Origin: Vreelandella nigrificans
GTDB taxonomy: Bacteria; Pseudomonadota; Gammaproteobacteria; Pseudomonadales; Halomonadaceae
Reading direction: 5' to 3'
Assembly: GCF_002374315.1 (NCBI RefSeq)
Contig: NZ_NWUX01000006.1
Span: 62,001-126,000 of the forward strand
DNA: 64,000 bases
Both the position numbers and the translations under genes were made by a program. Below the pieces are notes generated by a model. It worked only from the letters and a program-made list of their open reading frames with translations. It did not search any database and was not told the DNA's origin. Shown here in pieces: positions 1 to 64,000 of the stretch (its first letter is position 1; each line of letters starts with the position of its first letter).

Positions 1-1201
1 TGCTTCCGAAGCGCGCCAGCTTCCGCTTCAGGGCCTGAAAGTTCTGGAACTAGGCCAACTAATTGCAGGGCCATTCGCCACCAAGTTGCTGGGTGAATTT
101 GGTGCTGACGTGATCAAAATCGAGCCTCCCGGCACCGGCGATCCACTTCGCAAATGGCGAATGTTAGAAGAGGGCACATCGCTCTGGTGGCATGTGCAAA
201 CCCGCAACAAACGCTCAGTGGCACTGGATTTGCGCAGTGCAGAGGGCCAAAAGCTGGTGCGCCAGCTTGCCGCTGAGGCAGACGTGGTGGTGGAAAACTT
301 TCGCCCTGGCACGTTAGATAACTGGGGGCTAGGTTGGGAAGCGCTTTCAGCACTGAACCCACGGCTGATCATGGTACATATTTCCGGCTACGGGCAAACG
401 GGGCCTTATCGCGACAAGCCCGGTTTTGGGGTGATTGGCGAGGCCATGGGCGGGCTACGTTACCTCACCGGTCAACCGGGTGAGCCTTCGGTACGCGTGG
501 GCGTCAGCATCGGTGATTCGCTTTCTGCCCTCTACGCAGTGATCGGCACACTGTTAGCGCTTCAGGAGCGCAACCGCAGCGGACTAGGCCAAGAGGTCGA
601 TGTTGCGCTGTATGAATCAGTATTCGCGATGATGGAGAGCCTACTGCCGGAGTTCGATGCCAGTGGACAAGTGCGAGAACCCAGCGGCAGCGCCCTGCCG
701 GGCATTACCCCCTCAAACGCCTACCGCTGCCAGGGTGGCGATTACGTGCTAATTGCCGGTAACGGTGACAGCATCTTCAAACGCTTAATGGGTGTGATTG
801 GCCGAGAAGACCTTGCTAACGACCCAGCGCTGGCTCATAACGATGGGCGTAGCCAGCAAGCTGAGATAATTGATGCCGCCATTCAGGCATGGACTAAAGA
901 GCGCCCAAGAGATGCCATATTGCAAGCACTGGATGACGCCCGTGTGCCTGTAGGCTATCCCTATACCGCTGAAGATATCGCCCATGATCCCCACTATTTA
1001 GCCCGGGAGATGATTCAAACCTTTACCCGCCCCAATGGCAAACCACTCAAAGTGCCCGGCGTACTACCCAAGCTTAGCGCTACCCCTGGGCGGCTGGGCA
1101 ACGGTGGCCCACAGCTAGGGCAACATACCGACGATGTGCTGGATGAGCTAGGTATCGACCACGAAACCCGCGCCAAACTGCGCCAAGCGGGCATTATCTA
1201 G
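1..1201 (+). CDS. CaiB/BaiF family CoA-transferase (5' end outside window)
   Basis: Family III CoA-transferase, which moves CoA between carboxylic acids in the cytoplasm. The frame is open to the left edge and reads LKVLELGQLIAGPFATKLL, the usual N-terminal block of the family, so only a few residues should be missing. A later block (GADVIKIEPPGTGD) and the segment around VDVALYESV, which carries the expected catalytic Asp, are also present. About 399 codons are visible against a usual length near 400. It ends 10 bp before an HMG-CoA lyase-type gene on the same strand, which suggests an operon for catabolism of a branched or dicarboxylic acid through a CoA thioester. The substrate cannot be read from the sequence. 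Confidence 0.9.
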   Translation, partial: ASEARQLPLQGLKVLELGQLIAGPFATKLLGEFGADVIKIEPPGTGDPLRKWRMLEEGTSLWWHVQTRNKRSVALDLRSAEGQKLVRQLAAEADVVVENFRPGTLDNWGLGWEALSALNPRLIMVHISGYGQTGPYRDKPGFGVIGEAMGGLRYLTGQPGEPSVRVGVSIGDSLSALYAVIGTLLALQERNRSGLGQEVDVALYESVFAMMESLLPEFDASGQVREPSGSALPGITPSNAYRCQGGDYVLIAGNGDSIFKRLMGVIGREDLANDPALAHNDGRSQQAEIIDAAIQAWTKERPRDAILQALDDARVPVGYPYTAEDIAHDPHYLAREMIQTFTRPNGKPLKVPGVLPKLSATPGRLGNGGPQLGQHTDDVLDELGIDHETRAKLRQAGII

Positions 1202-1211
1202 GGAGCGTGTT

Positions 1212-2147
1212 ATGAGCCAGTTATCACCGTGCCCCACAAAAATAGAGATCAACGAAGTCGCTCCCCGGGACGGCCTGCAGATTGAAGCGCGTTTTGTGCC
1301 TACCGAAGAAAAAATTCTTTGGATCAACGCGCTCTCCACCACCGGGCTGCGGCGCATAGAAGCGACCTCGTTCACATCACCCAAAGCGATCCCCAATCTG
1401 CGTGATGCCGCTGATGTAGTGACCGGTATTCAGCGCCGGGAGGGCGTCGACATCACCGTGCTGGTACCCAACGTAAAAGGTACCGAACGGGCGCTGGCCT
1501 GCCAGGTGGATGAGATCAACTTAGTCATGTCCGCCAGCAATAGCCACGGGTTGGCCAATCTACGCATGACGTCAGAGCAATCCCTTGAGCAGTTCGCAGC
1601 GATTTTAGAAGTGACGCAGGGTAGCGGCGTCTTTATCAACGCCTCTCTGTCCACGACCTTCGGTTGCCCCTTTGAAGGTGAAGTACCCGAGGCACGAGTG
1701 CTGTCGCTTGTTGAAAAGCTTATCGGCCTTGGCATTCAGGGTATTACGCTCTGCGACACCACCGGTATGGCAAACCCAGCACAGGTGAAGCGCCTGTGTG
1801 AAGCAGTGCTTGAGCGCTGGCCAGAAACGCCGTTCACACTGCACTTTCACAACACCCGCGGGATGGGCTTGGCTAACGCACTAGCAGCATGGCAAGCGGG
1901 CATTAGCCGCTTCGACTCTTCACTAGGTGGATTGGGCGGCTGCCCCTTCGCCCCAGGCGCCAGCGGCAATGTATGCACCGAGGACTTAGTGCATATGTTT
2001 GAGACCATGGGCATCGATACCGGCGTTGATTTAGATGCACTGCTTAAGGTCGCCGCCACCCTCCCCGACCTTATCGGCCACGAGGTGCCAGGGCAGGTGG
2101 TAAAAGCAGGGAGATCGACCCGGCGCTATGCGATGCCTGAGCGTTAA
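1212..2147 (+). CDS. mvaB: hydroxymethylglutaryl-CoA lyase (HMGL family)
   Basis: Class I aldolase-like TIM-barrel lyase of 311 aa. Family members split 3-hydroxy-3-methylglutaryl-CoA into acetyl-CoA and acetoacetate. Visible motifs are EVAPRDGLQ near residue 15 (catalytic Arg/Asp), HFHNTRG (metal-binding His residues) and GGLGGCPFAPGASGN with the active-site Cys in the mobile loop. The ATG follows the CoA-transferase stop closely and has GGGAG upstream. Its stop overlaps the stop of the convergent aldehyde dehydrogenase gene in a shared TTAA. Leucine/isovalerate degradation is the commonest role. Cleavage of a related acyl-CoA such as citramalyl-CoA is possible, given the CoA-transferase partner. 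Confidence 0.85.
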   Translation: MSQLSPCPTKIEINEVAPRDGLQIEARFVPTEEKILWINALSTTGLRRIEATSFTSPKAIPNLRDAADVVTGIQRREGVDITVLVPNVKGTERALACQVDEINLVMSASNSHGLANLRMTSEQSLEQFAAILEVTQGSGVFINASLSTTFGCPFEGEVPEARVLSLVEKLIGLGIQGITLCDTTGMANPAQVKRLCEAVLERWPETPFTLHFHNTRGMGLANALAAWQAGISRFDSSLGGLGGCPFAPGASGNVCTEDLVHMFETMGIDTGVDLDALLKVAATLPDLIGHEVPGQVVKAGRSTRRYAMPER

Positions 2148-3619
2148 GCAGGCCCAACCACATGCTTCACTTCCAAGTAAGCACTTAACCCCCAAGGGCC
2201 CAACTCACGGCCAATGCCACTGCGCTTGAAGCCGCCCCAGGCGGTTTCGGGTAGCACTAGCTGCTCGCTGTTGTACCAAATGCTACCGGCTTTGAGCTGA
2301 CGACCAATGCGTTTGGCTCGTTCGGGGTCACCACTAATTACCGTGGCTGCCAAGCCATAGGTACTGTCGTTAGCGAGTTGAATGGCTTCGGCTTCGCTTG
2401 CCACACTGCGGCCGCAGAGCACCGGGCCAAAAATCTCTTCTTGCCATAGGCGGCTCTCTACTGGCACATCGCGGTAAAGCGTCGGTGCTAAGAAATAGCC
2501 CTTCGCTGGCAAGGTGCGATGTTGCGCATAACGCACTGGCGTCAGGCCTTCCTGTTCGGCAATATCCAAATAACGCTGCACTGCGTCGCGCTGTTTAGCG
2601 CTGGTCAGTGGGCCTAAGTCAGTCCCTTCCGCAAGCGGGTCGCCTAGCGTTAACGCATCCATACGCTCAGCAAGAGCGGAATAGAGCGCTTCCGCTACGT
2701 CTTCATGTACCAATAAACGCGAGGTGGCAGAGCAAATTTGACCAGCATTGAAGTAGATGCCCGCTATTACCCAGTCAGCGGCTTGAGCTGGGTCAGCGTC
2801 CTCCATCACCAAAATCGGTGATTTTCCGCCTAGCTCCAGCGACACACTGGCAGTACGAGCAGCCACCGCTTGCATCACTGCTTCGCCAACGCGATTACTG
2901 CCCGTGAAGGAGATTTTATCCACACCGGAGTGATTGGTCAGCGGAGCGCCGATGCCCTCACCGTCACCATTGAGCAGGTTCAGCACACCCTCGGGCAAAC
3001 CAACCTCCAGAGCAATCTCCGCCAACACCAACTCAGGTAGCGGTGTCACTTCAGAAGGCTTGAGTACCACCGTACAGCCTGCCGCCAGAGCAGGCGCCAG
3101 TTTCCAGGCGCTTGTCACCAGCGGGAAGTTCCATGGTGTAATCAACCCAACAACACCAACGGGGTCGTGATACGTACGCGCTTCAACGCCCTCCATCCCT
3201 ACGCTAACCAGCTCGCCTTGGCGAGCATCCAGCGCCTTGGCCTGTTTCGCGTAGTAGCGGTAGCAGGCAATTGCATCGTCCAGATCAATCCCTGCTTCCG
3301 CCAGTGGCTTACCGTTATTGGTGGCCGAGAGCGTAATAAGTGCATCGCGACGGTTTTCCAAACGATCAGCAAAACCATCCAAGAATACTGCACGAGCGGA
3401 GCCGCTCAGCGCTTGCCAAGCGGGCTGCGCCTGCTGCGCAGCTTTTACAGCAGCTTCTACATCTGCCGCATCACCCGCAGTGACTTGAGCAATGCGCTCC
3501 TCACTAAAAGGGTTCATCACATCGAGCATGCGGGTGCCTGATGAGATGACCCACTGGCTATTAATGAACTGGTTGTTGATAAATTGTTGATTGATAAGTT
3601 GCTGGCTGAGTGACTGCAT
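2144..3619 (-). CDS. NAD(P)-dependent aldehyde dehydrogenase, probably 4-guanidinobutyraldehyde dehydrogenase
   Basis: ALDH superfamily protein of 491 aa. Visible are TPWNFP (Asn164), VLKPSE (Lys187), the general base in LELGGKSP (Glu262) and the nucleophile in GQICSATSR (Cys296). The overall pattern is that of betaine/amino-aldehyde dehydrogenases. It is the last gene of the minus-strand unit, 9 bp after the 2-ketoarginine decarboxylase-like gene. Context therefore suggests oxidation of 4-guanidinobutyraldehyde to 4-guanidinobutyrate, the job of KauB in Pseudomonas. The N-terminus is odd: an IN-Q-FIN-Q-FIN-Q pattern that looks like a triplicated copy of the usual FINGQW start of the fold. 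The true start could be a few codons further in. Confidence 0.85.
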   Translation of the reverse strand: MQSLSQQLINQQFINNQFINSQWVISSGTRMLDVMNPFSEERIAQVTAGDAADVEAAVKAAQQAQPAWQALSGSARAVFLDGFADRLENRRDALITLSATNNGKPLAEAGIDLDDAIACYRYYAKQAKALDARQGELVSVGMEGVEARTYHDPVGVVGLITPWNFPLVTSAWKLAPALAAGCTVVLKPSEVTPLPELVLAEIALEVGLPEGVLNLLNGDGEGIGAPLTNHSGVDKISFTGSNRVGEAVMQAVAARTASVSLELGGKSPILVMEDADPAQAADWVIAGIYFNAGQICSATSRLLVHEDVAEALYSALAERMDALTLGDPLAEGTDLGPLTSAKQRDAVQRYLDIAEQEGLTPVRYAQHRTLPAKGYFLAPTLYRDVPVESRLWQEEIFGPVLCGRSVASEAEAIQLANDSTYGLAATVISGDPERAKRIGRQLKAGSIWYNSEQLVLPETAWGGFKRSGIGRELGPWGLSAYLEVKHVVGPA

Positions 3620-3628
3620 GAAAATATC

Positions 3629-5272
3629 CTAGTCAGTAAATGCGCACGCACGCTGCCAGGCAGCGGCATCAATTTCGATCAGTAACGGCCCGTTGGTTTC
3701 GCGATTAGCGAGCGCCTTGGCAAACTCAGCGGGGCTCTCAACTAATATGCCGGGGCAACCAAAGCCTTCGGCCAGGGTGAGGAAGTTTGGCGCTTGAATA
3801 TCCACGCCTAAACGCGCCACGCCGTTAGCATCCATATAGCGGCGAATCTCTTCGTAACCAGCGTTATGCCACAGCACAATCACCACCGGCAGTCGCGCTT
3901 CTACCGCTGTTGCCATCTCAGAAAGGGTAAACATCACCCCGCCGTCACCTACCAGTGCCACGACAGCTAGGTCTGGGCGCGCTAGCTGTGCGCCTAACGC
4001 CGCCGGCAAGCCGTAACCCAAGGTACCGTAGCCCGTTGAAGCATTGAAATAACGCCGTGGTGCTGGCTGGCTCACTAAGTGATTGCCTGCATACACCGGC
4101 GCGGTGGAATCGCCCACCAGAATTGCTTCGGGAAGATACTCAGCAAGCACTGTATAGAGCGGTACGAAGTCGGCAAAAGCTGGATCATTGACTAGGTCTA
4201 GCGCGCTCAGTGCAGCAGCCGTTCGTTCAACGCCGTTACGCTGCAATGGGGCTGGGATGTGATTGAGTAGCAGCTCAAGACTACGCCCAGCGTCACCCAC
4301 TAGGCCAAGGGTTGTACGCTGATTGCGCACCAGCTGCTCTGGGTCGAGGTCAATACGAATCAGCGTGCCATTGAGATAGAAGCCGTCGTCAAATACCACG
4401 TCGTAATCTGTCTCACCTAACTCAGTGCCTACCGCCAAAATCACATCAGCATTGGCCGCTAGCTCACGCACGGCGGGCAGCGCCGCATTAGCCCCCAAAT
4501 CCAGCGGATGGTCGCGCCCTAGCAGCCCTTTGGCGTTAATGGTGGTCACTGTTGGCGCATTGAGCTGCTCAACCAACTGCCGTGCTGCCTCTGGCGCTGA
4601 AACACAGCCACCACCCAGCAGTACCAAGGGCTGCTTCGCTGCTATGAGTAAGCGCGCAGCTTCAGCAAGCCCTTCCGGGTCAGGCGCTGCTCGATAAAGC
4701 GTAGGCGTCTGCCAGCTAACCGGCACACTCACCGGCGCATTAAATAGATCGATAGGGATTTCGATATGTACCGGGCCTGGGCGCGCCCCATTGAAGATGG
4801 CAAAGGCACGGGCCAGCACCTCGGGTAGCGTATTGGCATCCAACAACGTGTGGCTAAAGCGTGCTACGCCGCTGATCATCTGCTGCTGGCTAGGCAACTC
4901 ATGCAGTCGCCCTTGGCCTAGGCCCAACGTATCGCGGCGGTTAACGCTGGAGATCACCAACATGGGGATAGAGTCCGCCAGGGCTTGGCCCATGGCGGTG
5001 GCAATATTGGTCATTCCTGGGCCGGTGATAATCAGGCAGACACCCGGTTGACCGTTGGCCCGCGCGTAACCGTCAGCCATAAACCCTGCACCCTGTTCAT
5101 GGCGCGGGGTGATGTGTTGAACGCTGCTACCTTCTAGCCCTCGGTACAGCTCCACCGTATGCACACCAGGAATGCCAAACAGTGTACGTATACCGTAAGT
5201 ATCACGCAGCAAGCGAATCAGCAGTTGTGCGCAGGTCATTGTCGCTTGATTACTTGTTACATTAGCGTTCAT
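3629..5272 (-). CDS. aruI: ThDP-dependent decarboxylase, probable 5-guanidino-2-oxopentanoate decarboxylase
   Basis: Acetolactate synthase-like ThDP enzyme. Visible are the N-terminal catalytic Glu in RHEQGAGFMADGYAR and the cofactor motif starting GDGGVMFTLSEMA and ending at an HN pair, with a central domain between. The ATG at 5272 is chosen because AGAGG lies 7 bp upstream. The in-frame start at 5314 would run into the membrane-protein gene and has no ribosome site. That gives 547 aa, close to AruI of Pseudomonas aeruginosa. The neighbours (guanidinobutyrase and amino-aldehyde dehydrogenase) fit a role turning 2-ketoarginine into 4-guanidinobutyraldehyde. The transaminase that makes 2-ketoarginine is not in the window. 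A general acetolactate synthase is the main alternative, but the context argues against it. Confidence 0.75.
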   Translation of the reverse strand: MNANVTSNQATMTCAQLLIRLLRDTYGIRTLFGIPGVHTVELYRGLEGSSVQHITPRHEQGAGFMADGYARANGQPGVCLIITGPGMTNIATAMGQALADSIPMLVISSVNRRDTLGLGQGRLHELPSQQQMISGVARFSHTLLDANTLPEVLARAFAIFNGARPGPVHIEIPIDLFNAPVSVPVSWQTPTLYRAAPDPEGLAEAARLLIAAKQPLVLLGGGCVSAPEAARQLVEQLNAPTVTTINAKGLLGRDHPLDLGANAALPAVRELAANADVILAVGTELGETDYDVVFDDGFYLNGTLIRIDLDPEQLVRNQRTTLGLVGDAGRSLELLLNHIPAPLQRNGVERTAAALSALDLVNDPAFADFVPLYTVLAEYLPEAILVGDSTAPVYAGNHLVSQPAPRRYFNASTGYGTLGYGLPAALGAQLARPDLAVVALVGDGGVMFTLSEMATAVEARLPVVIVLWHNAGYEEIRRYMDANGVARLGVDIQAPNFLTLAEGFGCPGILVESPAEFAKALANRETNGPLLIEIDAAAWQRACAFTD

Positions 5273-5282
5273 TGCAGGCCTC

Positions 5283-6665
5283 TTAGAAGAAAAACGTATG
5301 GGCCATAAAGGCAATGATCGGCAGCGTAATCGCCGTACGCAGTAGGAACACCACCGCTAGTTCCCAGAACTTGATAGGAATTTTCGATTTGAGCAACAGC
5401 GCGCCGATTTCCGACATATACACCAACTGCGTCATTGAAAGGCAAGCAATCACAAAACGGGTTAACTCGCTTTCGATATTAGTTGCCAGTACGGCGGGCA
5501 GAAACATATCGGCAAACCCCACCAGCGTCGCTGGCGCAGCAGCCTGAGCTTCAGGAATACGTAGTAGTTCCAGCACCGGCACCATGGGGTAAGAGAGCCA
5601 GGTAAACAGCGGGGTAAACTCGGCTAAAATCAGTGCAACAGTACCAATCGCAAAGACCAACGGCAGCAACGTTAAGAAGATATCAATGACGTTGAGTAGC
5701 GCTAAGCGGGCTAACTCCCGTGGCCCAGGCGCGCTGCCTGCACGACGGGTTGCCTGCAAAAGGCTGTAGCGGAATAGACCCACATTTTCGTTACGCTCTT
5801 CGCTTAACTGGCAGCCGACTGGCTCATAGTAGTCATTGGTTTTGCGCGACAGCGGCGGAATCCGAGACACAATGACCGCCGCGATCAACCCTGACACCAC
5901 CACCGTGAAGTAGAACTGCACGAAGAGGTGATTAATACCGACGAAGTTAATCACTAATAAGCTGAAAGCAATGGAGGCTACGGAAAAGTTGGTAGCGATT
6001 ACCGAGGCTTCGCGGCCGTTATAGTAACCCTGCTCATACTGCTGAGCGGTTATTAAAACGCCCACTGTTCCCGAGCCCATCCAAGAGGCGGTGGCATCGA
6101 TAGCGCTACGTCCCGGTAGGTTAAAAATCACCCGAAACGGTTTACGCACCATGGTGCCGATAAACTCCATAAAGCCAAACTCAACCAAAAACGGCAGCAG
6201 CACCGCCGCAAAAAAGAAGAACGTTAGCAGCACCGGTGCCAAATCATTCAGCATAACGCCGCCAGTAAAGGAGGCAGTGACAAACTCTGGCCCGAACTGG
6301 AAATAGGTCATTAGGACAAAAATGGCGCCTAGTACGCGCATAACCACCCAAATAGCCCCTACATCAAACATCTCGTGAAAGGGGCCACTTTTCGCCCAGG
6401 CAGGTTGAGCGATTTTGGCGTATAGCGTTACCACCACTGACAAGCAGAGTATCACCACCGCAATGGCTGGCAACGCCGAGCCCAGCAGGGTTTGCAAACC
6501 ATCTGCCATTAGGCCCATGCCAATATTAATAGAATCCCCCACTTGGAAAGGGACTAGAAACAGCAGCACCCCAATCAGCGATGGGATCAGAAACTTCAGT
6601 AAGTGCGCGGGAGGTATCGGCGCCGACGAGGTCGGCTGTTCCGATTTAACGTTGCTATAAGACAT
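5283..6665 (-). CDS. YjiH-type membrane protein with nucleoside-recognition (Gate) domain
   Basis: Integral membrane protein of about 460 aa with some 10-11 hydrophobic segments, resembling the YjiH/Gate-domain family of presumed transporters. A conserved-looking block, DATASWMGSGTVGVLITAQQ, lies near the middle, and a second half-repeat runs from about residue 330. The ATG at 6665 is preferred because GGGTGA lies upstream; the GTG at 6674 has no ribosome site. It lies between the guanidinobutyrase and ketoarginine decarboxylase genes, so import of arginine, 2-ketoarginine or guanidinobutyrate is a reasonable inference. No family member has a substrate I can name with confidence. Confidence 0.75.
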   Translation of the reverse strand: MSYSNVKSEQPTSSAPIPPAHLLKFLIPSLIGVLLFLVPFQVGDSINIGMGLMADGLQTLLGSALPAIAVVILCLSVVVTLYAKIAQPAWAKSGPFHEMFDVGAIWVVMRVLGAIFVLMTYFQFGPEFVTASFTGGVMLNDLAPVLLTFFFFAAVLLPFLVEFGFMEFIGTMVRKPFRVIFNLPGRSAIDATASWMGSGTVGVLITAQQYEQGYYNGREASVIATNFSVASIAFSLLVINFVGINHLFVQFYFTVVVSGLIAAVIVSRIPPLSRKTNDYYEPVGCQLSEERNENVGLFRYSLLQATRRAGSAPGPRELARLALLNVIDIFLTLLPLVFAIGTVALILAEFTPLFTWLSYPMVPVLELLRIPEAQAAAPATLVGFADMFLPAVLATNIESELTRFVIACLSMTQLVYMSEIGALLLKSKIPIKFWELAVVFLLRTAITLPIIAFMAHTFFF

Positions 6666-6766
6666 AGAGTTCACCCATTGGAAGTGATTATTGGAGGTGG
6701 GCTAGCGGCGTTGCAGGGACAGCGCTTTTTTTATTTGATAACTAGTTATGAGCGATTAGTCCGGCA

Positions 6767-7717
6767 TTAATCGCTACGTTTGACCCCTGGCAGGACGCAG
6801 AGCATTTCATACAACAGCGTGGCGCCCATTAGCGCGGTGTTACCGCTAGGATCGTAAGGCGGTGATACTTCCACCAGGTCACAGCCGACAATGTTCAAGC
6901 CCGTCGCGCCGCGCACTATTTCTAGCCCCTGAGCCGAGGTCAGCCCGCCCATCTCCACCGTGCCGGTGCCAGGGGCAACGGAAGGATCCAAACCGTCGAT
7001 ATCAAAGCTGATATATACCGGGATATCGCCCATCTGCTCGCGCACTTCCTGCATCAACGGCGCTAGCGAGCGGTACCAGCACTCCTCGGCGGGCACGACA
7101 CGAAAGCCTTGATCGCGGCACCAGTCAAAATCCTCAGCGGCATAGCCGGTACCGCGTAGACCTATTTGTACCACCTTGCCGTGGGCCAATAAGCCCTCCT
7201 CTTGGGCACGACGAAATGGTGTGCCGTGGGCAATGGGTTCGCCGAACATATGCTCATTTACATCGGCATGAGCATCGATATGAATCAGTCCCACCGGGCC
7301 GTGCTTTTTGGCCATGGCGCGCAGAATCGGCAGCGTCAGTGTATGTTCACCGCCCAGGGTTAGCGGAATGCAGTTGTGCTTGAGCACGTCATTGTAGAAG
7401 GCGGTGATGATGTCGACGCTTTTCGGTAGGTGGAAAGTATTAATCGGTACATCACCGATATCCGCCACCTGCAGGCTTTCAAAAGGCGCGGCACGAGTCG
7501 CCATATTGTAGGGGCGTAGCATGCGAGACTCATCGCGAATCTGGCGCGGGCCAAGGCGTGTCCCCGGGCGGTTGGAGGTGCCAATATCCATGGGGATGCC
7601 AATAAATGCCGCATCTAAGCCTTCGGCAGTCTCTTGGGTGGGTAGGCGCATCATGGTGGCGGGTCCAGCAAAGCGCGGCATAGTGTTACCGCCCAGAGGC
7701 TGATTGAAGTCCGACAT
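6767..7717 (-). CDS. gbuA: guanidinobutyrase (arginase/agmatinase family)
   Basis: Ureohydrolase of about 316 aa with the full binuclear manganese set: GGEHT, HIDAHADV and SFDIDGLDPS. The N-terminal NQPLGGNTMPRFAGPATMMRLP and the block SPPYDPSGNTALMGATLLYEM closely match guanidinobutyrase GbuA as I remember it. The reaction is 4-guanidinobutyrate to GABA plus urea. The ATG at 7717 is used because AAGGAG ends 6 bp before it; the ATG at 7723 abuts that site directly. It is the first gene of the minus-strand unit and lies downstream of a -24/-12 sequence facing the sigma54 activator gene. Guanidinopropionase or agmatinase are alternatives, but the decarboxylase and dehydrogenase beside it favour guanidinobutyrate. 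Confidence 0.85.
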   Translation of the reverse strand: MSDFNQPLGGNTMPRFAGPATMMRLPTQETAEGLDAAFIGIPMDIGTSNRPGTRLGPRQIRDESRMLRPYNMATRAAPFESLQVADIGDVPINTFHLPKSVDIITAFYNDVLKHNCIPLTLGGEHTLTLPILRAMAKKHGPVGLIHIDAHADVNEHMFGEPIAHGTPFRRAQEEGLLAHGKVVQIGLRGTGYAAEDFDWCRDQGFRVVPAEECWYRSLAPLMQEVREQMGDIPVYISFDIDGLDPSVAPGTGTVEMGGLTSAQGLEIVRGATGLNIVGCDLVEVSPPYDPSGNTALMGATLLYEMLCVLPGVKRSD

Positions 7718-7763
7718 ACACATCTCCTTAGCTTTATTTTGAATATTATTTAGTAGCTTGCTT

Positions 7764-7835
7764 AGCGTTTAAGGCTTTGTAGCGTTTACGGCTTGTAAAC
7801 AGGTATTTGTAAATGGGTATTTGTGAATAGGTATT
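7764..7835. repeat. short tandem repeats in the gbuA leader
   Basis: Two tandem families lie side by side. AGCGTTTAAGGCTTTGT (7764-7780) is followed by a near copy at 7781-7796. GGTATTTGTAAATG (7802-7815) is followed by GGTATTTGTGAATA (7816-7829) and a partial GGTATT. If transcription of gbuA starts from the nearby -24/-12 element, both families lie in its 5' untranslated leader. No function is known. Confidence 0.7.
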
Positions 7836-7850
7836 GCACAGAGCGTGCCA
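7835..7850 (-). promoter_or_regulatory. sigma54 (-24/-12) promoter for the guanidinobutyrase operon
   Basis: On the minus strand the sequence reads TGGCACGCTCTGTGCA. It has the GG-N10-GC spacing of sigma54 promoters and one mismatch to TGGCAC-N5-TTGCA. It points at gbuA, about 120 bp from its start codon, and lies between that gene and a divergent sigma54-dependent activator gene. AT-rich, partly dyadic sequence between 7890 and 7950 could hold the activator sites. Confidence 0.65.
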
Positions 7851-7989
7851 AGTCGTCGCGCCCCTAATTAGGCACTGCAAGGGGCAATTTGATGCAGAAA
7901 TGCATTGATCTCAGCCACAAACAATTCAATACTGAATCAATGATGCGAAAATGGTTCGATCAAAATATATGCGCCATGAATGAAACTGG

Positions 7990-9426
7990 ATGGGTCGAAA
8001 CAGGATGAGCGAGATAGACAAACGCGTACTGAAAACTATTGTGGAGACTGCAAACGACCACTTCTTTATCGTCAGTGGCGAAGGCCGCGTGCTGGATATT
8101 AGCCCCGGTGCCGAAGCGGTTTACGGGATATCACGGGAAGAGCTGCTTTCTAGCAGTGTCCAACAACTACAAACCGCCGGTGTGCTCAAACCATCGATAA
8201 CTCTGGAAGTGATGCGCACCCGCAGGCCTGCCCAGCTGATGCAGGTAACCGGAACAGGCCGCCGGGTAATCGCTGAAGCCTACCCCGTGTTTGTGGAAGG
8301 CAAGCTAGAGCGTATTATCAGCCGCTCGCGGGATTTAACCGACCTACAGTTACTCCAAGACGAATACGCGCTGCTGCAAAAACGCTTTAGCGAACACTTA
8401 AAACGCAGTCAGGCAGCACCGGATGCAGAAGAGCAGGCGTTGGATGACGCACTGGATAATTTACAGGTGCGCAGCGGCGTGATGCGCGAAATAGCGCTAC
8501 TGCTTAAGCGGGTCGCCCCTTCCGATGCTAATGTGCTGATGCTGGGGGAATCCGGCGTTGGTAAGAGCGCTTTTGCCAAACAGCTGCACCGCTGGAGTCA
8601 GCGCTGTGACGGCCCCTTTATTGACGTTAACTGCGCGGCGATTCCCGAGAATCTGTTTGAGTCCGAAATGTTTGGCTATCAGCCCGGCGCCTTCAGCGGT
8701 GCCGCGCGGCAGGGAAAAGCGGGCCTCTTAGAGCAGGCTGAGGGCGGTACGCTGTTTTTGGATGAAATCGGCGAGCTGCCGCTATTGATGCAAACCAAGC
8801 TACTCAAAGTAATTCAGGATGGTAGCCTCACTCGCTTGGGTGACACTCGACCTCGTCGGGTTGATTTCCGCTTGGTGGTTGCCACCAATCAGAATTTGGC
8901 CAAACAGGTAGAAGCCGGGCAGTTTCGTTTAGATCTTTACTATCGCCTCAATGTTATCCCAGTGACATTACCACCGCTTCGGGAGCGCCGTGAAGATATT
9001 CCTGACCTTGTAGAAGCTTGCTTGAAACGACTAAATCAACGCTATGGTCGACAAAAAATTCTCGATACCCGAGTGTGGTCAACGTTAATGGGCGGCGAGT
9101 GGCCAGGCAATGTTCGTGAACTGGAAAACTGGCTGGAAAGAGCCTGGCTCTCAAGCCCCACCGATCAAATCGAAGTGCCTGTATTTCATTCCCTCGCAGA
9201 GCATAGCTACGCTGAAAACTCACCGAGTAGCTCTCCCTCTTTTCCCACAGCAACACTAGAACCCCATGAAACGCTTAAGCAGTATCTCGCTCGCCTCGAG
9301 TGCGAAACCCTCACTGAACTGAGTAAAACACTGCCCAGCACCTATGCCATCGCCGAACGACTTGGTATCAGCCAATCTAGCGTGGTGCGAAGGCTGCAGC
9401 GCTACGGGATAAAGCTCGCCAAGTAA
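7990..9426 (+). CDS. sigma54-dependent transcriptional activator (PAS-AAA+-Fis HTH)
   Basis: Enhancer-binding protein of up to 478 aa. A PAS domain covers about residues 15-115. The AAA+ domain has Walker A GESGVGKS (186-193), the sigma54-contact loop as GAFSGA (233-238) and Walker [15 protein letters not shown] Fis-type helix-turn-helix lies at the C-terminus ([17 protein letters not shown]). There is no receiver domain, so the PAS part probably senses a ligand, perhaps arginine- or guanidino-derived. It is divergent from gbuA and very likely activates it through the -24/-12 element. The loop has Ser where GAFTGA is usual. The ATG at 8005 is an alternative start. Confidence 0.9.
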
Positions 9427-9435
9427 TTTTTTCGC

Positions 9436-9467
9436 TTGACACAAGATTGCTATATAAGTGTCATACT
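9436..9467 (+). promoter_or_regulatory. possible sigma70 promoter of the ABC importer operon
   Basis: A perfect TTGACA at 9436-9441 is followed after 20 bp by CATACT at 9462-9467, preceded by TG in the extended -10 position. It lies 60 bp upstream of the first gene. The long spacer makes this only a candidate. Confidence 0.35.
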
Positions 9468-9528
9468 AGTGCAACACCTTCAACACAAGCTGAACTAATA
9501 ACAACCAACAGCCGGTGATGTGTGTGCT

Positions 9529-10659
9529 ATGTCAAATCAATCGCGTATCCGCTTGGAACGCGTCACCAAACGTTGGGACGCGACCACTGCTGTCGATAAC
9601 ATCTCCTTCGACGTCTCCCCTGGCCAGTTTGTTATTCTGCTAGGGCCTTCGGGCTGTGGAAAATCCACCACGCTGCGCATGATCGCAGGCTTGGAAGAGG
9701 CCAGCGATGGGAGTATTTATATTGGTGAGCGCGACGTGACGCGCCTGCCGCCTGGAGACCGTGGGCTAAGTATGGTGTTTCAGTCCTATGCGCTGTTTCC
9801 ACATCTAAGCGTTGCAGACAACATCGTGTTTGGCCTACGCAGCCGCAAAGTGCCCAAGCCAGAACAGCGCGAGCGGCTGGCGAAGGTCGCCGAACTGGTC
9901 GATCTCACCGACTACCTCAACCGTAAGCCCTCCCAGCTTTCTGGCGGCCAGCGCCAGCGTGTAGCACTGGCGCGCGCGGTTATATCCGAACACCCTATTT
10001 GCTTAATGGATGAGCCCCTTTCCAATCTGGATGCACGGCTGCGTAGCGATATGCGCCGGGAAATTAAAGCGCTGCAAAGCCGCTTGAACATGACAGTTAT
10101 CTACGTCACCCACGACCAGGTCGAAGCCATGAGCATGGGTGATCGGGTTATTTTAATGCAGCACGGCAAAATCGTGCAGGATGGCACGCCTGACGAACTG
10201 TATAACCGCCCCGCTAGCGCCTTTGCCGCCAGCTTTATTGGTAGCCCCGCTATGAACCTGCTGCCACTGGTGGCGGGGGAAAAGGGCGCCATTATTGAAG
10301 GCGAACCCAGCACTCCCGTGGCATCTTTGGAAGCTGCAGGTGGTCATTTGGGAGTCCGCCCCGAAGATATTGAACTACGGCCACCCTCTACGTACGGCGT
10401 GCCCGCACTAGTTGTGAGCGATGAATACTTGGGTGCCGATACGATTGCCCATGTCACCGTAGGTGGCCATACCCTAAGGGTGCGTATGAGCGGCAAGCAT
10501 TCGCTGGCAGGTCAACCCTGTTGCCTTAGCTGGGCAAGCGAAAAGGCCCATCTCTTCAATGCTGACGGCCTGCGCCGAGATGACTTAACGCCTAGTACCT
10601 TCTCTAAAACACTCCGAGCAGTACCTCGTCCACCGGCAGTGGGCTCTTTCCAATACTGA
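9529..10659 (+). CDS. ABC importer ATPase, UgpC/MalK type
   Basis: Cytoplasmic ATPase of a carbohydrate-type importer, about 376 aa. Motifs in order are Walker A GPSGCGKST, the Q-loop in VFQSYALFPH, signature LSGGQRQRVALARA, Walker B CLMDEPLSNLD and the switch His in VTHDQ. A C-terminal TOBE-like region follows (LGVRPEDIELR). The ATG at 9529 is favoured over the GTG at 9520; neither has a strong ribosome site. It is the first gene of ATPase, binding protein, permease, permease. The set resembles sugar or glycerol-phosphate importers (CUT1 class). The substrate is unknown. Confidence 0.88.
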   Translation: MSNQSRIRLERVTKRWDATTAVDNISFDVSPGQFVILLGPSGCGKSTTLRMIAGLEEASDGSIYIGERDVTRLPPGDRGLSMVFQSYALFPHLSVADNIVFGLRSRKVPKPEQRERLAKVAELVDLTDYLNRKPSQLSGGQRQRVALARAVISEHPICLMDEPLSNLDARLRSDMRREIKALQSRLNMTVIYVTHDQVEAMSMGDRVILMQHGKIVQDGTPDELYNRPASAFAASFIGSPAMNLLPLVAGEKGAIIEGEPSTPVASLEAAGGHLGVRPEDIELRPPSTYGVPALVVSDEYLGADTIAHVTVGGHTLRVRMSGKHSLAGQPCCLSWASEKAHLFNADGLRRDDLTPSTFSKTLRAVPRPPAVGSFQY

Positions 10660-10705
10660 TCAATGAATAGCTGTTCAGCCATTACTGACAACTGTGGAGC
10701 CGTTT

Positions 10706-11986
10706 ATGCACGTACGTATACCCTTCGCTATGACCACCTTAGCAGCTGGCCTATTAAGCGCTGCCCAGGTGAACGCGAATAGTGTTGACCTTACTATGTA
10801 CTACCCCGTCTCGGTGGGCGGTGCACTGACGGATGTCATCGATAACTTGGTAGCTGAGTTTGAGAACGAATACCCCGACATCAACGTGGAAGCCATCTAC
10901 GCCGGTAACTACGACGATACCCGCGTGCGCGCAATGTCTGCCATTGAGGCCGGTGATGCACCACAACTGTCGGTACTGTTCTCCATCGACCTTTACGAAT
11001 TGATTGAGCAGAATGCGATCGTCGCCTTCGATGATTTAATCGAAACCGATGAAGAGCGCGAATGGCTCGACAGCTTTTACCCTGGTTTGATGGAAAACGG
11101 CCAGTTGGATGGCAAAACCTACGGCATCCCTTTCCAGCGCTCCACCATTGTGTTGTTCTGGAACAAAGATGCCTTTGAAGCCGCTGGTCTAGACCCCGAA
11201 ACGCCCCCCGAAAACTGGGAAGAGATGGCCGAAATGGCCGCGACCATTCGCGAAGCCTCCAATGGCGATCAGTGGGGCGTGATGGTGCCTTCCACCGGCT
11301 ACCCCTACTGGATGTTTCAGGCCTTCGCGTTTCAGAACGGCCACCGCTTAATGAGCGACGACGGCACTGAGGTTTACTTCAATGACCCCGCCGCCATTGA
11401 GGCGCTTGAGTACTGGGTATCGCTAACCACTGAACACAATGCCATGCCCGACGGCACCATCGAGTGGGGAACGTTACGCCAGAACTTCCTCGAAGCGTCC
11501 ACCGCCATGATGTGGCACACCACGGGCAACCTGACCGCTGTACGTAACGAAGCTACGTTTGACTTCGGTGTTGCCATGCTGCCCATGAACACTCAGCGCG
11601 GCAGCCCTACCGGTGGTGGTAACTTCTACATCTTCGAAGACGCCAGTGAAGAAGAGCAGCGTGCGGCGATGACCTTTATCCGCTGGATGACAGCCCCCGA
11701 GCGCGCCGCTGCCTGGTCAATTGAAACCGGCTACATGGGCGTTAGTCCCGCCGCTTACGAGACCGATGCGCTGCAAAACTATGTGGAAGAGTTCTCGCCA
11801 GCAGCGGTGGCCCGAGATCAGCTGGAACACGGCACCGCAGAGCTTTCCACCTACCAAGGTGGCCGAGTGAGACGCGCATTGGATAACGCTGTGCAAGCTG
11901 CACTAACTGGTCAAATGACGCCGGAAGAAGCGCTTAATCAGGCACAGCGCGAAGCCGAAGGCGTACTGCGCCGTTACGCTCGCTAA
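10706..11986 (+). CDS. ABC importer periplasmic substrate-binding protein (family 1, UgpB-like)
   Basis: Extracellular solute-binding protein of about 426 aa with a Sec signal peptide ending near AAQVNA. The mature part begins with the family 1 pattern (SVDLTMYYPVSVGGALTDVI) and contains the hinge-proximal block YGIPFQRSTIVLFWNKDAFEAAGLD, typical of carbohydrate and glycerol-3-phosphate binding proteins. The ATG at 10706 is chosen because GGAG lies 6 bp upstream. It is followed by 142 bp holding a hairpin array before the first permease gene. Phosphorylated glycerol derivatives or sugars are likely ligands, by family only. Confidence 0.88.
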   Translation: MHVRIPFAMTTLAAGLLSAAQVNANSVDLTMYYPVSVGGALTDVIDNLVAEFENEYPDINVEAIYAGNYDDTRVRAMSAIEAGDAPQLSVLFSIDLYELIEQNAIVAFDDLIETDEEREWLDSFYPGLMENGQLDGKTYGIPFQRSTIVLFWNKDAFEAAGLDPETPPENWEEMAEMAATIREASNGDQWGVMVPSTGYPYWMFQAFAFQNGHRLMSDDGTEVYFNDPAAIEALEYWVSLTTEHNAMPDGTIEWGTLRQNFLEASTAMMWHTTGNLTAVRNEATFDFGVAMLPMNTQRGSPTGGGNFYIFEDASEEEQRAAMTFIRWMTAPERAAAWSIETGYMGVSPAAYETDALQNYVEEFSPAAVARDQLEHGTAELSTYQGGRVRRALDNAVQAALTGQMTPEEALNQAQREAEGVLRRYAR

Positions 11987-11995
11987 ACAGTCTTC

Positions 11996-12105
11996 ATGCC
12001 GCTTGGAGCTATGCTTCATAGGGCTATATTTCATAGGGCTATGCTTTATAGGGCTATGTTTCATAGGGCTATGTTTCATAGGGCTATGCTTCATGCGGCA
12101 TTTTT
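11996..12105 (+). repeat. six 15-bp hairpin repeats enclosed by an inverted repeat and T-run
   Basis: Six imperfect copies of GCTATGTTTCATAGG run from 12008 to 12097. Copies 1, 4 and 5 contain CTATG-NNN-CATAG, a 5-bp stem with a 3-nt loop; copies 2 and 3 are near-perfect. The array is enclosed by ATGCCGC (11996-12002) and its exact reverse complement GCGGCAT (12095-12101), and the latter runs into TTTTT. It lies between the binding-protein and first permease genes. A role as mRNA stabiliser for the upstream gene or as attenuator for the permeases is an inference, by analogy with repeats between malE and malF. Confidence 0.85.
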
Positions 12106-12128
12106 AAAGTGGTTATCGAGAGATACTT

Positions 12129-13016
12129 ATGGCCGAAATGACCTCACATCGGCGCATGCAACTGTACGGCGCACTGTTATTACTTCCTGCCGCCGTGCTC
12201 CTGGCAACCTTCGCCTATCTACCCACTATCACTACGGTAATTAACAGCCTGTTTCTACCTGGCTTTCGTGGCGCCCCTGCGGAGTTTGTGGGGCTCGAAA
12301 ACTACCAGCTACTGTTTGATGACCCAACCTTTTGGAAAGTAGCCCGTAACAACCTAATTTATGCCATTGGTACGATTCCGACGTCTATTGCGCTGGCATT
12401 GGGCATGGCGCTGTTTGTAAATGGCAAACTTCGCGGTCGCGGCTTTGTGCGCATGGCTTACTTTACGCCCACTATCTTACCGATGATTGCGGCTGCCAAT
12501 ATCTGGATGTTCTTCTACGCCCCACAGATTGGTTTATTTAATAAACTACTAGGTGCGTTAGGTTTTTCCGGTGTGAACTGGCTTGGCGACCCAAGCATGG
12601 CACTGGGATCAGTGATTGTGATGTCGGTGTGGAAGGAAGCCGGCTTTTTTATGATTTTTTACCTAGCGGCACTGCAGGGAATTGCTCCCGAACTCAAAGA
12701 GGCTTCTGACCTTGAGGGCACCAGCCGCTGGAGCTTCTTCTGGCGAGTCACCTTTCCGCTGCTGATGCCCACGACGCTGTTCGTGCTTATTAATGCGCTG
12801 ATCAACGCCGTTCGAGTGGTGGATCACCTGTTTATTCTGACCAAGGGCGGGCCCAATAACGCCACCAATCTGCTGCTTTATTACGTTTATGAGAACGCGT
12901 TTTCGTTCTTTGACCGCACCACAGCAGCAACGATTACGGTGGTCATTCTGCTGGTACTGGCGGTCGTTGCCACGGTGAAGTTCACGATTCTAGACCGTAG
13001 GACGCATTACCAATGA
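12129..13016 (+). CDS. ABC importer permease, UgpA/MalF type
   Basis: Inner-membrane permease of 295 aa with six hydrophobic segments. The EAA loop (ELKEASDLEGTSRWSFFWRVTFPLL region, near residue 200) contacts the ATPase. An N-terminal helix is followed by a periplasmic stretch with the block FVGLENYQLLF, common in this family. The start lies just after the hairpin array, with GAGAGA upstream. Its last codons overlap the second permease gene by ATGA, so the two are probably translationally coupled. It forms the channel with the next gene's product. Confidence 0.9.
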   Translation: MAEMTSHRRMQLYGALLLLPAAVLLATFAYLPTITTVINSLFLPGFRGAPAEFVGLENYQLLFDDPTFWKVARNNLIYAIGTIPTSIALALGMALFVNGKLRGRGFVRMAYFTPTILPMIAAANIWMFFYAPQIGLFNKLLGALGFSGVNWLGDPSMALGSVIVMSVWKEAGFFMIFYLAALQGIAPELKEASDLEGTSRWSFFWRVTFPLLMPTTLFVLINALINAVRVVDHLFILTKGGPNNATNLLLYYVYENAFSFFDRTTAATITVVILLVLAVVATVKFTILDRRTHYQ

Positions 13017-13867
13017 AGTCAGTTACTGCTAAATCAAAGACCTATGCGCCTCGTCCTGATTACTTTTCAATCCCGGCGCTTGAAACCGTAGCTGCATGGC
13101 TGCTGGCTATTATTTGGATTTTTCCACTGCTCTACGCCTTTTGGGCCGCCTTTCATCCTCCTGCCTATATGGTGCGCTTTGACTTATTTGCCCCACTTAC
13201 GCTGGATAACTTTAAAAACGCCTGGGCTCAGGCACCCTTTGCCCGCTACTACTTGAACACCTTCACCTTGGTGACTGGGGTGGTGTTTGCCCAGTTTGTG
13301 GTCTGCACGTTAGCGGCGTTTGCCTTTGCGCGCTTTCCCATCCCCGGCAAAAACGTACTGTTTATGCTGGTATTGATTCAGCTATTCGTGTTTCCGGAGG
13401 TGCTGATCGTCGAGAACTATCGCATCGCCAGCGAACTGGGACTTATCAACACCATTACCGGTATCGGGCTGCCCTATGTAGCCAGCGCTTTTGGTATTTT
13501 TCTGCTTCGCCAGACGTTTAAGACCATTCCCCGTGAGCTGGAAGACGCTGCACGAATTGAAGGCTGTAACTGGTTGGAAATTTTGTGGAAGGTTTACGTC
13601 CCCCTGGCCAAGCCCACCTACCTTGCTTACGGGCTCGTTTCGATCAGCCACCACTGGAACAACTTTCTGTGGCCACTGGTGGTGACCAATTCGGTAGAGA
13701 GTCGTCCGTTAACAGTAGGCTTAGGGGTTTTCTCCGCGCCAGAAACCGGTGTTAACTGGGCCACTGTCAGTGCGGCGACGCTGTTAAGCATCGCCCCGTT
13801 GTTGGTGGCTTTCCTACTATTCCAACGCCAATTTGTGCAGTCGTTTCTGCGCGCCGGGATTCGCTAG
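13013..13867 (+). CDS. ABC importer permease, UgpE/MalG type
   Basis: Second permease of 284 aa with six hydrophobic segments and an EAA loop ([25 protein letters not shown] region near residue 180). Its ATG overlaps the stop of the first permease gene. The C-terminus has the usual [15 protein letters not shown]-like ending. It completes a four-gene importer. The recQ gene begins 64 bp downstream, so read-through from this operon is possible. Confidence 0.9.
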
Positions 13868-13931
13868 GCAGGCGCCCCACAAGTTTTTCGTGCGACAATT
13901 CTCTCTCCAGCACAAGACAAGGAGAGCATTG

Positions 13932-16073
13932 ATGCACGGCGATCCCCACCCGGCAGCCCTGAAGGTGCTACAGGCGGTATTTGGCTACGACAGCTTTCGC
14001 GGCCCTCAGCAGGCTATTATTGAACATGTGATTGCCGGGGGCGATGCGCTGGTGCTGATGCCCACCGGCGGCGGCAAATCGCTGTGCTATCAGATCCCTG
14101 CGCTGCTGCGCGAAGGCACCGCGATTGTGGTCTCACCGCTGATCGCGCTGATGCAGGATCAGGTAGCGGCACTTGAACAGAACGGGGTCAAGGCGGCCTA
14201 CCTCAACTCCAGCCTCGATTATCACGAGGCGGTCGATGTGGAGAACCGACTGCGAAATGGCGAGTTGGATCTGCTCTATGTGGCGCCCGAACGGCTCGCC
14301 ACGCCACGTATGCAGATGCTGCTGGAGCAGACCCAAATTGCCCTGTTCGCCATTGATGAAGCCCACTGCGTCTCCCAGTGGGGCCACGACTTTCGTCCGG
14401 AGTATCGCCTGCTCTCCCACCTGCACCAGCGCTTTCCCCAGGTACCGCGCATCGCGCTGACTGCCACCGCCGACGTACCCACCCGTGGCGATATCATGGA
14501 GCATCTTCAGCTCCAAGAGGCGGCGCTGTATAACAGCGGCTTTGATCGACCCAACATTCGCTACCATATCGCCGAAAACCTGGGCAACGCCAAGGAACAG
14601 CTGTTGCGCTTTATTCGCGAGCACCACGACGGCGAGGCGGGTATCGTCTACTGCCTCTCCCGACGCAAGGTGGAAGAGACCGCCGCTTGGCTAGAGCGCC
14701 AGGGGCTGACCGCGCTGCCCTACCACGCCGGGCTTCCCGCCGAACAGCGCCAACACCATCAGACCCGCTTTCTGCGTGAAGATGGTGTGATTGTGGTGGC
14801 AACCATCGCCTTTGGTATGGGCATCGACAAACCAGACGTGCGCTTTGTGGCACACCTCAATCTGCCCAAGAGCATCGAAGCCTACTACCAGGAGACCGGC
14901 CGCGCCGGGCGCGACGGGCTACCCGCGGATGCCTGGATGGCCTATGGGCTTCAGGACGTGATCACGCTGCGCCAGATGCAGCAGGACTCCAGCGCTGCTG
15001 ACCATCAAAAGCGCATTGAGCAGCAGAAGCTAGACGCTATGCTGGGGCTGTGTGAAATCATCAGCTGCCGTCGCCAAGCGCTGCTCCACTACTTTGGCGA
15101 TCATCTGGATGCGCCCTGTGGCAACTGCGACAACTGCCTGACACCCCCCGAGACTTGGGATGCCACAGTGGCAGCGCAAAAGGCACTGTCGTGTGTCTAC
15201 CGCACCGAACAGCGCTTCGGCGTGACCTACCTGGTGGATGTGCTGCTGGGCAAACACAACGAGCGTATCACCCGCTTTGGCCATGATCGCCTTAGCACCT
15301 TCGGCATTGGTAAAGAGCTCGCAGTCAACGAGTGGAAAGCGCTCTTTCGCCAGCTGATTGCCAGTGGTTATTTAAGTGTGGATATGGAGGGCCACGGCGG
15401 TATTCAGCTCACTGCCAACGCAAGGCCGGTGCTGCGCGGCGAACACCCTCTCACCCTACGCAAACCAAGCAAATCCAAAACCACCCGGCGAGGCAACAAA
15501 GGGGCCTCTACCACACTGGGCCACGGCGCACTGTGGGAAGCCCTGCGCCAGCACCGGCGTGAACTTGCCGAAACCCAGGGCGTACCTGCCTATGTAATTT
15601 TCCACGATGCCACACTGGCCGAAATGGTTGAGCAGAAACCCCACAGCCTGGAGACACTGGGCGCGATCTCCGGCATCGGTGCGCGCAAACTTGCCGATTA
15701 CGGTGAGGGATTCCTGGCCGTCATCCAGGCTTATCAGGAAACCCAGCAAGATACCCAAGCCAGCGAGCCCCCAGGTGGTAGCACCATGGAGTCCGCCGCC
15801 CTGCTGCGCCAGGGGTTAGCGCCTGAGGAAATCGCCCGACAGCGCGGTCTAGCCCCCAATACCGTCTATCGCCATCTAAGCGATGCGATCCAAAGCGGTG
15901 AGTTAGCACTGGAAGAAGTCCTCACCCTGGAAGCCGCCACCCTGGAGCAGATCCGTGCCACCTTTACACAGTATCCCGGCCAAGGGCTGAAAGTGGTATT
16001 TGAGGCGCTGGGAGGGCGTTTCGACTACCACGTATTGGCCTGTGTGAGGGCTGCCATGGCGGCGCCGAGTTAG
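13932..16073 (+). CDS. recQ: ATP-dependent DNA helicase RecQ
   Basis: 3'-5' DNA helicase of 713 aa acting in recombination and fork repair. Walker A is MPTGGGKS (residues 43-50). DEAH lies at 142-145, followed by the aromatic loop [13 protein letters not shown]. The helicase C domain contains [10 protein letters not shown]. The zinc-binding region has CEIISC and CGNCDNC, followed by an RQC winged helix and an HRDC domain ([20 protein letters not shown] region). A C-terminal HTH module ([21 protein letters not shown]) is present, as in HTH_40-bearing RecQ forms and longer than E. coli RecQ. The ATG at 13932 has AAGGAGAG upstream; an earlier in-frame start at 13833 would overlap the permease gene. 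Confidence 0.95.
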
Positions 16074-16084
16074 CGCGGCGCGCA

Positions 16085-17095
16085 TTATCGACAATGCTCA
16101 CCCCTGGCAATGGCAGCAGCATCAAACACACCGGTATCCAAAACCCAAGCAGTGACAAGCTTGGCGGGGGTAACATCAAAGGCGGGGTTCCAAACAGGTG
16201 CATCGCTAGGCGCCCACACTACATCACCAAAGGCGCCTGCGGCGCCGCGGATCTCGGCGGGGTCGCGCTGTTCAATAGGAATCTCAACACCGGTGGCACA
16301 GGCAGCATCTACCGTGGTGTAGGGAGCCACTACATAAAATGGCACCTGATGGTAGTCAGCAACCACTGCCAGCATGTAAGTACCCACTTTGTTAGCGAAG
16401 TCGCCATTGGCGCAGATACGGTCAGCGCCGACCATTACTTTATCCACTTTGCCCGCCGCCATCAGGCTGGCAGCCATGCTATCGGTAATCAGCTGATAGG
16501 GGATCCCTAGGTCGGCCATTTCCCAAGCGGTTAAACGGCCACCCTGTAGCAGCGGCCGAGTTTCATCGACGTACACATGTAGATCAGTGCCACGCTGCTT
16601 AGCAACCGCCAGTGCGCCAATGGCGGTACCCACACCAGCAGTCGCCAGCGCGCCGGTATTGCAGTGGGTAAGCACCCGGTCACCCGGTTGTAAAAGATCG
16701 GCACCATACTCAGCCATACGCTGGCAAAGTTCGCGGTCTTCTGTAAACAATTCAGCAGCACGTACGGCCAAGGCGCTGGCGCCTTGCTCGAAGCAGGCCT
16801 CCATGGCATCCAAACAGTACATTAAGTTAACCGCCGTGGGACGCGTGGCGCGTAAGCGATCACTCACCAATTGCCAATCACCATCCGGGTGGCGTGCGGC
16901 GTATTGGGCCAGTACAAAAGCGGCACTTAGACCAATTAGCGGCGCGCCACGAATGGCGAGGTTCTTGACCGCGCCCTGCCACTCTTCAGGGGAGCCACAG
17001 CCCACCCACTGCTCCGCTTGCGGCAGTTGAGTTTGATCCAAATACTCAAGGTGGTCGGCGTAGACCCGTAAACTGCGTGATTGAAGGTGAAACAT
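16085..17095 (-). CDS. mtnA: S-methyl-5-thioribose-1-phosphate isomerase
   Basis: Methionine-salvage isomerase of about 336 aa, turning methylthioribose-1-phosphate into methylthioribulose-1-phosphate. It belongs to the eIF2B-like fold. Visible blocks are NLAIRGAPLIGLSAAF, LTHCNTGALATAGVGTA (catalytic Cys region), YVDETRPLLQGGRLTAWE, GADRICANGDFANKVGTY and the ending PAFDVTPAKLVTAWVLDTG. The ATG at 17095 is preferred, with AAGGAG 8 bp upstream; a start at 17176 would add an unrelated tail. It is divergent from mtnB-C-D. A 13-bp direct repeat lies in its leader. Confidence 0.95.
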   Translation of the reverse strand: MFHLQSRSLRVYADHLEYLDQTQLPQAEQWVGCGSPEEWQGAVKNLAIRGAPLIGLSAAFVLAQYAARHPDGDWQLVSDRLRATRPTAVNLMYCLDAMEACFEQGASALAVRAAELFTEDRELCQRMAEYGADLLQPGDRVLTHCNTGALATAGVGTAIGALAVAKQRGTDLHVYVDETRPLLQGGRLTAWEMADLGIPYQLITDSMAASLMAAGKVDKVMVGADRICANGDFANKVGTYMLAVVADYHQVPFYVVAPYTTVDAACATGVEIPIEQRDPAEIRGAAGAFGDVVWAPSDAPVWNPAFDVTPAKLVTAWVLDTGVFDAAAIARGEHCR

Positions 17096-17106
17096 TCGAT
17101 GGACTC

Positions 17107-17132
17107 CTTGAGCACTTGACTTGAGCACTTGA
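17107..17132. repeat. 13-bp direct repeat in the mtnA leader
   Basis: CTTGAGCACTTGA occurs twice back to back (17107-17119 and 17120-17132), just upstream of the mtnA ribosome site and between the divergent mtnA and mtnB genes. It could be an operator or a slippage product; I know of no matching regulator. Confidence 0.6.
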
Positions 17133-17214
17133 GTAAGGAAACAACGGCACGGCTTATCAGGCGCGAAGCTTATCATATAGAATGGCTGCCATTAGAAGAG
17201 GCGATGCAGATCCT

Positions 17215-17802
17215 ATGATGACGCTACAAACTGAACTGCTGGACGCTATTTCATGGGCGGCGCAGCAAGGCTGGACGCCAGCCACTGGCGGTAATTTTTC
17301 AGCCCGTACCGAGGCTGGCTATCTGGTCACCGCCTCTGGTCGGGATAAAACCCGCATTCAGGCCGATGACCTGTTGATGTGTGACCTGGATGGCAAAGTG
17401 CTGGAAGGCAACGGCAAGCCTAGCGCAGAAAGTGATCTACATGCCGCGCTTTATCGGCTAGACCCGGCCATTCACTGTGTGCTGCATACTCACACCGTGG
17501 CCAGTACGGTGCTATCGCGGCGCTTCCCTCAGGGCATTGAGCTAAGCGGCTTTGAGATGCAAAAGGCACTGGCGGGTAACGTCACCCATAACGCATCCAT
17601 ACGTTTGCCGGTAGTACCGAATGAACAGAATATGGAAGAGCTGGCCAAGCATGTGCGCCTCGGCTGGCCGATGCCCTGGGGCTTTTTGGTTGAGGGCCAC
17701 GGCATTTACGCCATAGGCGATAGCATCGCCAGCTGTCGGCGCCACCTGGAAGCCATAGAGTTTTTACTAGCCTGTGTTCTTGAAGAGAGTCGCTGGTCTT
17801 AA
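17215..17802 (+). CDS. mtnB: methylthioribulose-1-phosphate dehydratase
   Basis: Class II aldolase-fold dehydratase of about 195 aa, removing water from methylthioribulose-1-phosphate. Visible are the phosphate-binding block GGNFSARTEAGYLVTASGRDKT, the zinc ligands in CVLHTHTVAS and a third ligand in LVEGHGIYAIG. The ATG at 17215 matches where the family normally begins (TLQTELLDAISWAAQQGW). An in-frame ATG at 17182 has no ribosome site but cannot be excluded. It is followed after 13 bp by mtnC. Confidence 0.93.
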   Translation: MMTLQTELLDAISWAAQQGWTPATGGNFSARTEAGYLVTASGRDKTRIQADDLLMCDLDGKVLEGNGKPSAESDLHAALYRLDPAIHCVLHTHTVASTVLSRRFPQGIELSGFEMQKALAGNVTHNASIRLPVVPNEQNMEELAKHVRLGWPMPWGFLVEGHGIYAIGDSIASCRRHLEAIEFLLACVLEESRWS

Positions 17803-17815
17803 TGAGTAGCCTTAA

Positions 17816-18502
17816 ATGAGCAACCCAACTGTACGCGCGATTGTGACCGATATTGAAGGCACCACCACGGATATTAACTTCGTGCATAAGGTGCTGTTTC
17901 CCTACGCCCACGCCAAGCTGCCCGACTTCTTGCGCGCAAACGCTGAATCCCCGGAGGTTGCCGAGCAGATTAACGCGGTACGCCGTGAAATGGGTGATGC
18001 TGATGCCACGCTTGGCGCCGTGATTGCCCAGCTACTGCACTGGATTGAAACCGATCAAAAAGTCACCCCGCTGAAAGCCTTGCAGGGCATGGTGTGGGCG
18101 AATGGCTACCAGTGCGGCGACTTTACAGGCCATTTGTATAGCGACGTAGCCCCCGCGCTACGCCAATGGAAAGGTGCAGGAAAGACGCTGTACGTCTATT
18201 CGTCCGGCTCAGTGCAGGCGCAGAAGCTGCTGTTTGGCTACAGCGATGAGGGCGATTTAACCTCGCTGTTTAGCGGCTACTTTGACACTCATATTGGCCA
18301 TAAACGTGACGCTGCCGCCTACCAGCGTATTGTCACTGAGCTTGACCTACCTGCGGATGCGGTGCTGTTCTTGTCTGATGTCATCGAAGAGCTGGATGCG
18401 GCCAAGCAGGCCGGTATGCAAACCCTGCAGCTGGTGCGCGAAGGCACCCAGGCTGGCACCGTTCACGCGTGCGTCACCAGCTTCGACGAGATCGTTCTAT
18501 AA
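17816..18502 (+). CDS. mtnC: enolase-phosphatase E1 (2,3-diketomethylthiopentyl-1-phosphate enolase-phosphatase)
   Basis: HAD-superfamily bifunctional enzyme of 228 aa that enolises and then dephosphorylates the diketone intermediate of methionine salvage, giving the acireductone. The nucleophile motif is DIEGTTTD (Asp12, Glu14). Motif II is YVYSSGS, and motif IV is FLSDVIEELDAAKQAG. Both neighbours belong to the same pathway in reaction order, which makes the assignment secure. Confidence 0.95.
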   Translation: MSNPTVRAIVTDIEGTTTDINFVHKVLFPYAHAKLPDFLRANAESPEVAEQINAVRREMGDADATLGAVIAQLLHWIETDQKVTPLKALQGMVWANGYQCGDFTGHLYSDVAPALRQWKGAGKTLYVYSSGSVQAQKLLFGYSDEGDLTSLFSGYFDTHIGHKRDAAAYQRIVTELDLPADAVLFLSDVIEELDAAKQAGMQTLQLVREGTQAGTVHACVTSFDEIVL

Positions 18503-18537
18503 CGTTTATGACCCGTCACCTTTAAGGAGAGCTTACG

Positions 18538-19086
18538 ATGTCACAATTGAAAGTATTCGCCGACCAAAACCCTAATGATGCCCTAATCGACATCACTGAT
18601 GGCGAGCAGATTACCGCTGAGCTGAACAAGGTGGGTGTACTGTTTGAGCGCTGGGCCACACCAGGCGAGATTGCCGATGATGCTACCCAAGAAGATATCT
18701 TGGCGCTTTATCAGGAGGATATTGACCGGGTAAAAGCTAAGGGCGGCTATCAAACCGTGGATGTGCTACATATGGTGCCTACGCATCCAGACAAAGATGC
18801 CATGCGCCAGAAGTTCTTAAATGAACACCGCCACCACGAAGACGAGGTGCGCTTCTTCGTTAAAGGCCAAGGGCTTTTCTGCCTGCACATTGATGACAAA
18901 GTGTATCAAGTACTGTGTACCCGCAATGACCTGATCAGCGTACCTGCCAATACGCCCCACTGGTTTGATATGGGGCCAGCGCCAGAATTCACCGCGCTAC
19001 GTTTCTTCGATAACGTGGAAGGTTGGGTACCACATTGGACAGAGAGCGATATTGCCGGGAAGTTTGATCGCCTGGATCAGTTGTAA
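18538..19086 (+). CDS. mtnD: acireductone dioxygenase
   Basis: Cupin-fold metal enzyme of 182 aa. It oxidises the acireductone to the keto-acid precursor of methionine with Fe2+, or off-pathway with Ni2+. The metal ligands are in HRHHEDEVRFFV, with a further His in NTPHWFDMG. AAGGAGAG lies upstream of the ATG. It is the last gene of mtnB-C-D; a long repeat block follows, then mtnK on the other strand. Confidence 0.95.
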   Translation: MSQLKVFADQNPNDALIDITDGEQITAELNKVGVLFERWATPGEIADDATQEDILALYQEDIDRVKAKGGYQTVDVLHMVPTHPDKDAMRQKFLNEHRHHEDEVRFFVKGQGLFCLHIDDKVYQVLCTRNDLISVPANTPHWFDMGPAPEFTALRFFDNVEGWVPHWTESDIAGKFDRLDQL

Positions 19087-19109
19087 GCTGTGAATCGTAG
19101 AAGCCAGTT

Positions 19110-19764
19110 GTAGCGCGGCGTAAGCGCCAGCGCACCCGCGAAGCAACGCCCGAGCGTTTCCGAGGTTGGCACCGAGGCAGGATTGGTCACAGTGCCAATC
19201 CAGGCGGCTGGCGCCGCCGTCGCGAGTGCCTCATACGCTCGTCCCTCGAGAGATTCGTTACACCGCGCTACGGGATAGCCCATCGCGACGCTTGTGCACC
19301 TCATCCTGAAAAGCGATAAACCATGTAGCGCGGCGTAAGCGTCAGCGCACCCGCGAAGCAACGCCGAGCGTTGCCGAGGCTGGCACCGAGGCAGGATTGG
19401 TCACAGTGCCAGGCGCCGCCGTCGCGAGTGCCTCATACGCTCGTCCCTCGAGAGATTCGTTACACCGCGCTACGGGATAGCCCATCGCGACGCTTGTGCA
19501 CCTCATCCTGAAAAGCGATAAACCATGTAGCGCGGCGTAAGCGTCAGCGCACCCGCGAAGCAACGCCCGAGCGTTGCCGAGGCTGGCACCGAGGCAGGAT
19601 TGGTCACAGTGCCAGGCGCCGCCGTCGCGAGTGCCTCATACGCTCGTCCCTCGCGAGATTCGTTACACCGCGCTACGGGATAGCCCATCGCGACGCTTGT
19701 GCACCTCATCCTGAAAAGCGATAAGCCATGTAGCGCGGTGTAAGCGTCAGCGCACCCGCGAAGC
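19110..19764. repeat. threefold tandem ~200-bp repeat with partial fourth copy
   Basis: Copies run 19110-19324 (215 bp), 19325-19526 (202 bp) and 19527-19729 (203 bp), with the first ~35 bp of a fourth at 19730-19764. Copies 2 and 3 are almost identical; copy 1 has extra sequence near 19190-19205. Each starts with GTAGCGCGGCGTAAGCG and carries the near inverse CGTTACACCGCGCTAC about 145 bp later, so a whole unit could fold on itself. Short open frames inside repeat with the unit and look spurious. This is the only stretch over 300 bases without a gene. It separates mtnD from mtnK. Confidence 0.9.
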
Positions 19765-19780
19765 CGCGCGGGTAAAGCGT

Positions 19781-21043
19781 TTACAACACCTCTTGCTGGT
19801 TGTAGGCCTTAGCGAGTTCCGCAAGTGCGGTAAGATCGCTATAGGCTTCCGGCTCCAGAATCAACGCTTGCCCCATGAGCACATTGCGCGCTTCAAGCTT
19901 GGCGCGAAGGGCAGTATCTTCAATCTCTTCAAAATCAGCATTGTGGGCCAGCGATAACACTCGACGGTGCATTTCAATTCCGCAGTAGGCCAGTGCATCC
20001 AGGCGGATCTCCTCCAGCAGTGCATCACAGGCATCGTCGGCGCTGTTACCCTGCTCTTCAAACAAGGCTTTCGGAAACAGAATGCCAGTACGTTCGGTTT
20101 GCCATAAGTAACGGAACTCGGCATCAAAGCAGGTAAAACACGCCTCAATGACTTCAAGAATCCATGCCTGATACGATTCAAGCTCATCTCCCTGACGATG
20201 AGCAGGCTGGCTAAAGTAGGCCATCAGAAAATTAGCTACTGCCATGCCTAAGTCAAAAGCCATTGGACCATACTGGGAGAACTCAGGGTCAATGACCCGT
20301 ACTTCCGTGTCGGTGGCCATAATCGAACCGGAGTGCAGGTCACCGTGTAGCATGGTTTCAGTATTGGCAGTGAACTTCATCAATAGCCGCTGCACTTTGG
20401 CTTTTAAACGCACATTACGGCGTAGCTCATCCACCACTGGCGAAAGCTCCGGCGTGTGGTGATTCATTTCGGCGCCGTAATAGGGGTCGGTAAATACCAG
20501 CGATTCGGTAATCGCAGGTATTGCCACATTGCCTGAAAACAGCCCGACATCCTGCTTCTTCTCGGGGCTGCTCAGTGAAAGTTCCGAACCGCGAAACGCC
20601 GTGCGAGCGCAAAATTGGCCGATGGTTTCGCCCAAAACATCCACTCGCTCACCATTGATGAGCTTGCGGCGCAAAATAGTATGCGGGTGTAAATACTCCA
20701 TCACAATCAGCGCCTGAGGCTTGTCGAAGTAGTACACCTCTGGGGCAATTCCCGGTGCATACTTGGCTTGGCGCACCAGGGCGTAATATTCAAAATGAGC
20801 GCGATAAATAGGCAGTGGCCAGCTTTCACCCACCATGCGTACATAGGGGAGTGCTTGTTTCACCACGACGCTGCCAAGATTTCCAGAGACAATAAATACC
20901 AGATTGAGGTTGCCGTCACCCACTTCGCGAATATCCCACGCAGTGGGATCACCGCCTACCCGGCTCGCCACTTCTGTGACGCCGCCAAGACGCTGAGACA
21001 GTGTTTCTACGCTAAGGGCACGGTAATGTTGTTCCATCTCCAC
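19781..21043 (-). CDS. mtnK: 5-methylthioribose kinase
   Basis: Choline-kinase-like phosphotransferase of 420 aa. It phosphorylates methylthioribose to the substrate of MtnA. Visible are VGDGNLNLVFIV, the lysine in VVVKQALPYVR, the catalytic HGDLHSGSI and the metal site in VIDPEFSQYGPM. The start is GTG at 21043, with GAGGA 7 bp upstream; an ATG follows two codons later. With mtnA-B-C-D nearby it makes the two-step route from methylthioadenosine, which also needs a nucleosidase not seen here. Confidence 0.95.
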   Translation of the reverse strand: MEMEQHYRALSVETLSQRLGGVTEVASRVGGDPTAWDIREVGDGNLNLVFIVSGNLGSVVVKQALPYVRMVGESWPLPIYRAHFEYYALVRQAKYAPGIAPEVYYFDKPQALIVMEYLHPHTILRRKLINGERVDVLGETIGQFCARTAFRGSELSLSSPEKKQDVGLFSGNVAIPAITESLVFTDPYYGAEMNHHTPELSPVVDELRRNVRLKAKVQRLLMKFTANTETMLHGDLHSGSIMATDTEVRVIDPEFSQYGPMAFDLGMAVANFLMAYFSQPAHRQGDELESYQAWILEVIEACFTCFDAEFRYLWQTERTGILFPKALFEEQGNSADDACDALLEEIRLDALAYCGIEMHRRVLSLAHNADFEEIEDTALRAKLEARNVLMGQALILEPEAYSDLTALAELAKAYNQQEVL

Positions 21044-21148
21044 AGGTCAATCCTCACAAATTTTTTGTATATATTCATGCCCAAAAGTAGCACTCAAATA
21101 CACTGGATTTTCAAAGGGTAACAAAGTCGCCATCACCGTCGCCATTAA

Positions 21149-22078
21149 TTAGTGATCCCAGTACGGTAGGTCGCCAACTGCTAAGAATAAATGCTCTAGA
21201 AATGCCGCTACTTTAGATGAGCGCAGTCGGTTTTCTGGATAGATAACGTGGATACCCTCTCGCGCCGCTTCGCCCAGTGCTTGATAGCTTTTTAGAATAG
21301 GCACCAAGCCTCCATCGCGCAGTGCATCGAAAACCAGCCAAGTGGGAAATAGCACAATGCCCTGCCCTTGCAGTGCCGCTTCAACCAAACATTCCGCATT
21401 GTTGCTATAAAGGTTGCCTTTCACTGGGTAGCGTTGCGCTTGATCACTCTCTGACTCTTGGAAATACCAAGACTGTACTCCGCGCGTGCCTTTGTAAACG
21501 AGGCAATTATGCTCACTCAATTCATCTGGATGATGTGGCTCGCCATGACGCTTTAGATAAACAGGGGAGGCGCACGCCACAAAGTGCTGTGTTGCAAGCT
21601 TTCGTGCCACCAAACTTGAGTCACTTAATACCCCCACTCGTATGACTAAATCAGCCCCTTCTTGCACTGGGTCGATAAATGCATCACTCAACGTTAGCTC
21701 TATCTCCACCGCTGGGTGTTCGTCCTGAAAGCTGGCCAATAAGGGAGCAATATGCCGTCGCCCAAACGCCACAGGGGCATTAATGCGCAATACCCCCTGG
21801 GGCCGTTTAGCACCACCAACGACTTGCTCTGTAGCTAAGTCCAAACTATCCAACACGCGCTGCACATCGCGGAAGTAGTGCTCTCCAGCATCAGTGAGTC
21901 GCACTGCCCGAGTATGTCGATATAGTAGCCGCTGCCCTAGAGTGCGTTCCAAACCGGCAATGTGACGCGATACAGAAGATGCAGGCAAATCATAGTAGCG
22001 TGCCGCATCGGCAAAACTACCGGTCATGGCGACACGCACAAACAGCCGCAACGCGAGCAGGCGAATAGAGTTGTCCAA
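21149..22078 (-). CDS. LysR-family transcriptional regulator
   Basis: Regulator of 309 aa with an N-terminal winged HTH (MTGSFADAARYYDLPASSVSRHIAGLE, residues about 18-45) and a C-terminal LysR substrate-binding domain beginning near residue 92 (GVLRINAPVAFGRRHIAPLL). It belongs to the subgroup that resembles regulators of efflux or aromatic response. It is divergent, across 89 bp, from two small YdcZ-type transporter genes, which are its likely targets. The effector is unknown. Confidence 0.9.
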   Translation of the reverse strand: MDNSIRLLALRLFVRVAMTGSFADAARYYDLPASSVSRHIAGLERTLGQRLLYRHTRAVRLTDAGEHYFRDVQRVLDSLDLATEQVVGGAKRPQGVLRINAPVAFGRRHIAPLLASFQDEHPAVEIELTLSDAFIDPVQEGADLVIRVGVLSDSSLVARKLATQHFVACASPVYLKRHGEPHHPDELSEHNCLVYKGTRGVQSWYFQESESDQAQRYPVKGNLYSNNAECLVEAALQGQGIVLFPTWLVFDALRDGGLVPILKSYQALGEAAREGIHVIYPENRLRSSKVAAFLEHLFLAVGDLPYWDH

Positions 22079-22167
22079 TTAGCAATACTCCTTTGCTTTT
22101 TCAACGCATTGTAGCAATAAAGATAAGACTCTAAAGTGCTCGCTCTTTTGATCTTCGGAGCGTTGTC

Positions 22168-22596
22168 ATGCAACACGCACTTATTTTACTCGGAGTACTG
22201 ATCGCAGGAATGGGGCTCTCGGTAGAGGCTGGCTTGCTTGGCCCACTCGGCGAGCAGGTAGGCCATCTGTCCGCTACGCTATCGATTTTTTTAGTGGGTG
22301 GACTGCTGCTATCACTGGCGCTGGTATTTTCACCTAACCCCAAAGTCGCCACCCTTTTTCGTCAACCTCGCTGGTTGCTAACCGGCGGTCTACTTGGGCC
22401 CTTTTACGTCATCGTGTTGACACTAGCAACGCCTATAGTGGGCGTAGGTATGACTATGGTGGGCATTTTGTGTGGACAGGTAGCGGCCAGCTTGGCCCTC
22501 GACCATTTCGGCTGGCTTGGCAGCGAGTGTCGCGGGGTGGACAGCTACAGAGTGCTCGCGTTAGTGATGATTTTAGCCGCTCTGTGGCTCATGTAA
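22168..22596 (+). CDS. DMT-superfamily half-transporter, YdcZ/DUF606 family (first copy)
   Basis: Membrane protein of 142 aa with five hydrophobic helices, the size of a YdcZ/DUF606 half unit. GGAG lies 7 bp before the ATG. The gene is 24 bp upstream of a second, related gene. The two share the arrangement ...VGMTMVGILCGQVAASLALDHFGWLG and VAVISGQLLMSLLIDHFGWF, so they probably form a heterodimer. Such pairs transport unknown small molecules. A LysR gene is divergent. Confidence 0.8.
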   Translation: MQHALILLGVLIAGMGLSVEAGLLGPLGEQVGHLSATLSIFLVGGLLLSLALVFSPNPKVATLFRQPRWLLTGGLLGPFYVIVLTLATPIVGVGMTMVGILCGQVAASLALDHFGWLGSECRGVDSYRVLALVMILAALWLM

Positions 22597-22620
22597 GCAG
22601 CTTATATAACGGAGATGACC

Positions 22621-23130
22621 ATGTTTCTACCGATTATTTTTGTTCTTCTACTTGTCGGTGGCGCCATACTGGCAGCCCAATCTTCCATTAACGGTCGCTT
22701 AGGCGCCAACACCGGCGTGATTGAAAGTGCCTGGCTAACCTTTGTGATGGGCGCCCTGCTGACTTTTTTGCTAATGTTCTTTTTCGAACCAGTCCAGGAA
22801 GCCACACTATTCAGCGTACCCAAATGGCAATTAACTGGCGCACTTTTTGGCGTGGTGTATATGCTCGCGATTGTTTTCGCCGTACCGCGCGTAGGCACAG
22901 CAGCGGCAACGGTCGCCGTAATCTCAGGACAACTGTTGATGAGCCTGCTGATTGATCATTTTGGCTGGTTTGACAATGCTCAACGACCCTTAGATGTTTC
23001 ACGGTATATCGCCATGGCGCTGCTAATAGGCGCTATTGGGTTAATCTACTTAAGCCATCAACAGCGTCAGCGTCGATTAGTGAGTCAACCGAGCGAGTGC
23101 ACAGAAGCGGCTGTTGACCCTAAACCCTAG
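22621..23130 (+). CDS. DMT-superfamily half-transporter, YdcZ/DUF606 family (second copy)
   Basis: Membrane protein of about 169 aa with five hydrophobic helices and a short polar C-terminal tail. The ATG at 22621 is chosen because GGAG ends about 6 bp before it; the ATG at 22615 would sit on the site. The repeated pattern ISGQLLMSLLIDHFGWF matches its upstream partner. It ends facing a zinc-finger protein gene, with an inverted repeat between the stops. Confidence 0.8.
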   Translation: MFLPIIFVLLLVGGAILAAQSSINGRLGANTGVIESAWLTFVMGALLTFLLMFFFEPVQEATLFSVPKWQLTGALFGVVYMLAIVFAVPRVGTAAATVAVISGQLLMSLLIDHFGWFDNAQRPLDVSRYIAMALLIGAIGLIYLSHQQRQRRLVSQPSECTEAAVDPKP

Positions 23131-23148
23131 AGCACAGGGCGTAGGGTT
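23123..23148. terminator. possible bidirectional terminator hairpin
   Basis: AACCCTA (23123-23129) and TAGGGTT (23142-23148) form a 7-bp stem with a 12-nt loop at the convergent ends of the second YdcZ gene and the zinc-finger gene. Neither strand has a clear T-run after the stem, so this is weak. Confidence 0.3.
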
Positions 23149-23162
23149 ACTTACCGGCTGCA

Positions 23163-23429
23163 TTATCGCAACTGACTATCTTTACTGCCACGGCGATTAT
23201 AGCCACTGAAGCCCGACTGTTTTTTGTCCAACTCGCTCTGACATACCACGCACAGCCGCACACCGGGCATCGCTTTACGGCGCGCCTCAGGAATAGGGTC
23301 GCCACACTCCTCGCAGATCTCAAGGCTTTCACCGCGGGGTAACTGGCGGCGGGCTCGCTGCACTGCATCGTCCAATGTGCTCTCAATCTGCTCTTGTTCA
23401 GCACCATCTTTTGCCCACCCACCTGCCAT
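23163..23429 (-). CDS. DksA/TraR-type C4 zinc-finger protein (YbiI-like)
   Basis: Small protein of 88 aa. Two Cys pairs, CEECG and CVVCQ, are separated by about 17 residues, the C4 zinc finger of the DksA/TraR family. A short helical N-terminus (EQEQIESTLDDAVQRARRQL) precedes it. It lacks the long coiled coil needed to reach into the RNA polymerase channel as DksA does, and is closer in size to YbiI of E. coli. Function is unknown. GAGAGGGA lies upstream of the ATG. Confidence 0.85.
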   Translation of the reverse strand: MAGGWAKDGAEQEQIESTLDDAVQRARRQLPRGESLEICEECGDPIPEARRKAMPGVRLCVVCQSELDKKQSGFSGYNRRGSKDSQLR

Positions 23430-23493
23430 GGTATGGTCCCTCTCTCCGCTAATAATATGTTTTCAGCATAGCAGCAACGAGGGCGATACACCG

Positions 23494-24246
23494 TTACCCC
23501 AAAAACCGAATGCCTTGTGCTGCCAGTGGGCTTCTCAAGCGATCTGGAAGCGGCACATCAGTCACCACGGCATCGTAATCACTCAACTGACCAGCAGCAC
23601 AGCGCAGTGGTAAATCGAACTTGGTTTTATCCAATACCAACACTCGATAGCTCGTGTGGGCCAACAGTGCTTCGCGGGCCATGACTTCATCGTCGTTATA
23701 GTCGTAGAGTTTGCCGTGGCTATCCATTCCGCCTACCGAGACAATGCCTATATCGGCACGGTAGCGTTGAAAAAAACGCCAGGCATCGCCACCAATGACG
23801 TCCTGATCACGACGGCGTACTCGCCCACCCGCCACCACTAACTCACACTTCAACTGACACAGTTTAATCAGCGCATGCAAGTTATTGGTCATGATGTGCA
23901 GGCCTTGCTTATCGCTAAGCGAATCCGCCAGCTGCTCAACGGTGGTGCCGGTGCCTAAAAACAGTGCTTGATGGTCTTGCACTAAACTCGCCGCCCGCGC
24001 CGCTATCTGTCGTTTACCCGCCACATTAACGATCTGACGCTGGTCGTAGCCAATATTCTCCTGCTCAGGAAACGGCAATACTTCGCCTTGACGGCGCAGC
24101 ACCAACCCTTTATCCGCTAGATGGCGAATATCTCCACGCAGGGTCTGTACAGAAACGTCAAAGTGCCGGGCCAGTGTCTCTAACGATTGGCGGCCTTCAC
24201 TATTAATACGCTGTAGCAATAGTTGGCGACGTTCGAACTGACGCAT
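23494..24246 (-). CDS. DeoR-family transcriptional repressor
   Basis: Regulator of about 250 aa with an N-terminal DeoR HTH (RRQLLLQRINSEGRQSLETLARHFDVSVQTLRGDI) and a C-terminal sensor domain of the sugar-phosphate isomerase-like fold (ALFLGTGTTVEQLADSL, DIGIVSVGGMD and VLVLDKTKF blocks). The ATG at 24246 has GAGG upstream; a start at 24324 would read through the likely operators. DeoR proteins usually sense phosphorylated sugars. This one is divergent from an importer operon that also encodes two hydrolases, and should control it. Confidence 0.9.
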   Translation of the reverse strand: MRQFERRQLLLQRINSEGRQSLETLARHFDVSVQTLRGDIRHLADKGLVLRRQGEVLPFPEQENIGYDQRQIVNVAGKRQIAARAASLVQDHQALFLGTGTTVEQLADSLSDKQGLHIMTNNLHALIKLCQLKCELVVAGGRVRRRDQDVIGGDAWRFFQRYRADIGIVSVGGMDSHGKLYDYNDDEVMAREALLAHTSYRVLVLDKTKFDLPLRCAAGQLSDYDAVVTDVPLPDRLRSPLAAQGIRFLG

Positions 24247-24260
24247 GGATACCTCACGGT

Positions 24261-24314
24261 GAAACGAAAGCAAATAAGACTGAAAGCGAAAGATAAAAAG
24301 TGCCAAACGAAAGC
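24261..24314. promoter_or_regulatory. repeated DeoR-type operator motif
   Basis: Three similar sites lie in the divergent promoter region: GAAACGAAAGC (24261-24271), TGAAAGCGAAAG (24281-24292) and CAAACGAAAGC (24304-24314). Sites built from CGAAA/TTTCG steps are common for DeoR-family repressors, so these probably bind the adjacent repressor. Binding is inferred. Confidence 0.55.
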
Positions 24315-24381
24315 GTACTGTCACTTTGTTGTAAGCAGATGACAGTAGCTTAGGTGGGGTTCACTCACTTGAGGTCTCCCC

Positions 24382-25386
24382 ATGTTGAAGCGCCCCCTAG
24401 GTTTTATACCCGTAACGACTCTTGCGGCTGCTGTTGCTGCAGCCAGCCTTGCCCTTTCGGCTCATGCCGTGGCTAGCGAAACGCTGACGCTTTACACCAG
24501 CCAGCCTAATAGCGATGCACAGCAAACCGTTGATGCCTTTCAAGCCGCCTACCCAGATATCGAAGTGGAGTGGGTTCGCGATGGAACGACGCAGCTAATG
24601 ACGCGACTGCGCTCAGAGCTATCAGCCGGGGTGAGCAATCCCGATGTGCTGCTGATTGCCGACAGCATGACCATGGAGTCGCTCAAGCAAGAGGGGCACT
24701 TACAGTCGTATTTAAGCGATGAGCGTAACGGGTATGACGCAGACCTATACGACCCGGAAGGCTACTACTACGGCACCAAGCTGATCACCACCGGCATTGT
24801 GTATAACACTGGCGCCGAGCATCAGCCGCAAAGCTGGCAAGATCTGTTGGGGCCTGACTATGAAGGTATGGTCACCATGCCCAGCCCGCTTTACTCCGGC
24901 GCGGCATTGATCCACATGGCGGCCATTAGCGCCAACCCCGAGTTAGGCGCCGATTACTACGATGCGCTACACGCTAACCGCACCGAAGCCCAAGGCGGTA
25001 ATGGGGGCGTATTTAATGCCGTCGCCGCAGGCTCTAAACCCTATGGCATCGTGGTGGATTTCTTACCGATTCGCGAAGCGGTAAAAGGCTCACCGGTAGA
25101 ATTTGTGTTTCCTGAAGAAGGGGTTAGCGCAGTTACCGAGCCAGTGGCTATTATGCAGGGCACCGACAACCTGGACGCTGCACAAAAATTTGTCGATTTC
25201 GTGCTCTCCCAACAGGGCCAGGAATTGGTAAGCCAGCAAGGTTACCTGCCCGCCCGCAACGATGTTACCCCGCCGGAAGGGTTTCCAGAGCGCGATAGCA
25301 TTGTGCTAATGCCGGTCGATATCGAGCAGACGTTGGCACAAGAAGCTGAGCTTAAACAGCGTTTTAGCGATCTATTCGGCGGTTAA
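24382..25386 (+). CDS. ABC importer substrate-binding protein (AfuA/FbpA-like, family 6 type)
   Basis: Periplasmic binding protein of 334 aa with a signal peptide cleaved near HAVA-SE. The mature start ETLTLYTSQPNSDAQQTVDAF is typical of the family that binds ferric iron, hexose phosphates or aminoethylphosphonate. GAGG lies 8 bp before the ATG. The tyrosine pair expected of ferric-iron binders near the C-terminal third is not evident to me. With phosphoester-type hydrolases downstream and a DeoR repressor, a phosphorylated organic ligand is more likely than iron. Confidence 0.85.
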   Translation: MLKRPLGFIPVTTLAAAVAAASLALSAHAVASETLTLYTSQPNSDAQQTVDAFQAAYPDIEVEWVRDGTTQLMTRLRSELSAGVSNPDVLLIADSMTMESLKQEGHLQSYLSDERNGYDADLYDPEGYYYGTKLITTGIVYNTGAEHQPQSWQDLLGPDYEGMVTMPSPLYSGAALIHMAAISANPELGADYYDALHANRTEAQGGNGGVFNAVAAGSKPYGIVVDFLPIREAVKGSPVEFVFPEEGVSAVTEPVAIMQGTDNLDAAQKFVDFVLSQQGQELVSQQGYLPARNDVTPPEGFPERDSIVLMPVDIEQTLAQEAELKQRFSDLFGG

Positions 25387-25388
25387 TC

Positions 25389-27116
25389 ATGACACCCGCC
25401 TTGACCTATGATAAGTACGGAAGCGACAACAAGTACGACAGCCAGCACCGCTGGCTGCTTTCAAGCCTGCTGATTGCCATTGTGCTGCTTAGTCTGGCGC
25501 CCAGCCTGCGCCTGCTAGTAGAAGCATTGAGCGACTTAAACCAGGGGCGCCACTCTCCCCTGTGGCGGGTGCTTAATAGTGCAAGCACCTGGCGAGCATT
25601 GTGGCATAGCCTTTATACCTCAGGGCTCGGCATGCTGATTGCGCTGGTGTTAGGCAGCCTGTTCGCTTTTGCCATTACGCTCACCAATGTGCGCGGCAAA
25701 GCGTGGCTGGTGTTCTGCTTTATGCTGCCAATGATGATTCCGCCCCAGGTCACCGCGCTAAGCTGGCTACAGCTATTTGGCCCGGCCAGTCCGCTGTTAA
25801 AGAGCATTGGCATGGCACCGCCATTGGGCAGCCCGCAACCGCTCTACTCGGCGGAGGGCATCGCCCTGCTGCTAGGCATCCAAAGCGCACCGCTGGTATT
25901 TCTGGCCCTGCGCACCAGCCTACTGTCACTACCCCGAGAGCTTATTGAAGCGGCCCGCATTAGCGGTGCCAAACAGACTCAAGTATGGGGCCATATTATT
26001 CTTCCCGTGACCCGTAGCGGATTGATCGCCGGGGGCGCAATGGCGTTTATTTCTAGTCTGGGTAACTTCGGCATTCCCGCCATGCTGGGCATTCCGGCAG
26101 GCTATTTTGTACTCCCTACACTGATCTATCAGCGCATGGCCAGTTTTGGCACCGGCGTACTGGCAGAAATGGCCGCCCTGTCGCTGTTGATTGGTTTACT
26201 GGCGCTGGCCGGGGTAGCGCTGCAACAGCACTTGATGGGCCGCAGCCGCTTTGGCTTAGGCGGCCATAGCGGTCGCTCACATGATTTCACCCTGGGACGA
26301 TGGCGCACCCTGGTCACCGCGACCCTGATGGGCATCTTGCTGATTATTTTGGTCGCACCACTGGTGGCGCTGATCGTTAGCTCGTTAGTACCGGCGGTGG
26401 GCGTTCCGCTTAATGCCGATACCGCCACCCTTAACGCTTACGCCGAAGTGGTTGGTCGCCAAGGGGCAACGTGGCGGGCAGTGCGTAACAGTCTATGGCT
26501 GGCGGGCAGTGCGGCGGTGGTGCTAATGCTGTTGAGTCTGCCGTTGGCTTACCGGCTGCAACGCTTGCCAGAGCGCTGGCGCGGCGTGGTGCTCAGCGCC
26601 ATCGAGATTCCCTATGCACTCCCTGGCGTGGTACTGGCGATTGCCTGCATTCTGATATTTGTCCGCCCGCTGCCGATTATCAATGTGGCGCTGTACGGCA
26701 CTCTGGGGCTGATTTTCGTCGCTTATCTGGCGCGCTTTCTGGTGGTCTGCGTCAAGCCCGTCGCCGCTAGTTTGGCGCAGTTAGACTCTTCCCTTGAAGA
26801 GGCCGCGCAGCTGGCAGGCGCGGGCCCCTGGCGGCGGCTCAGCGGCATCATTTTACCGCTAGTAGCGCCAGCGTTATTCGCAGGCGGGCTGTTGGTATTC
26901 CTGCTGGCGGTCAATGAACTCACCGTGTCAGCGCTGCTATGGAGTGCCGGTAACGAAACCCTTGGGGTACTGATTTTCAACTTAGATCAAGGTGGCGAAA
27001 GCGTGCTGGCCTCTGCCGTTTCTGTACTGGTAGTCATCATGGTCGCTTCGCTGATGTTGGCACTTAGCTTGCTGGCACCGCGACTACCTAAAGGAGTCAT
27101 CCCATGGCAGGGCTAG
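25389..27116 (+). CDS. ABC importer permease, fused two-domain type
   Basis: Permease of 575 aa with about twelve hydrophobic segments and two EAA loops, EAARISGAKQTQVWGHIILPV near residue 190 and EEAAQLAGAGPWRRLSGIILP near residue 470. A single chain therefore supplies both halves of the channel, as in FbpB- or AepW-like systems. It begins 2 bp after the binding-protein gene and its 3' end overlaps the ATPase gene by 13 bp, all signs of one operon. Confidence 0.9.
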   Translation: MTPALTYDKYGSDNKYDSQHRWLLSSLLIAIVLLSLAPSLRLLVEALSDLNQGRHSPLWRVLNSASTWRALWHSLYTSGLGMLIALVLGSLFAFAITLTNVRGKAWLVFCFMLPMMIPPQVTALSWLQLFGPASPLLKSIGMAPPLGSPQPLYSAEGIALLLGIQSAPLVFLALRTSLLSLPRELIEAARISGAKQTQVWGHIILPVTRSGLIAGGAMAFISSLGNFGIPAMLGIPAGYFVLPTLIYQRMASFGTGVLAEMAALSLLIGLLALAGVALQQHLMGRSRFGLGGHSGRSHDFTLGRWRTLVTATLMGILLIILVAPLVALIVSSLVPAVGVPLNADTATLNAYAEVVGRQGATWRAVRNSLWLAGSAAVVLMLLSLPLAYRLQRLPERWRGVVLSAIEIPYALPGVVLAIACILIFVRPLPIINVALYGTLGLIFVAYLARFLVVCVKPVAASLAQLDSSLEEAAQLAGAGPWRRLSGIILPLVAPALFAGGLLVFLLAVNELTVSALLWSAGNETLGVLIFNLDQGGESVLASAVSVLVVIMVASLMLALSLLAPRLPKGVIPWQG

Positions 27117-28150
27117 CTATTGATCGCGTAACTAAACGCTTTGGCGAGCACACCGCCGTGGATGCACTGTCACTGGAAATTAAACCAGGTGAATTTGTTG
27201 CGCTACTTGGCCCTAGTGGCTGCGGAAAAACCACCATGCTGCGTATGCTGGCGGGCTTTGAAACGGTCGATGAAGGCCGTATTCAGCTAGCCGATCGTAC
27301 CCTGGCAAGCGCCGATACGCATGTGCCGCCTGAGCAGCGCCATATGGCCATGGTGTTTCAATCCTATGCCCTGTGGCCGCATATGAGCGTTGCGGACAAC
27401 GTCGGCTACCCCATCAAACTGCGCGGTTTACGTGGTACAGCCTATCAACTAAAGGTTCAGCAAGCGCTGGCCCTGGTAGAGCTTGAGGCTTACGCCGAGC
27501 GCATGCCCCAAGCATTAAGCGGCGGACAGCGCCAGCGCGTCGCCCTGGCACGCTGCTTAGTGAGCGACCCTTCAGTAGTGCTGCTGGATGAACCATTGGC
27601 CAACCTTGACCGCCATTTGCGCGCCACCATGGAACACAGCTTCCGCGACTTTCACCAGCGCACCGGCGCCACCCTGGTCTACGTCACCCACGACCAGAGC
27701 GAAGCCATGGCACTGGCAGACAAAATTGCCGTTATGAAAGCGGGTCAACTGGTTCAGTGGGGCACGCCGGAAACCCTTTACAGTAAACCGCGCACGGTAT
27801 GGGTAGCGGGCTTTATCGGTCAGGGCAGTCAATTAAAGGTCGCGGCCGGACACCCTGGAAAGCATTTGGAGGGCGCTGATCTGATGCGTGGGTTGAACGC
27901 TATTGCCACTGAGCGTACCCAATCGGTTCTGGTACGCCCGGAACATATTCAAATTAGCACCCAAACGCCAGCTGCTAACCAGCTTGCCGCCCAGGTAGAG
28001 AGCGTTATTTTCCGTGGCGAGCGCTATGAACTTAGCCTGCGCCTACCCAGCGGCGAAACGCTGCTGGCTTACCATCACAGCGCGCCTGACCCTGGCAGCC
28101 AGGTTGCCGTTAGCCTTCATCAGGGCTGGTGTTTGGAGCCTGACCAATGA
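27104..28150 (+). CDS. ABC importer ATPase (PotA/FbpC type)
   Basis: ATPase of 348 aa. Walker A is GPSGCGKTT, followed by the Q-loop MVFQSYALWPHMSVADNVGYP, signature LSGGQRQRVALARC, Walker B VVLLDEPLANLD and switch VTHDQSEAMAL. A TOBE region follows (VLVRPEHIQI). It overlaps the permease gene upstream and the hydrolase gene downstream (ATGA at 28147). Confidence 0.9.
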   Translation: MAGLAIDRVTKRFGEHTAVDALSLEIKPGEFVALLGPSGCGKTTMLRMLAGFETVDEGRIQLADRTLASADTHVPPEQRHMAMVFQSYALWPHMSVADNVGYPIKLRGLRGTAYQLKVQQALALVELEAYAERMPQALSGGQRQRVALARCLVSDPSVVLLDEPLANLDRHLRATMEHSFRDFHQRTGATLVYVTHDQSEAMALADKIAVMKAGQLVQWGTPETLYSKPRTVWVAGFIGQGSQLKVAAGHPGKHLEGADLMRGLNAIATERTQSVLVRPEHIQISTQTPAANQLAAQVESVIFRGERYELSLRLPSGETLLAYHHSAPDPGSQVAVSLHQGWCLEPDQ

Positions 28151-29238
28151 GTGTCAACGTTGAGGTGCTTAGTGGATTAGGCGATAAGGGGCCTGCTGCC
28201 ATCGTGGTTGAAGCCCAGGGAAAACGCCTGCTGCTGGACGCAGGCGGTGCGCTCCACCCTGGTGACCCCATCACTTGGGCGAACGCACTGGATGTGGATG
28301 CCGTACTAATCAGCCACGACCACATTGACCATATCGGCGGCGTGGCCGAACTAGCAAAGAACGTGCCGCTTTATTGCACACCGTTAGTCGCTAAATCGTT
28401 GCCCAAAAGCCGGTTATGGCGGCCGCTGCCGGAACGGGGCACGCTTGAAATAGAAGGCATCACCGTCACCACCGGCCAAGCGGGCCACTCCCTAGGCGGC
28501 GTATGGCTACACTTAGCCGTCGGCAACGGCGTATTTTACAGCGGCGATGCCTGCTTTGAGTCGGCGGTGTTTCCGTTTGATACGCCACCAAAAGCGGCTG
28601 TAGCGCTACTGGATGCCTCCTACGGCAGCTACGACCAGCCCCAAGCACATTGTATTCAAGCCATCAGCGAACAGCTTTTTCAGCCGCTGGCCTTCCCAGT
28701 CCCTGAAACCGGTCGTGGGTTAGAAATGGCGCTATGGCTGGCTGATGAGGCTGAAGCGCGAGGGTTAACACTCGCCATCGACGCCGATATTCGCACCAAC
28801 CTTGCCGCCCTGCTGGCAATGCCTGAGGCGCTGCGGCGTCCTGGCATTGATGCCGCTATCGCCAAGGTATTGGCACGAGGAGACGATAAAAATGCCACGC
28901 TAAGACTAGTGCGTGATCGCGATGACACCCCGCAACAGTGGCCCGACCACCGCCTGCTCCACACCGGTTATCTAACCCCGGATCGCCGCGCCCAGCTAGC
29001 GGTGGGCAAGATAAGCTGGCAGCGCTGGAATGTGCACCTGCGCGCGTCACACCTGGTGGCGCTCGCTGATCAGCTAGGCGCTACTCAAGTAGTGCCGCTA
29101 TTTACTCAGCTTAGCGATAGCGAATTAAAGGCGTGGCGTGGGCTGCTAACCAACCGCCTCTGCACTGCTCAGCGCTTCACAGCCAATACTCGTTTGAACA
29201 CTCACTCTTGTTTAGGAAGTTTTGCATGTCCACAGTAA
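28147..29238 (+). CDS. metallo-beta-lactamase-fold hydrolase
   Basis: Protein of 363 aa, longer than simple hydrolases of this fold. Metal ligands are SHDHIDHIGG (HxHxDH), a His in GQAGHSLGG and the bridging Asp in YSGDACFES. The N-terminal VLSGLGDKGPAAIVVEAQGKRLLLDAGG is the usual first strand set. The start overlaps the ATPase stop (ATGA), so it is translated with the importer. I infer a cytoplasmic phosphodiesterase or similar hydrolase acting on the imported compound. A lactonase or RNase-like role cannot be excluded. Confidence 0.8.
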   Translation: MSVNVEVLSGLGDKGPAAIVVEAQGKRLLLDAGGALHPGDPITWANALDVDAVLISHDHIDHIGGVAELAKNVPLYCTPLVAKSLPKSRLWRPLPERGTLEIEGITVTTGQAGHSLGGVWLHLAVGNGVFYSGDACFESAVFPFDTPPKAAVALLDASYGSYDQPQAHCIQAISEQLFQPLAFPVPETGRGLEMALWLADEAEARGLTLAIDADIRTNLAALLAMPEALRRPGIDAAIAKVLARGDDKNATLRLVRDRDDTPQQWPDHRLLHTGYLTPDRRAQLAVGKISWQRWNVHLRASHLVALADQLGATQVVPLFTQLSDSELKAWRGLLTNRLCTAQRFTANTRLNTHSCLGSFACPQ

Positions 29239-29672
29239 TTGTCGATGTCGACGGTACCTTAGCCGAATTTCACCCCCACCAGGTCAGCGACTGGGTGCTA
29301 GGCAGCCAGAAACAGTGGGAGCCCTTCTTTGCTCATATGGCCGAAGCGCCGGTGATCGAAGCGGTGGCTAAGCTGGTCAAAATTCTTAAAGCCCAGGGCC
29401 AGCAGATCGTTATCTGCAGTGATCGCCCCGACAGCCACCGTGAGCATACCCAACGCTGGTTGGAGCGCCACACCATCCCTTTCGATGCCATGTACCTGCG
29501 CCCTGAAGGCGATGATCATGTGGATGATGAAGCTGTTAAGGAAGCCCTACTCAGCACCATGCGTAACGATGGGTTTGAGCCCTGGCTAGTGCTGGATGAC
29601 CGTGATGCGGTGGTGGCCCAGTGGCGCGCCCTCGGGCTTACTTGCCTCCAGTGCGCGCCGGGGGATTTTTAA
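29226..29672 (+). CDS. HAD-family phosphatase, polynucleotide-kinase phosphatase-like
   Basis: Small HAD protein of 148 aa. Motif I is IVDVDGTLAEF, motif II is IVICSDRPD, and the acidic motif IV is WLVLDDRDAVVAQW. The pattern is close to the stand-alone phosphatase domain of polynucleotide kinases. The ATG at 29226 has TAGGAAG upstream and lies inside the last codons of the hydrolase gene. As the last gene of the importer operon it probably removes a phosphate from the imported or hydrolysed compound. Its stop overlaps that of the convergent MFS gene. Confidence 0.8.
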   Translation: MSTVIVDVDGTLAEFHPHQVSDWVLGSQKQWEPFFAHMAEAPVIEAVAKLVKILKAQGQQIVICSDRPDSHREHTQRWLERHTIPFDAMYLRPEGDDHVDDEAVKEALLSTMRNDGFEPWLVLDDRDAVVAQWRALGLTCLQCAPGDF

Positions 29673-30832
29673 GCGTTTGCCAGTCTGATTCGGTATTGCC
29701 ACACCAGCACCGCCAAGGGAATCAGCGCGATGGGGATCAACACTAGGTTAAGTGTCGCCCAGCCTAAGCCGCTGACCAAGGGCCCAGCGAGCAACGCAGT
29801 GATCGCAGCGGTGCCAAACACTAAAAACTCGTTGGCGGCCTGGGTACGCGCTTTATCCTCTGGCCGGTAGCTTTCGGTGAGCAGTCCGGTGGCAGGCAAG
29901 AAGGTGAAGTTCCACCCCAAACCCAGCAAAATAAGTGCCACGTTGAAGCCCGCCAAACCGACACCCCATTGTGCGACCAGAGCACTCGCTACCAGCAACA
30001 GACAGCCGGCCACAATCACCTGCTTGGCACCGAAGCGAGTGGCTAAATGGCCAGTGAAGAACGAGGGTAAAAACATCGCGACCACGTGCCACTGAATGGT
30101 CATTGAAACGTGGTTAAAGTGGTGCCCTGCCCCCGCCATGGCGAGCGGTGTGGCGGTCATGGCCAGGTTCATCACGCCATAACCAACCATCGCCGCGCTT
30201 ACCGCCACAATAAACCCAGGCTGGCTGAGTATTTTTCGCAGCGGAAGCCCGGTTCCTTCACCGTGGGTGCGTGAAGCAGGTGGTAAGCGCGTTATGGTCA
30301 ATACCAACAGTGCCAGCGCATAAAGTGCGGCCAGGCCGACAAAGCTGCCCAGAAAGGGTACGTCGCCCAGCTCACGGCTCACCCTTGACAACCACGGCCC
30401 AGCAAACGCAGCCAGCACGCCACCGCCCATCACCAAACCAATCGCTCGGTCACGCAGGTTAACGGGGGCCGCTTCCACCGCTGCAAAGCGATATAGTTGG
30501 CCAAAGCCAATACCGATACCAATCAGCCAGGTCGCCAGCAGAAATAGTCCAAAATGCTCGCCGATTAGCGCCTGAACCGCCACCACTGCCCCGATCAACC
30601 CAACCAGATTGCCTAGAAAAAAACCACGCTTACGGCCTAGCTTGGCCATAATCAAAGAGGCCGGAATGGTCGCGCACATCAGCCCCAACCACTGGGTGGC
30701 AACCGGCGCCGTAGACCAAGAGGCGCTAGGGGCCAACGAGGCTCCAATTAGCGGCGAGACGGCAATCAATAATACGCTGCCAGTGACCAGCAGCGCTTGG
30801 CAGAGCGATAGCAGTGAGACGGTTAAAGGCAT
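29669..30832 (-). CDS. MFS transporter
   Basis: Membrane protein of 387 aa with about twelve hydrophobic helices. The major facilitator loop 2-3 signature appears as MAKLGRKRGFFLGNLVG. Its start lies within the last codons of a DJ-1/AraC regulator gene, so the two are co-transcribed. The family includes drug and metabolite exporters. No substrate can be read. Confidence 0.88.
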   Translation of the reverse strand: MPLTVSLLSLCQALLVTGSVLLIAVSPLIGASLAPSASWSTAPVATQWLGLMCATIPASLIMAKLGRKRGFFLGNLVGLIGAVVAVQALIGEHFGLFLLATWLIGIGIGFGQLYRFAAVEAAPVNLRDRAIGLVMGGGVLAAFAGPWLSRVSRELGDVPFLGSFVGLAALYALALLVLTITRLPPASRTHGEGTGLPLRKILSQPGFIVAVSAAMVGYGVMNLAMTATPLAMAGAGHHFNHVSMTIQWHVVAMFLPSFFTGHLATRFGAKQVIVAGCLLLVASALVAQWGVGLAGFNVALILLGLGWNFTFLPATGLLTESYRPEDKARTQAANEFLVFGTAAITALLAGPLVSGLGWATLNLVLIPIALIPLAVLVWQYRIRLANA

Positions 30833-31902
30833 AAGACACTCTCCTGAGAGGAAGCCGCATAAGAGGAAGCAAAGCGCTGACGATAGACCGAGGGCGACAC
30901 GCCATAGTGGCGCTGAAACTGGCGGCGCAGCTGCTCGGCACCACCCAGCCGCCAGCGTTGTGCCAAACGCTCAAGGGATAAACTTTCACGCTCGCTGAGC
31001 AGCGCCAGGCGCGCTTGTTCAAGGCGTAGCTGGGTCAGGTAGGCGCCGGGGGTAGTATTTAAGTGGCGCCTAAATAGCCGGGTGAGATGACGGGGGGAAA
31101 CCGCCATCAGCTCGGCCATACTTTCAAGCCCATGATCGACGCTGGGGTCAGCGTGTAATTGATCCAGCAAGCGGCGCAGAGGCCCAGCCTCCTGCTGACT
31201 GCGCAATACCTCGCTGAACTGGGACTGCCCACCTGGGCGCTGCAAAAACACCACTAGCTCGCGGGCGACTCTCCCTGCAAGCTCAGCCCCGTGATCCGCC
31301 TCTACCAGCGACAGCGCCAAATCAATCCCCGCCGTTACGCCAGCGCTGGTATAGCGACTGTTGCTTTCGACATACAACGCCTCAGGTTCGACGCTAAGCG
31401 CGGGGTATTCCTCAGCTAATTGCTGAGCATGGCGCCAATGGGTGGTGACGCGACAACCATCCAGCAATCCTGCTGCGGCTAACAGAAATGCCCCAGAGCA
31501 GATAGACCCCAAGCGTCTGACGTTTGGGGCAACCTCACAGAGCACTTTTTTGACAGCGACGCTATTGCGCTGCTGCATCACTCCACTGCCGCCCGCTACC
31601 AGCAGCGTATCCAGAGGCTGTAACTGATGGAGCTGGTGAAAGGTATGCGTAGCATGTACCGCTAACCCACCGTTGGTAGTTACCGGGCCTGCGGCATCGG
31701 CAACCAGGGTAAGCTGGTAGAGCGGCTTAGGGCTCAACTCATTGGCACTGGCAAAGACCTGCCAGGGCCCGCTCACATCTAACAGTTGGCAATCAGGGTA
31801 GGCAAATAGGGCAACATGGCGAGTCACGGTCTCTCTCCGCTGGTGGGGTATCGAAGCATTAGAGAGAGTGTCGGCGCTACGACTCATGTCGGCAAGGACC
31901 AT
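30823..31902 (-). CDS. AraC-type regulator with DJ-1/PfpI-like N-terminal domain
   Basis: Regulator of 359 aa. The N-terminal part is a class I glutamine amidotransferase-like domain (VALFAYPDCQLLDVSGPWQVF, with the nucleophile-elbow block SICSGAFLLAAAGLLDG). The C-terminal ~100 aa carry two HTH motifs of the AraC family (MAELMAVSPRHLTRLFRRHL and LAQRWRLGGAEQLRRQFQRHYG). This is the FtrA/GATase1-AraC arrangement. AGGTGGGG lies just before the ATG. It overlaps the MFS gene and probably controls it. Confidence 0.9.
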   Translation of the reverse strand: MVLADMSRSADTLSNASIPHQRRETVTRHVALFAYPDCQLLDVSGPWQVFASANELSPKPLYQLTLVADAAGPVTTNGGLAVHATHTFHQLHQLQPLDTLLVAGGSGVMQQRNSVAVKKVLCEVAPNVRRLGSICSGAFLLAAAGLLDGCRVTTHWRHAQQLAEEYPALSVEPEALYVESNSRYTSAGVTAGIDLALSLVEADHGAELAGRVARELVVFLQRPGGQSQFSEVLRSQQEAGPLRRLLDQLHADPSVDHGLESMAELMAVSPRHLTRLFRRHLNTTPGAYLTQLRLEQARLALLSERESLSLERLAQRWRLGGAEQLRRQFQRHYGVSPSVYRQRFASSYAASSQESVLCL

Positions 31903-31998
31903 TACCCCACCTAAAAAGACTTATGTATAATTAGCAGACACTTACTAAACTGAACCATTTACTTCTCTTAGTGTTAAGGTAAAACCACTTATAGAACG

Positions 31999-32472
31999 AT
32001 GGAGAAAGTCGCTTTGAACACATCTACCGTTACCAACGGCATCACCGCCACCGAGCTATATAATTTAGTAAGCCAACCAGCTTCCAGCAGTAGTGAAAAC
32101 GCTAGCCTTGAGTGGCCCCAGGCCACGATTAGCCTGGATGAAACAAACCAGACGCTAATCTGGGAGCTTCATGATTACGGCAACTTGCCGATTACCCTGT
32201 CGCGAAGCGAAAATGAGTGGATAGCGATGGCACCTATCGTTGCCGTAGAGAGCATCACGAATACTGTCGAGCTGAACGAAGTTCTGCTACGCCAGGGTAT
32301 TTCATTACCACTGGCATCTGTTGGTATTGTCGAGATCGATGGCCACGATTTTTATGTGGCTTACGGGCAGCTATTTGGCGATTCCAAACTTGAATCAATC
32401 TGCGCGGAACTACACGCTACAGCAGGTGCTGCGATGGAAGTTGCCGAACTGATACAAACGCATTTCGTTTAA
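31999..32472 (+). CDS. yjfI: DUF2170 protein, YjfI-like
   Basis: Soluble acidic protein of up to 157 aa, matching in size and position the YjfI/DUF2170 family that heads the yjfIJKLMC operon of E. coli. No catalytic motif is visible. The ATG at 31999 has no ribosome site. A TTG at 32014 is preceded by GGAGAAAG and may be the real start. The next gene is a PspA homologue, 82 bp away. Role unknown; the context points to a membrane-stress complex. Confidence 0.75.
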   Translation: MEKVALNTSTVTNGITATELYNLVSQPASSSSENASLEWPQATISLDETNQTLIWELHDYGNLPITLSRSENEWIAMAPIVAVESITNTVELNEVLLRQGISLPLASVGIVEIDGHDFYVAYGQLFGDSKLESICAELHATAGAAMEVAELIQTHFV

Positions 32473-32479
32473 CGTATAC

Positions 32480-32494
32480 AATAGATTATCTATT
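32480..32494. promoter_or_regulatory. 15-bp palindrome between yjfI and yjfJ
   Basis: AATAGAT-T-ATCTATT is a perfect palindrome just after the yjfI stop. It could be an operator for an internal promoter of the pspA-like gene, or a weak RNA hairpin. No matching regulator is recognised. Confidence 0.45.
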
Positions 32495-32554
32495 ATCAGT
32501 GCCACTGTTATTAACTAATGTCGCTATCGCGGTGACATATAAGTGAGATCAATT

Positions 32555-33250
32555 ATGTTAAGCAAAATTATGACGGCCCTGCGTGGTAAAGCCAATGAAA
32601 CCGGCCAAGCGGTCGTAGACTCGCAAGCACTGCGTATTTTAGACCAGGAAATTCGCGATTCAGAAAACCACCTTAGTAAATCCAAAACGGAACTCACCCG
32701 CCTGATGGGGCTGCGTCAGCTAAACAGCAATAAAGCGGACACACTAGAAAGTAAAATTACTGAGCTGGAAAAAAGTGCTGAAGCTGCTTTAGATAAAGGC
32801 GAGGAAGCACTGGCGATGGAAGTCGCTGAGCGTATGGTAGCACTACAGGATGATCTTGAAGCCGAGCGTGCAATTGTGGGCGAGTACGATGCCAGCATCG
32901 AAAAACTGCGTGGCGCAATTCGTAGTACCGACAACCAACTGCGCCAGCTTAAGCAACAGGTTAGTGTAGTTAAAGCCACTGAGTCTGCACAAAAAGCGCA
33001 ATCCGCCGTAGCTGCTCGTCACTCGGGCCAGAACAGCGCCATGAGCAGTGCGATGGAATCACTAGAGCGCATAAAAGAGCGCCAACAACTTAACTCTGCG
33101 CAAATGCAAGCTGCCGACGATATGGCCGCAGAAGAGAGTGGCAGCTCACTGGAGGCACGTCTTAAAGCGGCGGGCATCGGCGGTTCACAGCGAAAGGCGG
33201 ATGACGTGCTGACTCGTCTCAAAGCCAAGAAGAACACTACCCAGGAATAA
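32555..33250 (+). CDS. yjfJ: PspA/IM30 family protein, YjfJ-like
   Basis: Protein of 231 aa, almost entirely helical and charged, with long coiled coils (about residues 25-140). This is the build of PspA/IM30/Vipp1 membrane-remodelling proteins of the ESCRT-III superfamily. The N-terminus (MLSKIMTALRGKANETGQAV) is an amphipathic helix suited to membrane binding. It has a C-terminal tail ending in DDVLTRLKAKK. The ATG at 32555 is chosen for its N-terminal match to the family over a GTG at 32543. It follows yjfI and precedes a K+ channel-like gene. Confidence 0.88.
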   Translation: MLSKIMTALRGKANETGQAVVDSQALRILDQEIRDSENHLSKSKTELTRLMGLRQLNSNKADTLESKITELEKSAEAALDKGEEALAMEVAERMVALQDDLEAERAIVGEYDASIEKLRGAIRSTDNQLRQLKQQVSVVKATESAQKAQSAVAARHSGQNSAMSSAMESLERIKERQQLNSAQMQAADDMAAEESGSSLEARLKAAGIGGSQRKADDVLTRLKAKKNTTQE

Positions 33251-33287
33251 TCCGTACGACCACCCAAACAACTAACCCACTGATGTT

Positions 33288-33310
33288 GCCCGCCGTCTAT
33301 ATCGGCGGGC
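33288..33310 (+). other. GC-rich RNA hairpin upstream of the channel gene
   Basis: GCCCGCCG (33288-33295) and CGGCGGGC (33303-33310) form an 8-bp perfect stem with a 7-nt loop. No T-run follows, so it is not a standard terminator. It lies between the pspA-like gene and the GTG used for the channel gene. It may limit read-through or protect the upstream message. Confidence 0.65.
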
Positions 33311-33330
33311 CTAGTTCAAAGGGGCATCCA

Positions 33331-34410
33331 GTGCCTGTTTTTTTACGTCTGATCAAGGCGCTTCAGGCGTCTACGATCAAAGTTAGTTGGACATTTCTGT
33401 TCTTGATGGTGGTTTGCCATTCGGCTCTATCCTGGGCCTTCATGGCACTAAGCAATGAAGCGGTTGCAAACACGCTGGGGACATGGGTGTATTTTTACGT
33501 CACCACTGCCACGACTGTGGGTTACGGTGATTACAGCCCAGTCACACCGGGTGGACAATGGGCCGCCGCCTTATGGGTAATTCCTGGCGGCATTATATTG
33601 TTTGCCAGTTTGATCGGCAAAGCTACGGCTAATATTAGTTCAACATGGAGAATGCTGGTGCAAGGCAACGCTAATTACAGCAGCCTTTGCGGGCATACGC
33701 TTGTCATCGGTTGGCACGGTGAGCCAACGGCTCAAATTATTCGCATTCTGCAAGCCGACCCAAATCTTCCCGATGATATAGTGCTATGCGTGACTAAAGA
33801 TATCGACAATCCATTGCCTGGCAGCATCAAATTTGTCAAAGGTGATAGTTTCTCGAATCCGGAATTGCTGGCACGTGCCGGAATTCAGGGAGCCAATCGG
33901 GTCATTATCTACGATGAGGCCGATGAGCGTGTGGCCACTATTGCTTTGTCGGTTTTTGATCAAAAGCCCCCCAACTGCCATGTTGTCGCTCACTGCGATA
34001 ATCCTGCTACAGCCAACATGTTGCGCCGCACATTGCCAGGCATAGAGTGCACCCAAGGTCTATCGATTGAGATGCTGGTTCGTTCTGCGACTGATGCGGG
34101 CATCAGTCGTGTGGTCAATGAGCTGCTCGCCATTGATCACGGCGCAACCCAGTTCCAAGGGTGCTTGCCCGATACTCTACCGGCCGATCAAAAGGTTTGC
34201 TACGGAGAGCTGATGAACCTAGCAAAATCACGTGACAACGTGACACTACTGGGCGTATGGCGACCCTCTACTCAAACTCAGCAACTGCTCAACCCACCGG
34301 CTGATTTTATGGTGGGCAAAGGAGATACCCTTTATTACATGGGTAATAAACGACTGACCGAGGAAGAACTTACTACCTTGTTTATGTCTGCCGTCCAAGG
34401 AGCTAGCTGA
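33331..34410 (+). CDS. potassium channel-like protein with TrkA-N/RCK-type domain
   Basis: Protein of about 359 aa. Two hydrophobic helices flank a pore loop with the K+ selectivity filter TTVGYGD. A cytoplasmic nucleotide-binding RCK/TrkA-N-like region follows (LVIGWHGEPTAQIIRIL, a second strand block, IIYDEADERVATIALS). A GTG at 33331 is used because AAAGGGG lies 7 bp before it. The ATG at 33283 would place the GC hairpin inside the gene. Its stop overlaps the yjfK start (TGATG). The E. coli yjf operon has no channel gene at this place. The product probably links ion flux or membrane potential to the PspA-type response. Confidence 0.8.
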   Translation: MPVFLRLIKALQASTIKVSWTFLFLMVVCHSALSWAFMALSNEAVANTLGTWVYFYVTTATTVGYGDYSPVTPGGQWAAALWVIPGGIILFASLIGKATANISSTWRMLVQGNANYSSLCGHTLVIGWHGEPTAQIIRILQADPNLPDDIVLCVTKDIDNPLPGSIKFVKGDSFSNPELLARAGIQGANRVIIYDEADERVATIALSVFDQKPPNCHVVAHCDNPATANMLRRTLPGIECTQGLSIEMLVRSATDAGISRVVNELLAIDHGATQFQGCLPDTLPADQKVCYGELMNLAKSRDNVTLLGVWRPSTQTQQLLNPPADFMVGKGDTLYYMGNKRLTEEELTTLFMSAVQGAS

Positions 34411-35123
34411 TGTTTAAGACGCTTAAAACACTATTTCGCGCTACTACCGCTCCACAAGAGCAACCTTCCCAAACTTCCCCAGGCTTACCCATAGGCATTT
34501 CCTCGGAGATGCTGGAAGGCCTGCGTTTGGATGGCCGCGTCAATATTAAGCTAATAGGCCTACGTGCCCACCAGGATGCACTATTTAGCTGGGACGATGA
34601 TGCCTATCATCACATTGCTGCCGTGGGCCACGTTGATTTAGGTCAGGGGGCTCACCTAGTTCGCTTTTATTTAGATAATGACACTTGGCTACAGGCTAAT
34701 ATTGAGCATGGTCAGGTACTTGAATATAAGCTGTTTGACTTTTACCGTGTCGCCCATCTTTCAGACGCTGAGTTTGACAGCATGATTAACGGTGAAGATA
34801 AAAAGCCTGACAGCATCGGTGCTCACACCGTTACACTTGCAGCAACATCGGAAGAAGCAAGGACCTGCACCTATCAACGGGTATGGGGTAATAGCGATAG
34901 CCTTTGGTCTCCGCCAGTGGTATTTGAAGAGCAAGTCATGACAACAGAGAGTGTGATGACACGCTATGTAACTCATCATGTAATGCTGTATGAGCGCACT
35001 ATCGAAGATTCTGAGCGTATGGAGTATTTACTGTTGAGCGCTGAAAACGATGGCGAAGGCGGTTATATGCTAGTGCAAAATGTGGGTGTGGATATTGCTT
35101 CTGTTGATATTGATGCAATCTGA
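34410..35123 (+). CDS. yjfK: DUF2491 protein, YjfK-like
   Basis: Soluble protein of 237 aa of the YjfK/DUF2491 family, recognised by size, position and composition. Distinctive blocks are LDGRVNIKLIGLRAHQDALF and VGHVDLGQGAHLVRFYLDND. There is no signal peptide, membrane helix or known catalytic motif. It overlaps the channel gene by one base (TGATG), which suggests coupling. Function unknown. Confidence 0.75.
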   Translation: MFKTLKTLFRATTAPQEQPSQTSPGLPIGISSEMLEGLRLDGRVNIKLIGLRAHQDALFSWDDDAYHHIAAVGHVDLGQGAHLVRFYLDNDTWLQANIEHGQVLEYKLFDFYRVAHLSDAEFDSMINGEDKKPDSIGAHTVTLAATSEEARTCTYQRVWGNSDSLWSPPVVFEEQVMTTESVMTRYVTHHVMLYERTIEDSERMEYLLLSAENDGEGGYMLVQNVGVDIASVDIDAI

Positions 35124-35194
35124 AACTTCCGAGCTGTTATTAAACGCTATCTCTTACAAGCGATACTTTTAAGCTATAAAAGGAAACAACCACC

Positions 35195-35608
35195 ATGGTG
35201 AACTACCTCTACGGCTTGCCGTCATTTCTTGCCTATTTAGTGACTGCGATTGCACTACTCGTCGCCTTTATGTATTGCTACAGCCGTATTACCCCCCACC
35301 ACGAGTGGACGCTGATCCGCGAAGGCAATTCTGCCGCAGCAGCGGCATATGGCGGCTCTATTTTAGGTTTTACGATTCCGTTGTATAGCGCAATGGCGCA
35401 CTCCATCAGCTTTATCGATTTTGTGCTCTGGGGTATTGTTGCCTTTATCGTGCAGTTAGCCACCTTCTTCGCGGTTAAGCTGTTTCTGCGCAAACAGGGC
35501 GAAAGTCTTTCCCAGCACATCACCGAAGGCCACCATGCCTATGGCATTCTGATGGCTAGTGTTGCGATAGCCGTCGGCTTGCTCAACGCCGCTTCGATGA
35601 CGTGGTAA
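35195..35608 (+). CDS. yjfL: DUF350 membrane protein, YjfL-like
   Basis: Membrane protein of 137 aa with four hydrophobic helices, the size and layout of the DUF350/YjfL family. A conserved-looking segment, LIREGNSAAAAAYGGSILGFTIPL, lies between helices 1 and 2. AAAGGAAAC lies upstream of the ATG. DUF350 genes often sit next to ATP-grasp glutathionylspermidine synthase-like genes, as here. Function unknown. Confidence 0.85.
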   Translation: MVNYLYGLPSFLAYLVTAIALLVAFMYCYSRITPHHEWTLIREGNSAAAAAYGGSILGFTIPLYSAMAHSISFIDFVLWGIVAFIVQLATFFAVKLFLRKQGESLSQHITEGHHAYGILMASVAIAVGLLNAASMTW

Positions 35609-35622
35609 AGGAGAAAGTCGGC

Positions 35623-36264
35623 ATGTCTAAACACGATCAAACACCGCATTTGCCGCGCCGTAAGCGCAGCGCGCGTTTGTCATTAGCAGTGATGGGCGCG
35701 GGCGCTTTTGGCCTTACCGCCTGCGGTCAACCACCGCAGGAAGAGCAAATAACCGAAGTAAGATTCGACGAGCCACGTAGCTTCCAAAGCGTCGAAGAGT
35801 GTGTAGCCGCAAATATCTATACCCGCAGCGCCTGTGAAGACGCCTACTCAGCCTCATTAGAAGCAGTGCCACGCTTCAGCACCCTTGAAGAGTGTGAAGC
35901 CGAGCACGGCGAAGGCGCTTGTACCGCCCCAACCGAGGCGCAAGCACAAGCGGCCACCGGCAGCAGCGGCGGTAGTTGGTTTATGCCCGCTATGATGGGT
36001 TACATGGTTGGCAGCATGATGTCTAACACCAACCGTGGCCGCTCCTTTGAGCGAGTTTATCAGGAGCCTGTGTACCGAAACCGCCAGAATCAGGGCAACT
36101 GGAACACCGCCTCGACCCAAGCCACTCAGCGCGTGACTCAACGTAATGAAGCAATGCGTAGCTCGGTAGTTCAGAACCGCCAAGCAGCTCAGAGTCGCCA
36201 AGCGAGTACTCAGCGCAGCGGTTTCGGCTCACGCTCTTCAGCACGGGGTGGCTGGGGCTCCTAG
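35623..36264 (+). CDS. yjfM: DUF1190 lipoprotein-like protein, YjfM/YgiB family
   Basis: Protein of 213 aa with a basic start, a hydrophobic stretch and a lipobox-like GLTAC. Two repeats of a Cys-bearing segment (SVEECVAANIYTRSACEDAY and TLEECEAEHGEGACTAP) follow, then a Met/Gly-rich helix and a Ser/Gln/Arg-rich tail ending in GGWGS. This is the DUF1190 layout of YjfM and YgiB. The ATG at 35623 has AAAGGAG upstream. The repetitive tail might be the target of the ATP-grasp ligase encoded next door; that is inference. Confidence 0.8.
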   Translation: MSKHDQTPHLPRRKRSARLSLAVMGAGAFGLTACGQPPQEEQITEVRFDEPRSFQSVEECVAANIYTRSACEDAYSASLEAVPRFSTLEECEAEHGEGACTAPTEAQAQAATGSSGGSWFMPAMMGYMVGSMMSNTNRGRSFERVYQEPVYRNRQNQGNWNTASTQATQRVTQRNEAMRSSVVQNRQAAQSRQASTQRSGFGSRSSARGGWGS

Positions 36265-36279
36265 CCAGCTAACACTATC

Positions 36280-37446
36280 ATGCTGCGAATCGACATTCCT
36301 GAGCGAAACAACTGGAAAGCCCTAGCCCACGAGCTGGGCTTTCATTTTCATACCATTGGCGGGGAGCCCTACTGGAAAGAAGACGCCTACTACCAGTTCA
36401 CCATGGAACAGGTAGAACAGGACATTGAAGCCCCCACTGAGGAGCTACATGAAATGTGTATGGAGTTGGTAGATAAGGTCTGCCACTCCAACGCGCTAAT
36501 GCAGCGTCTGTCACTACCGGAGCATATGTGGGACAGCATCCATCATTCGTGGAAGTCGGGACAACCGCACCTCTATGGACGAATGGACTTTGCCTATTCC
36601 GGCACAGGCCCTGCGAAGCTGTTAGAGCTTAACTACGACACCCCTACCTCACTGTATGAAGCGGGCTTTTTTCAGTGGGTGTGGCTGGAACAAGCCATTG
36701 AGCAAGGCATCCTTCCGCGCCATGCGGATCAGTACAACTCGATCCAGGAGCGGCTGATCAATGCCATGGCACACCTTGGCGACCGAATCGAAGCGCGCAC
36801 GATGCACTTCTCCTGCATCAAAGATAATGCTGAAGAGCGTGCCACCGTGCACTACTTGCAGGATGTGGCGGTACAGGCAGGCCTAAAAGCCCCATTTATC
36901 TACACGGAAGATATTGGCCTGCGAGCAGGCATGGATCACTTTGTTGATCTGGATGATAAGCCCATTCATGCCCTGTTCAAGCTCTACCCCTGGGAAGAAA
37001 TGGCCGACGACGACTTTGGCGAGCAGATCCCACAGCTCAACACCCACTGGTTTGAACCGCCCTGGAAAGCCATTCTTTCTAACAAAGGGATTCTCCCTCT
37101 GCTGTGGGAACACTTTGAGGGTCACCCTAACCTATTACCGGCGTTTTTCGAGAACGCTAGCAGCCCGCCGTTGCCTGCCGGATGGGTACGCAAGCCCTTC
37201 TTCTCCCGGGAAGGTAGTAACATAGAGTTAATCACGCCATCAGGACAACGTGAAGCGGTGGATGGGCCCTATACCGATAGTCCATGGATTCGCCAGGCAT
37301 ATCACCCAATGCCGAGGTTTGGTAATAACCACGCCTTAATCGGCAGCTGGGTCGTCGGTGATCGCGCCTGTGGGATGGGCATTCGTGAAGATGTAGGTCG
37401 CATCACCAAAGACTCCTCCTGCTTTGTACCCCACGCTATCGTATAA
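36280..37446 (+). CDS. yjfC: glutathionylspermidine synthase-like ATP-grasp ligase, YjfC
   Basis: ATP-grasp ligase of 388 aa with only the synthetase domain and no N-terminal amidase. Visible are GRMDFAYSGTGPAKLLELNYDTPTSLYEAG (substrate and ATP region near residue 110), LFKLYPWEEM, and the late block RKPFFSREGSNI with the Lys, Glu and Asn expected for ATP and Mg binding. It is the last gene of the yjf set and the partner of the DUF1190 gene, as with YgiB-YgiC. The family probably joins a peptide or protein C-terminus to an amine such as spermidine. True glutathionylspermidine synthase activity should not be assumed. Confidence 0.85.
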   Translation: MLRIDIPERNNWKALAHELGFHFHTIGGEPYWKEDAYYQFTMEQVEQDIEAPTEELHEMCMELVDKVCHSNALMQRLSLPEHMWDSIHHSWKSGQPHLYGRMDFAYSGTGPAKLLELNYDTPTSLYEAGFFQWVWLEQAIEQGILPRHADQYNSIQERLINAMAHLGDRIEARTMHFSCIKDNAEERATVHYLQDVAVQAGLKAPFIYTEDIGLRAGMDHFVDLDDKPIHALFKLYPWEEMADDDFGEQIPQLNTHWFEPPWKAILSNKGILPLLWEHFEGHPNLLPAFFENASSPPLPAGWVRKPFFSREGSNIELITPSGQREAVDGPYTDSPWIRQAYHPMPRFGNNHALIGSWVVGDRACGMGIREDVGRITKDSSCFVPHAIV

Positions 37447-37504
37447 ACACCAGCACTAATGGCCGAGGACAAACGCTGGACAACACTCCCGAAAAAAGCT
37501 GAAA

Positions 37505-37578
37505 CTCAGGGTTAATGTCGTGAGCAGTACTATCTTAAGTAGGGCGGTAACCTTCACTCTGCTTTATTTAACCCTGAG
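37505..37578. promoter_or_regulatory. widely spaced 11-bp perfect inverted repeat
   Basis: CTCAGGGTTAA (37505-37515) and TTAACCCTGAG (37568-37578) are exact reverse complements with 52 bp between them, in the 206-bp gap before the chemoreceptor gene. The centre-to-centre distance is 63 bp, about six helical turns. This suits a looping operator, though a long RNA stem or relic element ends are also possible. Confidence 0.6.
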
Positions 37579-37652
37579 AGATATTAGACAGCGTAAAGAC
37601 AACAAACCGCTACGTTTTCAGGGCCACCGTTTATTTTGGAGCAAAGGCGAAT

Positions 37653-39680
37653 ATGATCGCGCGCTGGAAATCCCTGCCACTACGGCTACGGCTATTTATC
37701 TCTTTTGGGACGGTTTTAGCGTTCGCAATGCTCTTGGCACTCTACCTTCAAGCGCGCTCCCATAGCCAAGAGCGCCTGGAGAACCTGATTAACCATGAGC
37801 TCCCCGCGCAAGTTGAGGGGCTGGCCACGCACATCAACCTACGCTTAAGCCCAGCCCTTGCCATCTCAGAAAGCCTAGCGAACAGCTACTTTATTGAACA
37901 GTGGGTACAAAATGGGCTGGATGAAGAGCAACAGGTAGATGTTATTCGCTATCTATCACGCCTAATGGGCCAGCTCGATACTGAGCTGATGTTCATCGTC
38001 GCCCAGTACCAAGGCAGAGGCTACTACTTTCAGCTCCGTGACGGTGAGCTTTTGCAGCGCTCCTTGCTCGCCCCAGGAGGAAACGATGACTGGTACTACC
38101 AGTTCATTGATAGCAACGACGATTACAACCTAAATCTAGACAGCGATACCTTCTCGCCCGAGGATGCATTTGTCTATCTCAATTACCGCGGCAGAGAAAT
38201 GGCGGCCAACAACCGCCCTCTTGTGGTGGCCGGTGCCGGGCTTAACCTGTCACATATGGCTCAACTGATCGAAGATTATCGACTTGGTGACACAGGCCGT
38301 GCAGCCATCCTAAGCGCCGAAGGCGAGTTATTAATTCGCAGCGATGAAACCAATATATCAACATTAAAAGAGCAAGAAGCTGAACAACTGTTCATTACTG
38401 ACCGCGAGATTCACGTAAGAGAGGTTCAGCGCGATGGGCAAATTTACTTTATTACAACCCGCTGGCTACCCGAGCTACAGCGCTATCTACAAGTAGAAGT
38501 ATCTAAGAGCGAGTACACCGCTACTACCCGTGAGCGCTTCTTGGCTTCTATCGGCTTGGGGCTAATTATTTTAGTGGTCGGACTAATGGTTCTATATCCC
38601 TTAACCGGCAGTCTGATCCGCCCCCTGACACGCTTCCAACGCCAACTAAAAGAGATTACCCATAGCCTAGACTTATCACGCCGGGTAGACACCGATGATC
38701 GCGCAGAGCTAGGCGACTTAGCCGCACAAACCAACGAGTTGCTGGCACGTCTTTCCCGGGCGATTGCTGCAGTGTCAAATAACTCTTTAGCCCTTACCCA
38801 AGTAGCCGATCGACTGGCACAAACCGCAGGGCTTTCCGGTGTTCAAGGCGGAGATATTAGCCACGAAGCCAATCAAACCATGGCCGCAGCAGTGGAAGAA
38901 ATGGCATCTTCGGTGGCCGAAATCACTTCAACTATGGAGGAGCTCTCGACCTCGTCCACCCAAATTGCCGATCACTCCCAATCGGTTGTCGATGTTGCCA
39001 ACCAAACGCTGGAGCGTAGCCGCAAAGGCAGCACAGCCATGCAACTGCTGCAGGCTAAAATGCAGGACATCCGCAGCGACAGCGAGCAAAGCCTCTCTGA
39101 GATTATGACGTTAGGCGCTAAATCCAAACAAATCAGTAAGGTAATGGAGCTGATCAATACCCTTGCTGCACAGACCAAACTGATCGCGTTTAATGCCGCT
39201 TTAGAAGCCTCGAGCGCAGGGGAGTCTGGGCGACGTTTTTCGGTTGTGGCCAATGAGATTCGCCGCTTAGCCGATAGCGTGACCGATTCTACCCAGGAGA
39301 TTGAGGGTCATACTGATGAAATTCAACAGGCCATCAACCGCTTAGTGGTTGCCTCTGAAAAAGGAGCAACCTCAATAGAGCAGGGGGTAGAAGCTAGCAT
39401 CAGCACTGCACAAGACTTGGAAGCGCTGCTTAAGGCCGCTAGTCAAACCAGTAGCGCTGCCCAGCAAATATCGCTCTCCACACAGCAGCAGAAAACAGCC
39501 AGCAATCAGGTCGTGATTGCACTGCGTGATATTGATACTGCCAGCGCTCGTAATGCTCAATCCGTGCGCAGCATTACCGACATTAGCCAAGATATGATTC
39601 TGATGTCTACAGAACTGAATGATCTCGTCCAGGAATTTACACTGGCACAACATAACAATAATCAACAACGCCCTTCCTGA
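37653..39680 (+). CDS. methyl-accepting chemotaxis protein of a Wsp-like system
   Basis: Chemoreceptor of 675 aa. TM1 covers about residues 14-32 and TM2 about 295-318. The periplasmic part of some 260 aa is probably a double Cache domain (PEDAFVYLNYRGREMA, LGDTGRAAILSAEGELLIRSDE). HAMP follows (LIRPLTRFQRQLKEI), and a long helical signalling domain has its tip around TLAAQTKLIAFNAALEASSAGESGRRFSVVANEIRRLA. It begins an operon of cheB, cheR, cheA, a diguanylate cyclase and two cheW genes, the content of a Wsp system. It is larger than WspA of Pseudomonas. Confidence 0.9.
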   Translation: MIARWKSLPLRLRLFISFGTVLAFAMLLALYLQARSHSQERLENLINHELPAQVEGLATHINLRLSPALAISESLANSYFIEQWVQNGLDEEQQVDVIRYLSRLMGQLDTELMFIVAQYQGRGYYFQLRDGELLQRSLLAPGGNDDWYYQFIDSNDDYNLNLDSDTFSPEDAFVYLNYRGREMAANNRPLVVAGAGLNLSHMAQLIEDYRLGDTGRAAILSAEGELLIRSDETNISTLKEQEAEQLFITDREIHVREVQRDGQIYFITTRWLPELQRYLQVEVSKSEYTATTRERFLASIGLGLIILVVGLMVLYPLTGSLIRPLTRFQRQLKEITHSLDLSRRVDTDDRAELGDLAAQTNELLARLSRAIAAVSNNSLALTQVADRLAQTAGLSGVQGGDISHEANQTMAAAVEEMASSVAEITSTMEELSTSSTQIADHSQSVVDVANQTLERSRKGSTAMQLLQAKMQDIRSDSEQSLSEIMTLGAKSKQISKVMELINTLAAQTKLIAFNAALEASSAGESGRRFSVVANEIRRLADSVTDSTQEIEGHTDEIQQAINRLVVASEKGATSIEQGVEASISTAQDLEALLKAASQTSSAAQQISLSTQQQKTASNQVVIALRDIDTASARNAQSVRSITDISQDMILMSTELNDLVQEFTLAQHNNNQQRPS

Positions 39681-39690
39681 GGACGCTTTG

Positions 39691-40761
39691 ATGAGTGCAA
39701 TTCGGGTGGTGATAGCAGACGACAGTCAATTATCGCGTGCTGTGCTACGCGATATACTCACTCGTGATGGTGATATTGAGATTATCGGCGAAGCGGCTAA
39801 TGGCCGTGAGGCTGTTGACATGGCGAGACGCCTTGCACCTCAGTTGATCACCATGGATCTGAACATGCCGGTGATGGACGGGCTTAGCGCTATTGAAGAG
39901 ATCATGCACACTAAGGGCGTGCCAATCCTGGTAGTTAGCGACCGTTCTGATGCACAGACAGCTTACCGGGCCCTGGAGGTTGGTGCCCTTGAGGTACTGC
40001 CTAAACCGACCATTGATGAAGAGGATGCCGAGCGGCTCCTGGAAAGGGTCCGGCTGCTTTCAGGTGTGGCGGTAATTACTCGACTGCGGCGCCGCCCAAC
40101 ATCGCCCTCCCCATTGCCCACCGCCATACCTCCGTTACCATCTAGCCCCAACAGAGCAGCGTCTCGTGCCTTTCAGCGCGTTGTCGCCATCGCTTGTTCA
40201 ACAGGCGGGCCGCAGGCACTCGCTCGCCTACTGAGTAAACTGCCAGCAGGTTTTCCAGCCCCCATTATGATAGCTCAGCACATTAGTCATGGCTTTATAG
40301 AGGGTATGGCAACCTGGCTGGGCTCACTATGCAGCCTGCCAGTTAGCGTCGCCCAGGATGGCGAGCGTATCCGACCCGGGTGTATTTATCTCTCGCCCTC
40401 CGAGTGTAATCTTTGTGTAACTTCTCAGCACCGCCTTCGGCTAGAGGCAAGCCCTAAGGGTGCCCTTTATCATCCTAGTTGCGATGCACTTTTACACAGC
40501 GTTGTCAGCGTGTATGGCACCGATACAATTGGCGTTATTTTGACGGGCCTGGGCCGTGACGGCGTGAGCGGCATGCGTGCCATTCACTTGGCTGGAGGCA
40601 CAACATTTGCCCAAAACGAAGCGAGCTCTGTAATCTACGGCATGAATCAAGAAGCTGTAAATTCAGGTGTTGTCCAGCATGTTATTGCTTTAGATGACCT
40701 ACCTAGCCGGCTGCTGCGCGAGGTTCGCTTCCATCATTCCTCCTGCCGGGTACCCCGATGA
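39691..40761 (+). CDS. cheB: protein-glutamate methylesterase CheB (WspF-like)
   Basis: Receiver plus methylesterase protein of 356 aa. The phospho-acceptor is Asp56 in ITMDLNMPVMDG, and the conserved Lys lies in LPKPT. The C-terminal esterase has its triad in ACSTGGPQAL (Ser), IAQHISHGF (His) and TGLGRDGVSGM (Asp). GAGGA lies 7 bp before the ATG at 39691. In Wsp systems loss of this enzyme raises c-di-GMP output. Confidence 0.92.
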   Translation: MSAIRVVIADDSQLSRAVLRDILTRDGDIEIIGEAANGREAVDMARRLAPQLITMDLNMPVMDGLSAIEEIMHTKGVPILVVSDRSDAQTAYRALEVGALEVLPKPTIDEEDAERLLERVRLLSGVAVITRLRRRPTSPSPLPTAIPPLPSSPNRAASRAFQRVVAIACSTGGPQALARLLSKLPAGFPAPIMIAQHISHGFIEGMATWLGSLCSLPVSVAQDGERIRPGCIYLSPSECNLCVTSQHRLRLEASPKGALYHPSCDALLHSVVSVYGTDTIGVILTGLGRDGVSGMRAIHLAGGTTFAQNEASSVIYGMNQEAVNSGVVQHVIALDDLPSRLLREVRFHHSSCRVPR

Positions 40762-42140
40762 GTACGCTTGCGCTCTTTAAGCAACTGGTGCATCAGCGCT
40801 GTGGGCTACACCTAGAAGGGCTTGCGGAAGCGCGACTAGTGAAAGCGGTGGCGCTACTGCGTACGCGAACAGGAATTCATAGCCCTACATTGCTGATTAG
40901 CAAGCTGGAGCAAGATAGCCCCCTTTTTGATTACTTCATCAGTCAATTAACGGTCAACGAAACCTACTTTTTTCGTGAGCCTGAAGCACTAAACTGGCTG
41001 GTCAATACACATTTACCCAAGCTCCTGGTGAACAAAAATGCACCATTGTCTATTTTAAGTGCAGGTTGCTCCTCGGGCGAAGAACCTTATAGCCTCGCGA
41101 TAGCGCTTTACGAACGTTACGGTGAACGCGCCAAACAGCTTTTTCATATTACCGGTGGCGATGTTGACCAGCAGGTACTTGATAAAGCCCAGGCTGGAAT
41201 TTATGGAGGCATGGCATTTCGCGCCCTTCCCTCATCGTTAAAGCTACGCTATTTCTCAGCGGAGGGCAGGCGCTTCAAGTTGCTTGATACATTACGGCAA
41301 TGGGTCACCTTTTGCTCATTTAACCTACTAGATCACAACGCGCAGGCACTAGGTGGCCCGTTTGATGTGATTCTATTCCGTAATGTCTCCATCTATTTCG
41401 ATGAGGCTACCCGCCGAGCGATCCAGCAGCATCTGAAGCAACTGCTCACCCCAGATGGTATTTTGCTATGTGGCGTTACCGAAACGCTTGGTAACGACTT
41501 GGGCGTGCTAGAGATGGTTGAGGAACATGGCCTGTTTTATTTTCGTGACCACGCCGGGCCGACGCACTCACCTGTCTCTTCTAGCATGCCCACTGTAACC
41601 AGCACGCCAACATCCACTTGCCACTCAGATATCGACGACAAATCAATTCACTCTTGCCCAGTTCCTCCCCCTGGAGATGCTGGCAGCCAGACAAACGTGA
41701 CGTCTAAGGACTTTCACGACACACTGCATCAAGCCAACGATCTGTTAAACCAGAGCAGTTTTACCGCGGCCCGAAACCTGCTCGAACCGCTACTCGTTGA
41801 GCAACCTTGGAGCGTAGACGCCCTTCTACTCGCCGGCCTTGTAGCCCGCTGGCAGCAGCAACCCCAGCAGGCATTCGACTATTTTAAACGAGCGCTATAC
41901 GTAGCTCCTGAGTGCTGGCCTGCACACTTTTATCAGGCCGAGTTGCTGCGTTTAGGCGAGTTAACTGGTAACGCTGCCCAGCGCCAGCGTGGTTACGCCG
42001 CCGTGGTACGCCTGCTGGAGTCATCCCCTCAGGCAGACGGTGCGCTGCAAGTGATATCCCCGCCGTTGCCACCAGGTGATGCCTGCTTTCTCTCCAAGCG
42101 TTACTTAAGCGAGCAAACCGCCATACAGGGAGTTGGCTAA
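40758..42140 (+). CDS. cheR: CheR methyltransferase with C-terminal TPR-like region (WspC-like)
   Basis: Protein of 460 aa whose ATG overlaps the cheB stop (ATGA). The methyltransferase half has the receptor-binding N-terminus, LTVNETYFFREPEAL and the SAM site SILSAGCSSGEEPYSLAIAL, then FDVILFRNVSIYF. A low-complexity Ser/Pro/Thr linker (about 270-320) leads to helical TPR-like repeats (NDLLNQSSFTAARNLLEPLL, LVARWQQQPQQAFDYFKRAL). That fusion is typical of WspC and other non-motility CheR proteins. Confidence 0.92.
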   Translation: MSTLALFKQLVHQRCGLHLEGLAEARLVKAVALLRTRTGIHSPTLLISKLEQDSPLFDYFISQLTVNETYFFREPEALNWLVNTHLPKLLVNKNAPLSILSAGCSSGEEPYSLAIALYERYGERAKQLFHITGGDVDQQVLDKAQAGIYGGMAFRALPSSLKLRYFSAEGRRFKLLDTLRQWVTFCSFNLLDHNAQALGGPFDVILFRNVSIYFDEATRRAIQQHLKQLLTPDGILLCGVTETLGNDLGVLEMVEEHGLFYFRDHAGPTHSPVSSSMPTVTSTPTSTCHSDIDDKSIHSCPVPPPGDAGSQTNVTSKDFHDTLHQANDLLNQSSFTAARNLLEPLLVEQPWSVDALLLAGLVARWQQQPQQAFDYFKRALYVAPECWPAHFYQAELLRLGELTGNAAQRQRGYAAVVRLLESSPQADGALQVISPPLPPGDACFLSKRYLSEQTAIQGVG

Positions 42141-44200
42141 TGGTTTTGGATATCCGACGTTTTATTCAACGATTTGTGGAAGAAGCTGCCGATCATCTCC
42201 CACGTTTGCGTGAAGGCGTGAGTGCCCTTGAACAGGGAGATGCAGATAAAGAACGTATTAACGAACTGTTTCGCGCGGTGCACACGCTAAAAGGCTCCTC
42301 GCGGATGCTGAAGTTAGCTCCAATTACTGCTATTTCCCACAGCACTGAAGAGCTATTAAGTGCCTTTCGTGATGGCAGCCAAGTACCCACTCCTGCTACC
42401 TCCAGCTTGCTAAATCAAGCCATCGATGCTTTGGCAGACTTAGTTGGGCAACTCGCTCGGGGAGCAACGCCCGCCGACTTAGCCAATGCCGACCCTGCGT
42501 TATGCCACGCCCTAGAAGCTGCAGCCACAGGAAAGCTACCTGCAAGCACCCCACCAACAGTGGCAGGGGTAAAAGTGAATACTGCAGCAAGGTCAACCAA
42601 TCTCGATCCACTTGGCAAAGCGGCAGGCAGCACTTCAATGGTACTAAGCGACACAGTGCGCGTACGCCTTGACCGTTTAGATGACGTTATCCGCCTCATG
42701 GGCGAAGTTCTCTCCGGCCATCATCACTTACATAGTTTGGTTGAGCAGGCACGTCTACTAGGTACAACACTGCCCACAGGCCATCAAGCCACTTTTAACG
42801 CGTTTAACCGTGAGCTAAAAGATAGTGTGCTCAGCCACGATGCCCTGATGAGTGACCTACACGACCGGGCGCTGCAAATGCGCATGCTGCCATTAAGTGT
42901 CGTGTTTGACCCGCTGGCCCAAATGGCAAGGGAACTAGCTCACTCTCTGGGTAAGACAGTTGACTGCCGAGTGCGAGGCAGCGAAATCGAGCTGGATCGT
43001 CAAATGATTGATCGACTATCAGACCCGCTCATTCACCTGCTGCGTAACGCACTTGATCATGGACTAGAGCCCCCCGAGCAGCGTCAGTCTATAGGCAAGC
43101 CACAGCGCGGCCAGCTAACCTTGAAAGCGTGGCAGGATGATAGCTGGGTAGTCATTGAAATGCGTGATGACGGCGCAGGTATCAGCGTTGAAGCGGTGCG
43201 CCAAAAAGCACTCGCCAAGAACCTGCTCACCGAAGAGCAGCTCCAGGCACTGAGTGAGCAGGAAACCTTGGAGCTGATTTTTTTGCCTGGGTTCTCTACC
43301 AAAGCAATGATTACTGACTTTTCCGGGCGTGGGGTCGGCATGGATGTAGTTAAACGCACCATCGTCGACGAACTTAGCGGGGACCTACAGCTTGTTAGCG
43401 AGGCGGGTACAGGTACCTGTTTCACTCTGCGCTTGCCACTATCGCTGGCAATGATGCGGGTTCTCCTGGTTAACGTTGGCCAAGCGACGTTGGGAGTAAC
43501 AGCCCCTCACGTCGCAGAGCTTTTGGAGTGCTCTACCAGCGAGTTTATTGACGCCGCAGGGCAAACTGCGCTGATTCTGCGTAATGAGTTTGTACCCGTC
43601 GTAGCGCTTGCCGAGTTGCTTTCGCTGCCAACCACCACTCAACAGGCCGATAACGTCCTACTATTGGTGGTCCACCAACGCCAGCAAAAACTGGCGCTGA
43701 TTGTCGATGCACTAGTAGATGAACGCGACATGGTGATTAAGCCATTACCTGCTCACTTACGCTACTTACCACTCGTATCAGGCATGGTTTCTCAAGGGCG
43801 CAATGCATTGGTGAGCCTACTGCATGTACCAGCACTCTTAGAGCGTGCTCGCCGCACCGAGCAACGCGGCATCGCAACAACGACTACGACAACCCAAGCG
43901 CATCGTATTCTTGTAGTGGATGATTCGTTAAATACTCGTGAAATCGAAAAAGACGTGCTCGAAGCCTGGGGCTACCAAGTTACTTTGGCGGAAAATGGAC
44001 GCGATGGTCTAAACAAGGCGCTCGCCGATAAGTTTGATGCAGTGCTCACCGATGTTGAGATGCCCGTGATGGATGGCTTTGCGCTAACCGCGAGTCTGCG
44101 CGAAAATGAAGACTACCGTCATAAGCCTATTATTATTATCACCTCCCGTGAAACAGAGGCTGACCGCCAACGCGGTATCGAAGTAGGTGCTGATGCCTAA
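42140..44200 (+). CDS. cheA: CheA-type hybrid histidine kinase with truncated receiver domain (WspE-like)
   Basis: Kinase of 686 aa. The Hpt domain has His48 in FRAVHTLKGSSRM. The P3 helices, HATPase (LLRNALDHGLEPPEQR, DDGAGIS, GRGVGMDVVK) and CheW-like P5 domain follow. A receiver begins near residue 590 (RILVVDDSLNTREIEKDVLE) with its acceptor Asp in VLTDVEMPVMDG. The protein stops right after GIEVGADA, about 30 residues short, so the conserved Lys strand and last helix are missing. The stop overlaps the following response-regulator gene, whose first receiver lacks its beginning. It may be a recent deletion joining two genes. Confidence 0.9.
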   Translation: MVLDIRRFIQRFVEEAADHLPRLREGVSALEQGDADKERINELFRAVHTLKGSSRMLKLAPITAISHSTEELLSAFRDGSQVPTPATSSLLNQAIDALADLVGQLARGATPADLANADPALCHALEAAATGKLPASTPPTVAGVKVNTAARSTNLDPLGKAAGSTSMVLSDTVRVRLDRLDDVIRLMGEVLSGHHHLHSLVEQARLLGTTLPTGHQATFNAFNRELKDSVLSHDALMSDLHDRALQMRMLPLSVVFDPLAQMARELAHSLGKTVDCRVRGSEIELDRQMIDRLSDPLIHLLRNALDHGLEPPEQRQSIGKPQRGQLTLKAWQDDSWVVIEMRDDGAGISVEAVRQKALAKNLLTEEQLQALSEQETLELIFLPGFSTKAMITDFSGRGVGMDVVKRTIVDELSGDLQLVSEAGTGTCFTLRLPLSLAMMRVLLVNVGQATLGVTAPHVAELLECSTSEFIDAAGQTALILRNEFVPVVALAELLSLPTTTQQADNVLLLVVHQRQQKLALIVDALVDERDMVIKPLPAHLRYLPLVSGMVSQGRNALVSLLHVPALLERARRTEQRGIATTTTTTQAHRILVVDDSLNTREIEKDVLEAWGYQVTLAENGRDGLNKALADKFDAVLTDVEMPVMDGFALTASLRENEDYRHKPIIIITSRETEADRQRGIEVGADA

Positions 44201-45449
44201 TCAAGTAAGCCAGTTGCTTCACCATCTACGCTGTTTCGGCCACGAAGTAGAGCATTTTGCAGATACCACGACCTTCTTTAATGCAGTGCTAAACCGTCGT
44301 CCAGATGCCATTATTATGGATGTCCAGTTTCCCCAGGGAAACACCGCAGGCACCGAAACACTCACCAGCCTGAATAAACTCATCGGCGAACGGTTACCTT
44401 CCATTGTCCTATCCGCCCACGCTGATTTTTACTCGCGCTTAAGTGCCGTTCGGGCAGGCTGTGACGGTTATTTCACCAAGCCGGTCAAGCCGCTTGATCT
44501 CATGCTGGCGGTAGATGATTTGACCACACCACCAGAGGAAGAGCCTCTGCGTGTACTGGTTGTCGATGACGAGCCAGAAGTGGCAGCCTATCATGCACTA
44601 TTGTTAGAAGAAGCTGGCATGGTCGTACAGCAGGTTAATCACCCCGCTGACGCGCTCGATGCCCTTGAACGCTTTAGCCCTGACCTACTGCTCGTCGATG
44701 TTTATATGCCGGTTTGTTCTGGCGAAGAACTGGCTAATATTATTCGCCAGCAGCCCGAATACGTTGGCCTACCGATCATTTACCTGTCTGGTGAAACCGA
44801 CAGCCGAAAGCAGCTTTCAGCCATGACGGCTGGCGTAGAAGCCTTTATTACCAAGCCTGTGGAGCCGGAAGCGCTGGTCTCTGCGGTAAAGCTACGCGCC
44901 GAGCGACTACGTCTATTGCGTTCACTAATGACCTGCGACAGCATGACCGGGCTTTATAATCACAGTACTACCACCGATTTAATCGGCAAAACACTCTCCC
45001 AGGCGTATCGTGACCGCACGCAGCATGCAATGGCAATGATTGATATTGATCACTTTAAAGCAGTCAACGATACCCATGGCCACCTTGCGGGTGATCAGGT
45101 AATTATCACCCTAGCAAGATTATTAAAAACGCGCTTACGCGTATCCGACATTATCGGGCGCTATGGCGGTGAAGAGTTTGTGGTGCTGCTTAAGGGCATC
45201 AGCGACGAGCGCGCCAGCGAACTCATCGATGCACTGCGCAGTGACTTTGAACAGGTAGAGTTCCATGCTGGCGGGGAGCGTTTTCGCTGTACGTTCAGTG
45301 CTGGGATTAGCAGCTTCCCCACCCACCTCTCCACGGAATCGCTCCGCCTAAGCGCCGATCAAGCGCTGTATCGCGCCAAACACCAGGGGCGTAACCAGGT
45401 GGTTGTTAGCAAGGAACAAGATAATGACGGATTCACAACCACCCCTTAA
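44193..45449 (+). CDS. diguanylate cyclase with two receiver domains, first one truncated (WspR-like)
   Basis: Protein of about 418 aa. It starts in the middle of a receiver fold: LLHHLRCFGHEVEHFAD is helix 1 and strand 2, without the preceding acidic strand. The acceptor Asp (IIMDVQFPQG) and Lys (YFTKPVKP) remain. A complete receiver follows (LRVLVVDDEPEVAAYH, LLVDVYMPV, FITKPVEP). The GGDEF domain has GRYGGEEFVV and the inhibitory RVSD site five residues before it. It should make c-di-GMP. The ATG at 44193 and a GTG at 44187 both lie inside the cheA end, with a poor ribosome site. Confidence 0.85.
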   Translation: MPNQVSQLLHHLRCFGHEVEHFADTTTFFNAVLNRRPDAIIMDVQFPQGNTAGTETLTSLNKLIGERLPSIVLSAHADFYSRLSAVRAGCDGYFTKPVKPLDLMLAVDDLTTPPEEEPLRVLVVDDEPEVAAYHALLLEEAGMVVQQVNHPADALDALERFSPDLLLVDVYMPVCSGEELANIIRQQPEYVGLPIIYLSGETDSRKQLSAMTAGVEAFITKPVEPEALVSAVKLRAERLRLLRSLMTCDSMTGLYNHSTTTDLIGKTLSQAYRDRTQHAMAMIDIDHFKAVNDTHGHLAGDQVIITLARLLKTRLRVSDIIGRYGGEEFVVLLKGISDERASELIDALRSDFEQVEFHAGGERFRCTFSAGISSFPTHLSTESLRLSADQALYRAKHQGRNQVVVSKEQDNDGFTTTP

Positions 45450-45966
45450 TGAATCATCCAACATGACGTTTGAGCAAGCACTAGCTACACACGGTGACGA
45501 CAGCGCCATTGTGGATGTGGATGAGCCCTGTCAACAAATGGTGCTATTTCACTTGTCAGGTCAGTCATTTGCACTGCCCGGCCAGGCCGTTAGCGAAATT
45601 TTAAAGGGTGATACTCCAGTCTATTTTGTGCCTGGATTGCCAGCCTCTACCCAAGGTGTGATACACCTACGTGGAAAAATCGAGTCGTTAATCACGCTGC
45701 AGCCACTTTTGGGGCTACCGGAAAGCGATACAGAGGGTATGATTCTCATTGTTCGTGCAGCAGGAATAAGTAGTGCTGTGCGCATTGACCAGTTGGACGA
45801 TGTATGTGAGCTGCCAATCAGCGCTTTCAAGCCGGCACCTGCTACTCTTGCCAGTTCGCTGCGCCCCTACGTTAGCGCCCTCTGGCAACCCAGCGAGCAG
45901 CGTACCGCCACTGCGTTACTGGATGTCGACGCCCTATTTAAAGCTTACCAGCAAGGGCTTGGCTAA
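45424..45966 (+). CDS. cheW: CheW-like adaptor protein (first copy)
   Basis: Adaptor of 180 aa with a short acidic N-terminus and one CheW domain (QMVLFHLSGQSFALPGQAVSEIL, PGLPASTQGVIHLRGKIESLI, GILIVRAAGISSAVRIDQLDDV-like strands). It bridges receptor and kinase. AAGGAAC lies upstream of the ATG, which falls within the last codons of the cyclase gene. It is followed by a second, shorter CheW-like gene (TAATG overlap). Confidence 0.88.
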   Translation: MTDSQPPLNESSNMTFEQALATHGDDSAIVDVDEPCQQMVLFHLSGQSFALPGQAVSEILKGDTPVYFVPGLPASTQGVIHLRGKIESLITLQPLLGLPESDTEGMILIVRAAGISSAVRIDQLDDVCELPISAFKPAPATLASSLRPYVSALWQPSEQRTATALLDVDALFKAYQQGLG

Positions 45967-46334
45967 TGGCCCCCAGCCAAGTGAGCTGCGTGCTATTTAA
46001 TACAGGCGCGTATCAAGTGGCGATTGAAGCGCACTATGTGCAACGTATCGACAGCGCTCCCACAGCGCCACGCCGCGTAGCCATTGATACGCTACTGCGG
46101 CTCAACACACTCACTACTCCCACCCGCTGGCTAACCCTACACGACACCCAAGGAGTGTGGCAGTTGGGCATCACCGGAGAAAGCGTGCTGGGGGCACTAC
46201 CAGTCACCATACTACAGCGACTACCACCGCTGATTGACGCGCATCGCCCCCACCCTGCGCTATGCGGGCTAGCACTGGAAGGTAATAGGCTGATACTGCT
46301 GCTTAACGGTGCACTGTTGGGCCCCGATAAGTAA
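45966..46334 (+). CDS. short divergent CheW-like protein
   Basis: Protein of 122 aa whose ATG overlaps the stop of cheW. It keeps the opening strand of a CheW domain (SCVLFNTGAYQVAIEAHYVQRID) and the closing strand (LILLLNGALLG). The middle is shortened and lacks the usual VVNLRG/IDL block. It sits where the second CheW of Wsp systems (WspB or WspD) would be. It may be a minimal adaptor or a degenerating one. Confidence 0.65.
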   Translation: MAPSQVSCVLFNTGAYQVAIEAHYVQRIDSAPTAPRRVAIDTLLRLNTLTTPTRWLTLHDTQGVWQLGITGESVLGALPVTILQRLPPLIDAHRPHPALCGLALEGNRLILLLNGALLGPDK

Positions 46335-46357
46335 TCCTGCTCAGCCCAACTCTTAAG

Positions 46358-47569
46358 TCAACCCAGGCCCTTTAGCCATAGACAGCGAACAAGCGAGCCG
46401 TTCTCAACCTTCTGGTGGGGGGCAATCACTGCTAAGGCGTCGGCACTAATACATGACGAGAGCACCCCAGAGTTTTGGTCCTCAAACGCATCGGCAATGA
46501 CTCCTGTGTCAGTAAAACGTAGCGCAACGCGCATATAGTGCTGACGAGGCCCAGTATTGGTGGTGAAGTTAGCGATGGCCGTTAGGGTAGGCAGCGCGTT
46601 TAAAGCAGGGCAGCCAAGTAACGCCCCCATTACGGGACGCAAAAATAGCCAAGCACCCACAAAACTAGACACTGGATTACCCGGAAGCCCTACAAAGCGA
46701 GCTTCACTGCCATCCGTGCGAGGCAGACGGCCCAGCGCCAGCGGCTTACCAGGACGAATCGCCAGTTTCCACATGTCCAACTGGCCCAGCGATTCCAGCG
46801 CGGCTTTTACATGATCCTCTTCACCCACACTAACCCCGCCGGTACTGACGACTACATCAGCCTCCATCGCCGCTTGACGTAATAGTGCAACGGTCTGAGC
46901 GTAATCATCCGGTACACTAACCAGCTGCACTACCTCCGCCCCAAAGTTTTCCAGCAAGCGCTTGAGCATCGGCCGGTTGGAGTTATATAGCTGCCCCGGT
47001 TTGAGCGGTGTGCCTGGATCAATAATTTCATCACCCGTCGAGAGCAGCGCCACCCGAGGCCGACGACGTACGTTGACTTGGGTTATCCCCTGGCCAGCCA
47101 AATGGCCCAATGCAGCAGCTTCCAGCCGCTCACCGGCATTCAGCAATATAGAGCCTCTTTTCACGTCGCGCCCCTGGAGGCGAACATTATCACCAACGGG
47201 AATCCCCTCAGGTATTAGTGCACGTTCGCCGTCCATCTCTACACGTTCCTGCATCACCACGCAGTTGGCACCAGGAGGAATTGCTCCACCGGTAAAGATT
47301 CGCGCGCAACTGCCTTCAATCAGTGGCACGGCGGGGCTACCCGCCGCAATACGCTGACTAATGGGCAACCGTTTCCCCGCATCAGCAGCGCGCAATGCAT
47401 AGCCGTCCATGGCGCTGTTATCAAACGGCGGTACATCCAGCTGCGCGGTGACCGCGTCAGCCAGCACCCGTCCTGCGGCAGCTTCGAGAGGAACAGTCTC
47501 AGCACTTAGAGGGCTGACTCCTGCCAGTAGTGCTTCAAGTGCGGCTGAAATTGGCTGTAAATCAGCCAT
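46358..47569 (-). CDS. moeA: molybdopterin molybdenumtransferase MoeA (first copy)
   Basis: Protein of 403 aa that inserts molybdate into adenylylated molybdopterin. Visible are DVPPFDNSAMDGYALR, ARIFTGGAIPPGANCVVMQE, the MoCF domain block LLSTGDEIIDPG, VVSTGGVSVGEEDHV and [13 protein letters not shown]. The ATG at 47569 has GAGG upstream and overlaps the end of moaB. A second moeA lies at 58730, in the fdhD-mobA group. Confidence 0.93.
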   Translation of the reverse strand: MADLQPISAALEALLAGVSPLSAETVPLEAAAGRVLADAVTAQLDVPPFDNSAMDGYALRAADAGKRLPISQRIAAGSPAVPLIEGSCARIFTGGAIPPGANCVVMQERVEMDGERALIPEGIPVGDNVRLQGRDVKRGSILLNAGERLEAAALGHLAGQGITQVNVRRRPRVALLSTGDEIIDPGTPLKPGQLYNSNRPMLKRLLENFGAEVVQLVSVPDDYAQTVALLRQAAMEADVVVSTGGVSVGEEDHVKAALESLGQLDMWKLAIRPGKPLALGRLPRTDGSEARFVGLPGNPVSSFVGAWLFLRPVMGALLGCPALNALPTLTAIANFTTNTGPRQHYMRVALRFTDTGVIADAFEDQNSGVLSSCISADALAVIAPHQKVENGSLVRCLWLKGLG

Positions 47570-48083
47570 GCTGACCTCGGCCTGGGATAACCAGATTAGC
47601 GAAGTTGCAGGGCTTATGGCGGCTATCCAACTGCTCGGCAAGAATGCCATCCCAGCCAGTTCGGCAGGCGCCGGTGGACCCCGGCAGGCAGAACACGACC
47701 GTTGCATTCGCTAAGCCACCGAGGCAACGACTTTGGATGGTGGAGCTGCCAATCTCATCACCGCTTAGCTGGCGAAAGCGCTCACCAAAGCCTTCGATGC
47801 GCTTATCCAGCAGTACCGAGATGGCTTCCGGCGTAGAGTCGCGGCCGGTAAAACCGGTGCCGCCAGTGGTAATCACCACCTGTACCTTCTCATCGGCGAT
47901 CCAGTTCGCCACCACAGCGCGAATGCGATAGACATCGTCGGGTACGATGCGCTTTTCAGCGAGTGTATGACCGGCGCTGGTTAAACGCTCAACTAATGCT
48001 TGGCCGCTACGATCCGTTTCTTCACTGCGGGTATCAGATACGGTAAGCACGGCGATATTAAGGGGAACCATCGACTCACTCAT
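47562..48083 (-). CDS. moaB: molybdenum cofactor biosynthesis protein MoaB
   Basis: MoCF-fold protein of 173 aa. MoaB or its homologue adenylylates molybdopterin before metal insertion, although E. coli MoaB itself is reported inactive. Visible are [29 protein letters not shown] and [15 protein letters not shown]. The ATG at 48083 has AGGGTG 6 bp upstream. It lies between a DUF1244 gene and moeA on the same strand, all nearly touching. Confidence 0.93.
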
Positions 48084-48088
48084 AGAAT

Positions 48089-48421
48089 TCACCCTTGCTT
48101 CGCTGCTTTCTTTTTAGCATGGTGTGCTTCCCAAGCCGCCATCTGCTCCGGTGTTGCTGGCGGCTGATAAAGCTCCTTCCACTCGCTATAAGGCATACCG
48201 TAAACGTGCTCGCGTGCCTCTTCGTAGCTGAGGGATTCTCCGCGAGTTTCTGCTGCCGTGACCAACCACTTGGAGAGACAGTTACGGCAAAAATCTGCCA
48301 GGATCATCAGATCGATATTCTGCACATCTTTATTATCGTCTAAATGCTTAAGCAGGCGACGAAACGCGGCAGCTTCCAGTTCGGTTTGGGTAGAAGTGTC
48401 CAACTCATTAAACGCTGACAT
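48089..48421 (-). CDS. DUF1244 protein
   Basis: Small protein of 110 aa matching the DUF1244 family by length and by the blocks DLMILADFCRNCLSKWL and EEAREHVYGMPYSEWKE. The ATG at 48421 has AGGAG 8 bp upstream. It is the first gene of a unit with moaB and moeA. The C-terminus is Lys/Ala rich. Function unknown. Confidence 0.8.
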   Translation of the reverse strand: MSAFNELDTSTQTELEAAAFRRLLKHLDDNKDVQNIDLMILADFCRNCLSKWLVTAAETRGESLSYEEAREHVYGMPYSEWKELYQPPATPEQMAAWEAHHAKKKAAKQG

Positions 48422-48535
48422 TACCGTTTCTCCTATCAAGTGATATCGTTTTAAGCGACGCAAATTTTAAAGGGCGTAGGTTTTAAGCAACACGTGTTTT
48501 CAGAAACATACGCTTTAACAAACATAGAAGCAGCA

Positions 48536-48565
48536 TAACAAAAGACACCGCTCGGAGGCGGTGTC
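48536..48565 (-). terminator. intrinsic terminator of the formate dehydrogenase operon
   Basis: GACACCGC (48544-48551) and GCGGTGTC (48558-48565) form an 8-bp perfect stem with a 6-nt loop. On the minus strand the stem is followed by TTTTGTTAT. It lies 22 bp after the last gene (gamma subunit). Confidence 0.85.
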
Positions 48566-48586
48566 GTAGAGCATTACTTTACGTCA

Positions 48587-49687
48587 TTAGCTTGGCCGAG
48601 AGGCTGAAATGTCACCGCTGCTGTCTCCCGACTTACGAGCGGCCAACTCCTCCTCTGTGATCGCTTGGTCTTTTACCTCTTCATACCATAAGTTGTGGTG
48701 CTCTTTCGCCCAGGTCTCATCCACATAACCAGTGGTCATGGCTTCCAAAGAGCCTTCGGTTCCCACCGTACCGATATAGATATGACCCAGCGCTACCGCC
48801 GTTAACCCTAGCGCACCTACCGCGTGGATGATATTCGCCCACTGCATGGTGTCACGGCTCTGGTTGAAGTTAGGAAAATCGAGCACAAAGCCACTGGCAA
48901 CGACCACTAGACCCACAGTGGCCAGCAGCCAGTACCACGCTTTCTCACCACCATTGGCAAAACCAGCGTCTGGATGGTGTTTGCCAGTTAAGCCGCCAGC
49001 CTTTTTGAACCACACCCAGTCTTGCTTCTTGGGGATGTTGTCTTTTAACAGGCTAATCAGCAGCACAATAAGCAAAATTCCAAATATCGGGCCCAGGTAG
49101 TTATGCAGCACTTTAGAGGCAGAGATCATCCATCCCCAGAAGGCATCGCCGAACAAAGAGCGAAACACAAACTTGCCATACAGTAGGTTAAGCCCCGTCA
49201 GCGCCAAGGTGATAAACAGCGTCGCTACCGTCCAGTGTAATGAGCGCATAAAGAGCGACCAACGAAACAGCTTACGCCCCGTGCGTGGCTCGTCTAACTG
49301 CTTACGACCAACGATAACGTAGAACAGGGTAATTACTGCCGCCATGCCTATTATCGCAATCAGTCCAAACGGTGATACCCAACGATTACGCAGAATTCGC
49401 CATGTCTCGCCACTCGCATTGATCAGGTTATAGGTACTCTCGTGTCGCGAGTCACGAAAATTAGGCCCCGTCTCCCCGCTACGGACTTGTCGCCACTGCT
49501 CAGCAGTGATGCCAGGAGCGGCAGAACTCATCTCGCGGTCAGGGTCAGCCTGGGCAACTGCCACTTGTGTGAAACCAAGGCTTAGTACCAGAACAAACGC
49601 TACCAGCATACAGCGCCAGATACCCAGGGTTAGCCCTTTACCTGAGCGCGGCGCCCTTCCGGGCAGCTGTGCAGTCAACAGGTTCAT
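48587..49687 (-). CDS. fdhC: formate dehydrogenase gamma subunit (cytochrome b)
   Basis: Membrane subunit of 366 aa. A signal-like hydrophobic N-terminus and a periplasmic stretch of about 70 residues precede four transmembrane helices. Heme-ligand His residues are expected in SLHWTVATLFITLALTGLNLLYG and in VLHNYLGPIFG and IHAVGALGLTAVALGHIYIG. It passes electrons from the beta subunit to the quinone pool, as FdoI/FdnI do. AAGGAGG lies before the ATG. It is the last gene before a strong terminator. Confidence 0.92.
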   Translation of the reverse strand: MNLLTAQLPGRAPRSGKGLTLGIWRCMLVAFVLVLSLGFTQVAVAQADPDREMSSAAPGITAEQWRQVRSGETGPNFRDSRHESTYNLINASGETWRILRNRWVSPFGLIAIIGMAAVITLFYVIVGRKQLDEPRTGRKLFRWSLFMRSLHWTVATLFITLALTGLNLLYGKFVFRSLFGDAFWGWMISASKVLHNYLGPIFGILLIVLLISLLKDNIPKKQDWVWFKKAGGLTGKHHPDAGFANGGEKAWYWLLATVGLVVVASGFVLDFPNFNQSRDTMQWANIIHAVGALGLTAVALGHIYIGTVGTEGSLEAMTTGYVDETWAKEHHNLWYEEVKDQAITEEELAARKSGDSSGDISASRPS

Positions 49688-49698
49688 GACACGCCTCC

Positions 49699-50313
49699 TT
49701 ACCCTTTACGGGCAGCATCATAGGCTAGGTTGTCGGTACTGGCCTGAGGGTTGTTGGACCAAGCACCATCTGGGTGGCCACGATGCACGACACGCTGACG
49801 GAAGATATCGGCTACGTCTTGGGCATCACCTGCGAGAAGCGCTTTGGTGGAACACATCTCGGCACATAGTGGCAGTTTGCCTTCGGCAATACGGTTAGAG
49901 CCGTACTTCTGATACTCCTCTTCTTTACTTTCAGCAGGGCCACCCGCGCAGAAGGTACACTTATCCATCTTGCCACGCTCACCAAACGCGTTCTGTTTCG
50001 GGAACTGCGGCGCACCAAAGGGGCAGGCATACAGGCAGTAGCCACAACCAATGCACAGATCTTTATCGTGCAGCACAATACCGTCATCAGTTTTGTAGAA
50101 ACAGTCGGTGGGGCAAACCGCCATACATGGCGCATCGTCACAGTGCATACAGGCCACTGAAATCGACATTTCACTCGCTTCACCGTCATTAAGTGTGACC
50201 ACACGGCGACGCTGGATGCCCCACTCGACATCATTGGCGTTTTTACAGGCGGTGACACAGCCGTTGCACTCAATGCAGCGCTCGGCATCACACATAAATT
50301 TCATTTGAGCCAT
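49699..50313 (-). CDS. fdhB: formate dehydrogenase beta subunit (iron-sulfur)
   Basis: Iron-sulfur subunit of 204 aa with four Cys clusters: CIECNGCVTACK, CMHCDDAPCMAVCP, CIGCGYCLYACP, and CTFCAG plus CAEMCSTKA. It relays electrons from the catalytic subunit to cytochrome b. The C-terminal membrane helix found in E. coli FdnH is absent, so it is of the shorter type. AGAGGAG precedes the ATG. Confidence 0.93.
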   Translation of the reverse strand: MAQMKFMCDAERCIECNGCVTACKNANDVEWGIQRRRVVTLNDGEASEMSISVACMHCDDAPCMAVCPTDCFYKTDDGIVLHDKDLCIGCGYCLYACPFGAPQFPKQNAFGERGKMDKCTFCAGGPAESKEEEYQKYGSNRIAEGKLPLCAEMCSTKALLAGDAQDVADIFRQRVVHRGHPDGAWSNNPQASTDNLAYDAARKG

Positions 50314-50385
50314 GGTGTTCTCCTCTTGCCAGCGCGGGCCTCGCCCGCACTGGCAGTGCTGTCAGGTCGGGACTTTTTTCTAGAC

Positions 50386-53238
50386 TCAGGCACGCTCAAT
50401 ACGACAAATGGTGCATTTGGTCTCTTGCATCAGTGTCACCGGATCATAGCCGTAGGTAGTTGCAGTGTTAGCCGACTCACCAATGATGTAAGGATCAGAA
50501 CCCTCCGGATAACGGTCGCGCAGGCTTTCCCCTTGGAACATGCCGCCAAAGTGGAATGGCATGAAGGCTACTTTGCGATCGACACGCGGCGTCACCAGTG
50601 CTTTCACCTTCACGCGGCCGCCTTCCGCGCCCTCTACCCATACCTGGTCGCCATCGAGCACGCCAATATCGTTGGCATCTGCGGGGTTAATCTCCACAAA
50701 CATCTCCTGTTGCAACTCAGCCAGCCACGACATGGAGCGTGTTTCCTCACCACCACCCTCGTACTCAACAAGGCGACCCGAGGTAAGGATGATCGGATAG
50801 TCGGCGCTGTTATCACGGTCCTGAATGGTTTTGTACAGTGTCGGCAGGCGCATGATGGAGTCAAAGTCGTCCCAGGTGGGAAAGCGTTCAACCAAATCAC
50901 GCCGCGTGGTGTAGAGCGGCTCACGGTGTTTCGGCACCTGATCAGGGAACGTCCAGACCACCGCACGCGCTTTGGCATTGCCGTAAGGCGCGCAACCATG
51001 CTCAATCGTTACCCGCTGAATACCGCCTGAAAGGTCGGTTTTCCAGTTTTCACCTTCAGCCGCCATTTTCTCCACGTCGGTCAGGTCGTCCCACCAACCC
51101 AAATCTTTCAGCAACTGATCGTTGAACTCAGGATAACCATCGTCAATATCGCCGCCGACTGGCGCAGAGCCTTCTGCCAGAAGATTGACGCCATCTCGTT
51201 CAATACCAAACCGGGCGCGGAAGCCCATACCGCCTTCCATCACCGGCACGCTGGTGTCGTAAAGGTTAGGCGACCCCGGATGACGGAATTCAGGTGTGCC
51301 CCAACAGGGCCATGGCAGGCCGTAGTAGTCGCCGTCGGCGGGGCCTCCCTGGGCACGCAGGTTTTCAAAACTAAAGGTATGCCAGTTTTGCTGGTGCTCT
51401 TTGAGACGCTCAGGGCTTTGCCCGGTGTAGCCTACCGTCCACATACCACGGTTGATTTCCCGTAGAATGTCCTCGATTAGCGGCTCGTTACCATTCATTT
51501 GATAGTTCTTGACCAGCTCGTTACCAAAGCCCAGTTTACGGGCAAACAGGTACATGATTTCGTGGTCTGGTTTGGATTCAAACAGCGGCTCAATCACTTT
51601 ATCGCGCCACTGGATAGAGCGATTGGTTGCGGTGACACTACCGGTGGTTTCAAACTGGGTCGCCGCAGGCAACAGGTAAACCCCATCGGAACGGTCATGC
51701 ATAACGGCGGCAACAGTGGGATAGGGATCAACAATGACCATCATCTCCAGCTTCTGCATCGCCTTCTGCATTTCGACGCCGCGGGTTTGCGAGTTAACCG
51801 CGTGCCCCCAGTAGAACATCGCTTTTAGTGCGCTGCGTTGGGAGATGTTTTCATCCTCTTCCAGCACGCCATCCACCCAGCGGGAGACCGTGATACCACT
51901 GGAGTACATCGGTTTCCCATCGGCGTATTCCGTATCATCAAAGCGCCCTTTCAGCCACTCGTACTCAACGTCCCACACCTTAGCCCAGTGCTGCCAAGCG
52001 CCTTCTGCCAAGCCGTAATAACCCGGCAGCGAATCAGAGCCCAAGCCTAAATCGGTAGCGCCTTGGACGTTATCGTGGCCACGCAGGATGTTGGCACCAC
52101 CGCCTGCTTTGCCGATATTGCCTAGCGCCAGCTCAAGGATGCAGTAAGCGCGGGTATTGTTATTACCAGTAGTGTGCTGCGTACCGCCCATGCACCATAC
52201 AACGCAGCCAGGACGATTATCGGAAAGGCGCTTGGCCACATCGAACATGTCTGCTTCAGATACGCCAGTAATGTCTTCCACTACTCTTGGCGTAAACTGA
52301 GCCACTTCGGCACGTACTTCATCCATACCATAAACCCGCTGGCTGATGTACTCGCTATCTTCCCAGCCATTTTCAAAAATGTGCCACAGCAGGCCCCAGA
52401 TATAGGCAACATCGGAACCTGGGCGCAAGCGCACATATTTATTGGCCTTAGCCGCTGTGCGGGTAAAGCGTGGGTCAGCAACAATGATGTCGCAGTTATT
52501 ACGCTCCTTGGCTATCAAGATATGCTGCATCGCCACCGGGTGGGCTTCGCTCGGGTTGGAACCAATAAACAGCATCGATTTGCTGTTATGCATGTCATTG
52601 AGCGAGTTAGTCATCGCCCCATAGCCCCAGGTATTTGCCACGCCAGCCACTGTCGTGGAGTGGCAGATACGTGCCTGATGGTCAGTGTTGTTAGTGCCCC
52701 ATAGCGAGGCCAGCTTACGCATTAGATACGCCTGCTCGTTATTAAACTTGGCCGAACCTAGCCAATACACGCTATCCGGGCCATGTTCATCGCGCAGTTC
52801 AAGTAACTTGTCGCCGATCTCATTGATAGCATCATCCCAACTCATCCGCTCCCACTCACCCGCTACCAGCTTCATTGGGTACTTGAGCCGTCGTGTTGAG
52901 TGCCCATGTTGGCGCAGTGAGGCACCTTTCGCGCAGTGGGCACCACGGTTAATTGGGTGGTCAAACGCGGGCTCTTGCTTGGTCCAAATCCCTTCTTGAA
53001 CTTCTGCATAGGTACCACAGCCCACCGAACAGTGAGAGCAGATGGTGCGCTTTATTTCCACTGGGGAGTCTAGCACCGGCGTTTTCTGCGCCGACTCGGC
53101 GCGCTGCATCATCGGTGCGCCCATAAAACCTACGGCTGCCACGCCACCGGTGGCAACGCCCGTGCGCTGCAAAAACTGACGGCGGGAAATGCCCAGCCCA
53201 GAGGCCTTGGGGGTCGTTGTTTTGCGAGTTAGACGCAT
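50386..53238 (-). CDS. fdhA: formate dehydrogenase catalytic alpha subunit (cysteine type)
   Basis: Molybdo-bis(MGD) oxidoreductase of 950 aa. The TAT signal is ISRRQFLQRTG, with twin Arg at 19-20. A 4Fe-4S site has Cys67, 70, 74 and 102 (CSHCSVGC, CAKG). The Mo ligand is Cys192 in DHQARICHSTTVAG, where E. coli FdnG has selenocysteine; there is no in-frame TGA, so no selenocysteine is needed. It oxidises formate to CO2 on the outer face of the membrane. It is preceded by a TAT peptide gene and a TorD-like chaperone gene, and followed by fdhB and fdhC. Confidence 0.95.
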   Translation of the reverse strand: MRLTRKTTTPKASGLGISRRQFLQRTGVATGGVAAVGFMGAPMMQRAESAQKTPVLDSPVEIKRTICSHCSVGCGTYAEVQEGIWTKQEPAFDHPINRGAHCAKGASLRQHGHSTRRLKYPMKLVAGEWERMSWDDAINEIGDKLLELRDEHGPDSVYWLGSAKFNNEQAYLMRKLASLWGTNNTDHQARICHSTTVAGVANTWGYGAMTNSLNDMHNSKSMLFIGSNPSEAHPVAMQHILIAKERNNCDIIVADPRFTRTAAKANKYVRLRPGSDVAYIWGLLWHIFENGWEDSEYISQRVYGMDEVRAEVAQFTPRVVEDITGVSEADMFDVAKRLSDNRPGCVVWCMGGTQHTTGNNNTRAYCILELALGNIGKAGGGANILRGHDNVQGATDLGLGSDSLPGYYGLAEGAWQHWAKVWDVEYEWLKGRFDDTEYADGKPMYSSGITVSRWVDGVLEEDENISQRSALKAMFYWGHAVNSQTRGVEMQKAMQKLEMMVIVDPYPTVAAVMHDRSDGVYLLPAATQFETTGSVTATNRSIQWRDKVIEPLFESKPDHEIMYLFARKLGFGNELVKNYQMNGNEPLIEDILREINRGMWTVGYTGQSPERLKEHQQNWHTFSFENLRAQGGPADGDYYGLPWPCWGTPEFRHPGSPNLYDTSVPVMEGGMGFRARFGIERDGVNLLAEGSAPVGGDIDDGYPEFNDQLLKDLGWWDDLTDVEKMAAEGENWKTDLSGGIQRVTIEHGCAPYGNAKARAVVWTFPDQVPKHREPLYTTRRDLVERFPTWDDFDSIMRLPTLYKTIQDRDNSADYPIILTSGRLVEYEGGGEETRSMSWLAELQQEMFVEINPADANDIGVLDGDQVWVEGAEGGRVKVKALVTPRVDRKVAFMPFHFGGMFQGESLRDRYPEGSDPYIIGESANTATTYGYDPVTLMQETKCTICRIERA

Positions 53239-53262
53239 GGCAATTCTCCTGGCATTTAGCCG

Positions 53263-53466
53263 TCAGTCGCGCAGCGACGCGTAGTAGGCACGAATATGGT
53301 CCGTCTCATGATAATTGGACGTTGTTTTTTCGCGCTCAGCTGGCTTGCTGTTATCAGCCTGAGCCAAAGTTACATGGCCCACGGTAGCGGCAGCACCCGC
53401 GGCTGCAGTTCCTAAACCGATGGTTTTGATAAACCGGCGGCGCTCAGGGTTATGTGACTTGTGCAT
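53263..53466 (-). CDS. fdhX: small TAT-signal protein of formate dehydrogenase regions
   Basis: Protein of 67 aa consisting of a twin-arginine signal (ERRRFIKTIGLGTAAAGAAATVG) and a short polar tail ending in HIRAYYASLRD. This matches the small TAT-target protein found beside formate dehydrogenase genes. It has no cofactor motif. It lies between the chaperone gene and fdhA, with AGAGGAG before its ATG. Its role, perhaps as a small subunit or maturation aid, is not established. Confidence 0.85.
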   Translation of the reverse strand: MHKSHNPERRRFIKTIGLGTAAAGAAATVGHVTLAQADNSKPAEREKTTSNYHETDHIRAYYASLRD

Positions 53467-53495
53467 GAGGATCTCCTCTTACATGCCCTTTCATC

Positions 53496-54110
53496 TTATG
53501 GCTCAACGATACGAACCGGCTGATAGGCCGCTTGATCATTCAAACTGGCCTGTTCGCTTTCCATAAAAGCGCCACCCAACTTCCCAAGCGCTGAATAGAA
53601 AACGGTGTCTACCTTGGCAAGGTCAGCAAAACAGCTACCGGCCCAGGGCTTGATATGCTGCTGAAAAAAGTAGCTTTGTTCATGGCTCTGTGACGCCACC
53701 AGCATCGCCATAACCTCGCAGACAGCAGCTAGATGGTCTTCTGGTTCACAGACAGACTCACAACGCTCAAAGCCCAACACACGCAAATCGCGGCGTAACG
53801 CCACTAAAGCGGCCTCCATTAATTCACCGTTTAAATACCAAGAGCCGTAAGGCACTACCTCGCCCTGAATGACTCCCACCAAATGGCGAAAATGGGCTCG
53901 CTGTAGTTCCTGTGGTGTACTGGAATTAGCAGCGCTGGATAGTGCTGTCCAGCACTCCGCAAGTCGGCTGCCATCCCGCTCGATTTCAAGTTCAGCCAAC
54001 CACTGCAGCAGCTCAGCGTCAGGGGCTTGGCGCACCAGACTGGCGACTAGCTGATAAATCTCAGCCCGGAGTGACTCTGAATCACTCAGCAGGGGCATCG
54101 CATGGCTCAT
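53496..54110 (-). CDS. TorD/DmsD-family maturation chaperone
   Basis: All-helical protein of 204 aa of the redox-enzyme chaperone type. A family block appears as VVPYGSWYLNGELMEAALVALRRDLRVLGF, along with CEPEDHLAAVCEVMAMLV. Such proteins bind TAT signals and guard cofactor loading, here probably of FdhA. It starts 4 bp after the end of the polyferredoxin gene. Confidence 0.88.
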   Translation of the reverse strand: MSHAMPLLSDSESLRAEIYQLVASLVRQAPDAELLQWLAELEIERDGSRLAECWTALSSAANSSTPQELQRAHFRHLVGVIQGEVVPYGSWYLNGELMEAALVALRRDLRVLGFERCESVCEPEDHLAAVCEVMAMLVASQSHEQSYFFQQHIKPWAGSCFADLAKVDTVFYSALGKLGGAFMESEQASLNDQAAYQPVRIVEP

Positions 54111-54114
54111 TGCT

Positions 54115-55839
54115 TCATACCTTTAATTGCGCGTCAGGGTCACGGATCATGGTTTTCCAAACATCCTTCACTCGACAGTCTTCACACATCTCTAAACGTG
54201 CCATTGCCTCCCCAGCAAAATAAGGGTGGTGCGCGAGTTTCTGTTTAATAGCCGCCACTGTGCTGACGGTCGCAAAGGGCTTGCCGCAGCTAATACACTC
54301 AAACGGCGCTTCTGAGTGGCAAATATGCCGCGTTTGCCGCTCGGGTGAGGCCAAAAATCCAGGCAGCAGGCTAATCGCATCCTCAGGACAGGTCTTTTCG
54401 CATAAACCGCACTGTATGCAGTCTGCTTCGCGGAAGCTGAGTGAAGGGGTATCGCCACCGGCACTAAGCGCTGGCGTCGGACAGTTGCTGACACAGGCAT
54501 AGCAGAGCGTGCAGGCTGAGTTATCTACCTCAATAGCACCATAAGCTGCTCCGTTTGGCATCGGGTGGCGTTTGCCGCTTGGCGCTCCTAACTCTGCTAA
54601 GCGCTCCAGCACACGGTTTAATCGCAGACGTTTATCAGGCTCAAGCAAGGCCAAGGCGGTATCAGTAAGCGGCATTAAAGCGGGTAGTGCATCGCGGGCG
54701 GCACTATCATTCGGTTCAATAAACTGGATACGTGCGGCATCATGGCCCAGCGCTTCAAGCACACTATGGGCTTGGGCGAGCTGATTGTTTAAAAAAGTAC
54801 TTAAACGGGGGGGCATCGCCTCGTACAAATGGATCCGCACTTCAGCGGCACCATTGGCCAGCGCGGTAAGCCATTGGTCATGTCCCGCTGCCCCCAGCTC
54901 CTCAAGCGGCGCATCCAGCACATAGCCAGGTGTTACTACCCCGGCTTGGCGCTCCATGTCGAGGGCATCCTGGGTGATGAAGCGCATTACCGGCACTTGG
55001 CCACCTGCTTCACGGTAGGCTGTCAGCCAGCCCCCTAAGGTATCCTGCTGACGGTGAGTCTCCGGCAAGCGAAACTCAATTGCCCCCGTGGGGCAGGCGC
55101 TGGTACAGCTACCTACTCCTTGACAGAGAAACGGGTCAATTTCAATGCGTGACTCAATCCGCCCTTTATGGCTGGTGATTGCATCTGTGGGGCAAACATC
55201 CAGGCAACGAGTACAACCGATATTGCCGCTGGAAGAGTGGGCACAAAGATCACTGTTTACCTGGAAATAACGCGGCTTATCAAACTCGCCGATCAGTTCA
55301 GCGACGCTGTCTATCGCCTCACCGGGGTTGCCTGCCATCGCCCAATCAAGCTGCACGTAGCCAGGTGGAGGAAGCTCCCAGGAGAGAGCGTTAACTGAAT
55401 GCTCTGCACCGGTCATATCCAGCACGATATCAAACACACTCCGCTCAATCAGTGCTTGGGCTAAGTTCAGCTGTTCACCGTCAGCAGAACGAAGTTCAAC
55501 TTGAAACGCCCCTAAGTGGCCAGAAATGTGAAGTCGCTGAAGCTGCCCGGGTGACAAGCAGTGCTCTATTAGTGGTTCATTACCACTTGAAAGCGCTTCC
55601 TGTTGTGCAGGCTCATCAATGAACATCAGGGTTAGCGATGCAAGCCCTCGGCCTTGTAACAAGCGGGCAGCAGAGTATGTCGCTTGAGCACTACCCAACA
55701 GCAGCGCATGGCCACGACTATGGTAGGTAACATTAGCCGGCGTTAAATTGGCCGGCCACGAGATGCGCTGACGCACCGCCTCGCGAGCGGCGACGTTGCG
55801 CTGGTCGTCTAACGACGCCAGTTGAATTCGTTGGTTCAT
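54115..55839 (-). CDS. multi-cluster 4Fe-4S protein of the formate dehydrogenase locus
   Basis: Protein of 574 aa. The first ~190 residues lack Cys motifs and contain Rossmann-like stretches (GHALLLGSAQATYSAARLLQGRGLASL). Ferredoxin pairs follow: CTRCLDVCP and CQGVGSCTSACP near 210-260, then CTLCYACVSNCP and CIQCGLCEKTCP near 450-500. Late motifs CISCGKPF and CEDCRVKD resemble zinc or rubredoxin-type sites. It has no signal peptide, so it is cytoplasmic. It may carry electrons for enzyme maturation or link FDH to another pool. The last domain probably binds metal structurally. Confidence 0.8.
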   Translation of the reverse strand: MNQRIQLASLDDQRNVAAREAVRQRISWPANLTPANVTYHSRGHALLLGSAQATYSAARLLQGRGLASLTLMFIDEPAQQEALSSGNEPLIEHCLSPGQLQRLHISGHLGAFQVELRSADGEQLNLAQALIERSVFDIVLDMTGAEHSVNALSWELPPPGYVQLDWAMAGNPGEAIDSVAELIGEFDKPRYFQVNSDLCAHSSSGNIGCTRCLDVCPTDAITSHKGRIESRIEIDPFLCQGVGSCTSACPTGAIEFRLPETHRQQDTLGGWLTAYREAGGQVPVMRFITQDALDMERQAGVVTPGYVLDAPLEELGAAGHDQWLTALANGAAEVRIHLYEAMPPRLSTFLNNQLAQAHSVLEALGHDAARIQFIEPNDSAARDALPALMPLTDTALALLEPDKRLRLNRVLERLAELGAPSGKRHPMPNGAAYGAIEVDNSACTLCYACVSNCPTPALSAGGDTPSLSFREADCIQCGLCEKTCPEDAISLLPGFLASPERQTRHICHSEAPFECISCGKPFATVSTVAAIKQKLAHHPYFAGEAMARLEMCEDCRVKDVWKTMIRDPDAQLKV

Positions 55840-55914
55840 GCATGCTCACGGTCAGAAAGTCATTTTTGTTATAATTAAAAGTTATCAGTATTTATCTTAA
55901 ACGCATATCTTAAC

Positions 55915-55941
55915 GCCTCATCTCTTATGAGCGTATGAGGC
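55915..55941. other. inverted repeat upstream of the polyferredoxin gene
   Basis: GCCTCAT (55915-55921) and ATGAGGC (55935-55941) form a 7-bp stem. On the plus strand TCTTTTTTG follows, but no plus-strand gene precedes it, so a terminator role is doubtful. It lies in the 186-bp gap between the DUF3306 gene and the polyferredoxin gene, where a second promoter could be. Confidence 0.35.
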
Positions 55942-56025
55942 TATAGTCTTTTTTGCCACTTCAAGAGGGCTGGCACATCAACTCCGCACCACCGAATAAG
56001 ACCTAATCACCTGTTTATAAAATAT

Positions 56026-56643
56026 TTATTTTATTTTAGTACATTCGTCTACGTCTTCTTCTACCGAATCAGACTGGTCGTCTAGCTGCAAATCTTGTAC
56101 ACGATGGTCGCCACTTGTACTGGTATGAGTGCTGGTTTCAGCACTACTTTCCGTAGCCCCCTCCGCTACACTGCTGTCTTCATTTGCTGCCGCTGGCTGC
56201 TCTTCCACCTTGTTTGCCCATCGGCGCAGTTTCCCCGCCAGCTCGCTCGCCATGGGCTTTAATTGTTGGCGATAATCAGCATCATAATCGTCCAAACCAT
56301 CGCGCACGTTGTAGTTACCAGTGGCCCATAACCGCTTAAGCGCCCGTCGACGCAGAGCGGCACTGACTCCTGAGACCATAAACACACTGAAATCACTGCC
56401 CGGGGGCAAGGTGTCGGGGTCAGGCAGGGTGTGGTCTAAGCTGCCCGGTGCAGGCGCCTCCTGTTCAGCTTGGTCGCCCACTTGCATTTGTGGCTCACCA
56501 GGCTGCCCTGGCTCTAGGGTGCCATCTCTTACTTCCGCTTCCGTGCCGGTCTGTTCCGCTAGCGGAGCTGGCTCCTCACTTACCAAAGTAGGCTCATCTT
56601 CCACACCGCGCTTTTTACGCGACCAACGCTCTAGACGACTCAC
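56026..56643 (-). CDS. DUF3306 protein
   Basis: Protein of 205 aa. The N-terminus MSRLERWSRKKRGVEDE and the middle block LKRLWATGNYNVRDGLDDYDADYRQ are those of DUF3306. Long acidic and Ser/Thr/Glu-rich stretches flank it. There is no membrane helix. It overlaps the DUF3305 gene by ATGA. Such pairs recur in formate dehydrogenase loci; function unknown. Confidence 0.85.
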   Translation of the reverse strand: MSRLERWSRKKRGVEDEPTLVSEEPAPLAEQTGTEAEVRDGTLEPGQPGEPQMQVGDQAEQEAPAPGSLDHTLPDPDTLPPGSDFSVFMVSGVSAALRRRALKRLWATGNYNVRDGLDDYDADYRQQLKPMASELAGKLRRWANKVEEQPAAANEDSSVAEGATESSAETSTHTSTSGDHRVQDLQLDDQSDSVEEDVDECTKIK

Positions 56644-57080
56644 TGCGGTTGCTCCTTGGTGGGTAGCTCTTTCGCTCGCCCCGCCCCTTTACGTTTTTTC
56701 TTACGCATTTCCTGCACCGCCTCGCCATGGCGGGCGAGATAGCTCTCCAGCCATACCTGAATAGCCATCGGCATCGGTGCCTCCAGCACTTGTTGTTCCC
56801 CATCCATCCAACCAGCCGCCACATCCTGGCTGGCAGTGATGGCGTCAGGCTTAGGTGTTTGGCCAGTAAACCCGGAGCGAACAAACAACCGTGGGGAGGC
56901 AGAGGTCAAATTGAAACGGTAGGCAGCGCGCTCTGTCATTGAAAGCTGAAGTCCTAATACACACTCCCCCTGGTCACCGGGTGCCAGGCTAGCAATGCGC
57001 CACTGCGTCAGCGTATAGCCCTTCACCTGCTTAGGTTCGGCAACCAAGGTAATGCTCAATGCGCGCAAGTTATCAGTCAT
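56640..57080 (-). CDS. DUF3305 protein
   Basis: Protein of 146 aa recognised as DUF3305 by the block TLTQWRIASLAPG near the start, the following strand-rich region and the pairing with DUF3306. The C-terminus is Lys/Arg rich (MRKKKRKGAGRAKELP). It is the first gene of the minus-strand formate dehydrogenase set and is divergent from fdhD. Function unknown; an assembly or maturation role is inferred from the context. Confidence 0.85.
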   Translation of the reverse strand: MTDNLRALSITLVAEPKQVKGYTLTQWRIASLAPGDQGECVLGLQLSMTERAAYRFNLTSASPRLFVRSGFTGQTPKPDAITASQDVAAGWMDGEQQVLEAPMPMAIQVWLESYLARHGEAVQEMRKKKRKGAGRAKELPTKEQPQ

Positions 57081-57195
57081 AGCGGGATACCTCTTTGCTA
57101 ACTACCTTAGACCTTGAATGGGTAGACAAGTAAGCCCCTGGGGAGCCATCATCGTCAACTCAGAGTGTTTTGCTCAACTATTATTGGTTTTTAGG

Positions 57196-57238
57196 TACTG
57201 TCATTTTAAGTACTGTCATTTAAGCACTGTCATTTAAG
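57196..57238 (+). repeat. three 14-15-bp direct repeats upstream of fdhD
   Basis: GTACTGTCATTTTAA (57196-57210), GTACTGTCATTTAA (57211-57224) and GCACTGTCATTTAA (57225-57238) follow one another, ending 20 bp before the fdhD start and lying between the divergent fdh and fdhD units. They may be a repeated binding site (TGACAGT on the other strand) or a slippage array. Confidence 0.8.
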
Positions 57239-57258
57239 TACCAGCGAGGATTGCGCGG

Positions 57259-58116
57259 ATGCCCGCCCTTAAGTTAAGCCAAGCTCGGTTACCAGCGACC
57301 ACTACCATTAACGTGATGGATGCTTATGGCGATATGCGCCAGCAGGCGATTGCCGCCGAGCGTGCCTTAACGGTTTATCTTAATAAGCGCGAAATTGTTA
57401 CGCTAATGACCCTGGGAGATGACCCAGAAGCCCTGGTCGTGGGCTATTTGCGCAACCAGGGCCTACTCCGCTCGGCTGATGACTTAACTGTCGTTCAAGT
57501 AGACTGGGAGGTAGAGGCTGCCGCTGTGGTCACACGTCACCTCCCGGAGGATTTAGAGGCACGTCTAAGTACCCGCACGGTGACGACTGGCTGTGGTCAG
57601 GGTACGGTATTTGGCAACCTGTTAGCCCAAACCTCATTAACCTCGCTACCTGAAACGCCTCTGGCGCAGTCGACGCTCTATCAACTACTTACCAACCTCA
57701 ACGCTTATAACGAAACGTACCGCAGTGCTGGCGCAGTTCACGGCTGCGCGTTATGCCGTCACACAGACGTGCTCGACTTTGTTGAAGACGTAGGTCGGCA
57801 CAATGCAGTAGACACTCTGGCAGGCCGCCAGTGGCTAAATCAGGCGGAGAGTGCTAGCGCCGATACTTTTTACACTACGGGCCGCCTGACCTCCGAAATG
57901 GTGTTAAAAGTCGCACAGATGGGTATCAGCGTGCTGGTCTCGCGTTCGGGTGTTACCCAAAAAGGTGTAGAGCTCGCCGAACGCTTCGGCGTGATGCTGA
58001 TCGCCCGTGCCAAGGGTAAAGGTTTTCAGGCCATTAACGCCAATGGCCGCCTAACGCTGGATGCTATTCCCGCCAAGCCCCCTACTGCGCGTACATCAAA
58101 GGAGGCAGGCGCATGA
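57259..58116 (+). CDS. fdhD: formate dehydrogenase accessory sulfurtransferase FdhD
   Basis: Protein of 285 aa that delivers sulfur to the Mo-bis(MGD) cofactor so that formate dehydrogenase becomes active. Blocks are YLNKREIVTLMTLGDDPEALVVGYL, VTTGCGQGTVFG, VHGCALC, VEDVGRHNAVDTLAG, TTGRLTSEMVLKVAQMGISVLVSRSG and LAERFGVMLIARAKGKG. The loop that is CxxC in E. coli has only one Cys here (TGCGQG). It overlaps mobA by ATGA. Confidence 0.93.
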   Translation: MPALKLSQARLPATTTINVMDAYGDMRQQAIAAERALTVYLNKREIVTLMTLGDDPEALVVGYLRNQGLLRSADDLTVVQVDWEVEAAAVVTRHLPEDLEARLSTRTVTTGCGQGTVFGNLLAQTSLTSLPETPLAQSTLYQLLTNLNAYNETYRSAGAVHGCALCRHTDVLDFVEDVGRHNAVDTLAGRQWLNQAESASADTFYTTGRLTSEMVLKVAQMGISVLVSRSGVTQKGVELAERFGVMLIARAKGKGFQAINANGRLTLDAIPAKPPTARTSKEAGA

Positions 58117-58733
58117 TTGCTACTCACGACATTACCGGCATGATTTTGGCAGGTGGCGAAGGCCGCCGCATGGGTGGCCGAGATAAAGGCCTTGAGCCCT
58201 TCGCCGGGCAGCCGTTGGTGGCCCATGTAGTTAAACGCCTTGATGGCCATGTTGCCGAGCTATTGATCAATGCCAACCGCAATATCGATGCCTATGAGCT
58301 ATTTGCATCGCGTGTGATCGAAGACGCAGAAGGCGGCTTTAAAGGCCCACTAATGGGAATTTATAGCGGGCTACGCGCTACTAACACACCTTGGCTGTTG
58401 GTTACGCCCTGCGACTCCCCTGCACTACCCAACGACTTGGTGGCACGCATGGTAGCGGGCATCGCAACAGATAACGGTGAGAATGATATAGCAGTCGCCT
58501 TTGACGGCGAGCGCTTGCACCCAGTCGTGGCGTTACTACGCACCTCATTAGCCGACGATCTTGCCACGGCCCTTGCCCAGGGCGAGCGTAAAATCGACCG
58601 CTGGTTCGCCCGCCACCCGTGGTGCAAGGTGGATATGTCTGACTGCCCCGAAGCATTTGCCAACTTAAATACCGAGGAAGAAAAAAGCCGTCTGGAACTA
58701 GCACTAACAACTAGCGCCCAGGAGACATCATGA
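58113..58733 (+). CDS. mobA: molybdenum cofactor guanylyltransferase MobA
   Basis: Nucleotidyltransferase of 206 aa that adds GMP to the Mo cofactor, giving the MGD form used by formate dehydrogenase. The GTP-binding block is ILAGGEGRRMGGRDKGLEPFAGQPL. LLVTPCDSPALPNDL carries the metal-binding Asp. It overlaps both neighbours by ATGA, in a tight operon with fdhD and moeA. Confidence 0.95.
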   Translation: MIATHDITGMILAGGEGRRMGGRDKGLEPFAGQPLVAHVVKRLDGHVAELLINANRNIDAYELFASRVIEDAEGGFKGPLMGIYSGLRATNTPWLLVTPCDSPALPNDLVARMVAGIATDNGENDIAVAFDGERLHPVVALLRTSLADDLATALAQGERKIDRWFARHPWCKVDMSDCPEAFANLNTEEEKSRLELALTTSAQETS

Positions 58734-59983
58734 GCCTGTCGTGCTTTGAACTTGGCGAACAAATGCTAACCGTTGATGCTGCACGGGATGCACTTATGAC
58801 GCTGGTTGAGCAGTCTGTTGCAGTGGAGCATGTAGCACTGAACCAGGCGTACGGCAGGCGGCTCGCCGCCGATATCACAGCTCTCATCAATGTGCCTCAA
58901 AATACCAACGCTGCCATGGACGGGGTAGCGCTTGCCTGGTCAGAGGCGGTGCCTTTTCAGGCCTACTGGCCTATCCTGGGTGACGCCTTTGCAGGTCAGG
59001 CCTTTACGGGGCATGTACCCGCTGGTCGGTGTGTGCGCATCACTACCGGTGCGCCGCTTCCAGCGGGCGCTGATACCGTGGTTATGCGTGAACAATTAGT
59101 TGAGCACCCCGATAGCGTGGAGATTAATACACCAGAACGGGTACTACGCGGCCAGCACGTTCGCCAAGCAGGGGAAGATATCGCTACAGGCGAAGTAGCA
59201 CTGGCAGCAGGCACACGCCTTGATGCCGCCTGCCTAGGACTTATTGCATCGCTGGGCTACGCCGAGGTTGCGGTCTTCAAGCGCCCTAAAGTGGCGATTT
59301 TCTCCACCGGCAATGAGGTCACTCCGCCTGGCAAAACACTGTCCAGTGCCGGTATTTACGATACCAACCGATTTACCTTGATGGGGCTACTCGCTGAGCA
59401 AGGGGCCGAAGTAATAGATCTAGGTATTCTGCCTGATGACCAGACCACTATTCAGCATGCGCTAGCAGAGGCTGCCGCAAACAGCGACCTGGTGATTACC
59501 AGCGGCGGCGTTTCCGTTGGTCATGCCGACTTTACCAGGCAGGCATTAGAGCAACTTGGGCAACTTGCCTTCTGGCGAGTGGCACTTCGCCCTGGGCGCC
59601 CAATGGCCTGCGGTAGGCTTGGTCAATCACACACGCCTTTTGTTGGCCTCCCCGGCAACCCCGTAGCCGTCATGGTAACCTTTAGCCAGTTTGTTGTGCC
59701 GCTTCTACAGCGCCTGCAAGGGCTAACACCCACGCCGCCAGTGCGCTTAACCGCCATCACGGAAACGCCGTTAAAAAGCCGTTTCAAACGCACGGACTTT
59801 CTACGCGGCGTATACCACTGTGATCCGCACGGGGTACTTCACGTCCGTACGACTGGCGCCCAGGGCTCAGGTATTTTAACCTCTATGCTAGTGGCCAACT
59901 GCCTAATTGAGCTAGGTGATGATCAAGCAGGAGCTCAACCAGGCGAAGCAGTGACAATTCAACCACTAATGGGGTGGCAATGA
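58730..59983 (+). CDS. moeA: molybdopterin molybdenumtransferase MoeA (second copy)
   Basis: MoeA of 417 aa. Blocks are [62 protein letters not shown] and [17 protein letters not shown] precedes the ATG, which overlaps the mobA stop. It differs clearly from the copy at 46358, so the two are old paralogues. This one is tied to the formate dehydrogenase group. Confidence 0.94.
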
Positions 59984-61014
59984 CTAACCAACAATTCCTA
60001 CAACAATCCCCACAACCACTGCCTGCCAAGCAACTGATCGACGGCTTTGGTCGACGCATTAGTTATGTGCGTATCTCGGTGACGGATCGCTGTGACTTTC
60101 GCTGCGTGTACTGCATGAGCGAGGAGATGACGTTTCTACCTCGCGCCCAAGTACTTACGCTGGAAGAACTGGCGATGGTCGCCCGTGCGTTTACCGAACT
60201 GGGTGTTGAAAAAATCCGCCTAACCGGCGGCGAACCGCTGGTGCGTAAAGGTATTGAGCAGTTAGTGGAAGAGGTCGGCACGCTACCAGGGCTTACCGAC
60301 TTCACCATGACCACCAACGCTGCCAGCCTGCGAAAATATGCCAGGCAGCTTTATGCCAGCGGCCTGCGCAGGCTGAATATCAGCCTGGACTCTCTTGATC
60401 CTGAGCGCTTCAAACAGTTGACCCGCACAGGCGACTTGGCCAAGGTCATTGATGGCATTCACGCTGCCCAGGAAGCGGGCTTTAAACGTATTAAGCTCAA
60501 TGCGGTGATCTTAAAAGGCCGCAATGACGATGAGGTGATCGACCTAGTGGCGTTTGCCCGCAAGGAAGGGTTGGATATTAGCTTTATCGAAGAAATGCCG
60601 CTGGGCGACGTTTCTGATCACTCCCGGGCGGAGACTTTCTGCTCCAGCGACGATGTTCAGGCGCTGATTGAAACCCGCTATCCTCTCATTCCCACCACCG
60701 AAACCACCCCCGGCCCATCGCGCTATTTTAAAATGGCCGATAGCAATAGCCGTGTGGGATTTATCTCCCCCCATAGCCACAACTTTTGTGACACCTGTAA
60801 TCGTGTTCGTGTAACAGTGGAAGGCCGCTTACTGCTCTGTTTGGGCAACGAGCATTCGGTGGACCTGCGCGCCGTGCTGCGCCGCTACCCAGGGGATATG
60901 CAGGCGCTAAAAACAGCCATTATCGAGGCACTGCCGCTGAAGCCTGAGCGCCACCATTTCACCACTGACGGTGATGTGCAGGTCGTCCGTTTTATGAATA
61001 TGACAGGGGGCTAA
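59980..61014 (+). CDS. moaA: GTP 3',8-cyclase MoaA
   Basis: Radical SAM enzyme of about 344 aa for the first step of Mo cofactor synthesis. The N-terminal cluster is CDFRCVYCM and the C-terminal one is [33 protein letters not shown] is the SAM glycine motif. It ends in FMNMTGG; the Gly-Gly tail is a hallmark of MoaA. The ATG at 59980 lies 3 bp after GGGG-TGG; a GTG at 59974 is the alternative. Confidence 0.95.
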
Positions 61015-61017
61015 GCT

Positions 61018-62031
61018 TTGCCAGCACCAACACACGTGCCGGTGCATATCATCACCGGCTTTTTAGGTAGCGGTAAGACCACGCTTATCCACAGTCTGAT
61101 CGAACAGAAGCCTGTGGGCGAGAAATGGGCAATTTTAGTCAATGAGTTTGGCCAAATCGGCATTGATCAAGCAATGTTCGACCAGCGCGATGATATCGTA
61201 GTAAAAGGCTTACCAGGCGGCTGCCTGTGCTGCCAACTTGCATTTGTTCTTCAAGCGGCTCTGGTTAACCTATTGACACGCAGCAAACCCGACCGAGTAA
61301 TTATCGAACCTTCGGGCCTGGGCCACCCAGCAGGACTACTTGATCTGCTACGTGGCGAAGCGTTTCAAGATGTTGTAACGGTACATGACATTATCGCCAC
61401 TCTTGACCCTCGCCGCCTAGACGAACCGCGTGCGCGGGCCCATGAGACATTTCAAGACCAGCTTGCCATGGCCGATGCTGTCGTCATCACCATGCGGGAA
61501 CAAGCCACTCCAGAGCAGCTTGAAAACGCTCAGCACTTCGCCGAAGCGCTTTGGCCACCACGCAAGTGGATACACCATGCCAACGTTGGGCAATTGTCGA
61601 TTGCCCACTTACTACAGAGCGGCAAAGCAGCTTCGAAAAGTGCTAACGTGCCAGCGGCACACCAACAGCAAGCTGCCGCCCCCAGCCTGGAGGGCCATTT
61701 TTTTGACTTCCCTCCCCCGCCTGGCAAACCCCAGCATGAAACCGCCAGCGCTCTTGGCTATACCAGTACAGGAATGCGCTGGCACCCGAGTGAACGCTTC
61801 GATCTTGACCGCTTAGCGATCTGGCTGGGCGAGCTACCCCCAGCAGCGCGAGTAAAAGGTGTGTTTCACACCGGACATGGCTGGAAACGGCTGAACCGCG
61901 CTGACGGAACCCTTAGCGTGGAGAGCTGCGCTTGGCGGCAGGACTCACGCCTGGAAGTTATTCTCCCCGATATACTGGCAGCACCTCGCATGGATATCGA
62001 AGCTTGCCTGCTATCCCGCCCAATCAGTTAA
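61018..62031 (+). CDS. COG0523/CobW-type G3E GTPase
   Basis: GTPase of about 337 aa beginning with TTG, 3 bp after moaA. The P-loop is GFLGSGKTT, the metal-binding motif is GGCLCC (CxCC), and NEFGQIGID and EPSGLGHP are switch regions. A CobW C-terminal domain follows a low-complexity His/Gln/Ala linker near 205-225. These proteins handle Zn or other metals. Its place at the end of the fdhD-mobA-moeA-moaA group suggests a metal role in molybdoenzyme maturation, which is inference. Its stop overlaps that of the convergent GGDEF-EAL gene. Confidence 0.88.
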   Translation: MPAPTHVPVHIITGFLGSGKTTLIHSLIEQKPVGEKWAILVNEFGQIGIDQAMFDQRDDIVVKGLPGGCLCCQLAFVLQAALVNLLTRSKPDRVIIEPSGLGHPAGLLDLLRGEAFQDVVTVHDIIATLDPRRLDEPRARAHETFQDQLAMADAVVITMREQATPEQLENAQHFAEALWPPRKWIHHANVGQLSIAHLLQSGKAASKSANVPAAHQQQAAAPSLEGHFFDFPPPPGKPQHETASALGYTSTGMRWHPSERFDLDRLAIWLGELPPAARVKGVFHTGHGWKRLNRADGTLSVESCAWRQDSRLEVILPDILAAPRMDIEACLLSRPIS

Positions 62032-64000
62032 TCCCCCAAAACCAGCTGCTCAATTGCGTTTGCAGTGGCTGGACGCCCGAACAGATAGCCTTGAAAAGCG
62101 TTGCAGTCATGTGCCAATAGCCACGCCTGCTGCGCTTCATTCTCGACACCTTCAGCAATGACCTCAAGGTTGAGACTCTCCGCCAGGGCAATCGTACTTT
62201 CGACAATCGCCGCATTGGCTTTACTTTCGAGCACCTGCTGAACAAAGGCTTGGTCGATTTTCAACTGATCCAATGGCAAATGGGCCAAGTACGCTAGTGA
62301 GGAGTAACCGGTGCCAAAGTCATCCAGTGAAAAACGCACCCCCTGTGCTTTTAAGGCGAGCATTTTCTCCCGGGCCTCGTCTCTTGCTTCGACAAACAGC
62401 GACTCGGTCACTTCTAACTTTAAGCGACAAAGAGGCGCCTGAGTACGCGTAAACACGCCCTCGACACGATTTAAGAAGCCCTCATCACGAAACTGCAGCG
62501 GGCTAATGTTGACCGAAATGGTCAATTCGTTAAGCTGCGGGCGCTGTGCCCAGCGAGCCAACTGATTGCAAGCTTCTTCCAATACCCATTCACCCACATC
62601 GTTAATCAAGCCACTGTTTTCCAGAAGCGGGATAAACTCACCTGGAGAAACCATCCCTCGCTCAGGGTGCTGCCAACGTAGCAACGCTTCTACCCCGGTG
62701 ATAGCACCGCAATGATTCACTTGCGGCTGGTAATAAAGCTGCCACTGCTGGTCAACCTGTGCCTGACGCAAGTCAGCTTCTAGCTTTACATGGGCTAACA
62801 GAGTGGCCTGCATTGAGGGATCAAAAAAGCACACTCTATGGCGGCTGCTGTTTTTGGCTTGAAAAAGCGCCATATCCACTTGCTGAAGATAGTCGTCTTC
62901 GCTGTACTCATTACTTGCCATAACCGTAATCCCAATGCTGCCTGAAACCACTATGCTCTCCTCGGCCAGCTGAATGGGTTCACTAATGGTTGTCAGCAAT
63001 TTATGTGCGATACGCTCCGCAAGCTGAGTGGTTTGGGCAACCCCACTATCAATACCTTCAATTAACACAGCAAACTCATCGCTCCCCAGCCGTGCTAAGG
63101 TATCGGTATCGCGTAGCATTTTCCCCATTCTCCGTGCCACGCTCTGTAAGAGCTGATCCCCTGCATAGTGCCCAAGGGTGTCATTGACTTGCTTAAAATT
63201 ATCGATATCAATAATTAGCAGCGCACCGCACCGCTGATGACGTTGGAGCTCTTTGAGTGCAGCTCCCATACGATCCATAAACAGGCGCCGGTTCGCCAAT
63301 CCCGTCAGAGTGTCATAAAACGCCAGTTGGTGAATCTCTTGCTCAGCGGCTTTGCGCTCGCTGATATCGCTCATCGTAGCTACATAGTGGGTTAGCGTGC
63401 CCTCTACGCTATAAACCGCGCTAACCGTTAGCCACTCGGGGAAAAGTTCGCCATCCTTACGTTGATTCCAAATTTCCCCCTCCCAATTGCCTGTTTTGAT
63501 AACGTGTTTCCATAGGCGACGATAAAGCGCGGCATTATGCCGACCAGAACTGAATATACGCGGTTTTTGACCCACAACCTCGGCTTCGCTATAGCCGGTG
63601 ATACGGGTGAAGGTATCATTTACCTTAAGAATTGAGCCCCGTGCGTCAGTAATCAGAATCCCTAAGTGCGTTTGGAAGGCTGCAGCAGCAATTTGCAGTT
63701 CCACCTCTGCTCGCTTGGCTTCGGTGATATTACGATTCACCGATAGCACTCCCTCAAACTGTCCGTTGCTATTTATTAGCGGGCTTACCGTGGCATGAAA
63801 ATGATGGGGCTGTGTGCCTAACGTTAGAGGGTACTCAAATCGTTCTACTTGATGGAACTGCTGCACCCGTTCAAACACGGCAGTAAATGCAGCGACTAAT
63901 GGGCCAGGCAGCACCTGGGCATAGTGTTTTCCTAGCGCCTCATGGCGATCAATGAGCAGTTGCTCAGGAGCCGCCGCATGGATGTAGCTAAAGCGCCCCT
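62028..64000 (-). CDS. PAS-GGDEF-EAL signalling protein (5' end outside window)
   Basis: About 657 residues are visible and the frame is open through the right edge, so a start within the window is not claimed. A PAS-like end, then a second PAS (FQTHLGILITDARGSILKVNDTF), precedes GGDEF. The cyclase motif reads RLGSDEFAVL, so the GGDEF site is degenerate (GSDEF) although related proteins can be active. EAL follows with VEALLRWQHPERG, where Leu is in the Glu-Ala-Leu place, along with DDFGTGYSSLAYL and the C-terminal AEGVENEAQQAWL. The net effect is probably c-di-GMP breakdown. No membrane segment is visible in this part. Confidence 0.9.
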   Translation of the reverse strand, partial: GRFSYIHAAAPEQLLIDRHEALGKHYAQVLPGPLVAAFTAVFERVQQFHQVERFEYPLTLGTQPHHFHATVSPLINSNGQFEGVLSVNRNITEAKRAEVELQIAAAAFQTHLGILITDARGSILKVNDTFTRITGYSEAEVVGQKPRIFSSGRHNAALYRRLWKHVIKTGNWEGEIWNQRKDGELFPEWLTVSAVYSVEGTLTHYVATMSDISERKAAEQEIHQLAFYDTLTGLANRRLFMDRMGAALKELQRHQRCGALLIIDIDNFKQVNDTLGHYAGDQLLQSVARRMGKMLRDTDTLARLGSDEFAVLIEGIDSGVAQTTQLAERIAHKLLTTISEPIQLAEESIVVSGSIGITVMASNEYSEDDYLQQVDMALFQAKNSSRHRVCFFDPSMQATLLAHVKLEADLRQAQVDQQWQLYYQPQVNHCGAITGVEALLRWQHPERGMVSPGEFIPLLENSGLINDVGEWVLEEACNQLARWAQRPQLNELTISVNISPLQFRDEGFLNRVEGVFTRTQAPLCRLKLEVTESLFVEARDEAREKMLALKAQGVRFSLDDFGTGYSSLAYLAHLPLDQLKIDQAFVQQVLESKANAAIVESTIALAESLNLEVIAEGVENEAQQAWLLAHDCNAFQGYLFGRPATANAIEQLVLGD

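What the first reader, a model, noticed from the sequence alone, without database searches (positions are those of the whole stretch)
31999..37446. yjf-type membrane-stress locus with an inserted K+ channel
Seven consecutive genes encode DUF2170, a PspA/IM30 protein, a two-helix K+ channel with a TrkA-N-like domain, DUF2491, DUF350, a DUF1190 lipoprotein-like protein and an ATP-grasp ligase. E. coli has the same order (yjfIJKLMC) but no channel gene. A sensible model is a membrane-associated complex in which PspA detects membrane damage, the channel adjusts potential, and the ligase joins a polyamine or peptide to a target such as the repetitive DUF1190 tail. The functions of most parts are unknown.
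Basis: partly seen in the sequence, partly recalled or inferred. Interest (0 to 1): 0.7.

Follow-up and report, generated by a model that had tools for sequence, protein, structure and literature searches.

The report
Polyamine ligase, tail protein, potassium channel
A known seven-gene membrane-stress operon that here keeps a potassium channel missing from laboratory E. coli; its enzyme, reported to join spermidine to small peptides, sits beside a membrane-anchored protein with a conserved C-terminal tail, a likely natural target that can be tested.

Summary
All seven genes are present in order. The operon is in print with its channel: PMC11237479, section 19 read. Channel and ligase tree distances correlate (r=0.97, 39 loci). 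All 38 same-genus genomes with the channel also hold DUF2491, though in 17 the channel lies elsewhere.

New here: the DUF1190 protein ends in a conserved tail (window RSGFGSRSSARGGWGS; elsewhere RGGFG...GG). In a phylum sample 48 of 57 stand-alone ligases have a tail gene within 400 nt upstream, 56 of 57 in the locus; in 17 that gene has no Pfam DUF1190 match. Glutathionylspermidine synthetases: 0 of 10; other ORFs: 10 of 392. DUF1190 copies away from a ligase lack it (4 of 4). In phage and plasmid records 17 of 20 loci have it, 11 directly upstream. The tail's C-terminus is therefore the likeliest natural substrate of the ligase: inferred, not shown.

The parts
31999..32472 (+). DUF2170 (YjfI/BacA type, CesT/Tir-like chaperone fold according to PMC11237479)
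   Evidence: Pfam PF09938 79.7 bits, cut-off 27
32555..33250 (+). PspA/IM30 protein (YjfJ type)
   Evidence: Pfam PF04012 145.7 bits; far below the classical PspA equivalog TIGR02977 (20 against 243 bits)
33288..33310 (+). Hairpin GCCCGCCG-TCTATAT-CGGCGGGC between pspA and the channel; similar hairpins are kept in some channel-less relatives
   Evidence: read in the sequence; similar hairpin in L037, L039, L040 without channel and in channel-bearing loci such as L038, L042, L045, L046; absent from most other channel-less Halomonas loci
33331..34410 (+). Two-helix K+ channel with an RCK-type cytoplasmic domain (start GTG 33331)
   Evidence: PF07885 43.6 bits; MthK over residues 32-356, E 4.5e-12; start by alignment
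33514..33531 (+). Selectivity filter TVGYGD
   Evidence: in 51 distinct channels T, both G and D are invariant, with Y in 32 and F in 19
34410..35123 (+). DUF2491 (YjfK type), beta-rich fold
   Evidence: PF10679 115.6 bits; AlphaFold2 mean pLDDT 86.5; no PDB match at E<=0.001
35195..35608 (+). DUF350 membrane protein (YjfL type)
   Evidence: PF03994 139.1 bits
35623..36264 (+). DUF1190 membrane-anchored protein (YjfM type), lipobox-like LTAC, conserved LxLxMG anchor segment
   Evidence: PF06693 108.7 bits; alignment
36214..36261 (+). Conserved C-terminal tail RSGFGSRSSARGGWGS of the DUF1190 protein: proposed ligase substrate
36280..37446 (+). YjfC/YgiC-type ATP-grasp ligase
   Evidence: PF03738 501.8 bits; PDB 7uk8 YgiC E 6.6e-130 and 7uk6 YjfC E 1.2e-128; catalytic positions kept

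Best explanation
The locus is a membrane-stress operon built round a protein-tail modification. The ATP-grasp enzyme (YjfC type) activates the C-terminal carboxylate of the conserved tail of the neighbouring membrane-anchored DUF1190 protein and joins it to a primary amine of spermidine or another polyamine, before or during export of that protein. This puts a polycation on the end of a flexible envelope arm. The K+ channel, DUF2491 and DUF350 form the membrane part that this arm serves or reads, and DUF2170-PspA is the stress-sensing and assembly dyad. Shown here: gene order, conservation of the tail next to the ligase, co-inheritance of the channel with the ligase. Taken from literature (title only): peptide-spermidine ligase activity of E. 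coli YjfC and YgiC. Inferred: that the tail is the substrate, that spermidine is the amine, and that the product acts on the channel or membrane.
For: Tail gene next to the ligase: 48 of 57 stand-alone ligases in the phylum sample (own included) within 400 nt upstream, against 0 of 10 bifunctional glutathionylspermidine synthetases and 10 of 392 other ORFs; 56 of 57 when divergent, downstream and displaced genes are counted by hand. In 17 of the 57 the tail gene has no PF06693 match. The four DUF1190 hits not near a ligase lack the tail. 39 of 40 genomes with PF06693 also have PF03738. Protein-level constraint: pN/pS of the last 16 codons 0.126 against 0.284 for the rest of the gene in 44 Halomonas sequences, 0.118 against 0.420 in 9 Enterobacteriaceae. 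Plasmids: 9 of 10 loci read, 7 upstream and 2 downstream; phages: 8 of 10, 4 directly upstream and 4 with one or two genes between. Phage Motura encodes homospermidine synthase, tail protein and ligase in a row. Channel: r=0.968 with the ligase over 39 loci; phages LAh_8 (channel, tail protein, ligase) and DSS3_VP1 (channel, ligase) pair them again. The genome encodes spermidine synthase and AdoMet decarboxylase families.
Against: No biochemical test. The tail belongs to an exported or anchored protein while the ligase shows no export signal by eye, so timing is a problem. The terminal residue is not fixed: of 48 upstream tails 37 end in G, 10 in S, 1 in E, and the window ends in S. In Enterobacteriaceae the last codons GGA GGT/GGC can double as a ribosome-binding site for yjfC (codons). 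Two DUF1190 genes beside a ligase run past the motif: L073 (Citrobacter sedlakii) and L118 (G275). Ligases L217 and L262 have no tail gene in the stretch read, and L126 and L131 of the class sample show none in short stretches. 30 of the 55 named loci have the operon without the channel, so the channel is dispensable for whatever the ligase does. The tail genes without a PF06693 match share an LMG-like anchor by eye, so they may be distant relatives and not independent proteins.
Confidence: 0.55

Rival explanations
1. The tail is a docking or export signal for another partner (DUF350, a chaperone, the ligase as a scaffold), and the ligase makes a small peptide-spermidine metabolite, as its relative makes glutathionylspermidine.
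For: E. coli YjfC and YgiC are reported as peptide-spermidine ligases (title seen in reference lists); that small peptides were the substrates tested is recalled. DUF350 also accompanies the tail gene in loci that lack DUF2491 (for example L241-L245).
Against: The ygiBC-type loci show only tail gene and ligase of the seven families in the stretches read, so the ligase is the one constant partner. Glutathionylspermidine synthetases lack the tail gene upstream, 0 of 10.
Confidence: 0.2
2. The tail is the substrate but the amine is not a free polyamine: for example phosphatidylethanolamine or another envelope amine, so the protein is anchored at both ends, as in LC3 lipidation by its C-terminal glycine.
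For: Gly-rich C-terminus, often Gly-Gly; a membrane-anchored substrate; D610 of glutathionylspermidine synthetase is not kept in the 8 stand-alone ligases aligned (its role in spermidine binding is recalled).
Against: Reported spermidine ligase activity; polyamine genes beside the ligase in phage Motura and in operon variants described in PMC11237479.
Confidence: 0.12
3. The genes are a co-regulated stress operon without molecular coupling; channel and ligase work separately.
For: Many operons lack the channel (30 of 55 named loci); in 17 of 53 other same-genus genomes with DUF2491 the channel lies elsewhere.
Against: All 38 same-genus genomes with the channel keep DUF2491; correlated trees; channel-ligase pairs recur in two phages of different groups.
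Confidence: 0.13

Closest known systems
PspA operon with CesT/Tir dyad, ATP-grasp and K+ channel (third group of Ravi et al. 2024, PMC11237479)
   Same: Same seven components, channel included (section 19).
   Different: That section gives no C-terminal tail, no tail-to-ligase link and no account of channel loss in E. coli; DUF1190 is called a metal-chelating lipoprotein there. I did not read the rest of the paper or its tables.
E. coli yjfIJKLMC and ygiBC
   Same: Same families and order; an E. coli yjfC in the plasmid collection is 51.7% identical to the window ligase.
   Different: K-12 lacks the channel; ygiBC has only tail protein and ligase.
MthK-type RCK channel
   Same: Two helices, TVGYGD filter, homology over nearly the whole chain.
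   Different: Residues at the MthK calcium site (numbering recalled) are Y, H, D in the window; only the last is acidic.
Glutathionylspermidine synthetase/amidase
   Same: ATP-grasp core; positions R316, D318, E330, N332, E391, K498, K533, R598 invariant in the nine sequences aligned.
   Different: No amidase domain, about 388 residues; neighbouring tail gene instead.
P. aeruginosa bacA-F operon (PMC10948618)
   Same: Starts with DUF2170 and PspA.
   Different: The authors find no spermidine synthase homologue in or around it and propose a sigma54 site; none found here.

Membership tests
Third-group PspA operon of Ravi 2024 | DUF2170 (CesT/Tir) next to PspA | tested here: met
Third-group PspA operon of Ravi 2024 | ATP-grasp ligase related to glutathionylspermidine synthetase | tested here: met
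Third-group PspA operon of Ravi 2024 | K+ channel, DUF350, DUF1190 and DUF2491 in the same run | tested here: met
Third-group PspA operon of Ravi 2024 | one transcript | not testable with these tools
   gaps of 14 to 82 nt and one 1-nt overlap within the run; no RNA data
YjfC/YgiC peptide-spermidine ligase | sequence homology over the whole chain | tested here: met
   E 6.6e-130 and 1.2e-128 to the solved YgiC and YjfC chains
YjfC/YgiC peptide-spermidine ligase | conserved ATP-grasp catalytic positions (roles recalled) | tested here: met
YjfC/YgiC peptide-spermidine ligase | ligase activity | not testable with these tools
   no biochemistry
RCK K+ channel | K+ selectivity filter and RCK homology | tested here: met
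   TVGYGD; MthK match E 4.5e-12; TrkA_N alone is below its cut-off
MthK calcium-gated channel | acidic calcium site (D184, E210, E212; numbering recalled) | tested here: not met
   window Y194, H221, D223 by the alignment; in 51 channels the first is D in 5 and the second is H or Y in 48
Classical Psp system | PspA equivalog and sigma54 promoter | tested here: not met
   TIGR02977 20 against 243 bits; no -24/-12 match with up to 2 mismatches at 31903-31998
DUF1190 | Pfam PF06693 over cut-off | tested here: met
   108.7 against 22 bits

The most novel reading that the evidence does not exclude
A polyamine-bearing protein tail works as a tethered regulator of the K+ channel: the ligase attaches the polyamine to the tail of the anchored protein, and the charged end blocks or gates the channel or its lipid surroundings under membrane stress. 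Phages have taken the same module of channel, tail protein and ligase.
Probability: 0.12. Interest if true: 0.88.

Novelty: new variant of a known kind. Interest (0 to 1): 0.62.

Why it matters
YjfC and YgiC enzymes are widespread and have solved structures, and I know of no identified natural substrate (from recall; not searched exhaustively). A conserved C-terminal tail on the neighbouring protein, kept even where the rest of that protein escapes the DUF1190 model, gives a concrete candidate. If right, it would mean a polyamine modification of a protein C-terminus in the bacterial envelope, tied in many operons to a K+ channel and to PspA, and also carried by phages. It also corrects the view that E. 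coli K-12 has the full operon: it has a reduced one.

Tried and rejected
Insertion of the channel in this genome: rejected, since the channel is widespread at this place and losses are visible. Calcium gating as in MthK: site not kept. Sigma54 control as proposed for bacA: no site upstream. Function of DUF2491 from its fold: good model, no PDB match at E<=0.001; the weak matches (E 0.02 and above) include lipocalin-like, PR-10/START-like and porin chains, so the porin-like reading in PMC12492005 (passages seen) is neither supported nor excluded. DUF1190 fold: no PDB match at E<=0.001. Ribosome-binding site as the sole cause of the terminal Gly-Gly: unlikely, because 8 of 9 tail genes that do not precede a ligase also end in Gly-Gly (L153, L158, L159, L160, L162, L165, L267, L268; L156 ends GT).

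How the motif was chosen and counted: the pattern was made after seeing Halomonas, E. coli and class-level tails, so the phylum count is partly post hoc. A first, looser-distance pass over 119 distinct ligases (many of them Halomonas) found it near 102, with 15 of 3804 background ORFs; the 17 misses were read one by one. The relaxed pattern was then applied unchanged to 10 plasmid and 10 phage records picked by organism before their tails were read (10 of 147 and 10 of 131 records); there I counted the whole fetched locus (17 of 20), and 11 of 20 for the upstream position. Phage record L256 may be a bacterial contig and L261 is marked unverified. Dropped before the phylum count: two PF03738 rows of 69 (G458:C2 fragment with a stop, G582 below cut-off). 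L201 was filed as bifunctional by an over-long ORF and moved to stand-alone. The recount from 48 to 56 of 57 was made by reading the nine misses. In the pN/pS test L073 was left out by hand because its gene runs past the motif, and L033 and L065 have no DUF1190 on their contigs; the filter on the last four residues dropped none of the 44 Halomonas sequences. The 13 of 16 figure for channel beside DUF2491 comes from loci reached through PF06693 or PF03738, so DUF2491 loci without these would be missed, and one of the 13 (L236) has a short channel ORF.
Full report
Observation. The window lies in a genome of the Halomonas/Vreelandella group (inferred from the named relatives). Seven + strand genes at 31999-37446 encode DUF2170, PspA/IM30, a K+ channel, DUF2491, DUF350, DUF1190 and a GSP_synth ATP-grasp ligase. 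The channel most likely begins at GTG 33331: relatives start MPV or MPI, and AGGGG stands just before it. An 8-bp hairpin (33288-33310) lies between pspA and the channel. The ligase matches the solved E. coli YgiC and YjfC chains (7uk8, 7uk6) over its whole length, and positions R316, D318, E330, N332, E391, K498, K533 and R598 of glutathionylspermidine synthetase are invariant in the nine sequences aligned, two of them from phages (the roles of these residues are recalled). The channel matches MthK over nearly its whole length, but the MthK calcium site is not kept.

What is known. Section 19 of PMC11237479 (read in full; other passages) describes this operon, K+ channel included, as the third group of CesT/Tir-PspA operons. 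[quoted passage not shown] 2023, which I saw only in the reference lists of PMC12568646 and PMC10948618 (passages); the paper itself is not held. RefSeq names both proteins peptide--spermidine ligase. For P. aeruginosa bacA, PMC10948618 (abstract, part 1 of the results, section 3.5, part 1 of the discussion, passages) reports a DUF2170-PspA operon with a biofilm phenotype. PMC12492005 (passages) reports yjfIJKL strongly up in heat-evolved E. coli.

The channel is an old member, often lost. Among 55 named loci with DUF2491, 25 have the channel between PspA and DUF2491: 19 of 45 Halomonas/Vreelandella and 6 of 10 Enterobacteriaceae; the 4 that lack it are all Escherichia. In RefSeq complete E. 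coli genomes 13 of 5426 hold the channel and 5322 of 5426 hold yjfK; in the one read, yjfJ, channel and yjfK overlap, whereas K-12 has a 50-nt gap with a hairpin. In Halomonas, channel-less L039 and channel-bearing L046 share the 30 nt after pspA up to the end of a hairpin, as expected after loss, though the hairpin could serve pspA itself. In 82 same-genus genomes, own included, 38 have the channel and 54 DUF2491; all 38 have both (Fisher p 7e-11, not corrected for kinship). Of the 53 other genomes with DUF2491, 20 have the channel adjacent, 17 elsewhere (two of these fragmentary) and 16 not at all. The ten displaced channels read (L098-L107) nest beside the operon channel of L059 (tree drawn without support values), so they probably left an operon. 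In the phylum sample 13 of 16 DUF2491 loci that I could read have the channel directly upstream of DUF2491; those of G466, G605 and G004 do not. Over 39 loci holding all seven families the channel distances correlate with the ligase at r=0.968, against at most 0.209 in 500 permutations, and within 19 Halomonas loci at 0.974; other pairs of operon genes correlate about as well.

The tail. The DUF1190 proteins end in a short motif after a variable low-complexity stretch: GFGSRSSARGGWGS in the window, GYGRSSSARGHWGG in K-12 YjfM. Looking at ligases whose neighbour is not recognised by the DUF1190 model, I found the same kind of ending on the small anchored protein beside them. In 299 genomes of the phylum, own included, PF06693 is in 40 and PF03738 in 61; 39 of the 40 have both. 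Of 67 PF03738 hits kept, 57 are stand-alone and 10 bifunctional. With the relaxed pattern (R[GSQ]G[FYW] or GG[FYW]G in the last 40 residues), 48 of 57 stand-alone ligases have a tail gene within 400 nt upstream, 0 of 10 bifunctional ones do, and 10 of 392 other ORFs do (with the strict pattern 41 of 57, counting L201, and 8 of 392). Reading the nine misses: four have it in a divergent operon (G466, G602, G605, G638), three downstream (G522, G623, G636:C160), one displaced by inserted genes (G459), and one has none (G636:C126). So 56 of 57, and in 17 of the 57 the tail gene has no PF06693 match; these share an LMG-like anchor by eye and may be distant relatives. The four DUF1190 hits with no ligase beside them (one in G436, three weak ones in G534) lack the tail. 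Against this, two DUF1190 genes beside a ligase run past the motif (L073, and L118 of the class sample).

Protein-level constraint. Over the last 16 codons pN/pS is 0.126 (44 Halomonas) and 0.118 (9 Enterobacteriaceae, L073 left out) against 0.284 and 0.420 for the rest of the gene; synonymous sites vary freely, pS 0.58 and 0.47. For comparison the whole ligase gives 0.197 and 0.142. The AlphaFold2 model of the DUF1190 protein has pLDDT under 50 at residues 1-38 and 198-206, consistent with a loose end.

Independent records. In plasmids the ligase is found in 147 records; of 10 read, 7 have the tail gene upstream, 2 downstream and 1 (Photobacterium, L262) none. In phages it is found in 131 records (some, such as large Salmonella contigs, are bacterial); of 10 read, 4 have the tail gene directly upstream, 4 with one or two genes between, and 2 none in the stretch read (L253, L261). 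For L253 (DSS3_VP1) a gene at 170-424 of the record ends GGFGRSATASRGGSFGG; the ligase ends at 74745 of 75087, so the two would be neighbours if the record is circularly permuted. Phage Motura has homospermidine synthase, tail protein, ligase in a row. Aeromonas phage LAh_8 has a 124-residue K+ channel with TIGYGD, then DUF1190 with tail, then a ligase annotated in two parts; roseophage DSS3_VP1 has an RCK-type channel with TVGYGD directly before the ligase. A tblastn of the window channel against phages at E 1e-4 finds DSS3_VP1 (two records) and one Salmonella contig only, and misses the short channel of LAh_8, so how common the pairing is in phages is unknown.

How it most likely works. The ligase joins a polyamine to the C-terminus of the tail; the genome has spermidine synthase and AdoMet decarboxylase families. 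The product is a membrane-anchored arm with a positive end. PspA and DUF2170 most likely bring the response to damaged membrane, and the channel with DUF2491 and DUF350 is the membrane part served by the arm. Only the gene facts are shown; chemistry, topology and coupling are inferred. The main difficulty is that the tail is predicted to be exported while the ligase looks cytosolic, so modification should precede export.

Novelty. The operon is known and the ligase activity is reported. A tail as natural substrate was not seen in the listings (4 papers; 11; 30 of 78 listed; 1), nor in the passages read; most listed papers were not opened. Iyer et al. 2009, recalled as relevant, is not held, and subscription papers are mostly missing, so priority is uncertain.

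Noticed in passing
L253 (MN602266.1) 1502-2488 and L260 (NC_048775.1) 1576-2498: Phages encode a K+ channel right beside the ligase, in LAh_8 with the tail protein between; annotated as hypothetical and as Kef-type transporter.
   Followed up: partly
L272 (MN602266.1) 170-424: Small phage DSS3_VP1 gene ending in the tail motif at the start of the record, opposite end from channel and ligase.
   Followed up: partly
L255 (phage Motura) 803-3628: Homospermidine synthase, tail protein and ligase genes in a row in a jumbo phage.
   Followed up: partly
L098-L107: A solitary copy of the channel between unrelated genes in Halomonas genomes whose yjf operon lacks it; Vibrio alginolyticus plasmid NZ_OK146920.1 shows a similar split.
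   Followed up: partly
L073 8520-9176: Citrobacter sedlakii DUF1190 gene runs past the conserved motif (SARGSWGANHAAT).
   Followed up: no
L217 (G636:C126): A second stand-alone ligase in a genome, without a tail gene nearby; it may use the tail of the other locus.
   Followed up: no
L035, L052: Halomonas genomes with the yjf operon broken into several ORFs, either decay or sequencing error.
   Followed up: no
window 37653-42140: Chemotaxis-type genes (methyl-accepting protein, CheB-like, CheR-like) directly downstream on the same strand, judged by reading the translations only.
   Followed up: no
L113 (G307) and L044, 5' of the channel: Only a short PspA piece (6216-6410 in L044) and no DUF2170 are found upstream of the channel: dyad lost or truncated while channel, DUF2491, DUF350, DUF1190 and ligase remain.
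   Followed up: no
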